Both the position numbers and the translations under genes were made by a program. A stretch of DNA of 64,000 nt from Timema cristinae (taxonomy: Eukaryota; Arthropoda; Insecta; Phasmatodea; Timematidae), in assembly GCA_039000515.1 (NCBI GenBank), contig JBCFYV010002255.1, positions 17,074,890 to 17,138,889 on the forward strand. Reading direction: 5' to 3'. The notes below the pieces were generated by a model. The model worked only from the letters and a program-made list of their open reading frames with translations, searched no databases and was not told the DNA's origin. Below, one piece after another: positions 1 through 64,000 of the stretch (position 1 is the first letter of the stretch; each line of letters starts with the position of its first letter).

Positions 1-30
1 GAGGAGGGAGGGGGGGGGGCGGTAGGGCGG
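1..30. repeat. G-rich low-complexity start of the window
   Basis: The first 30 bases are almost all G with a few A and T. The last 21 bases of the window are almost all C. Nothing else is seen from here to about 880 except AT-rich DNA with no convincing coding frame. Homopolymer-rich ends may mark a contig break rather than biology. Confidence 0.7.
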
Positions 31-879
31 GTGACGAGGATACTTAAACCGTAGTTGACGGTAATTCTTGTTTTTCTTTAATAGAAAGGATTTGAGTTTT
101 AATAGTGTTATTTTTGTTTTTGTTTTACATTAATGACTTATTAGTCATTGTGATTTTATATAATTATACATCAAAGAATCCCAAAAGTAAGGAGTGTAAT
201 TTCATAATTTCAAGATGATTTAGAAGGAAAAGGTAAAATAAGATATATTTTCATAAAATTTACTTAAATCAGTGGCGCACCCAACCATTTACTTTGGGGG
301 AGGCATTCAATCAAGGCTGTAGCAAGAATGAGATTTTGATGGAGAAAGCGTGTTTGGGGTTGCACAGCCCCCTAATAACTGAAGGCCGAGAATATTTATG
401 AATATTAAACGATTTTAGAAATTATTTGGAATAATTTTACAGTAATTAAGAGATTTAAATAATGCAAATGGTATCAAAGCTATTATTTGCGTGTGTGTTT
501 TTTCCGTTGTTAATTTTGTGTGTAACGGCATCTAAATAGATTCTGGAGCATAAATTCTCAAGTTGGGAGACTCGTTTGTTTCCAGGAAGCATTGTGTGAG
601 ATAAGTTAGGTTTTATAAAATAGTTTTAATTGCAACGTGAGTTGGACAATCCACCTGATTCCCTCTCACCAAGATTTGATGGACGATTGATCGAGTACCA
701 CTTTATTTTACTCGTATTATGATTGTTTGCTTTGAGTATTTCTGTGTGCTTTTAACTACAACAGGCTAATTGAATATGATCTGTCTCTCTTATGCATTCA
801 GAAATGTGCCCATACCACTCTTAGCCCCGACATTAATATTTATTTAAATTTAAAACCATGTAGATATCATTACAATTTG

Positions 880-1210
880 AGGACCGCTTATGTGGTCTAG
901 TGGTCATAGGTTCTGGTTACGGACCCAGAGGTCTTGTGTTTAATTCCCGACGCGTCCAGATTAGCTGGGAAGCAGTGGGTCTGGAACGGGTTAGATTCAG
1001 CCTAGAGTGTATAAATAAGGGGTTACTCGTATACAGTAGTAGTGGCTCCGGTGTAGAAAGCCGAGTTAAATGGCTGGAGGCGTCATCGTGCTGACCACAT
1101 GACACCTTCTATCCCAAGAGTTGGCACTAATTCGCCAAACAGTTTGGTTGCCACTCGGTAAGTATAGCCTGAATGCGGGCTGATACCATGGAGTTACTTT
1201 TATTAAATTT
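880..1210 (+). repeat. tRNA-related SINE, family M, copy 1
   Basis: A tRNA-like head carries an A-box-like GTGGTCTAGTGG at about 892-903 and a B-box-like GTGTTTAATTCCC at about 936-948. The body ends with GACCACATGACAC followed by GGTAAGTATAGC and a CCATGGAGTTA-like end. The last 120 bases align with 61110-61225, which defines the family. Short frames on both strands here are not genes. Family assignment rests on the two copies only. Confidence 0.6.
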
Positions 1211-1479
1211 TGAGTGGGTAGTAATCATCGTTATAAATAAAAAAGAGAGAATATGGGAGTAGGGAGGGCCTAAAAATTTCCTAAGATAGCATACGGTTAA
1301 GGGAAAATAATAAATGTTCGAGAACCACTGTTCTATAGCCACACACCTTCAAATAATTCCCTTGAAATAATATTTTGTTCTTGGACAACGGTGGTTGAAG
1401 GTCCTCGGCCCCTCAATTTCGCCTGAAACTTTTATAGTACAACTTACCTATTAATTTTCTCAGAATACGCCACTGGAAA

Positions 1480-1530
1480 TAGGCAACACATGCAGAAGGC
1501 GATGCAAACCAACACAGGCATCTCTAACAC
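1480..1530. repeat. Short dispersed repeat shared with 28.25 kb
   Basis: GGCAACACATGCAG, then an ACACA-GCATC pattern, recurs at about 28248-28285 in a promoter-like segment. It may be part of a low-copy repeat. The flanking 1210-1768 otherwise shows nothing beyond a tRNA-like fragment (TCGTAGCTCAGTAGTTTGGC at about 1724-1743). Confidence 0.4.
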
Positions 1531-1768
1531 TTCGCTATCAATATCGGCCCTTATCAGGGCATACAGCTATATATCTTTTAAATAATCTGTTGTCAGGAAA
1601 TTCAATTAGGCCTAAGTCTGTTACTAGGTTAGTCTTAACTCATAATTTACATCACACTTTACCTGTGGTGTGCTGAAGATTGCTGCGTTGCCTACCCCCC
1701 AGGTGCAGCACCGACTTTGAAGACTCGTAGCTCAGTAGTTTGGCATCGCCAAGTTCATTAAGCGGAAA

Positions 1769-1993
1769 TACAATAGCCTCGTGGCTTCTCTGGTGCTGAC
1801 TGACAGCTCACAGCTGACTTCTGACCGTCAACATTTAGATATATACCTAGATTTTGACCGCCAGAAGTGACAGCTGCTAAACAGATGTTTTTGCAGATCA
1901 TATGGTTCAGCGTAGGGATACATAATTTGGTCTGGTAACTATTCAAAGCTTTTAGCTGTCAGTCAGCACCAAAGAAGCCATGGGGCTACTGTA
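1769..1993 (-). mobile_element. Palindromic TA-flanked MITE, family F, copy 1
   Basis: Family F ends in inverted repeats CAGTAGCCCCATGGCTTC / GAAGCCATGGGGCTACTG flanked by TA on both sides. Each arm continues through GGTGCTGACTGACAGCTCACAGCTGAC. The unpaired middle carries a conserved segment with TATGTATCCCTACGCCGAAC and CATATGATCTGCAAAA, which sets the orientation. There is no transposase. TA flanks and length suggest a non-autonomous Tc1/mariner-type element (inference). This copy reads in minus orientation and has CAATAGCC at its left end. Confidence 0.85.
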
Positions 1994-2038
1994 CGCGTCT
2001 TGTCACCCCCCCAACCCCTTGCGACTTCGCCAAAAACC

Positions 2039-2056
2039 TTTTTTTTTTTTTTTTTT
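2039..2056. repeat. Poly(T) run
   Basis: Eighteen T residues beside a C-rich stretch. It could be the tail of a minus-strand retroposed fragment, but no body is recognisable. The following stretch to 2325 shows nothing firm. Confidence 0.7.
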
Positions 2057-2324
2057 ACCTGGAGATTTCAACGAACTTGTTTAATAGGACTAATCGTAAG
2101 AAAATTAGTCTAAGGATCAGTCGGTGGTGCATCCGTCATCTGAGTCATAAGTCCCGGGTTAGATTACCAGCATGGCTGAAATACCTACTTATTATTTGTG
2201 ATCTTGGAGATTCACCTTATATGGCGAATAATTGGCGACCGGGAGGACTGGATGTTAGCTGTCCTGACGATAAGTTAGTAATCGTGCTGATAGTTTGTTC
2301 AGAAAATGCCGATTTTTTTTTCAT

Positions 2325-2556
2325 TTATTTGAGATATCTAACATGGACTTTCTGAAACAACTGATTATATCAGCACACAACTTGTAAACCAACTTAACTC
2401 TACAAAAGACACAACATCCTGCCCCCGGCTATTAATTCATAATTGTGAAAGGGAAAACTCACATTTCACCAATGATACATTTATCGGCCATGCCAGGATT
2501 CAAGCTAAGGACCCTTAGCTCATTAAAGAGACACACTACCGACTGAGCTTAAGTGT
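2325..2556 (-). repeat. tRNA-related SINE, family E, copy 1
   Basis: On the minus strand this starts with a tRNA-like head (GCTCAGTCGGTAG..., then a degenerate B-box near 2493-2503) and continues through GTGAAATGTGAGTTTTCCC and GTTGTGTGCTGATATAATC. The same order is seen at 4660-4863, and parts recur at 44165, 53480, 55229 and 56535. The head does not fold as a functional tRNA because the acceptor strands do not pair. Confidence 0.65.
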
Positions 2557-2751
2557 CGGACCCAGTATCTATTAGATACCGTTATTTACCATGGGTCCAT
2601 GCTTTTAAATTAACTAATATTTTAAATTTTTCAGAGTTACCGATAATTATGCACTAACGAACTTGATCTTTAGCCAGAATCTCAGCTTGACGCATCAAGA
2701 GGTGTTATTTTGTTGTTGCCAAAATACCGTTTCTCATTTTCTTTTCCTCCA

Positions 2752-3019
2752 AACCCGCCTCGGTGGCGTAGTTGGCTAACGCGCTTGTCGTGTTGAGCTC
2801 GACTTCTAAGGACGGGGAGATCGAGGTTCGAATCTCGGTCGGGTGAACTAGGGGTGATTTTTCCTAAATGGTTTTCCACTCTCCCTCCACGCAAATGCGG
2901 GTTCACTTCCTCTAATTCAACCTTACCAATTCCAAATCCATTAACGTAATTAGTACTTAAAGCGTATAACCCGAACGGGTAGTAAGACGCGGTGCTAAAC
3001 ATTATTATTATTACTATTA
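2752..3019 (+). repeat. tRNA-derived SINE, family A, copy 1 (with TSD)
   Basis: The head CCGCCTCGGTGGCGTAGTTGG contains a pol III A-box (TGGCGTAGTTGG). The B-box is GGTTCGAATCTC near 2825. A conserved body follows (GGTTTTCCACTCTCCCTCC, ACGCAAATGCGGG), then the tail CCCGAACGGG-TAGTAAGACGCGGTGCTAA and an ATT run. A 10-bp target-site duplication TTTTCCTCCA flanks it at 2742-2751 and 3020-3029. This is the reference copy for family A here. Confidence 0.9.
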
Positions 3020-3029
3020 TTTTCCTCCA

Positions 3030-3739
3030 GGCGAATATTGGTAGATTAATCTTTAAAGCTCGTCATTCATTCTTATCTTTAATAGATCACGCGCCACTAT
3101 TATTCACCACATGGCGACAATGATTTTTATTTTTCAAAGAAAAACTTTTATGTAAAAATTGGCAGAATGTATTTATGATTATGACAATGCTTCCCTATCT
3201 CCCCCTCTTCCATAGACTTAAAAGTTATTAAAATCAAACTGTGTTACTGTGTCCTGCATTATCATTTCCCTATTTGCGGCGAATGTTTTCAACTGAACCA
3301 CAAAGCGCTCTTAAGCACACTCCAAGCATTAAAAAAAACTACCCCTTTAGCCCTTCCCTTTTCTCCACGCCAATTATTTTCTTTGTTAAACAAAGGTAAT
3401 TTAAAGCCGCTTTTAAAAAAAACTCGTTTTGTCTAATTCATCCCCTCGAAAAAAGTTTTAGAGGGAGGCCTCAGACAGGGATGACCAAATGGCGGAGTTA
3501 TCAGGGGTGTAATTTTTCCCCCACCCGCTCCTTTTGCCGTTTTCTTTACCTGATTAAAAAAAAACTACTCGAAAGTTTGAGACCAGAACCGAGACTTAAG
3601 TCTTGAGTAAAATTCTACAAGATCCTAAAGTTCTGATTTTTTTTAACACCCTGTATATAGTGGGGATGTGAAACAAACTGTACATACGGTTCAACCTCGA
3701 ATTCTTATCTACTCCAGTTAAACTATTATGGTCGAGTTT
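3030..3739. other. AT-rich spacer
   Basis: Mostly unique-looking AT-rich sequence with several A runs and one GC-richer patch (about 3470-3540). I see no coding frame, splice pattern or repeat family here. Confidence 0.5.
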
Positions 3740-3740
3740 G

Positions 3741-4501
3741 TTCACGATAGGTTTTTACCTGGATGACAGTTCAATAATCATATGTTTAGGTTTTGGGTTG
3801 CCAACACTTGTAAAAGATCACTGTTTTGTTATTGATGTTAAGTTTTTTAATTACATGTTAGATTTTACATTTAAAATAACGTAAACTTAAGTTTTCTCAT
3901 AATATTTAATTACTTTTAATAATCCCTTTTACCAAATCCGAAACAATATTTTAAACATAATTAAAAGTTCTTATTCTCTATTTTGGAATGTCATCTATGA
4001 CGTGTAATATAGTGCTTACACTAATACCTTTTAATAGAGGCATCGTATTTACTGAGAAAAGAGAAAATACTTGTTATTTTTTTATGTAGATAATAAATTA
4101 TTTTATGATTATTTTATCGTATTTCGAAATATTCAAAATAAAATATTTTTTATCCAATGCGTGGGTGCATCATTGTAAATAGCTAGTTCCCGTCACGTTC
4201 AATCACATGGTTTAAATTCATCGGTCGCGATATTAAAGGTATGTTAGTTAGACCTTTTGTGAAAGTGGTGTGAATAATTTTTTTAAAGTGGAATAAAACA
4301 ATAGCGTTGTGTCCGACCTCAAATAAATATATAAATAATATTGGCCTAAATTAATGTTGTTAACTATTAAATTCACACATTACCATACGTTTTCATTACA
4401 GTTATCCAAAATGAAAGATGTCATCTGTTGGTGTAGGGATATATTAGGGATTACTTCTAGTAATATTTTGAACTGTCATTCAAGTAAACTTAGATCGTGA
4501 A
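3741..4501 (+). mobile_element. Element G, intact copy (empty site for element H)
   Basis: About 760 bp bounded by TTCACGATAGGTTTTTACC on the left and the imperfect inverse of it (AAGTAAACTTAGATCGTGAA) on the right. Each end continues with an arm containing GGATGACAGTTC / GAACTGTCATTC. It is non-coding and AT-rich. It aligns nearly end to end with 20393-21047 plus 24209-24295, so it is a second copy of the element interrupted there. The class is unknown. Short terminal inverted repeats suggest a DNA transposon. Confidence 0.75.
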
Positions 4502-4514
4502 TGTATCATACACA

Positions 4515-4915
4515 CACCTTGGTACAGTCCAATTTTCATAGGAAGAATCTTATCGGACAGCCAGAAAAGTTATGAGATCTACTTTCTCCCACGTATTCAT
4601 GCGTCAAGTAATGTGATCTGAAGCTGTAAATTGTATTTAAAAGTATTTGAAGTACATTGTCAGAACCTACAGATGATATCAGCAAACGACTTATAAACAT
4701 ACTTAAATCTAGAACCGACTACACCCAGTCCCCCCCCCCTCCCCGTTAACTTAAATCATTGTGAAAGGGAAAACTCACATATCACCAATGATATTTTGGC
4801 CATGCCGGATTCGAACCGGGGACCCTTAGTTCAGGAAGCAGACACGCTACCGACTGAGCTGTAACTTTTGAAAGATATTATCAATACCTATAAAAATTAC
4901 ACTAGTAAAATGCCT
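4515..4915 (+). repeat. Dispersed repeat Q, split by SINE E
   Basis: Repeat Q (consensus parts: CCAATTTTCATAGGAA, AGATCTACTTTC, ATTCATGCGTCAAGTAATGTGA, AGCTGTCACTTTTGATAG, ATTATCAATACCTATAAAA, AGTAAAATG) runs to AGCTGTAA at about 4633. It resumes with GAGCTGTAACTTTTGAAAGATATTATC at about 4857. SINE E sits between the two halves. Other Q copies: 7925-8160, 9065-9115, 11835-11930, 30740-30925, 43690-43832 and 61900-61975. Confidence 0.6.
4660..4863 (-). repeat. tRNA-related SINE, family E, copy 2
   Basis: The minus strand has a GCTCAGTCGGTAGCGTGTC head and a good B-box (GGTTCGAATCC, complement of 4808-4818), followed by the same body as copy 1. It interrupts repeat Q, with GCTGTAA near both junctions as a possible duplication. 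The 5' and 3' strands of the acceptor do not pair, so this is not a tRNA gene. Confidence 0.65.
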
Positions 4916-5332
4916 TAGTTAAATGTGATAAATTCTTGCCACAAAAAGCGGTATTTTCCTGAACACCCTTTCTATGAAAAATTACTGTAGGTTGTCGAAT
5001 ATTCAGCCAAATTCCAACAGTTTGGACACTCCTGGCAATTTCACCTAGTCTGGCACGCACCCCTCGCTAACCAAAACGAAAGTTTATGTTGCGTTTCATT
5101 AAACGCTATTTCAAAGAGTAAACGTCGCTAAGAAGAAGAGGTTAAATGGATACATTCCCCCATCTCAAGTTGACAAAAATAAGCTTCCGAATTTTCCGAC
5201 GATTAAAATAATTTGGTATTTGATGATTAAAAAATAAAAGTATGTTTAACGTTTATAAAATATTGATGTTTGGAATGCTAACACTTAAATGTAATTCCTT
5301 AATAGTGTAGAGCTCATAGGCAACATCACATA

Positions 5333-5557
5333 TACAGTAGCTCCATGGCTTCTTTGGTGCTGACTGACAGCTCACAGCTGACTTTTGACAGTAAACATTT
5401 AAGTATATACCTGAATTTTGACCGTCAGGAGTGACAGCTTCTAAACACGTGTTTTTGCAGATCATATGGTTCGGTGTAGGAATACATAATTTGGTCTGGT
5501 AACTTTTCAAAGCCGTCAGCTGTCAGTCAACACCAAAGAAGCCATGGGGCTGCTGTA
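5333..5557 (-). mobile_element. MITE F, copy 2
   Basis: The left end is TACAGTAGCTCCATGGC and the right end GCCATGGGGCTGCTGTA. The internal conserved segment is on the minus strand. Arms pair over about 45 bases with few mismatches. Confidence 0.85.
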
Positions 5558-5620
5558 GTTATACTTAGGTAAAGAAAAACAAAACCTTTAGGTGCTTCTC
5601 AAGTCAAAAATACTGCAGTC

Positions 5621-6071
5621 CTTTGCGTGGAAGTACGTGGAAAACAATTTTGAAAAAAAAATCACCCTCAGTAGACCCACACCCGACCGAGATTCGAACC
5701 TCGATCTCCCCGTCATCTGAAGTCTTAGTCTACTGCGAGAGGGTGACCTGGCGGTCTAGGGGTAAGGTGTTGAACTTCTATGCTGGGGTCAGGGGTTCAA
5801 TCCTTGGTTTAGGCACAGATTTATCTGATTACCAAACCCTTCCTTCACCTCTGACAAGACATCTTGTGAATGTGGGGATTCCAGGCCCCCACCGTGGTTC
5901 GGATTCCACGTTAAACTGTAGGTCCTCCATTTCATCTCACAATCACCCTACCATTACACATTAGCGTAAGTGCGTATAACCCGAACGGGTAGTAAGACGC
6001 GGTGCTAATAATAATAATAATAATACTGCGAGAGTAGCGCGTTAGACCATGTGCCCATCGAAGCGGGTCGA
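5621..6071 (-). repeat. SINE family B, split by SINE C
   Basis: Family B has a head CCACTTCGGTGGCCGCATGG and a B-box GGTTCGAATC. It has the same 3' tail as A and C, but this copy is truncated before its tail. The minus-strand copy runs from about 5621 to 5741, is broken by a 282-bp SINE C, and resumes at 6024 with its head (GATGGGCACATGGTCTAACG on the minus strand) up to about 6071. Confidence 0.8.
5742..6023 (+). repeat. tRNA-derived SINE, family C, nested in SINE B
   Basis: Family C starts GGTGACCTGGCGGTCTAGGGG. A box-B-like GGGGTTCAATCC follows at about 5792, then the body ACCAAACCCTTCCTTCACCT and ACGTTAAACTGTAGGTCC, then the common tail and a TAA run. An exact 11-bp duplication, TACTGCGAGAG, flanks it at 5731-5741 and 6024-6034, inside SINE B. 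Confidence 0.92.
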
Positions 6072-6846
6072 TTTTCCTCTTCGCGGGCTTTAGCAATTGT
6101 TAATTTTGTGTATTGTAAAATTAATTTTAATGAAGTATTTACCAAAATTTATAGATATCTGGCTCGCCTGGTTCTGCTATGTAGTGTACTCCGAGGACGC
6201 TTGAAAATTCTTATATGCTAAACTTTACCCACATAAAGTTATTGCAAGCTATCGGTTGTTGATATTTTTGATTAAAATATTTCCACGAAATAATCCTAAA
6301 CGGACGATGATGGCTGTTTTCCTTTCCTTATTCCTTGCCGTTTGCTTTGGCGTTGATATTTCTCTTGTCTAAACCCTAATCGAAAATAAATCCACAATAA
6401 CAGTAGTACCCTACAAATGCTTCTAGGTACTGTGGCAAAATTGCCAACTAAAACGTTGTTTATAAATCAACTCCCGCTGAATCTTAAATGCGAGTCGAAA
6501 TACCGCGATCATATTCGACAATGTGTGAGCGATCCTCTAGTTTCCAAATTTAAATTATGCACAGCGCCACGAGAAAAGCTTATATACACCTCGTGTTAAT
6601 TTAGGACCTACGTACCCGGAAGCTACTTACTACTTAGAAACAAGTCGGCGTGTTTATTTTGGGATTTAGCACGCACTTTAAAGAACAAGATTAGAGTAGG
6701 ATACTTAGTTAAGTCAGTCGCATGAATTAAAAACTAACACTCTACAGAGTGGACCCGATATCTATATTTAGAATTTTAAATTATCGTAGAAAAAGATATC
6801 TATACCATATTTTAACATACCTTTAAACTTTCAAAATGTTTTAGAG
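6072..6846. other. Spacer without recognisable gene
   Basis: A 60-codon frame at 6417-6599 has slightly higher GC than its surroundings. It has no splice-site context or recognisable motif, and I do not call it a gene. Confidence 0.4.
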
Positions 6847-7333
6847 CAGCGGTTTCCCAACGTTTTGAATGGCGTACCACCCCAACAATTTCAGTAATTT
6901 GATGTACCACCAAGAAAAAGCTGAATATTTTTTATTTTGGTATATTTTTGGCTTGGTGGTTATATATTTATTAGATTTTATGAGACCCTATCATTTTCCG
7001 ACTTTAATTTGCTATGAGTAGTTTTGTTTGGCTTCTCACGGAGTATACCATCCGGAATAATAATTGCATGTACCACTAGTGGTACAGTGGCCCCACAGCT
7101 TCATTGGTGCTGAGTGACAGCTCACAGCTTTGAAAAGTTACCAGACCAAGTTATGTATCCCTACGCCGAACCATATGATCTGTAAAATAATGTTTTTAGC
7201 AACTGTCACTTCTGACAGTCAACATTTAGGTATATACCTAAATGTTGACTGTCAGAAGTCAACTGTGAGCTGTCAGTCAGCACCAAAGAAGCCATGGGGC
7301 TACTGTACGTCCACCAAAGTTTGGGAACAGCTG
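6847..7333 (+). mobile_element. hAT-like non-autonomous element J with MITE F inside
   Basis: It starts CAGCGGTTTCCCAACG and ends GTTTGGGAACAGCTG, an imperfect inverted pair of the kind seen at hAT ends (CAGnGGTTCCCAAC). Subterminal GTACCACC motifs follow. MITE F interrupts it at 7083-7307. I see no clear 8-bp duplication outside, so the class is an inference from the termini. Confidence 0.55.
7083..7307 (+). mobile_element. MITE F, copy 3, nested in element J
   Basis: TACAGTGGCCCC at the left, GGGGCTACTGTA at the right. It lies between GTACCACTAGTGG and GTCCACCAAAGTTTGG of element J, so it arrived later than J. Confidence 0.85.
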
Positions 7334-7640
7334 GTTTATTTTATATGATATAACTAGGAGCCAGTTTCATAGTAAGATTGAGTAAGTTTCAAGTGCGGTG
7401 TTACACTAAATGCATGGGCCTGTTTCAGATGCTAAACTTATCCATTCCATTCTGTTCATAGATCGGTAAAAGTAAGTAAAAAATATGGCACTAAGAGATA
7501 CTAAAAAGAGTAGTGTAAAATTTGAAATCAGCCTCACTCTTTCATCCTCAACTACAGGAAGAATAGAGCGAAAAATACAAATTTTCAAAAATACAACATT
7601 TATTTGCTGTCAACATTGATAGTATTTTATTTGTATCATT

Positions 7641-7898
7641 ACCCGCCTCGGTGGCGTAATTGGCTAACGCGCTTGTCGTGTTGAGCTCGACTGCTGAGGA
7701 CGGAGAGATCGATATTCGAATCTCGATCGGGTGAACTGGGGGTGGTTTTTCCTAAATGGTTTTCCACTCTCCCTCCACGCAAATGCGGGTTCACTTCCTC
7801 TAATTCAACCTTCTCAATTCCTAATCCATTAACGTAATTAGTACTTAAAGCGTATAACCCGAACGGGTAGTAAGACGCGGTGCTAAATATTAATAATA
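7641..7898 (+). repeat. SINE A, copy 2
   Basis: Full-length, about 90 percent like copy 1 by eye. The flanks share TATCATT (7634-7640 and 7899-7905), a likely short target duplication. Confidence 0.9.
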
Positions 7899-7899
7899 T

Positions 7900-9620
7900 A
7901 TCATTGACGTAATTTTATCGGTATGATTATTCTCTAACAAAAGTGACAGATAAAAATCACGTGACTTGACGTGTGAGCTATATGAAAGTAGTGTTAGTAG
8001 CCTAGCTTTTTGTAACTGTCAAATATTGACAGGCATTTCATTCATAGTTTTCATTACTAAAGCTTCAGTAGGTCTATTTAAACAGCAATTTTCTGACAAA
8101 TGAACCTAATAATTATTATGACAGCTAAGTACCACAGCCTAATTTTCACAGGAAGGACAGTTTAAAGAAATAAAAAACTTTTTATGGTGGAAATTGATGA
8201 CTTAAAAGAGTTACACACTTATATTATTAGTGTTGTGTTACAGGTAGAGACCCTATATTATGGTAAATAAATATTTGAAATTTCTTCATAAAAAAAATTG
8301 AATTTCGCCACAAAAATTTCGTCGTAAAAGTGATTTTATAATTCCGGTAAAAATCACGATAAACACTTTTTTTACACATATTTTTTACGAATATAATATA
8401 AAATCAATAATGATAAAATATTGTAACGCACAATAACAAACATACATACAATGAAATCACAAATGAAGCAAGAAACTCCAGGACTTGCAAAGATCACTAA
8501 CAACCAAATATAAGAATAGCAAAAAACCCAAAAATAATAGTTAGATTTTTTTTGTTTGAAAGGGAATAAAAATAACGTCTAATTACTAATCCAATGAATA
8601 AAATAGTTCACTATTACTTTTTAAACTATCAAAATAAATAATTTACATAATAAATGTTTTACCATTAGATTTGAAACTGAATACAATATATTCAAGTCAG
8701 CATAGAGGAGAATCAAATTAGGGTCGATTTTTGCGAGTCCACTGTTTATATATCGACTAGTCTTTGATATTTGCTGACATCTATTGTAAAGGCTGCGTAG
8801 ATTTGACCTTGACCGATACTAAATTAATTTTAACGCAATCGAAATTAACATGGTCGCTAAGGTTATTTGCATGTTAACGAACGGAATCTTGCCTAAAAAA
8901 CATGAATTTTGTTTTTAAACACGAATAATAGTATTGCATGGAAAACTTTGATCTTGAGTATAAATACTTTTATCGTTTTATATCGTCAACTCTAAACTAT
9001 GTAATAATGATTGCTTTGAACTTGGAAGTTTTAGCGCTTTCAAAATGGATTTTTCGCGCGATGTGCAGCTGTCACTTTTGATATATTATCAATAAGTTAC
9101 TAGTCTATAAAATGACAATAAAAACATAATGTATTCAAGGTTGTTAACCAAAATTTTAGTATTTTTTTAAAAAGTGATCCAAATGTCCACCTGTATTAAA
9201 ATACAGGTAGTAATTAACACTGAGATAAAATTATACTAAACATAAAGCTCCTTAATTAGGTTGCTGACAAAGAAATAATCAGCCCACATGGACCTCGAGC
9301 TCTCTGCATGGTCAATGTGCTACTGAATGAGTAATACAACGCTATGCGGTCCACTTCCGTGTACGACGTCATCCGAAGCAGGAAAGCCATCAAGTGCACA
9401 GTAATTTCTGCTTGTAGGCCAACGCCCAGCGGCACGGATTTTAGTGTAGAACTAAAAGTTTGAATTTTCAACTTACCTCCCCTTACAAATAATATTATTG
9501 TATTTTTTTTTTATTTCTCAACAAAGCCAAGATCATAGTGAAGAGAAGTCATAAAATTCCTTAACGTAACAAACCCTATTATATTTTATAGAACACTTTT
9601 AAAGTTACTTCAAAAGAGGG
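7900..9620. other. AT-rich spacer with repeat Q pieces
   Basis: Contains Q-like pieces at about 7925-8160 and 9065-9115. The remainder is AT-rich without coding signal. The 9256-9471 frame on the minus strand has no splice or family support. Confidence 0.45.
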
Positions 9621-9651
9621 ATTCGCGCTTCGGCGGCCACGTGGTCTAAGG

Positions 9652-10434
9652 GAGTGGTTCCCAACCCTTTATAGCCTAGCGTCCACTTCTGAGGAGGAAG
9701 CCTCCCCCGTCCAGCGCTAAAATTTAAGTGTAAACCCTAATGAGCTTGCCGAAATCAGCGATTGTAACCTTAAATTCATGTGACATTGTACATCCATATT
9801 TAATTATTTCGAATTAAGTAATTAGCCTATTTTAAATAAGTATAAGTAGGCTACTTTTCTCGTGGCATACCTTAAAATCCTTATGATTAGAGCACGTAGG
9901 CCTACCTTGAAAATAATAATACTTAGCACCACGTCTTACTACCCGTTCGGGTTATACGCTTAGTTACTAATTACTCTGATGGGTTAGGAATTGAGAGGGT
10001 TTAATATAGAGGAAGTGAATCCGCATTATTTGCGTGGAGGGAAAGTGGAAAATCATTTAGGAAAACCACCCCCAATTCACCCGACCGAGATTCAAACCCG
10101 ATCTCCCCGTCCTCGGCAGTCTAGCTCAACCCGAAACTAGTGCGTTTGTTAACCACATCACCGAGGGGAGTTACGTTATAAAAAAAACTTATGCTAAATG
10201 TTTATAAAAATAAGCAATTAAAATTTGTCAGAATATGGAACGTAAATATTAACACAAGTTTAAGACCTTTTTGTTAAATATTTTTTTGGTTGTTATTGAC
10301 ATAATATTATTTGTGAAATCTCAATAAAAACCTAAACCCACCTTTACACTGCCTTAAGATTATCCCCCCTCCCCTCTCCAGCAAACAAAAAACTTCCCTG
10401 GAGAAGTAGGTTTAACCCAGGTTGTGGAACACTG
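9652..10434 (+). mobile_element. hAT-like element inside SINE B
   Basis: The left end is AGTGGTTCCCAACCCTTTA and the right end GGGTT...TAACCCAGGTTGTGGAACACTG, whose complement is CAGTGTTCCACAACC. The ends match the hAT pattern and the element exactly fills the gap in SINE B. A minus-strand SINE A lies within it. The duplication is unclear (CTAAGGG versus GAAGGCG). Confidence 0.5.
9910..10166 (-). repeat. SINE A, copy 3, third nesting level
   Basis: Complement copy with tail at 9922-9960 and head ending at about 10166 (CATCACCGAGG). It lies within the hAT-like element that itself splits SINE B. Confidence 0.85.
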
Positions 10435-10660
10435 GAAGGCGTAAAGACTACTGCCGAGGACGGGGAGATTGGGGTTTGAATCCCAGTCGAGTGTGTAAAG
10501 AGGGTGACTTTTCCTAAGTGGTTTACCCTCTCCTCACATAAATACGGGTATACTTCCTCTAAACTCAAAATCCTTCATTTCTAACACATTATTGTACAAT
10601 TAGTAGGCTAACAATGTCTAAAGCCCAAACAGATAGTAAGACGAGATGCTAAAAAAAAAG

Positions 10661-11092
10661 TTCAATTTGATGCCGGAGACTTGGTCCACTGTGGCAAACC
10701 CCTAACTCCCAACCAAAAAAATTCTAAAAATTTGTAAGGCCCTTATCAAAGAAACCAGATAATTACGCTAACCTTAGCGCGAACATGTTTTGACACGACC
10801 TTGAAACCTGCAGGTGAAGAGAAAATACGTTGGAACGTTGAGCGCGCCAAGGAAATGCACAACTTTAAAATAAATATAGTAGGATCGCATGAAGAACGTA
10901 GATTTAGAACGAGGAACATAAAAACCCTTATTCTCCACATTTAACTAAGTGTATATTATTATTTAATTATTGGCTACATTCCTGTACAATACTAGTTTTA
11001 TTTTATAAATATTGATAAAACAAATCAACATACAGCTGCAACTCACTTAAATTGACGTATGAATACGTGAAAATAGATATAATTATATATTA
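10661..11092. other. Spacer without recognisable gene
   Basis: A 64-codon minus frame (10746-10940) shows no family motif or acceptor/donor support. I see nothing else. Confidence 0.4.
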
Positions 11093-11310
11093 GCTCCGCG
11101 TCTTACTACCCGTTCGGGTTATACGCACTTACGCTAATGTGTAATGGTGGGGTGATCGTGAGATGAAATGGAAGGACCTACAGTTTAACGTGGGATCCGA
11201 ACCATGGTGGAGGCCTGGCATTCCCCACATTCACAATTGTGATTATACACGTCTTGTCAGAGGTGAAGGAAGGGTTTGGCAATAAAATAAATCTGTGCCT
11301 AGACCGAGTA
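11093..11310 (-). repeat. SINE C, truncated
   Basis: Minus-strand copy with intact tail and body, broken at GTGCCTAGACCGAG. The tRNA-like head is missing. SINE A starts 40 bases further on. Confidence 0.85.
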
Positions 11311-11350
11311 GATATATTTCTAAACCAAATAACTCTTTTATAGAGAAAAT

Positions 11351-11598
11351 ACCCGCCTCGGTGGCGTAGTTGGCTAACGCGCTTGTCGTGTTGAGCTCGA
11401 CTGCTGAGGACGGGGAGATCGAGGTTCAAATCTCGGTCGGGTGAACTAGGTTTTTTTTCCCTAAATTGTTTTCCACTCTCCCTCCACGCTAATGCAGGTT
11501 CACTTCCTCTAATTCAACCTTCCCAAATCCTAAATCCATTAACGTAATTAGTACTTAAAGCATATAACCCGAACGGGTAGTAAGACGCGGTGCTAAAT
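11351..11598 (+). repeat. SINE A, copy 4
   Basis: Full-length with A- and B-boxes and common tail (ending GCTAAATG). No clear duplication is seen. Confidence 0.9.
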
Positions 11599-11637
11599 GT
11601 AACCGTAACTAATAAATAAAAATAGCTGAGCAATTCA

Positions 11638-11640
11638 ATA

Positions 11641-11682
<42 letters not shown>
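11638..11682. repeat. (AT)n(AG)n microsatellite
   Basis: A TA dinucleotide run passes directly into GA repeats. Repeat Q fragment follows at 11835-11930. The rest up to 12180 is plain AT-rich DNA. Confidence 0.9.
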
Positions 11683-11683
<1 letters not shown>

Positions 11684-12190
11684 ATAATTATTAAACTCCT
11701 TTAAAAGATGTCAACTCTCCTCGCTTTCAATTATTTCGATGGAGGGTGTTCTGAGGTATATCCTTATTTTGGTAAGAACAGCCTCAGAAGCTAGTTACTT
11801 AAGTTGATAAATCAATTTAAATATATTCATTCAACAAGTCATGTTATGTGCAGTTATCGATTTTGAGAGATGTTATCAATACCTATAAAATAACACAAAT
11901 AATATAGTAAAATGTTATCAATGTTGATCTCAAAGAAATATGTTTGAGATTTCTCTAACGTTCTTCCAACTAAAATCAGGCTATAAAAAGACCATTACAG
12001 GCGACATCAAAGACATACCAGCAAATAGAGAAATTTACATATTTAAGGAAAGATTGAACACACGAATACACGAGAATGACAACGCTGTTTCCCAATAAGT
12101 AAACATGCAGTTCCCTCAGAGTTAACAAACAATATTGTGCATCAATCGTTCGTTAACCAGTAGTGGAGAGATTCGCCAGTACTAATGTAC

Positions 12191-12484
12191 AGTTGGTGAC
12201 CTGGCGGTCTAAGGGGTAAGGTGTCAGACTTGTGTGCTGGGGTCCGGGGTTCAATCCTCAGTCCTGGCACAAATTTATCTGATTACCAAACCCTTCCTTC
12301 ACCTCCGACAAGACGTGTATTAATCACAACTTGTGAATGTGAGTAATGCCAGGCCTCCAACATGGTTCGGATCCCACGTTAAACTGTAGGTCCTTCATTT
12401 CATCTCACAATCCCCTACCATTACACATTAGCGTAAGTGCGTATAAACTGAACGGGTAGTAAGACGCGGTGCTAATAATAATAA
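12191..12484 (+). repeat. SINE C, inserted at the end of SINE D
   Basis: Complete copy with GGTGACCTGGCGGTCTAAGGG head and common tail. It is flanked by TAATGTAC at 12183-12190 and 12485-12492, a sequence present in the SINE D tail, so it inserted there. Confidence 0.88.
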
Positions 12485-12733
12485 TAATGTACCATTGTCC
12501 AGGGGACGCCCGAATGTAATATTCGTACATCCTTCTCTTAGATGAGGTGAGGTGATAGTGAGATAGTGAGTATGAGGGTGTGGAACCAATGGAAACACAA
12601 ACTAGCTTAAGCCTAACTAACCAAACCCTTGTGATCGTTGGGGTAGTTCCCCTTTTCAGGAACAATACCAGCCGGGAATCAAACCCTAGACCTCTAGGCC
12701 CATAGCCAGATGCACTACACCACAGGGCCGGTT
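12485..12733 (-). repeat. tRNA-related SINE, family D, copy 1
   Basis: On the minus strand it starts AACCGGCCCTGTGGTGTAGTG (A-box-like), with B-box GGGTTTGATTCCC. The body has CTAACTTAGGCTTAA-like and TTTCCATTGGTT segments, and the end is GGGCGTCCCCTGGACAATGGTAC. It aligns along its length with 49313-49598. Confidence 0.75.
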
Positions 12734-12767
12734 CCCTAAGAGATAATATTAAGTGTAGTAACTTTTC

Positions 12768-12970
12768 TACAATAGCTCCGTGGTTTCTTTGGTGCTGACT
12801 GACAGCCAACATTTATGTATATACCTACATTTAGACCGTCAGAAGTGACAACTGCTAAACACGTGTGGTTTGCAGATCATATGGTTCGGAGTAGGGGTAC
12901 ATAATTGCCTGGTAACTTTTCAAAGCAATCAGCTGTCAGTCAGCACCAAAGAAGCCGTGGGGATACTGTA
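12768..12970 (-). mobile_element. MITE F, copy 4 (internal deletion)
   Basis: The termini are TACAATAGCTCC and GGGGATACTGTA. The left arm lacks the CTCACAGCTGACTTCTGA segment, making it about 20 bases shorter than other copies. Confidence 0.85.
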
Positions 12971-13429
12971 GCTCTACTTATGAATACCGGATTGTTTAAA
13001 CTCGTTCCTAACGTGATCCCACTATAGTCAGAGCATATGGCGAGAGAGGAACGAAGCCTGACGAAGACCGGCTGGCGAGCAAGAAGCAACTGTTGCAAGT
13101 TTTGGGAAGACCATGTCAACGACCCGACCCCACGCTCTCTACCATATAAGGTCAAGCATGTTCCACTTTAGCCTCCCCTCCCCACACTTGCTGACGATTC
13201 TGAAACCATCGCTTTCAAGAGCATGTTCCTTTAAAACTACTCTTGTGACGATCGTATATGTGCACTAGTCCACAGAGTCTGACCAAACAAAAGGCGATCG
13301 AAAAGGCAATACTTTCTCTTAGAAAAGATGGCGTAGGCCTATAGGGTGTTTACGGCCGAAATAAATTTGAGAGTGGGTGTTGCGTCCATCCATTGCATGC
13401 AAGTGTCTTTAACTATGTCCGACAATTAG

Positions 13430-13560
13430 CAGAAAGCCCAGTTTGGAAGCCCTTGTTTTGTACCAGAATCCAAATGTAGCTATGGTAGTATTTTTGTAGG
13501 AAAAAAAGGCCTTCAAGCTTTTCAAAACCCCGACCTACCTTCACGAGAATACCAGACTCG
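13430..13560. repeat. Dispersed repeat L, copy 1
   Basis: The order CCAGTTTGGAAGCCC, TTTTGTACCAGAATCC, AATGTAGCTATGGTAG, TAGGAAAAAAAGGCCTTC matches 47755-47900 with moderate divergence. The class is unknown. The interval 12971-13430 is otherwise unassigned. Confidence 0.5.
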
Positions 13561-13591
13561 ACGGGCCAGTCTACGTGTCCACCAATATGGG

Positions 13592-14072
13592 TTATCTATA
13601 CTTATAAAATAACATGTCCTGACTGACTGATTGACTGATTCATCATCGCCGAGCGCAAACTATCAAGGCTACAAGCATGAAATTCGGACTGTATATTCAT
13701 TTTGTTATGTAGGCACCCACTAAGAAAGGATTTTAGAAAATTCCACCCCAAAGGGGTCAAAATAGGGGATGATAATATGTATGAAAGTCCGTCATTTTGA
13801 AAGTTACATAAACAAAATTTTGTATTTCGCTTATTGACGTAAAACAAATAAATACGTGTTTCAGGAATTTTGGAAATTTTATTTAATAAGGGATGAAAAA
13901 GGGGGTGAAAGTTTGTATCGGACTTGCATTATTTTTGATCTGAGGTCAAGTTATGGTCATCAACGTAACGTAATATTTTAAATTAATCTGTAAATACATA
14001 TTTATATTTTCGTATTTGTATATTATCAACTTCCACGCGAGCAAAGCCGCGGGCAACAGCTATCTAGTAGAT
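13592..14072 (+). mobile_element. Helitron-like non-autonomous element
   Basis: It starts near TATACTTATAAAATAACATG with a CTGACTGACTGATTGACTGA motif. The 3' end is a GC hairpin, CGCGAGCAAAGCCGCGGG, then CAACAGCTATCTAG. This layout (AT-rich start, GACTGA tract, GC hairpin, CTAG end) matches small Helitron-type elements widespread in arthropod genomes. There is no coding capacity and no target duplication. The assignment is by pattern only. Confidence 0.5.
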
Positions 14073-14107
14073 TATATAGTTTTTTGCCCATTAAACTTTA
14101 GACTTAT

Positions 14108-14212
14108 GCCGGGATAACGATCAACTTAACTTTAACTTAACATAACGTCCACTTAACGTAACGTCCACTTAAAGTTAATTAACTTAAGAAAACATATGTG
14201 TGATCACTGATG
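14108..14212 (+). repeat. Partial fold-back arm beside the main fold-back
   Basis: GCCGGGATAACGATCAACTTAAC starts it. It contains the inner motif CACTTAAAGTTAATTAAC and TGTGTGATCACTG, otherwise found at the centre of the adjacent fold-back. It looks like a second, internally deleted copy in tandem. Confidence 0.5.
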
Positions 14213-15259
14213 CCGGGATCACGATCAACTTAACGTTAACTTAACGTAACCTAACGTAAAGGACCTCCTCGTCTGTTTAAATGGAAGCGATCACGATGCA
14301 CTTAACTTAACGTTGACTTGCAGTTAACTTAACGTAAGAGATGTCTTGGGAGGTCTTTTACTTTACTTTACTTTACGTTAATTGAAGGGTATCACGTGAT
14401 CTAGCCAGCCAATCATTATGCGAGTGACGTCAACAGGGCTATTTAGTAATTCATTTGTTGGTATTATGACCAATGTTTACTCTTTAACGTAAGTTTTAGT
14501 GATTAGACATTGAAACAAAATAATTAAACTAAAATAGGGAACTAAATTTATCAAAAAAGTTTAATAATATATATTTATTATATTGATTGAAAACTGTAAA
14601 CATTCACAGATCATCACTTTACAAAGTTTCAAAACCACAGATCATCACTTTACAAAAAGTACAAAACCACAGATCATACTCGAGAATGCATATGTTTTGC
14701 TCGAGTTGTTACGTTAATTAAGTGAATCGTGATCACACATAAGTTAAGTTAACTTTAAGTGAACGTTAAGTTACATCAACTTAACGTAACGTTCACTTAA
14801 AGTTAACTTATGTGTGATCACGATTCACTTAACTTAACGTAACAATTCGAGCCAAACATCTTCATTCTCGAGTATTATATGTGATTTGTACTAGTTGTAC
14901 AGTGATGATCTGTTAATGTTTACAGTTTTCAATCAATATTATTAATAAATATCTATTATTAAACTTTTTTGATAAATTTAGTTTAATTATTTTGTTTCAA
15001 TGTCTGATCACTAGAACTTACGCTAAAGAGTAAATATTGGTAATAATACCAACAAATAAATTACTAAATAGCCCTGTTGACGTCACTCGCATAATGATTG
15101 GCTGGCTAGATCACGTGATACCCTTCAAGTAACGTTCACTTGAAGTAAAAGACCTGCCAGGACATCTATTACGTTAAGTTAACTGCATCATGATCGCTTC
15201 CATTTAAACACACTAGGAGATCCTGTAGTAAAGTAACGTTAAGTTGATCGTGATCCTGG
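14213..15259. mobile_element. Fold-back element with arms of about 500 bp
   Basis: Near-palindrome centred at about 14774. The left end CCGGGATCACGATCAACTTAACG pairs with the right end TTAAGTTGATCGTGATCCTGG. Inside, GACGTCAACAGGGCTATTTAG (14429-) pairs with its complement at about 15066-15086. Arms are rich in TTAACGT / ACGTTAA motifs. The interior has no coding frame. Arm divergence is visible, so this is not an assembly mirror. Confidence 0.85.
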
Positions 15260-16394
15260 TTTTCTTATCAAAGAATGCCAGCCAGCTTAAGTTATCTGTG
15301 AGTGGTTATCTAATCATGCAATTTGACTTGACCGGTTTCTTTCATTAAATCACTGGTCTGGGATTTAATTTTCGAGCTTTTGCCCTTGTTTTGGACTAAA
15401 TACAACTGTTCCAACAATAGCATATACAGAGAAAGAAACAAAGACAAAGAACAATACATGCCTACCAATTACTAGAGACAATTTAAAAAATAAAATGTTA
15501 ATTATTATGCTTCAATAAATGTTGCTAATTAAAAATTGTCATGAAAATATTGAATACATTTTCACAGAATGTTCAATCAGATATGAATGTGTTTTATAAA
15601 AATCAATGAACAGGAAAGTACTTACAATAAAAGAATAACATGTAGTTTTCGACAAAATAGAACACTGAATCAAGAAATGATTCACGAGTTCTGTTCTCGA
15701 TACAAATTGTATAGCTTTATTTTTAAACATAGTTATATTGGCAAATGTGTAAGTTACTTTTGCTTTTACCCATATCCACAAATATGTATAAAAACTCTAA
15801 AAATTAAGTATTTAATTTATAGCTCCCTACATCAAACTTTCTTGTATTTAATTTATTATTTTTAATCATCTATTTATAATATAGGTTGTGAGTTAAGTAT
15901 ATTAGGCTACTTTATGACCAGAACAAACTTTCAAAACGCACTTACACAATATGCCTAAGACTCGATTCGGTGGTTGTAAGGTCTAAGCCTAACCAAGGAT
16001 CGGCAACTGGTTGGTAACATCAACTAGTCGACCCCATAAGAAAACTATTTCATCATTAAGAATCTATCTTTGTCGATATATCTTCTAAGCTCTCCTATAT
16101 ATTAGATACCTTCTTTCAAATAATATTTGAGTGTGACTAATATATTCTTGACCAGTCATCATCGCTAGGCCCTAATGTTATTAGAAAATTGTAATATTAA
16201 AATGTATGTTTAATGTATTAATTTTTCTTTTCTTTTGTAAAACTGGAGATATAAGTACTTGAGAAAAAAAATTAATTTAGCAAATTGATATAAGATGTAG
16301 TTATGGACAAAAAAAAAAGAAGAAAAATAATAGGGATAAACTATGGGTGATCGTTGGAAATATGATCGGTTTATAAGTCAATCTGGGCCCAAAA
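15260..16394. other. AT-rich spacer
   Basis: Two overlapping frames on opposite strands (15539-15865) lie in very AT-rich sequence and have no motif. I see nothing supportable. Confidence 0.45.
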
Positions 16395-16570
16395 TGGTGG
16401 CAGAGCCCTTGTAAATGGCATCACTCTCGCAATAGACTGTGCTGCATGACAGAAAAACTGAGATTCGAAAGCTGATTGAGAGTACTGGGGGTATTTTTCC
16501 TAAATGATTTCTCAGTCTTTTTCCACACAAATGTTGGTACATTTCTAATTATTATACCTTACTTTGAGCT
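16395..16570 (+). repeat. SINE B, decayed and tail-less
   Basis: CACTCTCGCAATAGACTGTGCTGC then GAGATTCGAAAGCTG, GGTATTTTTCCTAAATG and CTTTTTCCACACAAATG follow the SINE B order. The head and 3' tail are not preserved. A SINE E head fragment (ATTATATCAGCACATGAG) follows at about 16632. Confidence 0.6.
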
Positions 16571-16645
16571 TTTGTATTTGGGCCTATTTGAGGTAGGCCT
16601 ACATATTCAACATGCACTTTATCAAACGAATGATTATATCAGCAC

Positions 16646-16897
16646 ATGAGCATTTCTATGAGCGAGAATGAAAGGGCCTACCAATTTTACCGAGAAAGGT
16701 ATTTTCACATACCTTACAGGGTTATTTTACATGCAACAATACACATGGGATCGACAGCTTTACTTCCCCTCCAAAGGAAATTGTGCTACGGAATTCTGTC
16801 GATCAAGAAAAATCAGTCGACCCCGGCTGGGTTTGTATTTACTTACACCAAGTATAAAGTACGGGGTTTATTTGAGATAGGAATAAATTTACTTTAA
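16646..16897 (+). other. Open stretch of unknown nature
   Basis: Two plus-strand frames overlap here (83 and 70 codons), and the local sequence is more GC-rich than its neighbours. It sits right after the SINE E fragment. I see no splice sites or known motif. It could be an exon remnant or a repeat body seen once. Confidence 0.25.
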
Positions 16898-17087
16898 AGA
16901 AAATTGGAGCATGCAAGTAATGTAATCCAACCATATCCTAATTTTATAAATTTTGTGAATAAATGGGCCTATTTTATGTTAGGCAGCATAAGCATTACGA
17001 AATATGGTATGCTTAGGTTCAAGCTTAAAGAAAAAATAACGTTGTTACAGTAATGAAAAAAGTACATTTCCAACCTATGGGCATAGG

Positions 17088-17344
17088 TACAGTAGCCCCA
17101 TGGCTTCTTTGGTGATGTTTGACAGTTCACAGCTGACAACTAAAAGCTTTGAAAAGTTGCCAGACTAAATTATGTATCCCTACGCCGAACCATATGATCT
17201 GCAAAATCAGAAGTGACAGCTGCTAAACACATGATTTGCAGGTCATATATTCGACGTAGGGATACATAATTTGGTCTGGTAACTTTTAAAAGCCATCAGC
17301 TGTGAGCTGTCAGTCAGCACCAAAGAAGCTGTGGGGCTACTGTA
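17088..17344 (-). mobile_element. MITE F, copy 5
   Basis: TACAGTAGCCCCATGGC and GCTGTGGGGCTACTGTA ends, with TA on each side. Two inverted copies of the internal GTATCCCTACGCCGAAC segment occur (about 17170 on plus, about 17250 on minus), so this copy is more symmetrical than the others. Confidence 0.85.
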
Positions 17345-17483
17345 CCTACCTTTTAAGTTATTAAGATACTGTGCATCATATTTCATACAAATTTAAAAAT
17401 ATATATATATTTTTAATCTAATACTTTTGTTAGTGAAAGAAGTTAAATTCCCAACCCATCAGCATAGAAATTCTACTACTTAC

Positions 17484-17558
17484 CGTGTCCAAATTGAAGA
17501 GAGAGGACACCTTTTTCATAAAACCATCTGGTTGACGTCGTTTCCTTCTGCTCGTCAT
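17484..17558 (-). CDS. Candidate first coding exon, protein unknown
   Basis: ATG at 17558 on the minus strand is preceded by AAACAAA, so -3 is A. It opens 25 codons ending exactly at a consensus donor, ACG|GTAAGT (intron from 17483 downward). The peptide is basic: MTSRRKRRQPDGF at the start, then MKKVSSLFNLDT. RRKRR at residues 4-8 resembles a nuclear localisation signal. The exon enters the intron in phase 0. Codon use is normal, and GC is well above its AT-rich flanks. I find no convincing second exon between here and the window start, where repeats are dense. A promoter-like patch lies upstream at 20.1 kb. I do not recognise the protein. A chance frame beside a chance donor is possible. 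Confidence 0.45.
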
Positions 17559-17599
17559 TTTGTTTTTTTTTAAAATGTTTTTAACCACTATGGCTATAT

Positions 17600-20084
17600 A
17601 GACACCAAGCACTTTGCATCAAGAACAGCCACCATGCACAGACGAGTGGAAATTGTTTCACCAATAAATCATTGCTTTAATCCTCATGTTGATACAACAT
17701 TGCATTTCTTCGATACATAACCGTTATCACAATTTAAAATACTAATTCACAGTAAGTAGGCTTTGAAAACACTTCTGGAATGTAAAAAAAATATAATAAT
17801 AAATTTAATCTATATCCAGGAAAATAATAAATAATTTGGCATCCAAAATTTTCTTTTGGAATAATGACACACTTTATGGAATTTCTAACATAAAAGGCCT
17901 GGCGATATAATTGTACTGTACTTTACGGTAGGTTTTTTTTAGGGCTAGTAATGTAACACTTGTGTCTGGGTTCCTTTGAAAGCTGTCCTATGGCAATTAA
18001 AAAGTTCAATTATGATAATATTTTTAATTTGACCTTTAGTAAATTTTAAATTTGAATATTGTAAAGCTAAAAAAAAACAGAAAGGAAGATGGTTTTTTAA
18101 TAGGATAAGCAGAGTTTAACTTAAAATAGGTAAGGTCTATACTATGCCTACTTTATTACAATATTATTATTAAGTTTTATAAGCATATGGAAAGTGTAAG
18201 GTCATTAGGGCATGCATACTATAGGCTGCATCCAAGATAATTGTAATTAATGAGTTTGAAGGTAGAATTGGGTCAATAAGTGTGCTAACTAAATTAAGCC
18301 CTCTTATGAGGTAACTTTTAAGCTAATCAACTTAACACATATTATACAAAAATAAATTAACTAGGCCTGCTTGCACTGACGATTGAATCTCCAGCCAAAT
18401 GCCCCATTAACACCAAAAGCACTCAAGAAAGAGATATGACCCAAACCCTCCCAGCCTTGTATGAAATGATTGATATGTGCATAGGTTATAACTTGTAATT
18501 TCTAATATTATTGATAGAAAAAAAAGTAGGCCCCTAATAAATTAAATAACAATTTAGTCTAAAAAAAAGTAATTGAAGAAAAATTAATAGCTAGGAGAAA
18601 TATTAAATCAATATTTTAAAATTGCATAATTAGTAGGGCTAGTTTTGAACCTAAATAATGACATGACTCAATCTGTATATTTAGATAAAGACCCAGTTAT
18701 CACACACGCATAAGATAAAAGTTATGTAATACCATCATAAATCATCTTTAGTACATAATCCTATGACTAATGATAATGAAATAATTTATTAACATTCTGA
18801 TGAGATGTTAAAAATTGCGATCAAGCTTTTTAAGAAAAAGATTAATAATTTATAAAGAACCAATGTAGGTCTACAAATTCTAGTAATTATATAAAGCTAA
18901 GATATAAAATGCTTATCGGTAGGCCTATACCTTTCCTCAAAGTAAAAAAAAAGGTTTAATTTAGTATTTTACTTTAATAATAGCCCAACATTAAAAAAAG
19001 GTAAGCCTGCATAACTTCATTCTCTTTGCATATGTTGGTTTACAAATTTAAATTAGCCTAAACAACCTTAACATAGAACATATTATAATCAACAACCTTT
19101 TAACTAAGATCCCTCATTATAACAATTAAAACATTGAAATGCAAGATTTAGATAACAGGATATAGGCCTAGAGTAGGTAAGTTACTTGTTTGGACTTTGT
19201 ATCAAGTAACATTGTGGGCCTAACTTATGCACACAAAGTTTGAAAAAAATCACATCTAGCCTCACCAATTTTAACTTATATTTAGGAAAGAGAACTTCAC
19301 AACAATGAATTATTACAATAGTAAATAGTTTAGGGCCTAGGTTTACTATTAATAAATAAAAAAAAACATTGTTGGCTGGTAAATTTTAAGGTTAACTTCC
19401 AAAGGAACTAAGAACGTATGTTATTGAATATCACATATTTGTGAGGATAAAGAATTACTTACCACTGATACAATTGAGACTAAATCAATAACTTATTTAA
19501 ACAATCAAAATTGACCCGTCAAAATTCAAATTCACTGCGGTTTTCCCTCATAGCTTTTAGGTTAGATAATATAGGCTACTATGGTTAATCTTATAAACAC
19601 AAAGTTATAATGCTCTAAACTATTTGTATTTAAACTTCCGTGAATGTATCACCCTAGGCTATACGATTTACACTGGTTTATCTGAATGACGTGACTAGAG
19701 AGTTACTTGCTATACCTTAAATCAAAGATAAAAATTAAAAGAGCCATCATCACTGTCATAATTACACACTGATATCATATTTGATAAAAAAAATAAAAAA
19801 GGCACACACAAACACAATATAAAACACATATCGTGTAAACGGTCATAGGGCTGTCTAACCTACAACACAATCCACAAGGTCACACGTTACTGTATACCCG
19901 CCAATTCAAAACGGGATATAGTCACAGTTCTAAGCAATCTTTATCACGACTAAGCACAAGTTGGAGGGGATTAATTTTAAATACCGAGACACAGTGGGGC
20001 AACAGAAATCCATTTGTTTGATAAAACAAGCATTAGAATAAACAAAAGAGATATAAAACATGGCCAACTACTTGTTGCTAGAAC
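17600..20084. other. Repeat-poor AT-rich stretch, possible intron
   Basis: Almost free of the repeat families that fill the rest of the window, with many short AGGCCTA-type words but no tandem structure. It could be the first intron of the minus-strand gene or its upstream region. No reading frame of note. Confidence 0.35.
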
Positions 20085-20230
20085 TACTAGCGTTCGTCAC
20101 CACAACTCACAAGGTGTAGGTGCTTTGGAATCGTGGTTGCCGCGAGATCTAGCGGAAATATAGGAACCAGTTTAGAAACCGTTCTCATTCTTAATTTCAC
20201 TAGTACTACCAAAGCGGAAAACATTAGCTG
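20085..20230. promoter_or_regulatory. Promoter-like segment (weak)
   Basis: A locally GC-rich patch in AT-rich DNA, with CCGCGAGATCTAGCGG (contains TCTCGCGG on the minus strand, close to the TCTCGCGA core-promoter motif) and GGTTGCC. It is 2.5 kb upstream of the minus-strand candidate exon. Linkage is only inferred. Confidence 0.25.
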
Positions 20231-20392
20231 TGATTCACTAAATCAAATCGAATAGTCTAATGTGTTTTAATAAAAGAAAATTGGGTTCTTTATTTTAAAA
20301 TAATATCCAGGCATGTTTGAAGATTGAAAAAATTTAATGAATTAACGATTGAACGAGCATAGCATCCTATTCTAACTTGAGTATATATTTCG

Positions 20393-23300
20393 TTCACGAT
20401 AGGTTTTTACTTGGATGACAGTTCGAAAATCATATGTTTAGGTTTTGGGTTGCCAACACTTCTAAAAGATCACAGTTTTGTTATAAATGTAAAGATCTTT
20501 AATTACCTGTTATATAGTAAATTTAAAATAACGTAAACTTAAGTTTTCTATACTATTTCATTTTTTAAATAATTTCTTTTTATCCTACTCGAAACAATAT
20601 TTAAACATAATTAAACATACTTATTTTTCGTTTTGGAACGTTACTGATTTTGTGTAATATAGTGCACACATTAATATCTTTTAATACGTGCATCGTATTT
20701 ACTTGGAAAAGAGAAAATTGTGGTCATTTTTTTTACATACAATAAAGATTTTATGATTATCTTTATCGTATTTTGAAATATTTAACTGAATAAAATATTT
20801 TCATCAAAAAACTTGTTTACAGTTATATTCAATCATATGGTTTAGATTCGTCCGTCGCCATTTTGAAGTTATGTTCGTTAGAAGTTTTTGTGAAAGTGGT
20901 GTTAATATTTTTTTTAAGGGGAATAAAACTGTAAATAAACTTTGTGTCTGACCTCAAATAAATATATAATATTGGCCTAAATTACTGTGGTTAACTATCA
21001 CATTAATAATATATTACCATCTTTTTCATTATAGTAATCCAAAGTGAGAGGGGGACTGAATTGTATCCACTCGGAATGGTATCCATTACAATAGTTTTGT
21101 AAAAAACTGCTTTGGTGAAAAAATTGGATTTGTATCCACTGGAGTTATATCCACAAAAACTGGAATTGTATCCACTCGGAATGGTATCCATTCCAATAGT
21201 TTTGTAAAAAACTGCTTTTGCGAAAAATTGGAATTGTATCCACTGGAATTATACCACAAAAACTGGAATTGTATCCACAAATGGCTGACTTGAGGTTTAA
21301 CAGAAGGAACGTTTAACGTAAAAAACTTTGTCACACTTCTGGTAGAGGGCAGCAGGATGGAATCTTCTTAACTTACTAATTGTATACTAGAGTGTAGCCT
21401 TGTCTAAAAATATTTTCTTAAACATGAAGTATTCATTCTCTTTAAAGATTGCACTGCATACTAGAAAATTAATTTGCAATCTTATTTAACTGGTAAGATT
21501 CTTTTTTTCAGGTCAATACATTTTAAAGTATGTACAGACTTATATTATTTTAAAGAGATAAATCAATTATTTTATTTGGCAAACAGACTTTAAACACTAT
21601 GTTAAAAAATTATTATTGAAAATCTGGCTTTAATTTATTCAAATATAGTGAGAAACGAGACACTGTTTATGAATTCTGGCAAGAATTTTATTAATGTGAA
21701 TTGGCAGCACTGCTTTGCTCATGTCCTATGCTCAGTGAGCTCTAGTCATGGAAAGAATCGAGTAAAAGTAGTCGACTACACCTTTTGTGTATCGTAATCG
21801 GCTGTACTCGATTCTTCCAGAAATACTCAAGTAAAAATAGTTGCTCACTTTTTTTAATCTTAAGATATAATAAACAATATTGGTTGGCATGTTTAACGTG
21901 TTATTTTAATACAAAATCTTTTTTCCCATACAGTTCATTTTTCAGTCATATCTTATCAGTGCAAGATTTAAAACAATATTCAATCCCCATTCGACATTTT
22001 ATTAATAATACATCTATGACCATATCGGGAATGGAACTCGGGACTGTGGTAGTGTTGAATTTATGCTAGGTGTTTCGTTAAATATTCGAGCCCCAACCAC
22101 ATTACTAACAGGTGACAGTATTTGCAAGCGATGTTCATTACAATTATTACAACCACCATAAAATTTCTGTATTTCCCACACTAGTGGAAATATACTTATG
22201 GCGTGATATTAATATATAGACTTTTGAAGTTGAAAGAAAATGTTAATTTTCATAATTTGGTCGAAAAGAAGTGGTTTAAGAATCAGTTTTTTTAGTATAT
22301 ATTGCGTTCACTAGATACATCAGTGAATGTTGTATAATAAATAATGGGTGCTTATTTCGTATAAGTAATTGTGTTTATTTTTAAGCTACGTAATTGCAAC
22401 TCCGCTGATTAGAAAAAGAATAGCGTTAACGGGGATACCAATGGGATAGAAAGAGACGTAAATATCTATAAGCGTATCTACTACAATCTAAGAGCGAAAC
22501 GACCTATCGGTATTCATTATTTGCTCCATAAATTTATAAAGGTTTTGTACATATTTATGATATTTAGATATTTTAGTAACAATTCATTACACGAATAATA
22601 ATATAGACTGACATTTATTAAAAATTCGCGTGTCTAATCAAGTGTTAAAAGAGAAAAAAATACTCGAAAATTTATTTCTCTCTCACGGATTATATAAAGA
22701 CGACAGATTGAAAATTTCATACACAGACGTCGAAATCAAATGATTATTCGCTGTTTTGATCTGAGTAGGTTAATCTTATGAGCCTAGTATTTCCATTCTT
22801 AGCCTAAATTATAGAGTTTAACCATAGCTAATTTTCGAGAATTAACATCTACAACGATGATCAAGTCACATTTTAAATTCTCCTAACCATAAAATATATT
22901 GATAAATGATAACATCCATCACTAACATTTTGACGAGTTTGAAGAGGAAAATGTAATGTCAAATAGGCCTACTTTTCGGCTTTGCGAAATTTCAGGCAAG
23001 TTAAATTATTCTTTTTATTCTATTTTGTGAGATTGTTGACAGAAAACTTTTAGCAAGCATATTTCACTTTTTAGACATATTTTATTCTTATATATTCTAA
23101 ACATTTCCAGATTTTGACTCCTGATAAAGTTGCATTGTAGATATATCAATTTGTTGTTAAAAAACATTCTTTAAAAATAAAATAAATTTGAAAGTTCAAG
23201 ACTAATTAATTTATGATAGTTATTGTTAAAAAAAATAGGTCTAAATAGAATTAATACACAAGAATAGAAGAATCGAGAACTTAAAATATTTAGAATGAAC

Positions 23301-24295
23301 GTTGGTACATTCCATTACAGTGAAATCAGGTTTAGAATACAATAGGTTTTAAGAATAAATAAAAACCCCATAAAACAATATTATTAATCAAACTTAAAAT
23401 AATAAAATTCCAGATGTCAAAATAATATATCAAGTACAGCCGATTACGATACACAAAAGGTGTAGTCGACTACTTTTACTCGATTCTTCCCATCACTAAA
23501 ACTCACTGAGCATAGGACATTAGCAAAGCAGTGCTGCCAATTCACATTAAAAAAAATTCTTCCAGAATTCATAAACAGTGTCTCGTTTCTCACTATATTT
23601 GAATAAATTAAAGCCAGATTTTCAATAATAATTTTTTAACATAGTGTTTAAAGTCTGTTGCCAAATAAAATAATTGATTTATCTCTTTAAAATTATATCA
23701 AATTCTGTACATACTTTAAAATGTATTGACCTGAAAAAAAAATCTTACAGTTAAATAAGATTGCAAATTAATTTTCTAGTATGCAGTGCAATCTTTAAAG
23801 AGAATGAATACTTCATGTTTAAGAAAATATTTTTAGACAAGGCTACACTCTAGTATACAATTATTAAGTTAAGAAGATTCCATCCTGCTGCCCTCTACCA
23901 GAAGTGTGACAAAGTTTTTACGTTAACGTTCCTTCTGTTAAACCTCAAGTCGGCCATTTGTGGATACAATTCCAGTTTTTGTGGATATAATTCCAGTGGA
24001 TACATTCCAATTTTTCGCAAAAGCGTTTTTTTACAAACTATTGGAATGGATACCATTCCGAGTGGATACAATTCCAGTTTTTGTGGATATAATTCCAGTA
24101 GATACAATTCCAATTTTTCACAAAAGCAGTTTTTTACAAAACTATTGGAATGGATACCATTCCGAATGGTACCATCCGATGGATACAATTCCACTCCCCC
24201 CAAAGTGATACATGTCAGCTGATGGCGTAATGATATATTAGGGATTACTTCTAGTAACATTTCGAGCTGTCATCCAGGTAAACTTAGCTCGTGAA
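20393..24295 (+). mobile_element. Element G, copy 2, interrupted by fold-back H
   Basis: The left end TTCACGATAGGTTTTTACTTGG and right end TACCTGGATGACAGCTCG (complement of 24268-24285) match copy 1. G sequence covers 20393-21047 and 24209-24295. The intervening 3.15 kb is element H. Removing it restores the 3741-4501 layout. Confidence 0.8.
21048..24200. mobile_element. Fold-back element H with tandem subrepeats in its arms
   Basis: Arms of about 765 bp (21048-21812 and 23431-24200) are inverted copies around a 1.6-kb AT-rich centre. The ends are GAGGGGGACTGAATTGTATCC and the complement GGGGGGAGTGGAATTGTATCC. Each arm has two copies of a roughly 106-bp subrepeat (GGAATTGTATCCACTCGG ... ACTGCTTTTGCGAAAAATTGG). 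CAAAGTGA is duplicated at 21040-21047 and 24201-24208. An 8-bp duplication suggests hAT or fold-back type. No transposase motif is visible in the centre, so it is probably non-autonomous. Confidence 0.85.
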
Positions 24296-25455
24296 TGACT
24301 TATATATCATATCATCTATATATTTTATATGGGGATGTTTGCTGCACTATAATTGTAAAATGCGTGGACTAATAGTTTTTACTAAATTTGTCGGGTGCAT
24401 TGTTTGAACCTGGCCAAATCATACTATAAAGCCACACGGCTGACTCACTCCCTGGCATTAACGTTTACCCTTGAAATTTGGAAAATTTATAGATTTTAGC
24501 CTGTAACCGACGGGAAAATTCCAAAAAGTTGAAAATTTTATTTCTTAATCCCCGAAAAAAAAAGTTCAAACTCGCGGAGCAATTTTAAATCCGTGTGGAA
24601 CTTTCATTGGAGGTCTCTTGTAGCTAAACGGTAAAACCTATCAAAAAACGGCTCTGGAATTACATTAGTTTACATCCACGAGCAAAGAAAACGCATGGGG
24701 ATTTGGGGGCCTAGCCCCAACGAGTAAATCGAGTAAAAGACACAAACTCCGTTTACCCTGAAAGGTATCAAGACTAGGTACCTTACAAGTTTCCACTATG
24801 ACGTAAATTATGAGTGTGAATTATTATTTTACTGTTTTCCATAGTATTTTATTACCACTCTGTTTTTCAAATAATATATCACGTTTAAAAGTATTATTAT
24901 ATTTTAGTGGGGAATTTATGCATTACATTTAAAGTTAGTCTATAAACAAGTTGGCCCGGTTTATGTGGGTAGACAGACATTCAAGATAGTTTGAAAGTTT
25001 AAGTGTTCTAGATAATGTTTTTTTTTCCACCCGAGACTGATATATCAAAAATCAGTGGGCCACTTATCATTAATTTATTGCTTCTAGAACATGGTCATAT
25101 AAATTTGGGCTTAGGGGGGTTGGGGAAGATTCGGCCCCCATGGAGATTGACGGATATACGTATAAAAACTTCAAACAATATTTAGTTTAATTTTAATTAT
25201 ACTGTTAACTTTAATTTTAGTGGCAAAAAACTAATTAATTATTATTTTAATATCCACCCGACAGATACATTGTTCATAGTTTCCTATAGTGGTCAAAATT
25301 TCAAATAATTCACTTTCGGGATATACAAATCGTATCGAATATCGTAGAACAAAGGACATCTCTTGGGAAGAAACAAAGTTAGTGAGTCTGAAAAAAAAGA
25401 GACAATGTTTTTTTGGTATTAAATGTAAGAGTATACTTGAGGAATACATTTATTA
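24296..25455. other. Spacer with an O-like fragment
   Basis: CTCCGTTTACCCTGAAAGGTA at about 24748 matches the end of MITE O (55999). The surrounding 24430-24730, with CACGGCTGACTCACTCCCTGG and a GGGCCTAGCCCC block, may be another dispersed repeat seen once here. No genes. Confidence 0.4.
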
Positions 25456-25975
25456 TCCACTTCGGTGGCCGCATGGTTTAAAGATGCTACTCTGGCAATA
25501 GACTAGACTGCCGAAGACGGGTAGATCGTGGTTCGATCCCTGTCGGGTGTACTAAGGGTAGTTTTCCCTCGATGGTTTCCCACTCTCTCTATACGCAAAT
25601 GCGGATAAACTTCTTCAAAGTGTTTCATTATTCAGCCCTAACCCATTATGTTTGTTAGGATTTTATTTTTGTAGAGATAAATGTAATAACATGTATAAAC
25701 ATAGAATATAAATGACATAAAAAATACGATGGGGCTCTCGGACGTTAACCAACATAGAAACAAAATAAACGTTAAACATGAAAATCTTTGTCGCCCTGGC
25801 GGGCTGATTATAGTTATTCCAAGGGTCGTACAGGCGGGAAAATTGACTAAAAAACCCGCCAAGTCGCCAGTATGTGGTCGACAGGGACCTTATGATATAT
25901 ACATTTAGGGAGAACGACAGGGTAGCATAAGCCTAAAACCCGAACAGGCATTAAGACGCGGTACTAAAAAAAAAG
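25456..25975 (+). repeat. SINE B, split by unknown insert
   Basis: The best-preserved SINE B head is CCACTTCGGTGGCCGCATGG, with B-box GGTTCGATCCC and body to CTAACCCATTATG at about 25650. The tail GCATAAGCCTAAAACCCGAACAGG...GACGCGGTACTAAAA resumes at about 25926. The 275 bp between are unlike SINE B and unlike other repeats here, so they are probably an insertion. Confidence 0.75.
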
Positions 25976-25979
25976 TGAC

Positions 25980-27164
25980 ATCTTCAGGTAAGGAGTGTGA
26001 AGAAACAGCATGAAAACTAGACGGTGTAATATAATTGGCGTAAAGCTAGCAAATCATGAAACAAAAGTTTGTAAGAAGGAAATACTATTTGTTGAATGTA
26101 ACAGAGCATAATCGGAAACTCTTTTGGAAATCTGTATGATTACTTCCACCACAGCGCCAGTCGTCCAACTGTCCCAACAGTGCTGCCATCTAGCAATGCA
26201 AAGTACAAGTTTTGCCTAAAAACATCGCGTCGCGTCGTTGAAAATGTGATCATTTAATCTTTTCATGAGATTTCTTTTAAATTATAAGACTTAAGGGTGT
26301 TGGCGTTTGCGAATCTATAGAAGATTCGTGTTTATGATACCTTTCACCTCAGTTTCATAGTGAATTATATTTTGAGATAACAAACCACTTTTTAAATATC
26401 GTGGGATTCCTGGATGACTTAACTCCGGTTGGGCGGTGCCTTTAACAATTCTTGCTTCTTAAGAGAGTTTTTTTTTATAAACATTAATTATTTAATGTTT
26501 CTGAAACTAATGATGCCGGTTGTGTCAAAATCGTAATAGTAAGAATAATTAAAATAATAATAAATGATCAAGGAGAAGCATAAATGGCAGACTTAAATTA
26601 TATATATATATGAAATACAATTAAAGGCAGTCATTTATTTGAAAACATGATGACAAAAACATACCTTAAGTAAGGGATATTTTGCTTACAATAATGAATA
26701 TATTTATTATTTTGAAATGTTACGGTTTCTTTTCATCTTTGAACTAATTCATTTTTACTTTTAAATTGAAACAAACAAAAAAAAAAAATTGAAATAATGC
26801 CCCAAAACCTTTTTATTCTCATCTCCAAGTCAATGCGGTGTGGATCCGTAAATACATTTGCATAACTTTCATTATATAAATTTGGATGACAAATGGACTT
26901 TGAAAACCAAAACAAGTCATAAAACAAAAGAATATAAAACTTTGTTTTGTCTCAGAGTATTGTTAATAAAGAAATAAAGTTTAGTTCTTTTTAAAATAAG
27001 AGCTAAAAATAAAATAAATAGTATTTAAAAGGATTTACATAAAATACTGAAATACATTATACTCTTTCTTTTTAATTAATCAAATAGTTTGGAAAATAGG
27101 ATTATTAAAACAGAAAATGAAGAAACATGTGAAATGAAGAAAGAAATATCTGTACTTAAATACA
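25980..27164. other. AT-rich spacer
   Basis: GC-richer around 26140-26240 (CACAGCGCCAGTCGTCC, CATCGCGTCGCGTCG) and otherwise very AT-rich. I see no coding exon. The 26733-26927 minus frame has no support. Confidence 0.4.
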
Positions 27165-27500
27165 CGTCAACCTCGGTGATCTGGGGTTAAGTGCCCGTCT
27201 CAAGAACAGGATGTTCGTGAGCTCAAACCCTGCCGAAGTCAATTCGTAGAAACAGCTTCCTTCGGATAGGAAATTAAGCCATCGGTCCCATGTCGATTGT
27301 GGCATATAGGAAGGTATATGAAAATAACTTGGCGGTAAAATTGTGATCTCTTTCTTATTATCTCGTAGAAATCAATGAGGTGGATGAGTTGATAACACGC
27401 TTCACCTGAAATTAACCTATCACAGAAGCTACAACAAGAATTACTAGGGTGGCGAAGATTTGTTGTGAACCTGTGCTCCAGATAGGAAGTTAAATAAATT
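27165..27500 (+). repeat. tRNA-related SINE, family N (single copy here)
   Basis: CCTCGGTGATCTGGGGTTAAGTGCCC then a box-B-like GAGCTCAAACCCTGCC, followed by a non-tRNA body including AGCCATCGGTCCC and AGAAGCTACAACAAG, ending with AAATAAATT. Only one copy is seen, so it is called from the head alone. Confidence 0.45.
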
Positions 27501-27662
27501 ATTTTATATAGTAATCAATTATATTATTACTATCATTATTTTGCTATTATTGTTTCTTTTATTTTGTTATTATACGTGCTTTTATGGTACTGGTGTAATT
27601 TTCAGTGCCGGCCTGTCATGGGTCTTACGACTCATGGAGAGCCCAATTTAATAAATAAAATG

Positions 27663-27790
27663 GTAATTATTTATTGGTGTTCTGTCTTACGGCAGATCCA
27701 TTTCTTTTGTCAGTGAACTTAGACCACCCTCTTCAGCTCCCAGAAATTTCTTCTTTCCTTCAAGTCATTTAATATTTGAATTATACTGCC
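27663..27790 (-). pseudogene. 3' end fragment of a non-LTR retrotransposon
   Basis: The minus strand reads AATATTAAATGACTTGAAGG, GGTGGTCTAAGTTCACTGAC, AAATGGATCTGCCGTAAGACAGAA, which matches the last 120 bases of the element at 58370-58920. It is a 5'-truncated insert with an AT-rich tail. Confidence 0.7.
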
Positions 27791-28189
27791 CGTATACTAT
27801 ACATGAGAAATGAATGTATATTAATACAAAAAAATAATTAGAAAAGTATATATTTATAAATCTAAACAAGAATGTTTGTGTGGTGACAAAAGAGAAGTAT
27901 TTAGGAAATTATGAATTGTCAGTGTTCATTTTGACCTCATCCTATAAAAAGAGAGTAGTAATATTTATGAAACAAATGGACAAATCCGTATTATTTTACT
28001 TCATAAAACGTTATGATTGTTTTTAAAATTGAAAATTCATTTTAAATGCCTATGATTACTCAGATATCTGGATGAATATAAATATATATATATATCTGGA
28101 TGAATATATCTTTTTAGAACCGTGTCATATTACCGTTCGGGATTGTACGCTTGCAAGTATCTCCACGTAACGAACTTGGGGTTGGTAAC

Positions 28190-28620
28190 GCCAAATGGCG
28201 GCGCTACGAGACGGTAATAAGTTGGTGCTGTATACACCTGTACGGTAGGCAACACATGCAGCACTCCAAGCAACACAAGCATCCCCCCACCACTTCCTCA
28301 CCTGGCGATAAGATCAGAGTGGCATTGTGCTGTTTGCTGTTACTTACGCAGAACAGAAACGTGGTCACGTGACGCGCTCTAAGCCAATCACAAGATTCCC
28401 GCTTAATCGGCGCGAGCTGTTCTGATGAAGTTCAACTTTTCTCTACTTTGCCCGCTCTGCTCAAGATGTTAGGCACCGGAGAACCAATCAAATCTCAGAA
28501 CTAACCATCTTAAATCAGTGCGCATGTACATTTGACAACGCATGCGCTGTAGAGCTAGAAGCAAGCAGACAGTTTCGTTGTGAGGAGATTTGAAATAACT
28601 CGTTAATATAAAGCGTGTAT
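28190..28620. promoter_or_regulatory. Promoter-like CpG-richer segment
   Basis: Clearly GC- and CpG-richer than its surroundings. Motifs by eye: AAATGGCGGCG (YY1-like, 28191-), GTCACGTGAC (E-box), AGCCAATCAC and AACCAATCAAA (CCAAT boxes), and GTGCGCATGT and CGCATGCGC (NRF-1-like). Such clustering is typical of animal housekeeping promoters. Direction and gene are unknown. The CCAAT boxes read on the plus strand, which would suit plus-strand transcription. One 40-bp part recurs at 1.5 kb, so a repeat origin is possible. Confidence 0.4.
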
Positions 28621-28879
28621 ATCGATGTATTGGATTATGCCACGACACAGCGTTATAATTTGTAAACAACCATCGGGACAATGATCTAAAATATATATTT
28701 ATCCACTAGAAAATAAAATATGTTGATAATTAGCTGTTTTAAAGCGTTGCAATGCATCATGGGTCAACTTAAAGTGTGTGAATTACTGCGCAGATTCTGC
28801 TTTCTATTTTTCGGCTAGCGTGTGAATCAAGCTTTAGTCATAATTTACACCACACTTTGTCTTGACACTCCCTACAACC

Positions 28880-28880
<1 letters not shown>

Positions 28881-28919
<39 letters not shown>
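28881..28919. repeat. (GT)n(AT)n microsatellite
   Basis: GTGTGTGTGTG followed by about 14 AT units. Confidence 0.95.
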
Positions 28920-29059
28920 ATGTATGTACATATATATTAGTTTTAAATGAAGAATTTTATTTCTCTAAATATTTTAAAATTTATCTATTAGCATAGATGG
29001 TGCCTCTATCGATGTTCACACAGTTTTAGGAATCAATCTCTTAATATATAATTTAATTA

Positions 29060-29275
29060 GCATCATGTCTTACTACCCATTCGGGATATATACATTTTTA
29101 CTAAGTACGCTAATGTGTTAAGGATGAGAAAGGTTTAATTTAGAGGAAACGATTTAGGGGGGAAAAAAACACCCTCAGTAAACCCGATGAGAATTTAAAT
29201 CCTGATCTACCCGCCATCGGTAGTCTAGTCTATTCCGAGAATGACGTCTTGGACTATTCGACCATCGAAGTGGGT
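29060..29275 (-). repeat. SINE B, decayed
   Basis: The minus strand carries CCCACTTCGATGGTCGAATAG, TAGACTAGACTACCGATGGCGGG and a tail complement GCATCATGTCTTACTACCC. The B-box is degenerate. Confidence 0.75.
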
Positions 29276-29289
29276 AGCTCGTATAGATG

Positions 29290-29860
29290 CTGAAATTGAC
29301 AGACGGGTGGATCCATCTGAGTAGTTGACTGTATGTGGACTTTGCAGAGAATGAAGTAGTATCGAAAGAGACAAAGATGGCAGTATAGAAATTATGTTAA
29401 CGCCAACAATGGTTTATGGATGTAAAGAGTGGATTTATCAGTAGAAACACTAGAGCAAGGTGAATGAGATTGGAATGAGTGAGGTATCTTAAGCAATATA
29501 TGTGGAAAAACTCCAATGGATTGAGTCATTAATGGATGCTGAAGAAGTGTCGTTTGAAAGTGAATATAATAGGTCAATCTGAAAGACGCGTCTTACGTTG
29601 GTTTGGGATGTTGAGAGGATGAGTGTGGATCGAGTGAGGAAACAAATATATGAAGGTAGAGTGAGTGGATGAAACGGAAGGAGAAGGTCATGTAAAACAT
29701 GGTTAAATGCTGTATGCGAATGTATGAAAAAAAAAAAAGAAACATTAAGCGTTTTAAGAATAATATATGTCTGCATTACTGTGTATGGATTGTGTTGAAG
29801 CGAAGGGAGTATGCAAGGATGTGGAAATATGGATTAAGTTTGTGAGGATGTATTAAGTAG
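29290..29860 (+). pseudogene. Decayed non-LTR retrotransposon, RT C-terminal region
   Basis: Across frames and stops, the plus strand keeps the order expected downstream of the reverse-transcriptase core: VNANNGLWM (decayed YGCESW region), then ERRVLRWFGM (normally LRWFGHVxRM), VRKQIYEGRVSG, then GRRRSCKTWLNAV (normally GRPxxxWxD). Many stops and shifts make it non-functional. Upstream RT and endonuclease domains are absent, so the insert is 5'-truncated. It abuts SINE B. Confidence 0.65.
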
Positions 29861-29879
29861 GGAGTTTTTTTTTAGCTAT

Positions 29880-30370
29880 ATGCACAGTTTATTACCTACT
29901 CTTTAGGGGAACAGTGTGATTAGTTATACATGTATATAAATAAAATAGGTTTATTAACATGTTTTAGCTTACGTAGCAAAGCGTCAAAGATAAACATACA
30001 TTTTGCTGGCAATGAAATATTGCGTCACTCATCAAACAGATTATGCTCTTGTTTTTCGGTGAACATGTGAATCTACAGTTAACGTTTTCGGGTATAAAAA
30101 ATAAAGAGACGTTACCCCTAAGCTACCAAGAGGCTACCTTTAGGAATGTCCAGACCAGTTACCCTCGGTAAACCAGCTACGTGCTACCAACCGCTTAATA
30201 TGTCACGGACATTGAGCTCCTATAACCCCCGCCCCCACCCCACCTTCCTGGTCAGGCATTAATGACAACAGCGGGATTTGGCCATCTTCAAGGGTCGTTA
30301 ATCCTTATACCCTTTGCTTTGAGTTCGTTAAGGTGGGATTGTACATGACGCGAGAAAAGGTTAGTTTTTT
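29880..30370. other. Spacer
   Basis: A GC-richer section (30110-30320) with C-runs. No gene or repeat is recognised. Confidence 0.4.
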
Positions 30371-30371
30371 T

Positions 30372-30705
30372 TTTGCAGTTTATATTCCAAAACATAATTT
30401 TGATCAAAATAAATCAAACAGTACACCAGTACAAATATAAAGTTTAATTTTCTTCACATGTTGATATCAACAGTTCATGAATATCTTTAATGAGTATAGC
30501 GACATTAGATGAGAAACTTTTTTTAATGATGAAGAGAAAAAGTTGTCATTAAATTACAGGACAACCTTGACAGATATTCAACAACTGTTGATATCACCCC
30601 ATCAAGAAAATTAAATTCTATGTGAAGCCATATTTGATTTATTTTGACCAAAAATATATTTTGCTATAAAAACTACAGAAATACTGCCTTTTTTATAGCG
30701 TTCCC
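30372..30705. mobile_element. Palindromic MITE P, copy 1
   Basis: TTTAATTTTCTTCACATG-TTGATATCAACAGTT pairs with AACTGTTGATATCACC-AAGAAAATTAAATT. Ends are near GCAGTTTATATTCC and GCTATAAAAACTAC. The same structure occurs at 57108-57372 and in part at 48172-48275. Non-coding. Confidence 0.7.
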
Positions 30706-30739
30706 TACACTGGAATCCTGTAAAGATGATTTGTTAACT

Positions 30740-30925
30740 TAGTTCATACAAGATATAGTGCAATTTTCATATGAAATGCCTTATTGGATATCTAGAAAAA
30801 ATTACTAGATCTACTCTCGTGTATTCATACGTCAAGTCATGTGACATGCAGTTGTCACCTTTTGGTAGTTATTATATATATCTATAAAATCATACTAATA
30901 AAATATTAAAATGTTATCAATTTGG
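30740..30925 (+). repeat. Repeat Q copy
   Basis: GTGCAATTTTCATATGAAATG, AGATCTACTCTCGTG, CATACGTCAAGTCATGTGAC and CAGTTGTCACC follow the Q order without interruption. Confidence 0.6.
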
Positions 30926-30929
30926 ACCA

Positions 30930-31605
30930 AAAAATTTTTATATGTGTTTCCTGAAAATTCCTTCCTTTTAAAACTAAGCATATGAACGTACCAGCACCAA
31001 TCAACCAATTAAAACTCTTTCCGTTGTCATCTCCAGCAATGATAACAACGTAAACGCCACTAGTGCACTCTAACGGAATTCTAAGGGAACTCTGGGCTCA
31101 CGAGTCGGAGCACAGTAGGCCAGTCAAGCTCTCTTGCATAAAGCCACCCAACCCTACCAATAAGGAACTGTCCAGTTCGACTGAAAATTTGGACGCCAGT
31201 TTGTAACTAAACGCCTGCAGTAGTTTTCAACACAGCCCGCAGTACATCTATGATTAGCATGTTGCCAAATGAAACCACTCGGGGTGTTTAAACTAAACAA
31301 TTTACAGAGTTCCTCTCGACACAAGACATAATATAGTAGTTCTGGTAGGAAGAATGTTATCTGACAGTTGCAAACGTTACCAAAACTAGTTTCATACTTT
31401 AAGTTATATAATATGCAGCTTCCACGTTTGAGAGATATCACAACAAAAAATTTGCATAAACTTATTAAAATTTGATAGTTTTTTAAAATAGTAAAACCAA
31501 AACTAATTTATACCCAAAAACCAAAAAGTTGGTAAATGTCAGTTTGTAAAATGGATATAATTTCCGAAGCATGTAGGGATGTAAGGCGGGGGTAAGGGAA
31601 TGGGA
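30930..31605. other. Spacer with an unexplained frame
   Basis: A 95-codon minus frame (31154-31441) ends with a Trp/Asn-rich run. It has no splice context and no recognised motif. It may be part of a transposon present once. Confidence 0.3.
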
Positions 31606-31862
31606 ATAATAATAATATTTAGCACCGCGTCTTACTACCCGTTCAGGTTATACGCCTTAAGTACTAATCGTGCTAATGGATTAGGAATTGGGAAGACAAA
31701 TTAGAGGAAGTGAACCCGCATTTGCGTTGAGGGAGAGTGGAAAACCATTTAGGAAAAACCACCCCCATTTCCCCCGACCGAGATTCGAACCTCGATCTCC
31801 CGTCCTCAGCAGTGGAGCTCAATACGACAAGCACGTTAGCCAACTACGCCATTGAAGGGGGG
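31606..31862 (-). repeat. SINE A, copy 5
   Basis: Minus-strand full-length copy. Tail complement at 31621-31660, head complement CAACTACGCCATTGAAGGG at the right. TGGGAA lies outside both ends, a possible short duplication. Confidence 0.85.
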
Positions 31863-31909
31863 TGGGAAGAAGAAGTTCTTTATTAATGAACGTGACGCTC
31901 TCCTTAAGA

Positions 31910-31963
31910 GCCTATCAAACAGTAGCCAGTCTTAAGGCCTATCAAACAGTAGCCAGTCTTAAG
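31910..31963. repeat. Exact 27-bp tandem duplication
   Basis: GCCTATCAAACAGTAGCC-AGTCTTAAG occurs twice head to tail (31910-31936 and 31937-31963). It lies in a GC-richer segment (31880-32240) that I cannot assign. Confidence 0.95.
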
Positions 31964-32427
31964 GGCAGGGCAGGAATTAGCAGCTAGTTTCTCACTGACA
32001 AATGGGTAAAGGGGTGCAACTGGCCTCCCGCCAAATTGGGAAGGGGAACCCCGCCTTTTCCTAGTACAAACATTCTTCAAATTGACGACACACGACCCTG
32101 CTGTATGAGTCGTGAGGAAACAACTTATTGTCTTCCTCAGTCCCCCACCTCCTCTACTTCTCCTCCGTTTCTTACCCACTCACAGTGCAGAGTAATTGAA
32201 CGCATTAGTAGCCAGAAAACTTTCTTGGCACAGTAATGGCATTGGGAAATGTGATACTAAGCTTATAACCATCACTCCTAAAAAAAAACACAAGACATAT
32301 AAAACTCAGAATATATAAATTAATAGTTTCACCAAATATAAAGAGAATAGAAAATAGCGCTAGATGGAGAAATAAATCCGATTAGACGAGCGTGTGACGT
32401 CACTCAACACACAAGCCAACACGTTAG

Positions 32428-32644
32428 TACAGTAACCCCATGGCTTCTTTGGTGCTGACTGACAGCTTTGAAAAGTTACCAGACCAAATTATGTATCCCT
32501 ACGCCAAACCATATGATCTTCAAAAACATGTGTTTAGCAACTGTCACTTCTGACAGTCAAACTCTAGGTATATACCTAAATGTTGACTGTCAGAATTCAG
32601 CTGTGACTGTCAGTAAGCACCAAAGAAGCCATGGGGCTACTGTA
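32428..32644 (+). mobile_element. MITE F, copy 6
   Basis: TACAGTAACCCCATGG and CCATGGGGCTACTGTA ends. The internal segment is on the plus strand. The left arm lacks the CTCACAGCTGAC stretch. Confidence 0.85.
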
Positions 32645-32904
32645 TACACAAACAATATATGGAAGACAAACTAATTTGCTAAAAATTAGGTAACATTTTA
32701 GAACATTAAATAAAATAAACCTTTAAAATCAAAACCAATATCCAATTAACATCATATATTTAATTATTTAAACTAATATGTTTATATATGTGTGGTTGTC
32801 TTCATATTAAAATATAGCTGCTATATACTGGATGACGTAAGCAATGACATAATTAAATTCCTCCAAGTGGCGCCACCTTTGTATTCTCTTTACATTGGTT
32901 TAAC

Positions 32905-33252
32905 CGGTTGTTCTCTATGGTTGTAAAACGTGGTCTCTATCTACATGACGAGAAGAAATGTATAGGATTAAAACACAAAGTACTTAGGAAAACAAAAAAA
33001 GGGATTAAGGTAATGTATAGTATAGGAGTTTACATAAAGATGCACTACATATACTGTATTCATCACCGGACATTGTTAGACTAGTAAAATATCGCATATT
33101 ATGGTGGGCAGGACATGCAGTGCGAATGGAAGAAACTAGAATCAAGTTCAAGGTAAAGATTGGCAAAAATAAAAGGAAAAGACCCGTGGGAAGAGAGAGA
33201 ACTCAGACGGGAGGATAACATTAGAATAGGCTTGAAAATATTGAGTATAATA
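32905..33252 (+). pseudogene. Decayed non-LTR retrotransposon, RT C-terminal region
   Basis: The plus strand reads LYGCKTWSL at 32924-32950, then stops, then LYSSPDIVRLVKYRILWWAG followed by HAVRMEETR, KRKRPVGRER, and finally VDWI*LAQDRDRV at the first unit of the adjacent minisatellite. These are the landmarks of the region downstream of the RT core in insect-type elements (YGCETW, SPNIIR, RWAGHVARM, KRPLGRPR, DWIDLAQDRDRW). At least four stops and a frame change break it. The 5' RT and endonuclease are absent. Confidence 0.8.
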
Positions 33253-34320
33253 AGGTGGACTGGATATAACTAGCTCAAGATAGAGATAGGGTGTAATGAG
33301 GTGGACTGGATATATAACTAGCTCAAGATAGAGATAGGGTGTAATGAGGTGGACTGGATATAACTAGCTCAAGATAGAGATAGGGTGTAATGAGGTGGAC
33401 TGGATATAACTAGCTCAAGATAGAGATAGGGTGTAATGAGGTGGACTGGATATATAACTAGCTCAAGATAGAGATAGGGTGTAATGAGGTGGACTGGATA
33501 TAACTAGCTCAAGATAGAGATAGGGTGTAATGAGGTGGACTGGATATAACTAGCTCAAGATAGAGATAGGGTGTAATGAGGTGGACTGGATATATAACTA
33601 GCTCAAGATAGAGATTTGGTGTAATGAGGTGGACTGGATATAACTAGCTCAAGATAGAGATAGGTGTAATGAGGTGGACTGGATAATAACTAGCTCAAGA
33701 TAGAGATAGGGTGTAATGAGGTGGACTGGATATAACTAGCTCAAGATAGAGATAGGGTTAATGAGGTGGACTGGATATAACTAGCTCAAGATAGAGACAG
33801 GGTGTTAATGAGGTGGACTGGATATAACTAGCTCAAGATAGAGATAGGGTGTAATGAGGTGGACTGGATATATAACTAGCTCAAGATAGAGATAGGGTGT
33901 AATGAGGTGGACTGGATATAACTAGCTCAAGATAGGGATAGGGTATAATAAGGTGGACTGGATATAACTAGCTCAAGATAGAGATAGGGTGTAATGAGGT
34001 GGACTGGATATAACTAGCTCAAGATAGAGATAGGGTGTAATGAGGTGGACTGGATATAACTAGCTCAAGATAGAGATAGGGTGTAATGAGGTGGACTGGA
34101 TATATAACTAGCTCAAGATAGAGATAGGGTGTAATGAGGTGGACTGGATATAACTAGCTCAAGATAGGGATAGGTATAATAAGGTGGACTGGATATAACT
34201 AGCTCAAGATAGGGATAGGGTGTAATGAGGTGGACTGGATATAACTAGCTCAAGATAGGGATAGGGTGTAATGAGGTGGACTGGATATAACTATCTCAAG
34301 ATAGGGATAGGGTGTAGTAA
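33253..34320 (+). repeat. Minisatellite of ~46-bp units made from RT coding sequence
   Basis: About 23 tandem copies of a unit starting AGGTGGACTGGATATAAC and ending AGATAGGGTGTAATG. The length is 46 bp, or 48 bp where ATATA is ATATATA. The two length variants are interspersed, and late units carry GGGATAGGG or AATAAGG changes. The first unit reads VDWI*LAQDRDRV in continuity with the retrotransposon remnant to its left. The unit length is not a multiple of three, so the array is not coding. Confidence 0.95.
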
Positions 34321-34334
34321 TGTAGACATTTTTC

Positions 34335-34573
34335 TAGCATCGCGTCTTACAACCTTTTCAGGCTGTACGTATATGTTCTAATTATGATAGTGTGTTAGAG
34401 GTTGTGTAAGGTTTAATTTAGTGGAAGTGTATCTGAATTTGCGTGGAGGGAGGGTAGCAAACAATTGAGGAAAAACCCCTCTCAGTACAACCAACAGGGA
34501 TTCTAACCTCAACCTCCCCTTCATCGGCAGTCTAATCTATTGCGAGAGGATACTTTTAAAGTTAGACCATGCG
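34335..34573 (-). repeat. SINE B, decayed
   Basis: Tail complement AGCATCGCGTCTTACAACC, body complement GCGTGGAGGGAGGG, and a degenerate B-box region. The head ends with TAGACCATGCGG. It follows the minisatellite within 15 bases. Confidence 0.75.
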
Positions 34574-34584
34574 GAAATGAAATG

Positions 34585-34653
34585 TGCACACACACACACA
34601 CACACACACACACCACTACACACACACACACACACACACTACACACACACACA
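34585..34653. repeat. (CA)n microsatellite
   Basis: Interrupted CA run. It produces a His-Thr repeat in one open frame, which is not a gene. Confidence 0.97.
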
Positions 34654-35131
34654 AGACCCGCTTATACACCCATTGAGACTATAGACGTTACCCAGCAAAC
34701 AACTCCTTTGAGAAAAGGGGCTGCAGCAGGTGACATTGGTAGGTCAGCCAAAGGCGAGACGGGGGAAGGAAGGGAAAAGGTAAGAGTAGTAATATATAAG
34801 TAATATCACAGTATCGCTTTGTCGGTGAATTTACACGCCATAACCCCTGCCCATGCCAACAACAACTATGGTAATGTAATGTGTGGACGTGGACATTTGT
34901 AAACTACAAAGGTACGAGCTACCTCACCTTCACTTATTATATTTCCTCCTCATTGCTATGAACCTAGTTGGTTCCTTTCTCTCTGAGAAGAAAGCCTCAC
35001 CTCCCCTCTTTTTGCCGAAAAGGATAATGGGATTTTTCTGAAACAATATGTTGAGCGAAGCGAATATGGTTACAGTAGGGAGTGAACTATATATAGTTGG
35101 ATTCTAAAGTTTCCTGTGTAGTGAACAAGTG

Positions 35132-35355
35132 TACAGTAGCACCACGGCTTCTTTGGTGCTGACTGACAGCTCACAGCTGAATAATGACGGCTTTTAAAAG
35201 CGGAAAGACCAATTATGTATCCCTACGCCGAACCATATGATCTGCAAAAACATGTGTTTAGCAGCTGTCGCTTCAGACAGTCAACATTTAGATATATATC
35301 TAAATGTGTACTGTGAGCTGTCAGTCAGCACCAAAGAAGCCACGGGGCTACTGTA
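35132..35355 (+). mobile_element. MITE F, copy 7
   Basis: TACAGTAGCACCACGG and CCACGGGGCTACTGTA ends with TA on both sides. The internal segment is on the plus strand. Confidence 0.85.
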
Positions 35356-35429
35356 GGTTTACTCGATTTATTTGTTTACGAATATATTGTTTTAATTTCT
35401 CTCAACCCCTCGAACTCGAGATTTTGATA

Positions 35430-35720
35430 AATGTCAGCGTTTCATGGCCACTTTGAAACCGAAAAAGTTATTTTCGCGATGCCATCTGTCTGTATCTTGC
35501 CTTAAAGCAGAAAATATTTTATCGATCAAGCTAATTTTTGAATAATTAGATATCCCACCCTAAAATTAATGGTAGTTTACTCAAGGATGAAAAGAGAAAA
35601 AAATATTTTTCATCAAAACCAGCTCAACGATTTTGATTAAATTTTGTATTTAGGTTTTGGTTATACATTACAAACCAAATGATAATTCTTATTTTACCAT
35701 GAAAAATAACTTTTACGGCA
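35430..35720. repeat. Single diverged units of satellite R
   Basis: AATTAATGGTAGTTTACTCAAGGATGAAAAG and CGATTTTGATTAAATTTTG resemble units of the arrays at 39330 and 42780. Confidence 0.4.
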
Positions 35721-35735
35721 CTTTACATAGGCGGA

Positions 35736-35885
35736 AATAGCTTATAATTGTAAGGTTGTAGTAACTTATAATTGTAAAGTTGTAGTAACTTATCATTGTA
35801 AAGTTGTAGTAATTATCATTGTAAAGTTGTAGTAACTTTATAATTGTAAAGTTTGTATTAACTTATCATTATAGTTGTAGTAAAA
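35736..35885 (+). repeat. 28-bp tandem repeat
   Basis: Six diverged copies of TAACTTATAATTGTAAAGTTGTAG. Confidence 0.9.
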
Positions 35886-36331
35886 TTAAAATCATTTATT
35901 TGAAAATATAAGTTTATAAAATCAATCGTTTCTGAGCCATAATCATATAATATATACATACATAGTTTATGGAGCTATTTAACAAGTGAATTTGAATGTT
36001 TTCTTTGGTGGACAAAGATGTGCCTTTTATCTTAATGTTTCCGTAACAGTGTATATTATATCGTTTGAATAATCTCATTAGTTTTTAATAAATGTACTTA
36101 TTTTAAGATAAAAGATATAGAAAGTCTATGTGGTGTACCGTACCATTAACTTTATATAATTTTCTGTGATTCCTAATTTGCTGGCTAATTTTGTTATTTC
36201 TACACGAGTTTTCCACGCTGCTACTTCTATAAATCATACATCCAGAATATAATATGTTTCTGATTTACTCACTGTTCCGTGCTCCCATGATAATGTGAAT
36301 ATAACATTTTCACCATCCATTATAGTTGGAT

Positions 36332-36707
36332 AAATCTACCAAACATTACAAACCGCTTCTCTTCTCAAATGTAGGGGAACATGGTGTATAATGGGACACT
36401 TCTGGTTGGATTGATTTCTTATTTCTTAAGGGAGGTAACTGCAAAGTAGAGATACAATTGAAAAAGGAAAAATATTTTTTAGCTTCCAATTTAGGTATTA
36501 TTGAGTTTTATTTTAATATTGGTTTTTATGAAGGGTCAAATAAATGCACATTATTAACAACACCATTGTGAGTATCGGGTAGTAAATTAATTATTAAACT
36601 TGAAAAATATTTTACTTTAATAACAAAACGTTTTATTTGGACATCAACTTATCAATTTCCAAGAAACAAACAGACAAAAGTAAACTCTAATGCCAGAATT
36701 TTCTATC

Positions 36708-36765
<58 letters not shown>

Positions 36766-36998
36766 TAATGTTGTTAATAATGTGCATTTATTTGACCCTT
36801 CATAAAAACCAATATTAAAATAAAACTCAATAATACCTAAATAGGAAGTTATAAAATATTTTTTCCTTTTTCAATTGTATCTCTACTTTGCAGTTACCTC
36901 CCTTAAGAAATAAAAATCAATCCAACCCAGAAGTGTCCCATTATACCATGTTCCCCTACCTTTGAGAAGAGAAGCGGTTCGTAGTGTTTGGTAGATTT
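36332..36998. mobile_element. Fold-back element with (AT)n centre, first of a pair
   Basis: The left arm (36332-36570) begins AAATCTACCAAACATTAC. The right arm (36762-36998) ends GTGTTTGGTAGATTTT and is its inverse, with few changes (for example ACCTAAATAGGAAG against CTTCCAATTTAGGT). About 190 bp lie between, with a long AT run at 36712-36766. Confidence 0.85.
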
Positions 36999-37020
36999 TT
37001 TATATATATATATATATTAT

Positions 37021-37578
37021 AGTTGTAACTGAACATAAATTATTTGCGTTTTAATAATTAACATAATCTTTTAATTAATGCATATTCAAGCTTATTTATA
37101 TGGTGGCAATTTAATGTTATGCACATTTTAAAAATTATTTCATTTTAAATATGGTTTGAGCTAGTTTCTAGCACATCTTATTTTAATTGATCTGTCAAAA
37201 GTTTAAGGTCGATTGAATGCGCTGGGACTTATCTTCACTGCAATGATATTTTCTACCCCCTCTCTAGACAACTATCCTTTTATATAAAACCTAAGATAAA
37301 ATGATGATCAAAGATAAGAGTTTGCCTATGTATGTGTTTATATATGTATTTATATATATATATATATATAGAGAGAAGAGAGAGGAGACTTTAACTTTCA
37401 ACAAATCAATTAAAATAAGATGTACTAGAAACTAGCTCAAACCATATTTTTTAAATGAAAAAACTTTTTAAAATGGGCATAACATCTAATTGCCACCATA
37501 TAAATAAGCTTGAATATGCATTAATTTAAAGTTTATGTTAGTTATTAAAACGCAAATTATTTATGTTCAGTCACAACT
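37021..37578. mobile_element. Fold-back element with (AT)n centre, second of a pair
   Basis: AGTTGTAACTGAACATAAAT (37021-) pairs with ATTTATGTTCAGTCACAACT (ending 37578). Arms are about 195 bp, with GAGCTAGTTTCTAGCACATC against GATGTACTAGAAACTAGCTC. The centre holds TA and GA runs. An AT run of about 20 bp separates it from its neighbour. Confidence 0.85.
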
Positions 37579-37599
37579 AAAAATATTTTATCAAAGTAA

Positions 37600-38445
37600 T
37601 ATATATATATTTTTTGTTTAATTCAAGAAAGCCAAATCAAGATAAATTAAAAGAATTTTATAAAAGTTTTAATAATTAAATTACTTGGATATATATATAT
37701 AAGTTTGCCTCCTATACTTTTTTTATATTATATTAAGTAATTTTACAGAAGTTGTGCATCAAGATATAAAACGGTATAATGAACGAGACGACTCACATAA
37801 TAACAGTTAACGTCTCTATAGAAAAAAAAACTTTTAAAAGATTTCCCCTTAACTACAACGATTAATTTTTTTTTTCTAAGTTGAGGGGGAGTGTGGATGC
37901 TTTAAACAGCTTTTTAGTTTGTACATTTTTAATGAAAAAATTGAAACAAAAAACTACGTTGTTAGGTGATGAGGAAATACGAACGTAATAAAATGGGGTG
38001 GGTAAAGAAGAACTTGTATGAAAATGAAAGTAAAAAATTATGAGAAAAGGTTGTGAAGGAAGAAAAAGGGAAGTGATGGTGGGAGAAGGGAAGGAAAAAG
38101 GAAACTATGTTATCTTTTTCTTAGTGAGACTACCTTGGGTTTCTATGGCGACAGTTATTTCAGAATTGTCTCGAGTCTTTTTCTCATGTGGCAAGAAAGA
38201 AGATATTTTGTTCTCTTAAGATTTTTAGGGGCCGTCCACGCGACCACGTAGTCGAAAGAGACAATCAAAAGTCCAAGTGACCTTGGTTCAGTTCCTGATA
38301 GTACGCGCTAAGATCTGTCATTTTCCTCTTGCTATCCGATAAGATATTTTAGGGCTGGACGAATAATATTTAACGTACTCTCTAGAGTTGGGTGAATTTT
38401 AAATTAATGAACTAATCATAAAATTTATAAAGGGAACATAATTGA
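37600..38445. other. Spacer
   Basis: Purine-rich stretch at 37980-38110. A tRNA-like remnant of SINE B head type occurs at about 38230-38310 (CCGTCCACGCGACCACGTAG, TTGGTTCAGTTCCTG). No gene. Confidence 0.4.
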
Positions 38446-38683
38446 TACAGTAGCCCCATGGCTTCTTTAGTACTGACTGACAACTCACAGCTGACAGCTG
38501 ACGGCTTTGAAAAGTAACCCGACCAAATTATGTATCCCTACGCAGAAACAAATGATCTTCAAAAACATGTGTTTAGCAGCTGTCACTTCTGATGGTCAAA
38601 ATTTAGGTAAATACCTACATTTTGACTGTCAGAAGTCAGCCGTGAGCTGTCAGTCATCACAAAGAAGCCATGGGACTACTGTA
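38446..38683 (+). mobile_element. MITE F, copy 8
   Basis: TACAGTAGCCCCATGG and CCATGGGACTACTGTA ends. The internal segment is on the plus strand. Directly after it, 38750-38880 looks like a headless minus-strand SINE B. Confidence 0.85.
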
Positions 38684-39081
38684 CATATATCTCAATATTT
38701 TGTATCTGCTTTGCACCATATTCTACTATCAGACCAAGCTATTCTCATTTGATTGGATTAATGGGTTAGGGATGAGTTAGGTACAATTTAGAGAAATTTA
38801 TCAGTATTAGCTTGCAAGTAGATCGGAAAAACATTGATATAAAAAAATCTCAGTGTACTCAATAGGGTTTTATCTAACAATAATAACACCTTTATAATAT
38901 AAGACCTTGTGTTTCCTAGATCTTAATCAAAATCTACTAAATCGTATTATTTTATATTTACCCCCTCCTCCTAACACATGTGGTCACATACTTCAGAGCG
39001 TCAAAGGGGGATCAAAGTTCGAATCTCAGATTATTTCAAAACAGGGAAGCTTAGCCACCTCGGGGGTCGAATGATTTAAGG

Positions 39082-40364
39082 CAGGGGTTGGTTCTTAACT
39101 TCCTTTGTTCTATGGACTCCTCAAAAAATTGTTTTAAAATGTATATCTTAGGATTACAAAAGAAACAAATAAATTGAAATATGGCAATCAAACTATTAAA
39201 ACATTCATTTATTATATCAAGAGAAAGTATTGTATTCGTGAATATTTTATACCCCAAAAAGTGGATTTTACTATTCTGTCTCTTTTCCATATAATTTCTG
39301 TCTGTCCCTTGTTACGGACCTGAAACTGTTTTATGGATATTATCCATATTTGATATTTAGATGCTATAGAGCAAAACCTCAATTTTTTTTTACCATAGCC
39401 CTCAAATTAAAGGTAGTTTACAAATGAGTGTTTATTTTATTACAATTTTTTTTAAATGGCTCTAACGACTTTGTATAAAATTGATATCTATGGCGGGTTT
39501 TACCTAAAAAAAAATAACACTGTATACTTGTATTTTGGGTAAGAGCTCGTTAAGGGTAGTTTACCTATTAGTGATTTTTGAAAATTTGAAATATTTCTAA
39601 AGTCGCTCTAAAGGTTTTGTTTAAAATATATATCTGGGAATATTTGACATGATTAACAAAACTGTATACTTGTACTATGGATTTTGTTTAAAGGTATTTT
39701 ATTTTGATGAATTCTTTTAATTTAATATTTTAAGAAATTTATCTAGCGATTCGGTTCTAAATGGGTATCCGTTAAATTTGTTACATTATGAAGAGTATAT
39801 TTGTTTTTATTTAAAAACACTATTTAATAGTATTTACTCTTAACTGACATTTGAAAAAAAAATTAAAAATAAGATTAACAATTATTTTTTTAATTGTTAT
39901 TTGGAGAATATTTAACATAATATTTTTTTTTCCTAAAGTAATCAACTAGTTTAAGGGTCTTCTACTTGTGATAAATTATAGAATACTTGAAATATTTTGA
40001 AAATGGCCTTTAAGATCACGTTTAAAATGAATATCTGGGGAAAATTTTAAACTATAAAAATTATCATTATTTATTTTTACGAATATAAATTGACTCATCT
40101 TTGAATTTTTTTTAAATCTTTAATACACTATATGAGAACGTTCGTACAATTGTGTCATACCAATTTTTTTGGTGATATAGCTATATTTATGATTTCTTAC
40201 TAAGTAAAAAAGATTATTCATTTAAAATATAGGCCAGTTTAAGTTAAGCTTTCTTTTTTAAAGATATCTTAATGTGGAGGCTGTGTTCCCAAAAATTCAC
40301 TGACCCCTTTGAATCTATTCATGGGCCCCTTTCAGGGTCGTGGACCCTAAGTTAATAACTTCTG
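39082..40364 (+). mobile_element. Element K (hAT-like ends) filled with satellite R
   Basis: Starts CAGGGGTTGGTTCTTAACTTCC and ends TAAGTTAATAACTTCTG, whose complement is CAGAAGTTATTAACTTA. GTTCTATGGACTCC near the left mirrors GGGTCGTGGACCC near the right. The limits coincide with the break in SINE B. No matching 8-bp duplication is seen. Confidence 0.5.
39330..40250 (+). repeat. Satellite R array 1 (~135-142 bp unit)
   Basis: About six diverged units with the order GGTAGTTTACCTATTAGTGA, TTTTTGAAAATTTGAAATAT, TCTAAAGGTTTTGTTTAAAA, TATCTGGGAATATTTGACAT, AACTGTATACTTGTA. Spacing of the TGTATACTTGTA motif is 142 then about 132 bp. The array lies inside element K. Confidence 0.7.
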
Positions 40365-40520
40365 GTCTCAAAATAGACTGGGCTACCGATGACGGGGCGT
40401 TTGGAGTTACAATCTTGGACGGGTGTACTGAGAGTCAGTCAAAAAAAAAAATCCACTCTCCTTCTATGCAAATATGGGTAATCTTACTCATCCTTACCTT
40501 ATTAGCGTATAAATGACAAA

Positions 40521-41390
40521 AAAAGGGGTAAAGACTGCGCTTGGATGAACGTCAAACTAGAAAGCATAAATTTAAGGGAAGACATTAGTAGTATCGCCAA
40601 GAGAATTTACATTGTTCCCACTTAAATTCTACCAAATTTATGCAAGTACCTCCCATTAAATAAAGTATTTTTATAGCTAACTTTATCGCATCGATTTATA
40701 TATTTTAAAATTACACAAGTCTTTAATGGAGAATTGACATTTTGGTTCTTTTAACCCAAAAACTTAATTCCCTCCACTCTACAATTTGTTCTTGAGGAGT
40801 TGACATTTTATAAAATATTAAGGAGAAGGCTTTATAACTGTAATGGATATATTGAGTTTCAAAGAATAATAATAACCCATTAAATGGCTTGTTATTAGTT
40901 TAATATCGACTGTGTACACTCCGTTTACCTTGAAAGGTAGCAGTATTTTCTTGATTGATTACACAGTTACTTATTGGAAGTGGACGTGTTGGAAGAGACT
41001 AAAAAAAACTTTCACCGTGTTCAGTGTGCTCAAACATGTTTTTAATATTCATCCAAGTGAATGAGCTAGGTATGTGTCAAAAAAAACATGCACACAATTA
41101 ATTAAAACAATAACTAACAGAACCTAACCTAACCCTAACTAACCTAACATAACCAAACATAACCTTATCTAACATAACCTAATAAGACCAACTTAAATCT
41201 GAGAGATTAGATGAACCTGCACTGGATAAAATATTTTTTTTTAACATGTTACGGGGCTTCTAAAAGACGAAGGACTTGAAAAATATATCTTAATGCATTA
41301 GACTACGTGAATAAATTAGATTAAAATGTGTACTCATGTATTATGAACATTTTATATTGAAATTATTACTATTATTATTATTACTATTAT
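40521..41390. other. Spacer with MITE O fragment
   Basis: TACACTCCGTTTACCTTGAAAG at about 40915 is a MITE O end. Otherwise AT-rich, no gene. Confidence 0.45.
41119..41190. repeat. Degenerate AACCT/TTAGG-like repeat
   Basis: AACCTAACCTAACCCTAAC and several AACATAACC units over about 70 bp. AACCT is the complement of TTAGG, the common arthropod telomere repeat. It is too short and degenerate to be a telomere. Confidence 0.6.
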
Positions 41391-41669
41391 CACCACGTCT
41401 TACTACCCGTTCGGGTTATACGCACTTACGCTAATGTGTAATGGTAAGGTGATTGTGAGATGAACTGGAGGACCTAAAGTTTAACGTGGGATCCGAACCA
41501 CGATGGAGGCCTGGCATTCACACACATTCACAAGTTGTGATTACTACACGTCTTGTCAGAGGTGAAGGAAGGGTTTGGCAATCAGTTAAATCTTTGCCGG
41601 GACCGAGGATTGAAACCCAGACCCCTAGCACAGAAGTCCGACATCTTACCCCTAGACCGCCAGGTCACC
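41388..41669 (-). repeat. SINE C, copy
   Basis: Full-length minus copy, tail complement at 41391-41425, head complement GACCGCCAGGTCACC at the right end. Confidence 0.9.
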
Positions 41670-42779
41670 TTTGTACTTATCGTATATAAGAATAAAAATA
41701 ATTATTAACATATATTAAATATCTGCCACTAAATTCAGTAAAGCAATCGGCTAAGTACGTAAAAATAAAATGACTCATAACATAATGTCCTCGCTTCCAA
41801 CACGCATGTTAAAAATCTGATCGCTTACAACATCACACCGAATACACGAGTAGCGTGTCGTGGAATGTTGCAAGGGAAGCAGACCTTGGTAAAACTATAC
41901 CTGTGATATGTTCTCACACACTTGGGGTCCTATTTGACCAATCATACATATGCTCTGCTCTGCATGCGTCACACGTGAATGCATTCCCCTCGATACCTGA
42001 CCAATATGTGTTCTACTGTGAGGTTTGATCCATTCACAGTACAGTTTAAACTGAGGTTACTTAACCTGGCAACACTCTAGGCCACGCCACTATGACTATC
42101 TTTTAATGAATATCAACACACACGCTGTAAATCATTGTAACTATAGGAATGTTCGTTTGGTAGAGACCACAATTCAATTACAGTAAAATCTCATTAGACC
42201 TAGTTCCAGTATTCCAAAATTCTAGATAATCATAACACACTTTTCAGAAAACGGCGGGGAAAAAATTAGGTCAAATGAAATATATTTGATTGGTTAACAA
42301 GCTCAAAGACAAAAGAGAATGGTTAATAAACAGTGATATCTGATAATAGATACTTTATAGTTACATGTTTCAGTCAACACAACGTGTTTTTCCAGTAAAT
42401 AAAAATAATTACAGTACATATTACGAGTTATACATAAGTTAAATAAATAAACATTTGATCAAACTCATTCAACTGTGATTTTAAATTTGGGAAATTACTG
42501 TAACCTTGTATTTTTCCACTTAATCCGAATTTTTGCTATTCCAAACCAGTTTCGGTTCTAATTAGTTCAGATTAACAAGCTCACAATATTGTCTATAGCT
42601 ACTTTCAAGACATTTCATAAAAAAATTAGATACATTTATTTTAAAAAGTTCGGTACATCAAGTTTAATTTACACCAATTTAGTGGACAGAAGAAACAAAT
42701 TAATATATATTGTTCAAACTCGATATTCAGATGTTATATGGGCATTTCTCAAGGCCAAATCGTGATTTTAAATCTAGAT

Positions 42780-43440
42780 ATAAAATTAAGGGAATTTTAC
42801 TGATTACAGATTGTTGAAAATTCAAATGTTTGGATAATGTCTCTAAATATTTTATTTTTATTTTTCAAATTTAATATCTGGGTAGTGATTTACATGATAA
42901 ATAACATTGTATACTTGTTGGTGACCTGGTGGTCTAGGGGTAAGGTGTCAGACTTCTATGCTGGCGGCCGGGGTTCAATCCTCGGTCCCGGCAAAGATTT
43001 ATCTGATTACCAAAACCTTCCTTCACCTCTGACAAGACATCTTGTGAATGTGAGGAATGCCAGGTCTCCACCGTGGTTCGGTTTCCACGTTAAACTGTAG
43101 GTCCTTCATTTCATCTCACAATCACCCTACCATTACACATTAGCATAAGTGCGTATAACCCGAACGGGTAGTAAGACGCGGTGCTAATAATAATAATAAT
43201 AATAATATACTTGTTGGTTTTGAGGAAAATTTATTTGGAGGTAGTTTATTGATGAAAGATTTTAGAAATTTTTTAGTGTTTTGAAAATGAATAAAAAGTT
43301 TATTTCTAAATAAGTGTCATGAGAGTGCTTACATAACAAATAAGGATGTTTGTTTGTTTTACTTAACACTATTTTAACGGTGATTTACTGAGAAATGATT
43401 TTTGAAAATTTGAGGTTTTAGAAAATGGCATTTAAGGTTT
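42780..43440 (+). repeat. Satellite R array 2, split by SINE C
   Basis: TTCAAATTTAATATCTGGG, ATAACATTGTATACTTGTTGG, GAGGTAGTTTATTGATG, GATTTTTGAAAATTTGAGG repeat the unit order of array 1. SINE C interrupts one unit at TGTATACTTGTTGG. Confidence 0.6.
42921..43205 (+). repeat. SINE C, nested in satellite R
   Basis: Complete copy. The 11-bp duplication TATACTTGTTG lies at 42910-42920 and 43206-43216, inside a conserved part of the satellite unit. Confidence 0.92.
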
Positions 43441-43499
43441 TTATTTTATTTGGGATAATAACTTGAGAGAAAACTTATCAATATTAGCGTAAAGCGCGG

Positions 43500-43655
43500 A
43501 CGAAAAAAAAGAACAAACATAAACAAAATTTGGACAACCATCCCCAGAGTACTCAACCTGGATTCGAGCCACTTACCTTATCATCATTGGCAAACAAGAT
43601 TAGACGAGCGAGTTTATACGCCTTAACCCACGTGCTCACCGATAAGACTTTAAGT
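43500..43655 (-). repeat. tRNA-related fragment (E2 type)
   Basis: The minus strand gives GTGAGCACGTGGGTTAAGGCG, then a B-box-like GGCTCGAATCCAGG (complement of 43560-43572). The arrangement GCGTACGTGCTCACTGATA recurs at 51330. Confidence 0.45.
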
Positions 43656-43689
43656 GGTAAGGTATAATTATCCAAATTTTATTACGGAT

Positions 43690-43832
43690 GGACATATCAA
43701 GTAGCTATATAAAGCTACTAGTTCTACTTTCATATATTGATACATCTAGTAATGTAATCTGTAGCTGTCACTTTTGATAGATATTATCAATAGATATAAG
43801 ATAGTAAAAATAATTTAGCAAAATGTTATTAA
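43690..43832 (+). repeat. Repeat Q copy
   Basis: TTCTACTTTCATATATTG, ATCTAGTAATGTAATCTGTAG, CTGTCACTTTTGATAGATATT follow Q order. SINE A begins immediately after. Confidence 0.6.
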
Positions 43833-43836
43833 TATA

Positions 43837-44097
43837 ACCCGCCTCGGTGGCGTAGTTGGCTAACACGCTTGTCGTGTTAAGCTCTACTGCTGAGGACGGG
43901 GAGATCGAGGTTCGAAACTCGGTCGGATGAACTGGGGGTGGTTTTTCCTAAATGGTTTTCCACTCTCCCTCCACGCAAATGCGGGTTCACTTCCTATAAT
44001 TCAACCTTACCAATACCTAATTCATTAGCGTAATTAGTACTTAAAGCGTATAACCCGAACGGGTAGTAAGACGCGGTGCTAAATATTATAATTATTA
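43837..44097 (+). repeat. SINE A, copy 6
   Basis: Full-length. TTATTAATATA occurs at 43826-43836 and 44098-44108 as an 11-bp duplication. Confidence 0.92.
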
Positions 44098-44164
44098 TTA
44101 TTAATATAGATAGAAAAAATATGCTCGTTGTTTTTTTTAAAGGTACTTTATATATTTATTATTT

Positions 44165-44285
44165 TGAGGTAGAGGCAGAAATCCAAGCATCCAGCCATTA
44201 ATACATATCTGTGATAGGGGAAACTCCAATTTCACTAATGGTACATTTTTCGGCTATGCCGGGAATCTAAGCCGGGCCCATTAAA
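44165..44285 (-). repeat. SINE E, partial
   Basis: CTGTGATAGGGGAAACTCC, TTTCACTAATGGTACATTT and CGGCTATGCCGGGAATC match the middle and B-box side of family E. Confidence 0.6.
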
Positions 44286-44601
44286 ATAGCAGTCAGGCGG
44301 CTTTCTTTTAAAATTTGACTGAACAGAAATGCGTCATTAGATACATGCACATGTCACGTGCTAACTGAAACATTTAGGTTTAAACTAAATGGTTACGTTG
44401 TAATACAATATACAACAACTAACAGTCTGGCCCGTTCTTCGCGCGGGTAGTCCCACATCAATATTTATCAAACTAGGACATTCAATATCTTGCTGCCATC
44501 GTTTATATAGTTCCCCGTAAACAATCCTGGGCTAACTATGGCAATAACAAACCAATTATGATAGTTCATAACTTAAAATCAATCAAATCTTTGAAATAAA
44601 A

Positions 44602-44861
44602 CCCGCCTCGGTGGCGTAGTTGGCTAACACGCTAGTCGTGTTGAGCTCGACCGCCGAGGACGGGGAGATAGAGGTTCGAATCTCGGTCGGGTGAACTGGG
44701 GGTGGTTTATCCTAAATGGTTTTCCACTCTTCCTCCACGCAAATGCGGGTTATTTCCTCTAATTCAACCTTACCAATTCCTAATCCATTAGCGTAATTAG
44801 TACTTAGAGCGTATAACCCGAACGGGTAGTAAGACGTGGTGCTAAATATTATTATTATTAT
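44602..44861 (+). repeat. SINE A, copy 7
   Basis: Full-length. The 12-bp duplication TTTGAAATAAAA lies at 44590-44601 and 44862-44873. Confidence 0.93.
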
Positions 44862-44869
44862 TTTGAAAT

Positions 44870-46890
44870 AAAATATTACTTAGCACACAAACTGAGTGCA
44901 CAAACGAACGCAATACATTAAAAAACCCATCATAATATTAGCTAAACAAAGTAATATGCATTTTTACAGAAACATTCTGGAGATAAAAGAGCATCACATT
45001 TCACCAAAGAGAATAAATTAAAGGATTTATTATGTTTCATAAACCTATCAATTATTGAGCGAGCATCATGATTTCACAAAGAGAATCACTGTCCCCAAAT
45101 TATGCCGTCAGAATCTGTTTATTTTAATTGTTATGTCGCTGATATGTAGGCGCTAATTTACACTGCAATGTTTAGCTAGAGTAAAACCCAAACGGTTGCA
45201 AGACATGATAATAAAACAATCTTTAGCTATATGTTCGCAATACTGATGAATTGCCTTTATTATAGAATTTAGTTTTTGTATTCGTTAGTTTTTAAAAATT
45301 TTTGTCTGCTTTTACATAGTTAAAAGTTCTCCGCCATGTCTAGAAGGATTTTATCTAAAAGTTTAATAATTTTGAGGTCCCTTAATTTCTCAGCACCTAA
45401 TTTTTTAATTACAAACTTTCCACCTTTTGTTGTTATGTAGGGTGGTCATTTTACCAAATCATAACATTAATTTTTCTTCCCATGACAAAAAGTAGATTCT
45501 CTAATAATTTTGGAGATGTGTAAAGTTACCTATTAAGATCTTATAAACCCATTATAAAATTTTAAGACTTATTGTGTTAACTTTTATGATTTATTATGGA
45601 CCAGATTTCAACGTAGAGCCACATCTATAATAGTGTTCTATATTAGTTATAATTATTAACTTTTAAGCTCTCCCATTTCCTGAGATTCAATTTTGAAATT
45701 ACATCTGTTCAGGCATCATTCGGTTATCCGGGAAGGTCAAATGATTTTAATGTAAAATTTACCCTTTATCCCCCCCATCCTCCAAAAAGTGTTTTTATAT
45801 TAGCTTTAGAAATTATGAGGATACCCACGATCTCAATTTTTTGCTCTTTCATTTATAAATGTCAGGAATGTTAGAACTTTATGGCTGTTTGAGGTGGTCC
45901 TTATATATCTTTAACAAATGGAAATCTTCCATAATTGTGAGCAGTAGTTTGTTCTTTTAATTTGGGAATTTTTAAAAATTCCAGTTCCCCAGACCCCTTT
46001 TATAAATATCAAATATTTAAAATGTTTTTGATTATTTGGTTACACTACTGACCAATAGTTTTCTACTTCACCTATTTTTTATTTTTTAACTTATTCATCA
46101 CAATCCTTTTCTATTTCCTGGAGTCACAATAAAATTTAAAAAATTTCAGATTTTTATAAATTTTTGGAGTGATCCTGCTTGCAAAATTTGGGTTTTAATA
46201 CCACACAGGGTTTTATTTATTAGTTTTATAATATTAAAACGGCCCTCTTTCCCCCCATTTATCTAACTCCCAAAAGAATTGTGAAATTTTTAGATTTATT
46301 TGGCTAAAACAGTTGTAGGCCTACATCTACCTTCCTGCAAAATTCAAATTTTCCATAACCGTTAAAAATATATAGCCCCCTCTTGGCCTATTTCCTGGAG
46401 CCCTATTTTTTTTTAACTTGTATGATTATTTGGAGTGATATCTTACCTTCCTGCCAAACTTCAATTTCCTGCAATACCGGCAAGTAATTTTTTCTATTAG
46501 TTTAGTAAATTTTTAATCTCAATCACCTTTTTCTATAACTCACTTTCAGATATTTTAAGATTTATTTTCTTATCTGGATTTTTCTCTCTGCCAGCCAGTT
46601 TTTAATTTTATTCATCTCTAATTTCCTAACTAACAATTATGATTTAAAAAAATAATAAATTGTCAGAGTTTTATTTGTATTCGGAGTTCCCACAGTATTT
46701 TATTTTCCTAAGGAGGGGACGCAGTTCCGAAGAATTTCAACAAACGGATACTAGCCACGCTAGTTTTTGGGAGAGTTGTGAAAATCCGGGTTTAATAAAA
46801 ATAAGGTAAGAACGTCGTAACTCGATTCTTTTTTTTCTTCCATTCTTCCCCACTCCGGTCAATCCTCCGTTTCATTTTTATCTCTCTAAA
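44870..46890. other. T-rich degenerate quasi-repeat region
   Basis: From about 45270 to 46600 short phrases recur irregularly (TTTCCTGGAG at about 46114, 46390; TTTGGAGTGAT at about 46164, 46430; TTCCTGCAAAATTC / TTCCTGCCAAACTTC; TTCCATAA). It looks like an old tandem array, rich in T on the plus strand. No coding. Confidence 0.35.
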
Positions 46891-46912
46891 TCTTCTTGTT
46901 CCGTTCAGGAGT

Positions 46913-47021
46913 GACAAGAGAATTCAATCGAGTGGCAGACGGGAGAGTTCTCATCCAACTATCTGTAGACAACCAAGGACTAAGAGTTATCCCGTCAGCC
47001 TGTTTCTGTCTTTACGTGGAG
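46913..47021 (+). other. Possible exon-like stretch (weak)
   Basis: A pyrimidine-rich tract (TCTTTTTTTTCTTCC, CTTCTTGTTCCGTTCAG) ends in AG at about 46911. A more GC-rich open frame of about 36 codons (GVTREFNRVADGRVLIQLSV...) follows up to the transposon end at 47022. There is no donor and no recognised motif. Confidence 0.25.
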
Positions 47022-47106
47022 CAGTGTTTCTTAAACTGTGCTACGAGTACCATTAGGGGTGCACAAATAATTTCAGAGGGCTACACGACGTAACCTAGAG
47101 TTTAAC
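47022..47106 (+). mobile_element. hAT-like left end
   Basis: CAGTGTTTCTTAAACTGTGC then TACGAGTACCATTAGGGGTGC is a typical hAT-type end (compare element J). MITE F follows and no right end was found. Confidence 0.4.
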
Positions 47107-47344
47107 TACACTAGCCCCATGGCTTCTTTGGTGCTGACTGACAGCTCACAACTGACAGATAACAGCTTTGAGAAGTAACTAAACCAAATTATGTATCCCT
47201 ACGCCGAACCATCAGATCTGAAAAAACATGTGTTTAGCAGCTTCACTTCTGACAGCCAAAATTTTGGTATATACCTAAATGTTGACTGTCAGAAGTCAGC
47301 TTTTAGCTGTCAGTCAGCACCAAAGAAGCCACGGGGCTACTGTA
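47107..47344 (+). mobile_element. MITE F, copy 9
   Basis: TACACTAGCCCCATGG and CCACGGGGCTACTGTA ends. The internal segment is on the plus strand. Confidence 0.85.
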
Positions 47345-47396
47345 ATCATATTTTTTTTATCAACGTAGAAGTGATAAACCAATTTATATTTATTTT

Positions 47397-47640
47397 GCAC
47401 CACGTCTTACTACCCGTTCGGGTTGTACGTTTAATACTATTACACTTATGGGTTAGGGATTAGGAAGGATTGATTTATAGGAAATGAACCCGAATTTGCC
47501 TGGAGGGAGAGTGTAAAACCATTTAGAAAAAAACCACCCTCAGTGCACCCAACCAGAATCTAACCTCAATATCCCCATCTTTGGCAATTTAGTTCTATAC
47601 GAGATTAGAGCGTTAGACCACGCATCAAAGTAGGTGATAA
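47397..47640 (-). repeat. SINE B copy
   Basis: Tail complement CACCACGTCTTACTACCCG at the left, GAACCCGAATTTGCCTGGAGG in the body, head complement TTAGACCACGCATCAAAGTAGG at the right. Confidence 0.8.
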
Positions 47641-47754
47641 GCCAATTAACTTAGATTTTGTCGTGATGATTTTTATAAACCATTCTTTCCCTTTATCACT
47701 AGTTTGTTTAACATTTTTATTAAACTTTTAAACGGTCGTTTATATACACTGATT

Positions 47755-47900
47755 TTGGTAGGGAGCCAGTTTTGGGAGACCTTCTTTTGTACCAGTATCC
47801 TAATGTATAGCTGTATTTTGGTAGGATTATGGTACAAAGTAAGGCCTTCGAGAACAGACTTCCTACCAAAATAATGGTACAGCCTACTTTAAAATATACC
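47755..47900. repeat. Dispersed repeat L, copy 2
   Basis: GAGCCAGTTTTGGGAGACC, TTTTGTACCAGTATCC, AATGTATAGCTG, GTAGGATTATGG match 13430-13560. Confidence 0.5.
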
Positions 47901-48171
47901 AGGTATTCCTGCCCCCTCTCTCCACCCTTTGTTTACGAGGATCTGTAAGAGGCACACCCCATCCACCCTAAATGGTAGTAGTCCTACCTTAACAGACTAT
48001 ACTATGGCCTTAAGTTGAAAAACCACGTAAGTTGAATGGTGCTTTAATTCGAAATGTTTTTTAAAATTTAATTAATTTTTCTGACCAAATAGTAGTCGGG
48101 GTCTTAATAATGGTCGTTATGACTTAAGGTGGGCGTTTAGGGAACGTTATTTAAGGGCAGTATTTTTAGAG

Positions 48172-48420
48172 TTTTTATAGCATTTTTTGGGTCAAAATAA
48201 GTAAAATATTTCTCCAGTAGAAACATAGAATTTAATTTTCTTCCTAATGTGACACCAAAAGTTGTTGAATATATCAATTTCTCTAGCACCACTTCTTACT
48301 ACCCGTTTGGGTTATACAATTATGCACTTATTACGCTAATGATTTTAGGAATGTGAGAGGAGAGTGGAAAACCATTTTAGAAAAACCACCGTCAGTACAA
48401 TCAAACTAGACTTATTTAAA
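48172..48420. repeat. Partial MITE P followed by partial SINE B (minus)
   Basis: TTTTTATAGCATTTTTTGGGTC, CAGTAGAAACATAGAATTTAATTTTC and AAAAGTTGTTGAATAT match MITE P up to about 48275. From 48287 AGCACCACTTCTTACTACCCG begins a minus-strand SINE B that stops near 48410. Confidence 0.6.
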
Positions 48421-49312
48421 AATCTATTTTTCAATGCGATATTTTGGATGTAATTTATTTGATTTATTTTAAATCTACTGTAGACTATAAAATATGTATG
48501 ATTTACATTATTTACCAACAACCTTTGGGTGCAAAATTGAATATAAATTATATATAAGGGTACGCGAATAAATAACGGTTGAATACACCTGGAGTAAATC
48601 ACCGGTGACAAATATGTTAAGGTTCGAATCTTGGTCGGTTACACCCAAAAAATTTCCAAGAAAATACAGGTGTATTCCCTATAAGTTACTTTTTTCAGTA
48701 ATACTGTATACCTTTTATCTAGAGCAGTTGTATCCATAGTTTCAAATGTAATATATATATTTCATAATGTTGTTTTAGGTTTTGCAAGTTTTGGTGCAGA
48801 TGCGAATGATTGAATCAATATGAGGAAATAATACATGAGACCGGTTGAGAAAAGAACGAGGTCAGAACTGCAGCAGAACTACCGTGGGTGAGAGAGAAAA
48901 AACTATCAAACCCGATATATAAAAAAATGTCCGGAACGGCTACCACACAATGGAGGAGGCGGTGAGTGACCAAACTCTCCTCAAAGCCATTATCTCTCCC
49001 CCCCCTCCCTCTCTCTCTCTCCATACACATGACCATCCAGGGCCCTATTACACTAGCTCATCGTGACGCGCGCGACAAATACCAGCCGTGGGAACACTCA
49101 AAGTAACGGCAGGTCTTGTGTTTTATTCGATCGGTTTTATCTACTACGCACGTACGAACGCAAACCGGACCGTTCCAATCGCCCGTTACATTCAGTTTCT
49201 GGTTGACCGGACCGTCACGATGGGAGCGCTACTCATTAAATACATAATTAAAAAAAATAGTACGATACATCGAACATGCTTTCTCGCTCCTTCAGCTAAA
49301 TTAGATAACCGG
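48421..49312. other. Spacer with a GC-rich patch
   Basis: A CT run at about 49000-49020, then GGGCCCTATTACAC followed by a CpG-rich block (49040-49240) containing GACGCGCGCGACAAATACCAG, CCGGACCGTTCC and GGACCGTCACG. The open frame there is probably incidental. A DNA-transposon origin is possible (starts with GGCCCTATTACAC) but no matching right end was found. Confidence 0.35.
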
Positions 49313-49598
49313 CCCCATGGTGTAGTGGTCAATGTACATGATTACGAGCCTAAGGGTCTTGGATTCGACTCCCAGCTGGTACCTGGGGTATTCTTCTCGA
49401 AAGGAAAACTATCCCAACAGTCACCAGGATTTAGTTAATTAGGCTTAAGTTAGGTTTAAGTGTTTCCACTGGTTACACACCCCCATACTCATTATCACTA
49501 TCATCATCATCTCACCGGAATATGGGAACAGCCTCCACGGAAAGGATGTACGATTAGTAGTCTACATTCGGGCGTCCCCTGAGCAACGGTACATTAAT
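49313..49598 (+). repeat. SINE D, copy 2
   Basis: CCGGCCCCATGGTGTAGTGG head, B-box TGGATTCGACTCCC, then TTAATTAGGCTTAAGTTAGG, GTTTCCACTGGTTACAC and GGGCGTCCCCTGAGCAACGG. Best full-length copy of D. Confidence 0.8.
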
Positions 49599-50000
49599 AA
49601 TGGCTAATCTTTACACTACTGGGCCACCTACGACCTTTCCCAGAAATATTGGTAGGTCCTTTAGCCCTCGCTCATAGAAATTCTCGTGTACAATGTTGAC
49701 ATTAAAATCGTACATGTTTAACAGTTATGTTATTTTAGCTTATTTTTAAATAATATGAAATATTTGAAAAATTTATGTTTATCGTGACCGAGTCTCGATT
49801 CCAACCGGAAACCTTTTTTTTTTACTTTCTTTGATCTTCCTGCACTCATGCCCCAATCAAAATAATAATAAATCATATTTAAAACAAATTATTTCAAAAT
49901 TACATCTGAAGATAAGATATATCTAAAGAACGAACACCTTTATAAACTACAAAAAAAGAAAAAAGAGGGTGAAAACAAGGTTATCCGACATACAGTAAGA

Positions 50001-50250
50001 TACAGTAAGTATCCCCATGACTTCTTTAGTGCTGACTGACAAATCACAGCTGACTTCTGACAGTCAACATTTAGCTATATACCTAAATTTTGACTGTAAG
50101 AAGTGACAGCTGCTAAACAAATATTTTTGCAGGTCATTTGGTTCGGCGTAGGGATACATAATTTGGTCTGGTAAGTTTTCAAAGCCATCAGCTGTCAGCT
50201 GTGAGCTGTGAGCTGTCAGTCAGCACCAAAAAAGCCATGGGGCTACTGTA
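50001..50250 (-). mobile_element. MITE F, copy 10
   Basis: TACAGTAAGTATCCCCATG and CATGGGGCTACTGTA ends. CAGCTGTGAGCTGTGAGCTGTCAG near the right shows a small tandem expansion of the arm motif. TACAGTAAGA is also duplicated just outside on the left. Confidence 0.85.
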
Positions 50251-50539
50251 GTTAAGAAAGCCTTTTCTCAAATAATGGGGACCAATTCAACCTTAGAATA
50301 AAACACAAATCTTATTCACTTCCAAGACATACACCAATAAAATAAATCCACGTTCGAACATTTCCTAGGTTTATTTTTTTATTTTACTCGCTTGCGAATC
50401 CTTCGTTTTCCCCTTATACGGCAGTTAAAGAGTCAATCCGAGTTTGTTTATATGTTTAATCAAATAAATGAAACGGAAATATAAAAAAAAGAGATAGAAC
50501 ATGAGAAAGAGGAGTTGGTTGGTGAGAGAGGGGGGTGGG

Positions 50540-50800
50540 AGGGGGATTTGGGAAGAAGAGAGGAAGCGTAAGTAACGTGAACAGTGATTGGTCTACTGGA
50601 GCCAATGATCGGTGACGTATTAAACGTGCATGACCCCACGTCGGGGGAAAAAAAAAAACTAGATCTATCTCTTGTCTCTTTCTACACTCTCCCCCAATCA
50701 ACTTCCCCCTCTAGGGGGATGAGCACAAATATCCCCAACGCGCACGCGCGGACGGATTTCCTGATTCCACTTCTCTTTTGTCCATGATCATGTAACTAGA
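50540..50800. promoter_or_regulatory. Promoter-like segment
   Basis: GC-richer than the flanks, with GTGATTGGTC and GAGCCAATGA (CCAAT boxes in opposite orientation 18 bp apart), GGTGACGTA (CRE-like), ACGTGCATGA, and CGCGCACGCGCGGA (NRF-1-like). No adjacent exon was recognised. Direction is unknown. Confidence 0.35.
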
Positions 50801-50999
50801 ACAATAGTCTTCATAGGGAAAAGGATAACAATACTCGTTACTAACGCATATTATGTAAATTGACAGACAGGAAGAATTTTTTTTTATCTTTTTTTAGCTA
50901 ATAATGTCCAAATTATCCAATTTATAACAGCCAATGTTTGATTTGTATAGACGTTCTTGATCAGATATTCGCAGATTTTTAGCATGTCACAAATCCACT

Positions 51000-51246
51000 T
51001 CGGTGACCACACGGTCTAAAACGTCATTCTCACAATATACTAGAGACTGACGATTACGTGGAGATTGGGGTTTAAATCCCAGTCGGGAAGAACGGGTGGT
51101 TATTTTTTTTTACCAATGTTCCCTCCCCCCCTCTCTTGATCCAGGCAACTGCTGGTACACTTACTCTAAATTCAACCTCCTTCATCATTAACGCATTAGT
51201 GTGTTTGTACACAGGCTTTATAACCCGAACGGGAACGGTGGTGTGT
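51000..51246 (+). repeat. SINE B copy
   Basis: CCACTTCGGTGACCACACGG head, B-box GGTTTAAATCCC, body CCCTCTCTTGATCCAGG, tail TATAACCCGAACGGGAACGGTGGTGTG (partly lost). Confidence 0.8.
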
Positions 51247-51254
51247 TAAATACC

Positions 51255-51660
51255 CTGTATACACCCTGATGAGATTGGAGCCTCAGCCTCCCTATGAACG
51301 ACATACCGGACTAGATGAGTCTGATGTTTAGCGTACGTGCTCACTGATATGTTATTATTATTATTATTACCACCGCGTCTTACTACCCGTTCGGGTTATA
51401 CGCACTTACGCTAATGTGTAATGGTAGGGTGATTGTGAATGAAATGGAGGACCTACAGTTTAACGTGGAATCCGAACCACGGTGGAGGCCTGGCATTCCA
51501 CACATTCACAAGATGTCTTGTCAAGAGGTAGAAGAAGGGTTTGGAATTCAGATAAATTTGTGCCGGGACCGAGGATTGAACCCCGGCCGCAAGCACAGAA
51601 GTCTGACACCTTACCCCCTAGACCACCAGGTCACCCTCACTGATATGCACAGCGGCTAGT
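51255..51660 (-). repeat. tRNA-related fragment (E2 type), split by SINE C
   Basis: TAGCGTACGTGCTCACTGATATG parallels TAACCCACGTGCTCACCGATAAG at 43630. It continues after SINE C with CACAGCGGCTAG. Confidence 0.45.
51352..51635 (-). repeat. SINE C, with 12-bp duplication
   Basis: Full-length minus copy. CTCACTGATATG flanks it at 51340-51351 and 51636-51647, inside the E2-type fragment. Confidence 0.93.
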
Positions 51661-51809
51661 ACAATCCGGGTTGTTTCACTCGTTAGAACTATTAGAGGAG
51701 GTACCACATAGCAGGAGCTACTTGCTCAGCGTTCATTGAGTCACTGACAGTTGGCAGCGAATGCCCACCATTGGTTGGTTTAGGTTTCACTCAGGCCGCT
51801 ACTGCGCGG

Positions 51810-52210
51810 ATACCATTACCATATATACTATTATGTCTCCATTCGCTAAACCATATATTCTGCAAGACCATGATGACCAGGCGGTCTAGGGGTAAGGTGT
51901 CAGACTTGAGTGCTGGAGGTTCGGGTTCAATCCTCGGTCCCGGTACGGATTTATTTCATTGCCAAACCCTTCCTTCACCTCTGACAAGACGTGTATTAAT
52001 CACAACCGTGAATGTGTGGAATACCAGGCCTCCAACGTGGTTCGGATCCCACGTTAAACTGTAGGTCCTCCATTTCATCTCACAATCACCCTACCATTAC
52101 ACATTAGCGTAAGTGCGTATAGCCGGAACGGGTAGTAAGACTAGGTGCAAATAATAATAATAGTAGTAGTAATGCAAGACCATATGGTAAGCTGCTGTCA
52201 TATTTGGCAA
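51810..52210 (+). mobile_element. MITE F internal remnant, split by SINE C
   Basis: TATACTATTATGTCTCCATTCGCTAAACCATAT-ATTCTGCAAGACC, continuing after SINE C with ATATGGTAAGCTGCTGTCATA, matches the plus-oriented F interior in decayed form. The termini are gone. Confidence 0.4.
51872..52172 (+). repeat. SINE C, nested
   Basis: Complete copy. The 11-bp duplication TGCAAGACCAT lies at 51861-51871 and 52173-52183. Tail run TAATAATAATAGTAGTAG. Confidence 0.92.
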
Positions 52211-52329
52211 TCAAAAAATTTACAAAAAAAAAACTCTTTTCTTTCTTTATATTGAAAGATAACACCTGGACATGGGAATTTAACCCGGGACCTTTGGCTT
52301 AGTACGACAACGCAATAACCACGATATAT

Positions 52330-52550
52330 CCAGGAATCATCCTTTACTTATATTTTTATGGCAGAGTCTGTGATGGACGTGCGGAAATCGTCAGCCCTGA
52401 ATATGGATGATCCCTAACCATCCAGATCCTGGTGAATGTTGGTATGGATCTCCTTTTGAGAAAACCACCCATGAGACCAGCTGGGAATCGAATCCAGGTT
52501 GGAGGACAAGAGCATTGACCACTACATTATGGGGCTAGTTTCAATCATGC
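52330..52550 (-). repeat. SINE D-related, diverged
   Basis: The minus strand begins AACTAGCCCCATAATGTAGTGG with B-box TGGATTCGATTCCC and keeps TTTCTCAAAAGGAG, but lacks the D end. It may be a subfamily. Confidence 0.55.
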
Positions 52551-52879
52551 TTAAAAGTACATCCTCCACTAGCTCAAGGGCTCAAGTGTTTGTTGATACA
52601 CGTCTGTTGAAGTAATCAAATGGGTTTACAAATAACACGTCTCTTGAAGTTGACAAATTGGTGTCATTCTAAATACGCTTGTTGAATTGGTCAACTTTAT
52701 CAGTTTTCATGTATGTGTATGAGTGGGTACGACAAAATAATATTTTGATGGGTTAAAAAGTGTTTATTTACGCGGGGATGTTGAACACAGAGAGCTAAAC
52801 AAACTATTGCTAGGTCCGGAGTTCATAGAAAAAATGACTATATTTGAATTCTATATTCTAATTTTAAGGTAACTAGCTT

Positions 52880-53108
52880 CTATGTCCCCATGTTCTCGGA
52901 CACTACTCTTGCAGTAGACTAAACCGCTGATGACGGAGAGATCGAGGTTCGAATCTCGGCCGGGTGTACCAGGGTGATTTTTCCAAAATGGGTTTTTACT
53001 GTCCCTTCATACAAATGCGGGTACACTTTCTATAAATAAAACCTTACTAATACCTAAATACAATTAGCGTAATTAGTACCGAACGGGTAGTAAACGTGAT
53101 GCTAAAAC
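52880..53108 (+). repeat. SINE B copy, head decayed
   Basis: TCTTGCAGTAGACTAAACCGC, GAGGTTCGAATCTCGGCCGG, body, and shortened tail GTACCGAACGGGTAGTAAACG. Confidence 0.8.
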
Positions 53109-53319
53109 AATAATTTAAAATGAACACTCAAATCAAAATGTCCCCTGTATTTAAAAAGAGGAAACAACCCGCATAACACAACTGTATAAAGTATTGCGGA
53201 ATATTTATCTCGAGGCGACAATGGTTGAAATTATTCAAAACATGGAAACTTCTAGGTTTATTTTCTATGACATTGACAAGGTTTTTAATACTATTTTAGT
53301 GTTTAATTATTTTGGGGAG

Positions 53320-53438
53320 GTGACCTGGTGGTCAAGGGGTAATGTGTCAAACATTTAAGCTAGGGGTCCGGGGTTCCTTCCTCGGTCTCGGCAAAGATTT
53401 ATCTGATTGCCAAACCCTTCCTTCACCTCTGACAAAAC
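53320..53438 (+). repeat. SINE C, 3'-truncated
   Basis: GGTGACCTGGTGGTCAAGGGG head to TCCTTCACCTCTGACAAAAC, then breaks. A minus SINE E remnant follows (53480-53560). Confidence 0.8.
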
Positions 53439-53737
53439 ACCCAGATCCCTCTTGAACTTGATTTATGACTAATTATTAAAAATATATTTTTCGGCCATAC
53501 AGTGAATCAATCCCGGGAACTTCAAGACACATTACTGACTGGGCTAAGGCGTTAAACCTAAAAAAAATTGTATTTTGTTTGCATCATTTGTATAAATGAA
53601 AGAGGGTATCCTATCCAATAAGGTTGCAAGGTAAATCACTAAGACGTGTTGCAGACGTTTAGAAATTTCGCATTATTTTAGAAGTTGTTTAATATTTTAA
53701 AATATTGTTTTCAACAAAAGTCGGCGAAGATTTTAAA

Positions 53738-53744
53738 AGATTTC

Positions 53745-53781
<37 letters not shown>

Positions 53782-54115
53782 GAACTGTTTCCAGTTTGTG
53801 GCCAGGTCCGTTTAGTTAAATTCCTCCGTCTCCCCATATCCTTCCATCATTCTTCCTCCTGAACTTTCTTCCAATCTCCTCTCCCTTGTATCTGTTCCTT
53901 CCATCTCTTCCTTGGCCTCCCTTGCGGCTTCTGTCCTACATATTTCATATCCATTAATCTTCTTGGAATCCACTCCTTCTCCATCCTTATTAAGTGTCCA
54001 TAGCATCTCATCCTAGCTTCCTCAACTATCTCATATAACCCGTGGACACCAACTCTCGACCTTACATCTTCAGTCCTAATCCTATCTCTTCTGGTGATAG
54101 CTAGCATCATTCACA
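53738..54115 (-). pseudogene. Non-LTR retrotransposon 3' end, RT C-terminal region
   Basis: The minus strand reads MMLAITRRDRIRTEDVRSRV, then RMRCYGHLIRMEKE, GQKPQGRPRKRWKEQ, a stop, and RRNLTKRTWPQTGNSS before the end. These correspond to VTRRDRIRNEDIR, RWFGHVxRM and GRPRxRWxDQ of retrotransposon ORF2 proteins. Only one stop and no clear shift break the 110-codon piece, so it is younger than the others. The 3' tail is a (ATG)n run (53744-53781 on plus as TCA). Confidence 0.85.
53744..53781. repeat. (TCA)n microsatellite
   Basis: Twelve TCA units forming the 3' tail of the retrotransposon remnant. Confidence 0.97.
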
Positions 54116-55005
54116 AAAACTTCATACCTATGGCCTTTACTGACTTATTAAAAAGTTTAAATTTTGGGTTTAAATTTTAAAAAAAACACATCAACGACGC
54201 TTTACGTTAAAATTTGTAGATTTAAGATCTAGCCCTCCTTTATTAAATAAAGTCCTGTTGTGATAGGGTCACAACAGAAGATTTCAAAATAATATGGGAT
54301 TGCTTTATAGGATTTTATGTAAGTTAACACATATTATTTTAAAAGGAATCTAAACTTTTTAACTGGTCAAAAGCTTATGCCTACATTTTAGTGAAAACAA
54401 TATTAAAGAATATCAACACACCATAAATAAAATGGGAATTCTAAACGTCTGAAAAGCTTATCTGTGCTCAACCATGCAGCAACTTTTAACTAGCCGACAT
54501 TTCTGGTTATATTTCAGTGAACTACGAAAAACAAAGCGCAACGTAGGCGCAAAGAAGAATATTTAATTAACGTTATTTTTTAAAAAGCTAATTTGAATAG
54601 TGAAATCCTTAATATTTCAGTAAATAATAATTTACCATTCTTTTTTTTATGCAATACATTTTAACAGATAAGGTATTTAGTGGTTTTATCCATGGTAAAG
54701 GAATAATAGGTGTAGTTTTATAGGAACTGCACCAACATTTGCGTGAAGACAGAGGAAAGGAAAACCACAGCGAAAAGAAGTAGTGACACAATCCCTTAGT
54801 AGACCTGGCCAAGACTCAATCCTCGAACTCCCTATTATAAAAAATCTTGACTATTGTGAGCCTAACGTCTTATACACTGTTGCAACCAATGTAGATCTTT
54901 ACAAGTCCAAATTGATTGTGAGTTTTGTGTTAATTTTAAAAATTTTGAGCCAAAATTTGAAACTAACACAATATACTGCTTTAGGTTCCTTGAACGTTAA
55001 TTAAC
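54116..55005. other. Spacer with SINE-like remnants
   Basis: 54705-54860 resembles a minus SINE B body (ACATTTGCGTGAAGACAGAGG, GGAAAACCAC, AAGACTCAATCCTCG) in decayed form. Otherwise AT-rich. Confidence 0.35.
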
Positions 55006-55009
55006 ATAC

Positions 55010-55205
55010 CTGCACTGGTGAACACGTGAACAAAGGCGTCAGACTCTTCTTGTCTGATTTTTCCATAACGGAGAAGTCAACGTTCATATCCCGGCTGGGT
55101 GCACTGAGAGGGGTTGCCATTAATGATTTACCACTCTCCCTCCATGCAATTACGAGTACATTTATTATAAAATTCCAAATTACTTTGATTCCTACCAAAT
55201 TAAAG
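55010..55205 (+). repeat. SINE B, decayed
   Basis: CACTCTCCCTCCATGCAATTACG and GTGCACTGAGAGGGG match the B body. The head (GGAGAAGTCAACGTTCATATCCC) is degenerate. Confidence 0.55.
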
Positions 55206-55228
55206 TAAATAACATTGTTTTTTTATCT

Positions 55229-55352
55229 GAGATATTTAACGTGCGCTTTCTGAACTGACTGATTATATGAACACATGACTTATTAACTAATTTAAATCTA
55301 GAACGAACACAAAACCCAGCCCCCGGCCGGTAATATATCACTGTGAAAGGAA
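55229..55352 (-). repeat. SINE E, 3' part
   Basis: TGAGATATTTAACGTGCGC, CTGATTATATGAACACATGAC, CCCAGCCCCCGGCCGGTAAT, CACTGTGAAAGG align with 2325-2450. The tRNA-like head is absent. Confidence 0.65.
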
Positions 55353-55998
55353 GAAGATCAGGGAAAAGTATTAACATATCTCTTGATTCTTCTTTAGTAA
55401 AACAAATTGTGGTAGAATCCTGAAAATAAGAAACCGTAACCAGACGTTGCCAAGAAAGTTTTTTGGGTGTGATTTCTAATTTCACGCAAGCGTCGTTTTA
55501 GCGTCGAGACGTTTCAGATACACAGATTGTAAATCACAAAAAAAAAAAAAAATCTTCTCCAAGCACTAGATTTTTTGTTCTCTTATTTAAAATAAAACTG
55601 TTAAAAAAAAAGTAGAACTATTACAATTTGCCACGAAATTTCTCATCTTTCATTGAAATTAATGTAATAAATAAACTTTCATGTTATAATAATTTTTATT
55701 CATAATAAAATATAAGATTACACAATTTAAAATTAAAATGTAGACTCTATAAAGGGAAATATTTTTAGTGGTATTTAAAGTTCATTTTATAAAGATTTTT
55801 TTTGTAAAAAAAAATTGGATTAATTCTATAGCAGACACGAAGAACACACCCTTAGCTGTCAATCCACTCCTATGATATGATAATTTCAAATTTAATCAAT
55901 GATAAGTTTTTAAACTTTAGGAATCGAGCCCGGAAAATTTAACTTGGTAGATGAACTTGCTACTGAGTAGGTAGGAGGGAGGAGGGGGAAGGGGAAAG

Positions 55999-56120
55999 TA
56001 CACTCCGTTTACCCTGAAAGGTAGCAGTATTTCCGTGATGGCTTACATTATGACCCTACCTTTTAAGCTATGCCATAACGGAAACTTTCACGGTACTTTT
56101 CACGGTAAACAGAGGGTACC
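55999..56120. mobile_element. MITE O, 122 bp
   Basis: GTACACTCCGTTTACCCTGAAA at the left and the inverse TTTCACGGTAAACAGAGGGTAC at the right. Inner arms TATTTCCGT / ACGGAAAC pair too. One-sided copies occur at 24748 and 40915. It is followed by a SINE tail remnant (CATCAAGACTTACTTTCCG). Confidence 0.7.
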
Positions 56121-56124
56121 TACA

Positions 56125-57107
56125 AGTTTTGTTTTTCAGCATCAAGACTTACTTTCCGTTCGGGTTAAATGTCTTACATATCAGTTAATTATCTTGATAA
56201 AATTATTTAAAAAAAATAGTTTTTTTACTATGTCTTACTAATTTTCACCTGTCATTGACCAACCAAAATCCGAATGACTGATCTTTATGCAAGGTGTGAG
56301 AAAGTAGATTAAAGCCGGGATGACTCAGCACTATGGAGTTTGAGTGGAGTGTTCAACTTTACCCGGAAAAGGTTTTAAGTCTGGTTTTAAAATTGGAAGG
56401 GTACACAGGAATAGGGAGAAGGTATTAATACAAAACATTTTCCAAATTTTCTTAGAAATATATAATTAGGGAAATTGTTATTTCTCGTTTTACAGTGACA
56501 AATTAACGACCGAGTGATGAGTTTTATGTTTGTTATAGATTTAAGTTAGTTTATAAGTCGTTTACTGAAATAATTAGTCGATATAGAAAGCGCACGTTAA
56601 ATACCACAAATAAAAAAGGAAGGTTTTTTTGTTTCAATGTTACAAATGGAAATTTCTCTTAAGTAAAAATAAATGCTTGCAACACAAATCCTTTCTTAGC
56701 TTGCCGTTTCACGGTGAAGCAGGCAAAAGAGGTAACGATTTTTTTTATCAGATAACCGAAAAAAAAAATCCCTCGACTGAAACAGTCCACTCGTATTGTA
56801 TGATCCTCTTTAGAAATTTGAGAACAAAATCCTCACATCTAAAGAAGCAAAAGGAAGATCAATGTTGATGCTACATTGTTCTCTTTGATAATGCTTCGGC
56901 ATTTGATGCTCGGTTCTAAATAATTATCGCCTTATTTTGTAAAGTAAATAAAGCCCTACCTTTCTAACTTACTCTTCTCATATATTCATTTTGATAAATT
57001 TGTATTTTATAAAATTCTATAAAATATAAAGTATAGCGGCTGTGATGGAAGTCCATTAAAGTAAAAGTGAAGGAGACGTGAGAATAGATGTGTTTTTTTT
57101 TGTGTGT
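56125..57107. other. Spacer with SINE E fragment
   Basis: A plus-oriented E piece at 56535-56615 (TTAGTTTATAAGTCGTTTACTG ... AAAGCGCACGTTAAATA). A 79-codon frame at 56629-56868 lies in AT-rich sequence and has no splice or motif support. Confidence 0.4.
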
Positions 57108-57372
57108 GCAGTTTTTATAGCAATTAAGATATTGCCCCAGTAGAAACACGAAGATAAATTTTCTTCACATGGTGATATCAACAGATGTTGAATATCTATC
57201 AACAGATGTATATGGTAAACTTTTTAAATGAAGAGAAAATATTTTCATTAAATTCCAGGACACCTATGACATATATTCAACAACTGTTGATGTCACCGTG
57301 AGAAGAAAATTAAACTCTTATGTTTCTAATTATTTTGACAAAAAAAGTTTTAAGAAAAAAGCTGCAAACACA
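57108..57372. mobile_element. MITE P, copy 3
   Basis: GTGCAGTTTTTATAGC start, AAGAAAAAAGCTGCAAAC end. The central inverted motifs are AAATTTTCTTCACATGGTGA and TCACCGTGAGAAGAAAATT. Confidence 0.7.
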
Positions 57373-57544
57373 CTGACATTTCTTTCACGTCTCGTATCTT
57401 CGATCTCGATTCCTTGCGAACATTCTAATGTCGTGTTAGGAAACTAAAGTGATCTCGATATTATCCAGTTCAAGTGCTAAATATTAATATTTTTTGGAGA
57501 GACCTTCTATAATTTGTACAGTGTGTCATTATAAATATATATAT

Positions 57545-57720
57545 CAACTCGCTTTGAGGTTCGAATGGTCTAAAGTTTCCCACTTTTCGAACAAATTGAC
57601 CTGCTGATAACGAGGAGATCGGCGTTTGAATCCCACTCGGAGAACGGATGACCGCCGCCTTGCACGTCCGTTGGAAAACAACCAATTTAAATAAAGTATC
57701 GCTAGATAGCACTGCTAACA
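57545..57720 (+). repeat. SINE B, head and middle only
   Basis: CTCGCTTTGAGGTTCGAATGG, GAGATCGGCGTTTGAATCCCACTCGG. The sequence after about 57655 is not SINE B. Confidence 0.55.
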
Positions 57721-58369
57721 GTCGCTACCACTCGTGGGAATGGGAAATGTATAGCTATTAACTCTTGGTCTAGATAAAGTAGTGTAGTTAATTTATATAT
57801 GTTACAATTAATTAAAAACCAAATTGTAGCCGAAGTCTTAGAGAAGTTGCCTAGATATCGTGGAAACGCGGTACAAATAAAGTTCTGCGCTTAAGTTAAA
57901 TATTGATAAAAGTGCTAATAATACATGATTTGGTGTTGAATGGAATGAACACAAAACTATTTTATCTGATTTTTTTTTGCATACAAAGACTTGTAAAAAT
58001 AGTTTAAAGTTTCCACTCTGAAATGTCCAAAAATTCACATATTTCGGTTGATCATTAAGATAGGGGCTATAAATGTCCGGTAAATGAAATATAACTTGTA
58101 TAAATGTATAAAATGAATAATTGTAAATCGAATAATGTAATTTAATAATTTAATAGGTGATCTAGCATTGCTGGTCAAAAATAAAGACGAATTGCAATAA
58201 ATAATGAACCAGCTGGTGGCGAGAAAGAGAGAGAGAGATTGAGAAAGAAGATTTGGCATGGAGGTCAATCATGAGAAGTCAAATGTGATGGCGTAATGAA
58301 AAGCCACTACAAATCAAAATTGATATCCATTAGTTGGAAAATATATAGCAGTGACAGTACCTGGGAAGT

Positions 58370-58920
58370 CTCCTGAGGAAGGATGCCTACTGCACCAAGG
58401 AAATTAGGTCGAGGATTGCCAGGGTCAATAGGAAGCTTTCAACAAGAAGAGGTTACTGCTGACCAGAAAGTTGAGTTTGGAACTGAGGAAGAAACTGATG
58501 AAATGCTACATTTGGAGCATCGCGCTGTATGGAGCAGAAACTTGGACTATTAGAAAGATGGAATAGAAATACTTGCAGAGCTTTGAAATGTGGTGCTGGA
58601 GAAGACTTGAGAAGATCAGGTGGACAAACAGGGTGACAAATGAAGAAGTCCTATGAAGAGTGGGTGAAAAGATAACCATTTTGGATTTGATTCTTCGGTA
58701 CAAAGCAAACTGGATCGGACACATCCTTAGGAGGAACTATTTTCTGCACGACGTCATAGAAGGCAAGGTTTAGGGGAAAAGGAGATAGAAAGAGGATTCA
58801 AATATTAAATGACTTGAAGGAAATAAGAAAATTCTTGTAGATCAAGGAGGAGGCAGAGGACAGGGCGCATTGGTGGTCTAACTTCACTGACAGAAGAAAT
58901 TGACCTGCAGTAAGACAGAA
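58370..58920 (+). pseudogene. Decayed non-LTR retrotransposon, RT C-terminal region
   Basis: The plus strand shows SIALYGAETWTIRKME, then stop, FEMWCWRRLEKIRWTNRVTN, EEVL, then ANWIGHILRRN, HDVIEGKV and a decayed basic region, ending before a TAA run. These match the YGAETWTL, EMWCWRRMEKISWTDRV, NWIGHILRRNCLL and HVIEGK landmarks of insect ORF2 proteins. At least six stops make it non-functional. The final 120 bases match the fragment at 27663-27790, so two insertions of one family are present. Confidence 0.85.
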
Positions 58921-59279
58921 TAATAATAATTATTATTATTTATATTTTATTCCCATCCTGTATAGTTTCTTCCTGCCAGACAGTGCCACACAGTAACGTT
59001 ATGAGTCCCATTGGTTACTGGCATTTAATAATTTCTTCTCAACTATTCTAGAGCCTTAACAGTCGATTTTACCAGCAGTGAACCGAGATAATGGTTTAAG
59101 TTAAATAATGTTTCTATTTAAATAATTGGCGTGTCCGAAATTTTCTTGTAATATTATTTCTTTCGCCACTCCCAACTTTGTCACTGCAATTGAAACTTTA
59201 TTCCTCAATTATCTTCCTCTTTGCTTTTAAGACCGGTCTCTACCTCCTTCTCTCTTTCTTTGTGTCTTTCTCTTATCAG
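58921..59279. other. Possible intron end
   Basis: AT-rich, becoming strongly pyrimidine-rich from about 59200. It holds a TAAT run at 58920-58945 and no repeat family beyond that. Confidence 0.4.
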
Positions 59280-59495
59280 AATGTCTGCACCCTCGAGTTT
59301 CACGTCAAATCCCCACCCCTTTCCCTCAGACCCTTGAATCCTAAATCCCCGTTAGAGGACTGGCGTATGACAACCAGGAATTTTGACGAACGAATGGAAT
59401 GGCTGACAGAAAGGATGAGTAAGGGATTCATGCACATGAGAGAACCTTTTCAAATAAATGTAACAGGACTCGTCAAGTCACCCATCTTCCGCTAG
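59280..59495 (+). CDS. Candidate terminal coding exon, protein unknown
   Basis: A pyrimidine tract of about 60 bases (CTCTACCTCCTTCTCTC, TTTCTTTGTGTCTTTCTC) ends TTATCAG|AATGTC, so AG lies at 59278-59279. The frame opens in phase 0 and reads 71 residues to TAG at 59493-59495. The sequence has balanced composition: NVCTLEFHVKSPPLSLRPL, then PKSPLEDWRMTTRNFDERM, EWLTERMSKGFMHMREPFQI and NVTGLVKSPIFR. It is much more GC-rich than its flanks. AATAAA at 59705-59710 could serve as the poly(A) signal. The frame stays open upstream through the tract to 59178, but that part is low-complexity Leu/Phe/Ser. I do not recognise the protein. The preceding exon is not identifiable in the repeats upstream. 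Confidence 0.5.
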   Translation, partial: NVCTLEFHVKSPPLSLRPLNPKSPLEDWRMTTRNFDERMEWLTERMSKGFMHMREPFQINVTGLVKSPIFR

Positions 59496-59589
59496 CGATA
59501 AGTTACATATCTTCACGCGGTGTAGAGTCCAATGCACAAATTATCTAGAGTAGGATTTGCCTTGCTCTAGATTAGCTACAATGTGTTAG

Positions 59590-60330
59590 CTCTACCAGGT
59601 AAAATTCCTTCATTTGCTTTACTACACTTTGCTGTTATATAAGAGCGTACAAGAGTGAAATAAGGTAAGTTAAGTCTGTTGTCTTCAAAGCTTTAAGATA
59701 AATCAATAAAGTGACTTAAGTCTACTTTCCAACGCTTTAAAAGTGAATACCATAAAGGGAAGTTGATCTATTATCTTAAAAATTTAAAAGAGATTACAGT
59801 AAAGCATTTTAAATTTGCTATCGTACAGGATATAACAAAATGAAGTAGAGTAAGCCTTTTAACTAGCAGGAAAAAAAAGTGAAGTAAAGGAAGCTAAGAC
59901 AGCTACACAGCTAGTTTACAAGGCATAAAAGAGTGAAAAAAACTAAGTAAATACACAACCTTATAGGGTATAATAAAGTGAAATAAATTAAGGCTAATAG
60001 ATTACAGGGTGTAGCAAAGTAAAGTAACCTACTAGCTTACAAGGTAACGGAGTAGAGTGAAGTAAGGTTTAGCTGATAGCTTACATGGTAACGGAGTAGA
60101 GTGTCAGCTGATAGCTTACATGGTAACGGAGTAGAGTGTCAGCTGATAGCTTACATGGTAACGGAGTAGAGTGAAGAAAGGTTTAGCTGATAGCTTATAA
60201 GATAAAACGGAATGTAGTAAATAAAGTTAAAGATCATATCTTACAAAGTAAAACAGAAACCAAATAAGGCTGGTTTTTAGAGGACAATACAGAGAGCAGT
60301 AAAGCAATATAAAGCTGTTATCAAAGTGCA
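59590..60330 (+). repeat. Old tandem region with a recent 35-bp expansion
   Basis: Phrases such as GTGAAATAAGGTAAG, AGCTTACAAGGTAACGGAG and AAAGTGAAGTAAAGG recur irregularly over 700 bp. Within it, 60025-60195 holds four near-perfect units of AGCTGATAGCTTACATGG-TAACGGAGTAGAGTG. Confidence 0.75.
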
Positions 60331-60854
60331 AAAATAACAAAGTGTAATAAAATACGGCTTCTAACTTAATGGTGTGGTCAATAAAGTTAAGGATGGTCAT
60401 TTGGGATATTTACAAACAATATATAAATGAGTTGTCACCGCTCAGAATTATTCTATTTTCAGAAGTTCAAATATCTATACTAAACAAGAATAAGTTGTAT
60501 AAAGGAAGAATAAATATTCTGAAGTTTATGTGGGCTACGTTAATGCAAGGTCATATATAAACTCTTTTCTTTAATATAATGGTTGTGAATTTATTTTCAA
60601 TTTTTAGTGGATTGTAAATTAACTTGTTTGTGAAGCTCTTTTAAACCAGGAATGGAATGATTTTTTTTTTGTCAATTGGGGCTGCCATTAAATGCACCCT
60701 TAAGCTTGATTCAAATGTCCAATGGATATAAAAAATTAAAACAGAGCAAATTTTATGCTTTTACGCACGTACCTAATTTTTTTTTGTAAAAATAGTCTTG
60801 ATATTCTTAAATAAACAAGTAAATGAAGGCAGAATAGGCTATAATAATAATTTA

Positions 60855-61225
60855 AACTATAGTGGTGGTCTTGGGATAAAGTGCTCACTTCAGGACTCGA
60901 TACTCATGGGTTCAAGCCCAGCCAAAGTCAAGAGTTCCTGGCTAAATATTCATAGGTCCCGGGTTTGGTCCCCGGCACTTTCAGATTTTTCTGTGAAGCG
61001 TCGGGTAGGTAACGGGGTTAAATCAGCCTCGTGTGGACAAATGAGTATTTATTTTATTGAAAAATTAGCAGCTCCGATCTAGAAAACTGAGATTAACGGC
61101 CGAAGGATTGGTTGTGTTGACTGACCACATGACACTATCCGAAAGCTGGTAATATCTTCACCAAAAGATGGCGGGCGCTCGGTCAGTATAGCTCTGTTGC
61201 AGACTGACGCCAAGGAGTTGTATTA
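60855..61225 (+). repeat. SINE M, copy 2
   Basis: AGTGGTGGTCTTGGGATAAAG head with box-B-like GGGTTCAAGCCC. A second tRNA-like B motif (GGGTTTGGTCCCC) lies at about 60961, which suggests a dimeric head. It ends with the GACCACATGACAC and CGGTCAGTATAGC block shared with copy 1. Confidence 0.6.
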
Positions 61226-61561
61226 TTTGAATAACATTATACTCCCAATGAGTGTGTCTGACAAGTAGATGGAGCTGATGCGGAACAAATTCGGAAACAA
61301 ATGACAAACGCATGTGACGCAACTTGTCAAGTTCAGAGATAATTGCGGAAATCACATTATGCTCCTATATATAGGTTTGACGAATGGATAGCTACTACTA
61401 TTATTATTTACTACAATTTACTATTACATTAAACCTTATATAAATTTTAAAACAACTGGTAAAGTGAATAATTAAAAGATAAAAGAATAACTTATTCAAA
61501 AATTTGGTTGAACTACACAGGTTCATTTAGTTAAAGTGGTATGTGCAGTTCCTAGTATTAG

Positions 61562-61848
61562 TAGTATTAGCACCACGTCTTACTACCCGTTCGGGTTATA
61601 CGCACTTACGCTATTGTGTAATGGTATGGTGAGTGTGAGATGAAATGGAGGACCTACAGTCTAACGTGGGATTCGAACCACGGTGGAGGCCTAGCACTCC
61701 ACACATTCACAAGTTGTGATTAATACACGTCTTGTCAGAGGTGAAGGAAGGGTTTGGCAATCAGATATATCTGTGCCAGGACCGAGGATTGAACTCCGGA
61801 CCCCCAGCACAGAAGTCTGACACCTAACACCTAGACCACCAAGTCACC
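61562..61848 (-). repeat. SINE C, copy
   Basis: Full-length minus copy. The outer flanks ATGTGCAGTTCCTA and ATGTACGGTTCTA look like a diverged duplication, so the insertion is old. Confidence 0.9.
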
Positions 61849-61899
61849 ATGTACGGTTCTATTTTTATTTAAATAGCCTTATATGATAGTTGAAAAAAT

Positions 61900-61975
61900 A
61901 TATTAGATTTACTTTCACGTTTTCATATGTCAAGTCATGTGATATTCAGATGTCACTTTTGATAGATGTTGTAAA
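61900..61975 (+). repeat. Repeat Q, partial
   Basis: TTAGATTTACTTTCACG, CATATGTCAAGTCATGTGAT, CAGATGTCACTTTTGATAGATG. Confidence 0.6.
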
Positions 61976-62588
61976 GTAGGGCACGCGTGACCTGGGAGGA
62001 TCACGGGCCGTTCACATGTGACCGTGTGAGCCACGAGTTCTTTTGAGAATATCAGGATATTTTGAAGGTTAAATATTAACTAAAATAATCGCAGATCATC
62101 CAAGGTTTTGACTTTTAAAAACATCACTAAAAATATTTCACTAAAATTAAATATACAGTTAAATAATTCAACAAATTAAGTAGTCAAAGTAATAGTCTGT
62201 AAATTAATAAACAAATGAAAATATAATAAATAGGATTACACTGGATTAATTATAAATTAACAGTTCATTGACTAAAGTAATACAAGTAATTGTTGGTAAA
62301 TCAATAAACAAATGAAACCACATAAAATAGAATTGCACTAAATCAAGTAAAAAGCATGTTGATAAAAATACTGAATAACATATCCAAATATAAGTTTCCT
62401 AAAATGTTCATTCACGGCACACTTAACTTTCAATGTCAAAGACACTCACGGCACCCCGCTACTGGTCCCTGCGCCATAAACCCTAAACCGACACGCGTCA
62501 CACGAACAATAGACTCGCAGGTCCACTCCCGGACTCGCTGGTCCACTCCCGTACTCACTGATTGAGAACCAAGAACTGAGCACCCGGT
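61976..62588. other. Spacer
   Basis: An approximately 95-bp diverged tandem pair (AAATGAAAATATAATAAATAGG at about 62214; AAATGAAACCACATAAAATAG at about 62311), then a GC-richer segment 62410-62580 with GGTCCACTCCCGGACTCGC and GGTCCACTCCCGTACTC in tandem. No gene. Confidence 0.4.
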
Positions 62589-63860
62589 TAGTGATGGGCA
62601 CAATCGGATGACTAGAATCGATTCATTCGATTATTCTGAATAATTGGTTCATTCGATTCTTTCAGAATCATTCGAATTATAAAATCATTCGAATAAAAAC
62701 AGTAGCTGACTTGACGCGAGATGGCCAATCGGTTCATTCTCTTACCACTCCTTTGCCAGAAGTGCTGAAGAAAATCGACCTTATGATTATGAATGTTTCC
62801 AGGTTATCTCTATACAGGTCTTCATTTCTATTAGGTTCATTTTCAATAAATAGTCCTCATTGCTACAGTATAATCGACCTTACGCTTTCGAATGATTCTA
62901 AGGCTAATTTAATACAAAGTTTAAGTGGCTGTACAGTTTACAATCGATTTTGAGCCAAAAATAATTCGAATGAAAATTACAAAATGATTCGATTATTTCA
63001 ATACATTACTAAGTAGATTGTTATTTTTAATTTCCTTTATTTTACCTTTCTAACTAACTAAACGTAAATAGCACGAAAGGTTTGAGAGAGATTTTTTTTT
63101 AAAGTTGACTTAAATTTATTGAATAGATAAGTACATACTTTTTATGTATTTAATAAAACATTGCCCGGCCGTAATATTCAGATCGTATTATAATTTTATT
63201 CATTGAAATAATTTTACATTCTTATAGCACAACATATCATTATCTAGCAAGCTTACGTCATCGTTTATCGAGTAGTAATAGTGTGTTTGATTCTAAGTGA
63301 AGCTTCCAGAAGACATAGCATTGATTCAGATATTGAAATCGAAAGTATTTTATCACTTACCCGATACATAAATAAGATTGTAAGCTATATATATTTTTAT
63401 GTTTATTAAATATTAAAGGGTCAATTATTTCGACTCTTTTAAACACAAAGAGGAATGTATATTATTCATTTTATTATTAATCGCATGCAAAAGTATTTAT
63501 ATTGATTCCGAGGTACTTATGTGACTAATTCGTTCAATGTATAGTATGTTGTTGAGGCTGTACTTTGGTCTTTGACACTGGCACATGTAACTAAATACAG
63601 CAAAAGAAACGTGTTGATAAGTTGCAAACGCAAAGGAATGCATGTTGGGAGATCCGACAGCAGGGTGAAGAGAATAGTAGCACAAAGCAAAACGAGTAAC
63701 TAGTAACTACTTTTAGATAGAAGTAGCTAACATCCAATTATTACCGGCTCTTTATTACTTCTCAAAATCATTCGAATGATTATTTCGATACATTCGATTA
63801 TTTTTCAAAGAATCGAATTATTATTCGATTCTTAAAATCATTCGATTATGCCCATTACTA
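62589..63860 (+). mobile_element. hAT-like non-autonomous element, 1.27 kb
   Basis: TAGTGATGGGCACAATCG at the left and CGATTATGCCCATTACTA at the right form terminal inverted repeats. Subterminal ends are filled with ATTCGATT / AATCATTCGAAT motifs. Flanks CACCCGGT (62581-62588) and CACCCGGC (63861-63868) give a 7-of-8 target duplication, as expected for hAT. No hAT dimerisation motif or long frame is visible, so it is non-autonomous or a deletion derivative. Confidence 0.75.
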
Positions 63861-63884
63861 CACCCGGCTATTGCTTACCGTGTG

Positions 63885-64000
63885 TATATATAGGGGGGGG
63901 GGGTTCCAGTTAAGGGTCTGGAATCCTCCACTTCTAGAATATTAGGCCAGAATTAAAATTTACACAGAAGTGTGCCCGATCCCCCCCCCCCCCGCCTCCC
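63885..64000. repeat. G-run and terminal C-run
   Basis: A run of twelve G at about 63891 and a C-rich tract at 63979-64000 close the window. Confidence 0.8.

Follow-up and report, generated by a model that had tools for sequence, protein, structure and literature searches.

A 23-unit minisatellite in Timema cristinae is probably the local, expanded form of a variable-number repeat inherited with a LINE family

The window analyzed here, i.e., the whole stretch of 64,000 nucleotides from the Timema cristinae genome, contains a tandem array that is located between a decayed remnant of a LINE and an antisense copy of a SINE. The features at the locus are:

32942..33246, + strand: decayed remnant of the C-terminal end of a LINE ORF2, preceding the array (blastn, tblastn)
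33247..33292, + strand: unit 1 (NKVDWI*LAQDRDRV), at its native place in the LINE frame (same ungapped tblastn alignment, unit table)
33293..34313, + strand: units 2-23, 45-48 bp each (TRF, unit split, wrap-around alignment)
34314..34328, + strand: probable decayed partial 24th unit (wrap-around alignment, to about 34327)
34330..34548, - strand: antisense SINE copy abutting the array (blastn against other copies in the window)

TRF identified the repeat at 33248-34316 with a period of 46, 23.0 copies, 95% matches and a score of 1911. Splitting the array at an anchor yielded 23 head-to-tail units at 33247-34313 (the end of the last unit, 34313, was placed by hand) with 13 distinct sequences and sizes of 46 bp (13 units), 48 bp (five), 45 bp (three) and 47 bp (two). 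The 48-bp units are numbers 2, 5, 8, 14 and 19, each of which harbors a TA insertion, and the mean pairwise divergence among the 23 units is 0.025. Both methods reproduce the count of about 23 copies of a 46/48-bp unit in the first-pass annotation, which had placed the start of the feature at 32905; the array starts at 33247 and the earlier part is LINE remnant. Minisatellite arrays are described as composed of up to about 100 short head-to-tail units, the unit size being a matter without consensus (PMC6947457), a description that covers the 23 copies of a 46-bp unit found here as well as other arrays of up to 40 units in the same genome. The interleaving of 46- and 48-bp units had been taken as a sign of higher-order duplication blocks, and TRF scores a period of 140 equal to that of 46. 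Shuffles of the unit order lend no support to such blocks (lags 3 and 5, p=0.15 and p=0.06, respectively; longest repeated run, p=0.11; evenness of the spacing between 48-bp units, p=0.56), in tests for which 23 units provide little power.

At the right end of the window array no match to the native LINE end was found using blastn, and its expected place is occupied by the SINE, which displays mostly 72-76% identity to other window copies within 34328-34534. We read this SINE as being of tRNA-like origin from motifs seen by eye; ARAGORN and Rfam searches over the window found nothing, and a by-eye search for a target-site duplication of the SINE gave none that was convincing. The abundant SINE-like family of the window (31599-31871, others at, e.g., 2744-3018, 7652-7899 and 43848-44096; about 71-90% identical) displays tRNA-like motifs, identified by eye only. 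The window also harbors a palindromic, MITE-like family of about 220-240 bp, of which one copy is found on each side of the array (32427-32645 and 35131-35358) and further copies at, e.g., 1768-1994, 5331-5557, 7082-7310, 38446-38683, 47107-47344 and 50008-50250; because the family is this common, the bracketing of the array is likely due to chance. A large inverted-repeat element at 21058-24169 resembles a foldback-type transposon; its arms of about 750 bp are about 1.6 kb apart, with pieces that are 84-98% complementary and, in their outer parts, imperfect tandem repeats with units of 36 and 52 bp. Furthermore, the segment 53820-54083 on the minus strand is similar (tblastn, E about 1e-9) to the C-terminal end of another LINE, distinct from the first, and a repeat at 60071-60173 with 2.9 copies of a 35-bp unit and 100% matches (TRF) is probably very young.

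When the C-terminal sequence of a LINE was used as the query of a protein search, 7,998 scored relatives were obtained, and among the best 120 of these, three are named as Periplaneta proteins. The best of the 120, P0025, aligns to 32997-33290 in frame 3 (tblastn, E 2.5e-23, 49% identity), ungapped and with internal stops, and the alignment passes straight through unit 1. The translation of unit 1 and the sequence KRKRPVGRER to its left share one reading frame, which confirms the first-pass reading of the first copy as VDWI*LAQDRDRV in continuation of the remnant. The remnant had been assigned to the reverse-transcriptase region; it is in fact the C-terminal end of ORF2, which in a relative lies downstream of the reverse transcriptase domain. 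The evidence for this domain (RVT_1, PF00078) comes from relative L018, where it was found upstream on the same strand (E 1.2e-7, 32.1 bits against a cut-off of 29.6), and not from the window's own copy; a piece of relative L002 gave no RVT_1 match, and the broken remnant of the window itself gave no hits in either a protein search or a Pfam search. Using blastn, the remnant (32942-33238) was found to match LINE copies of its own genome, and it is on average 27% different from 30 of these copies (mean flank distance 0.268, best 0.218). In the same-genome relatives the LINE end is followed by a native C terminus and a TAAG-type tail, a 3' end that is common to the relatives, and an exact 30-base pattern from the unit is absent from viral contigs. 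The coding-LINE origin of the 46-bp unit is secure. The unit length of 46 bp breaks the ORF2 frame, and the junction between units reads DRDRV and then stops, so that the final portion of ORF2 is lost wherever a copy has at least two units. For these reasons the array is most likely a passenger; there is no hint of a selected role, and we propose no function.

The genome to which the window belongs (1.29 Gb in 7,605 contigs) was searched using two patterns. A pattern for the start of the unit gave 42,315 matches and its control none, where the matches include native single copies (the pattern is found at 17 of 35 loci with a single unit or none). A pattern specific to the unit-unit junction gave 29,231 matches, of which 18 are within the window, and none with the reversed control. 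When applied to the fetched loci, the junction pattern was found at none of the 35 loci with a single unit or none and at 413 of the 581 known junctions in 54 array loci. Because it misses known junctions and does not hit single-unit loci, the number 29,231 is an underestimate rather than an overestimate. With 46 bp counted for each, these junctions correspond to about 1.3 Mb, or 0.1% of the genome, and at 7.6 matches per array they would roughly represent several thousand arrays, an estimate from a sample that is biased toward long arrays.

The setting of these arrays was determined at 32 loci on contig C1, which were picked by exact pattern match (12 from the unit-start list and 20 from the junction list, where the lists put exact matches first) and which include the single-unit locus L040 as well as L076 and L077, which are cut on the left and right sides, respectively. 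The LINE region was found using blastn at the left side in 29 of the 32 loci and the native LINE end at the right side in 22. The number of units per array is 2 to 40, the counts for L094 and L106 being lower bounds in arrays that reach or almost reach the fetched edge. The array is a repeat of variable unit number that occupies a constant position in an abundant LINE family, i.e., as in elements of the Ogre/Gmr9 type, it is found at the same place in many insertions of one TE family.

Comparison of units, called by wrap-around alignment, indicates how the arrays change after insertion. The nearest relative of a unit is found in its own array for a fraction 0.725 of 444 units from 28 arrays, compared with 0.046 (maximum 0.076 of 500) in shuffled data. 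Five arrays display no such clustering (L064 0.18, L065 0, L066 0.18, L067 0 and L068 0), and four of these are very diverged. Units at the ends exceed inner units in divergence in 31 of 41 arrays. Longer arrays are more uniform (length against divergence, rho -0.40, p 0.003, 55 arrays), a trend that may in part reflect sampling, as short arrays are mostly protein hits and long ones exact pattern matches. The loci L103 and L107 have left flanks that are identical over 290 bp and downstream regions with 95.7% identity over 1,045 bp, and harbor two and four units, respectively; they are one insertion in two regions, either alleles or duplicates. Taken together, the array-specific units and the difference in length between L103 and L107 indicate that arrays change in place, and the unit patterns are those expected from the gain and loss of whole units at each site. 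Minisatellites are typically length-polymorphic between individuals. In another pair of LINE copies on C1, L046 and L056, which are separated by about 170 kb, an oddly deleted flank was seen by eye to be identical over about 80 bp, and the number of units (two and eight) and the right ends differ; the likeness may be due to gene conversion or to a shared subfamily.

For 39 arrays with a usable LINE flank, the divergence of the units was related to that of the flank, and the ratio was below 0.5 in 23 arrays, 0.5-0.8 in six and at least 0.8 in ten. The window array displays the lowest ratio of the 39, 0.09, and the best explanation is an old, broken LINE copy with a young or recently homogenized array of 23 units. 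In the last ten, the units have diverged almost as much as the flanks, which suggests that several units already existed at about the time of LINE insertion and that the LINE probably brought a short tandem seed with it.

Whether arrays were inherited or arose repeatedly was addressed using a protein search of the window's own genome, in which 150 of 22,055 candidates were scored and 50 of the 150 were inspected (30 and a further 20). Two or more units were found in one of the first 30 and in 14 of the 20 added hits, which were fetched from 25 chosen because their match stopped early; the resulting count of at least 15 in 150, in which L103 and L107 are two regions of one insertion, is a floor for the proportion of array-bearing copies rather than an estimate of it. 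In a tree of left flanks, one subfamily has no arrays in 16 rows, and the other clade, of 28 rows, contains 14 arrays and 14 singles, intermixed. The array label requires 10 changes on this tree, compared with 12.7-12.9 when shuffled (as low in 25-28 of 500), i.e., the clustering of array status is only mild. This question rests on the second of two trees, in which singles and arrays come from one protein search; an earlier flank tree with strong clustering (4 changes vs 16) was set aside here, as its singles and its arrays had been collected by separate searches. In both trees the window copy is placed with copies that carry arrays, namely in a set of five (96/87) in the first tree and with L029 (92/84) in the second. 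Near-identical duplicates (L012, L020, L021 and L022) were dropped from both trees, from the microrepeat test described below and from the divergence references, and were kept in the local test of the junction pattern; L029 was dropped from the microrepeat test, and L017, where the unit caller chose another LINE copy, from the second tree and the junction test. Distances between units of different loci were 0.132 for first to first, 0.147 for first to last and 0.161 for last to last, and because first units are only slightly closer to each other than to last units, no clear positional inheritance is discerned.

These data bear on four explanations of the array. In the one that we consider probable, a variable-number repeat of the LINE family, the seed of which was inherited, has expanded locally to give the array. 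Our confidence is high for the LINE origin of the unit, its recurrence in the genome at the same LINE position, the mostly array-specific units and the difference in length between L103 and L107; we infer the inheritance of the seed, as well as the molecular mechanism. The intermixing of arrays and singles within one clade is also what would be seen if the LINE inserted with a single unit and the 46-bp duplication re-arose in place, and it fits repeated duplication as well as repeated loss. Such recurrent birth could use a GATAGG direct repeat that is spaced by 46 bp in native copies (9 bp exact in L009 and 7 in L005), and it is in line with 29 of the first 30 protein hits being single (L017 by eye), in a set where full-length matches favor singles. 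However, the microrepeat is short: 23 of 25 native copies have no exact match of at least 7 bp with a spacing of 45-47 bp where it would be expected, and the idea that the repeat is unusually strong was not supported, as repeats of equal or greater length occur by chance at other spacings. Recurrent birth, against which the ten old arrays and the array-free subfamily also speak, appears rather unlikely to us, and we favor, with moderate confidence, one or a few ancestral duplications that were spread by retrotransposition and later lost in some copies. The database proteins P0001-P0005 (jgi or ena contigs) contain in-frame duplications of this LINE C-terminal region that are longer, so that the region duplicates elsewhere too.

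The first-pass annotation had proposed that the minisatellite was born from the coding end of this single retrotransposon copy. The coding origin holds. At this locus unit 1 sits in native register, and among the 39 arrays this one has the smallest unit divergence in relation to its flank; the birth in this copy is contradicted by the 29,231 junctions in the genome and by other family members in which the same unit already occupies the same place of the LINE. This recurrence and shared position rule out local birth as the source of the unit, and as a complete account it is extremely improbable; the expansion from a few units to 23 near-identical ones may well have taken place at this locus. 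Seen in one window, a TE feature that is spread over the whole genome can resemble a local birth. It is equally improbable that the unit belongs to a free satellite family that shares LINE sequence and was inserted beside the LINE. Two of the 32 loci on C1 (L042 and L076) are without a LINE flank on either side in BLAST, and four of eight arrays fetched from contig C3 are without a usable left LINE flank, as a free satellite would leave them. Against this stand the 30 of 32 loci where blastn found LINE sequence beside the array, on one side or both, the appearance of L042, which by eye is LINE-like on both sides, the left end of L076, which leaves the fetched stretch, and the native right end in which all eight C3 arrays finish, by eye.

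If the seed was inherited, as we consider probable, an ancestral element would have acquired a second copy of a 46-bp stretch of the C-terminal coding end of ORF2, perhaps by duplication between the GATAGG repeats. Copies of the element with a few tandem units would then have inserted at many sites, and at each site whole units may have been gained and lost independently via unequal exchange or slippage, such that some arrays would have remained short and decayed while others grew and were homogenized. In the window, the antisense SINE occupies the position expected for the 3' end of the LINE. A more tentative extension is that one duplication at the coding end of a LINE created a hereditary, self-expanding module, where elements with a broken ORF2 kept moving, each insertion planted a seed, and thousands of minisatellites with the same unit resulted, the unit number perhaps also changing during reverse transcription. 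The arrays offer many replicate minisatellites in one genome, with the same unit and flanks and with differing age, length and chromosomal setting, so that one may ask why a short tandem seed expands or dies, which a single locus does not allow; arrays spread by mobile elements have been described as such a natural experiment (PMC7004042).

Among the titles and beginnings of abstracts listed in literature searches, mostly open-access, none concerned a minisatellite within the terminal coding part of a LINE in insects, and the main text of a paper on Timema centromeres contains neither "46 bp" nor "minisatellite" (PMC11691646). In soybean, the element Gmr9/GmOgre is described as carrying a polymorphic minisatellite region, with 63,841 copies of which ninety percent are element-associated (PMC3305785). 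The two cases share a polymorphic minisatellite at a fixed place of a retrotransposon family; Gmr9/GmOgre is an LTR element with five interleaved unit families in the region between the coding end and the LTR (PMC3305785), whereas the element studied here is a LINE with one unit family inside the coding sequence. Tandem repeats in the 3'UTR of Ogre elements are reported to be spread as short arrays by the element, plant satellites arising by their expansion (PMC7004042); this system differs in being an LTR element, in the untranslated region and in plants. Satellites derived from LINEs include PROsat (L1 ORF2, Phodopus) and HinfI/SCR1 (CR1, chicken), which likewise contain LINE ORF2 sequence in a tandem repeat (PMC9659126). 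These are described as satellites that resemble part of a LINE, while the arrays described here reside within individual LINE insertions. Minisatellites were proposed by Haber and Louis (1998) to begin by slippage or unequal exchange between direct repeats of 5-10 bp (cited in PMC6947457), and the unit described here is similarly bounded by a direct repeat of 6-9 bp; the example given for that model is Alu, and here there is one place in one LINE family and an unexceptional microrepeat. Minisatellites borne by TEs are thus already a known kind, of which the window case is an unusually rich example.
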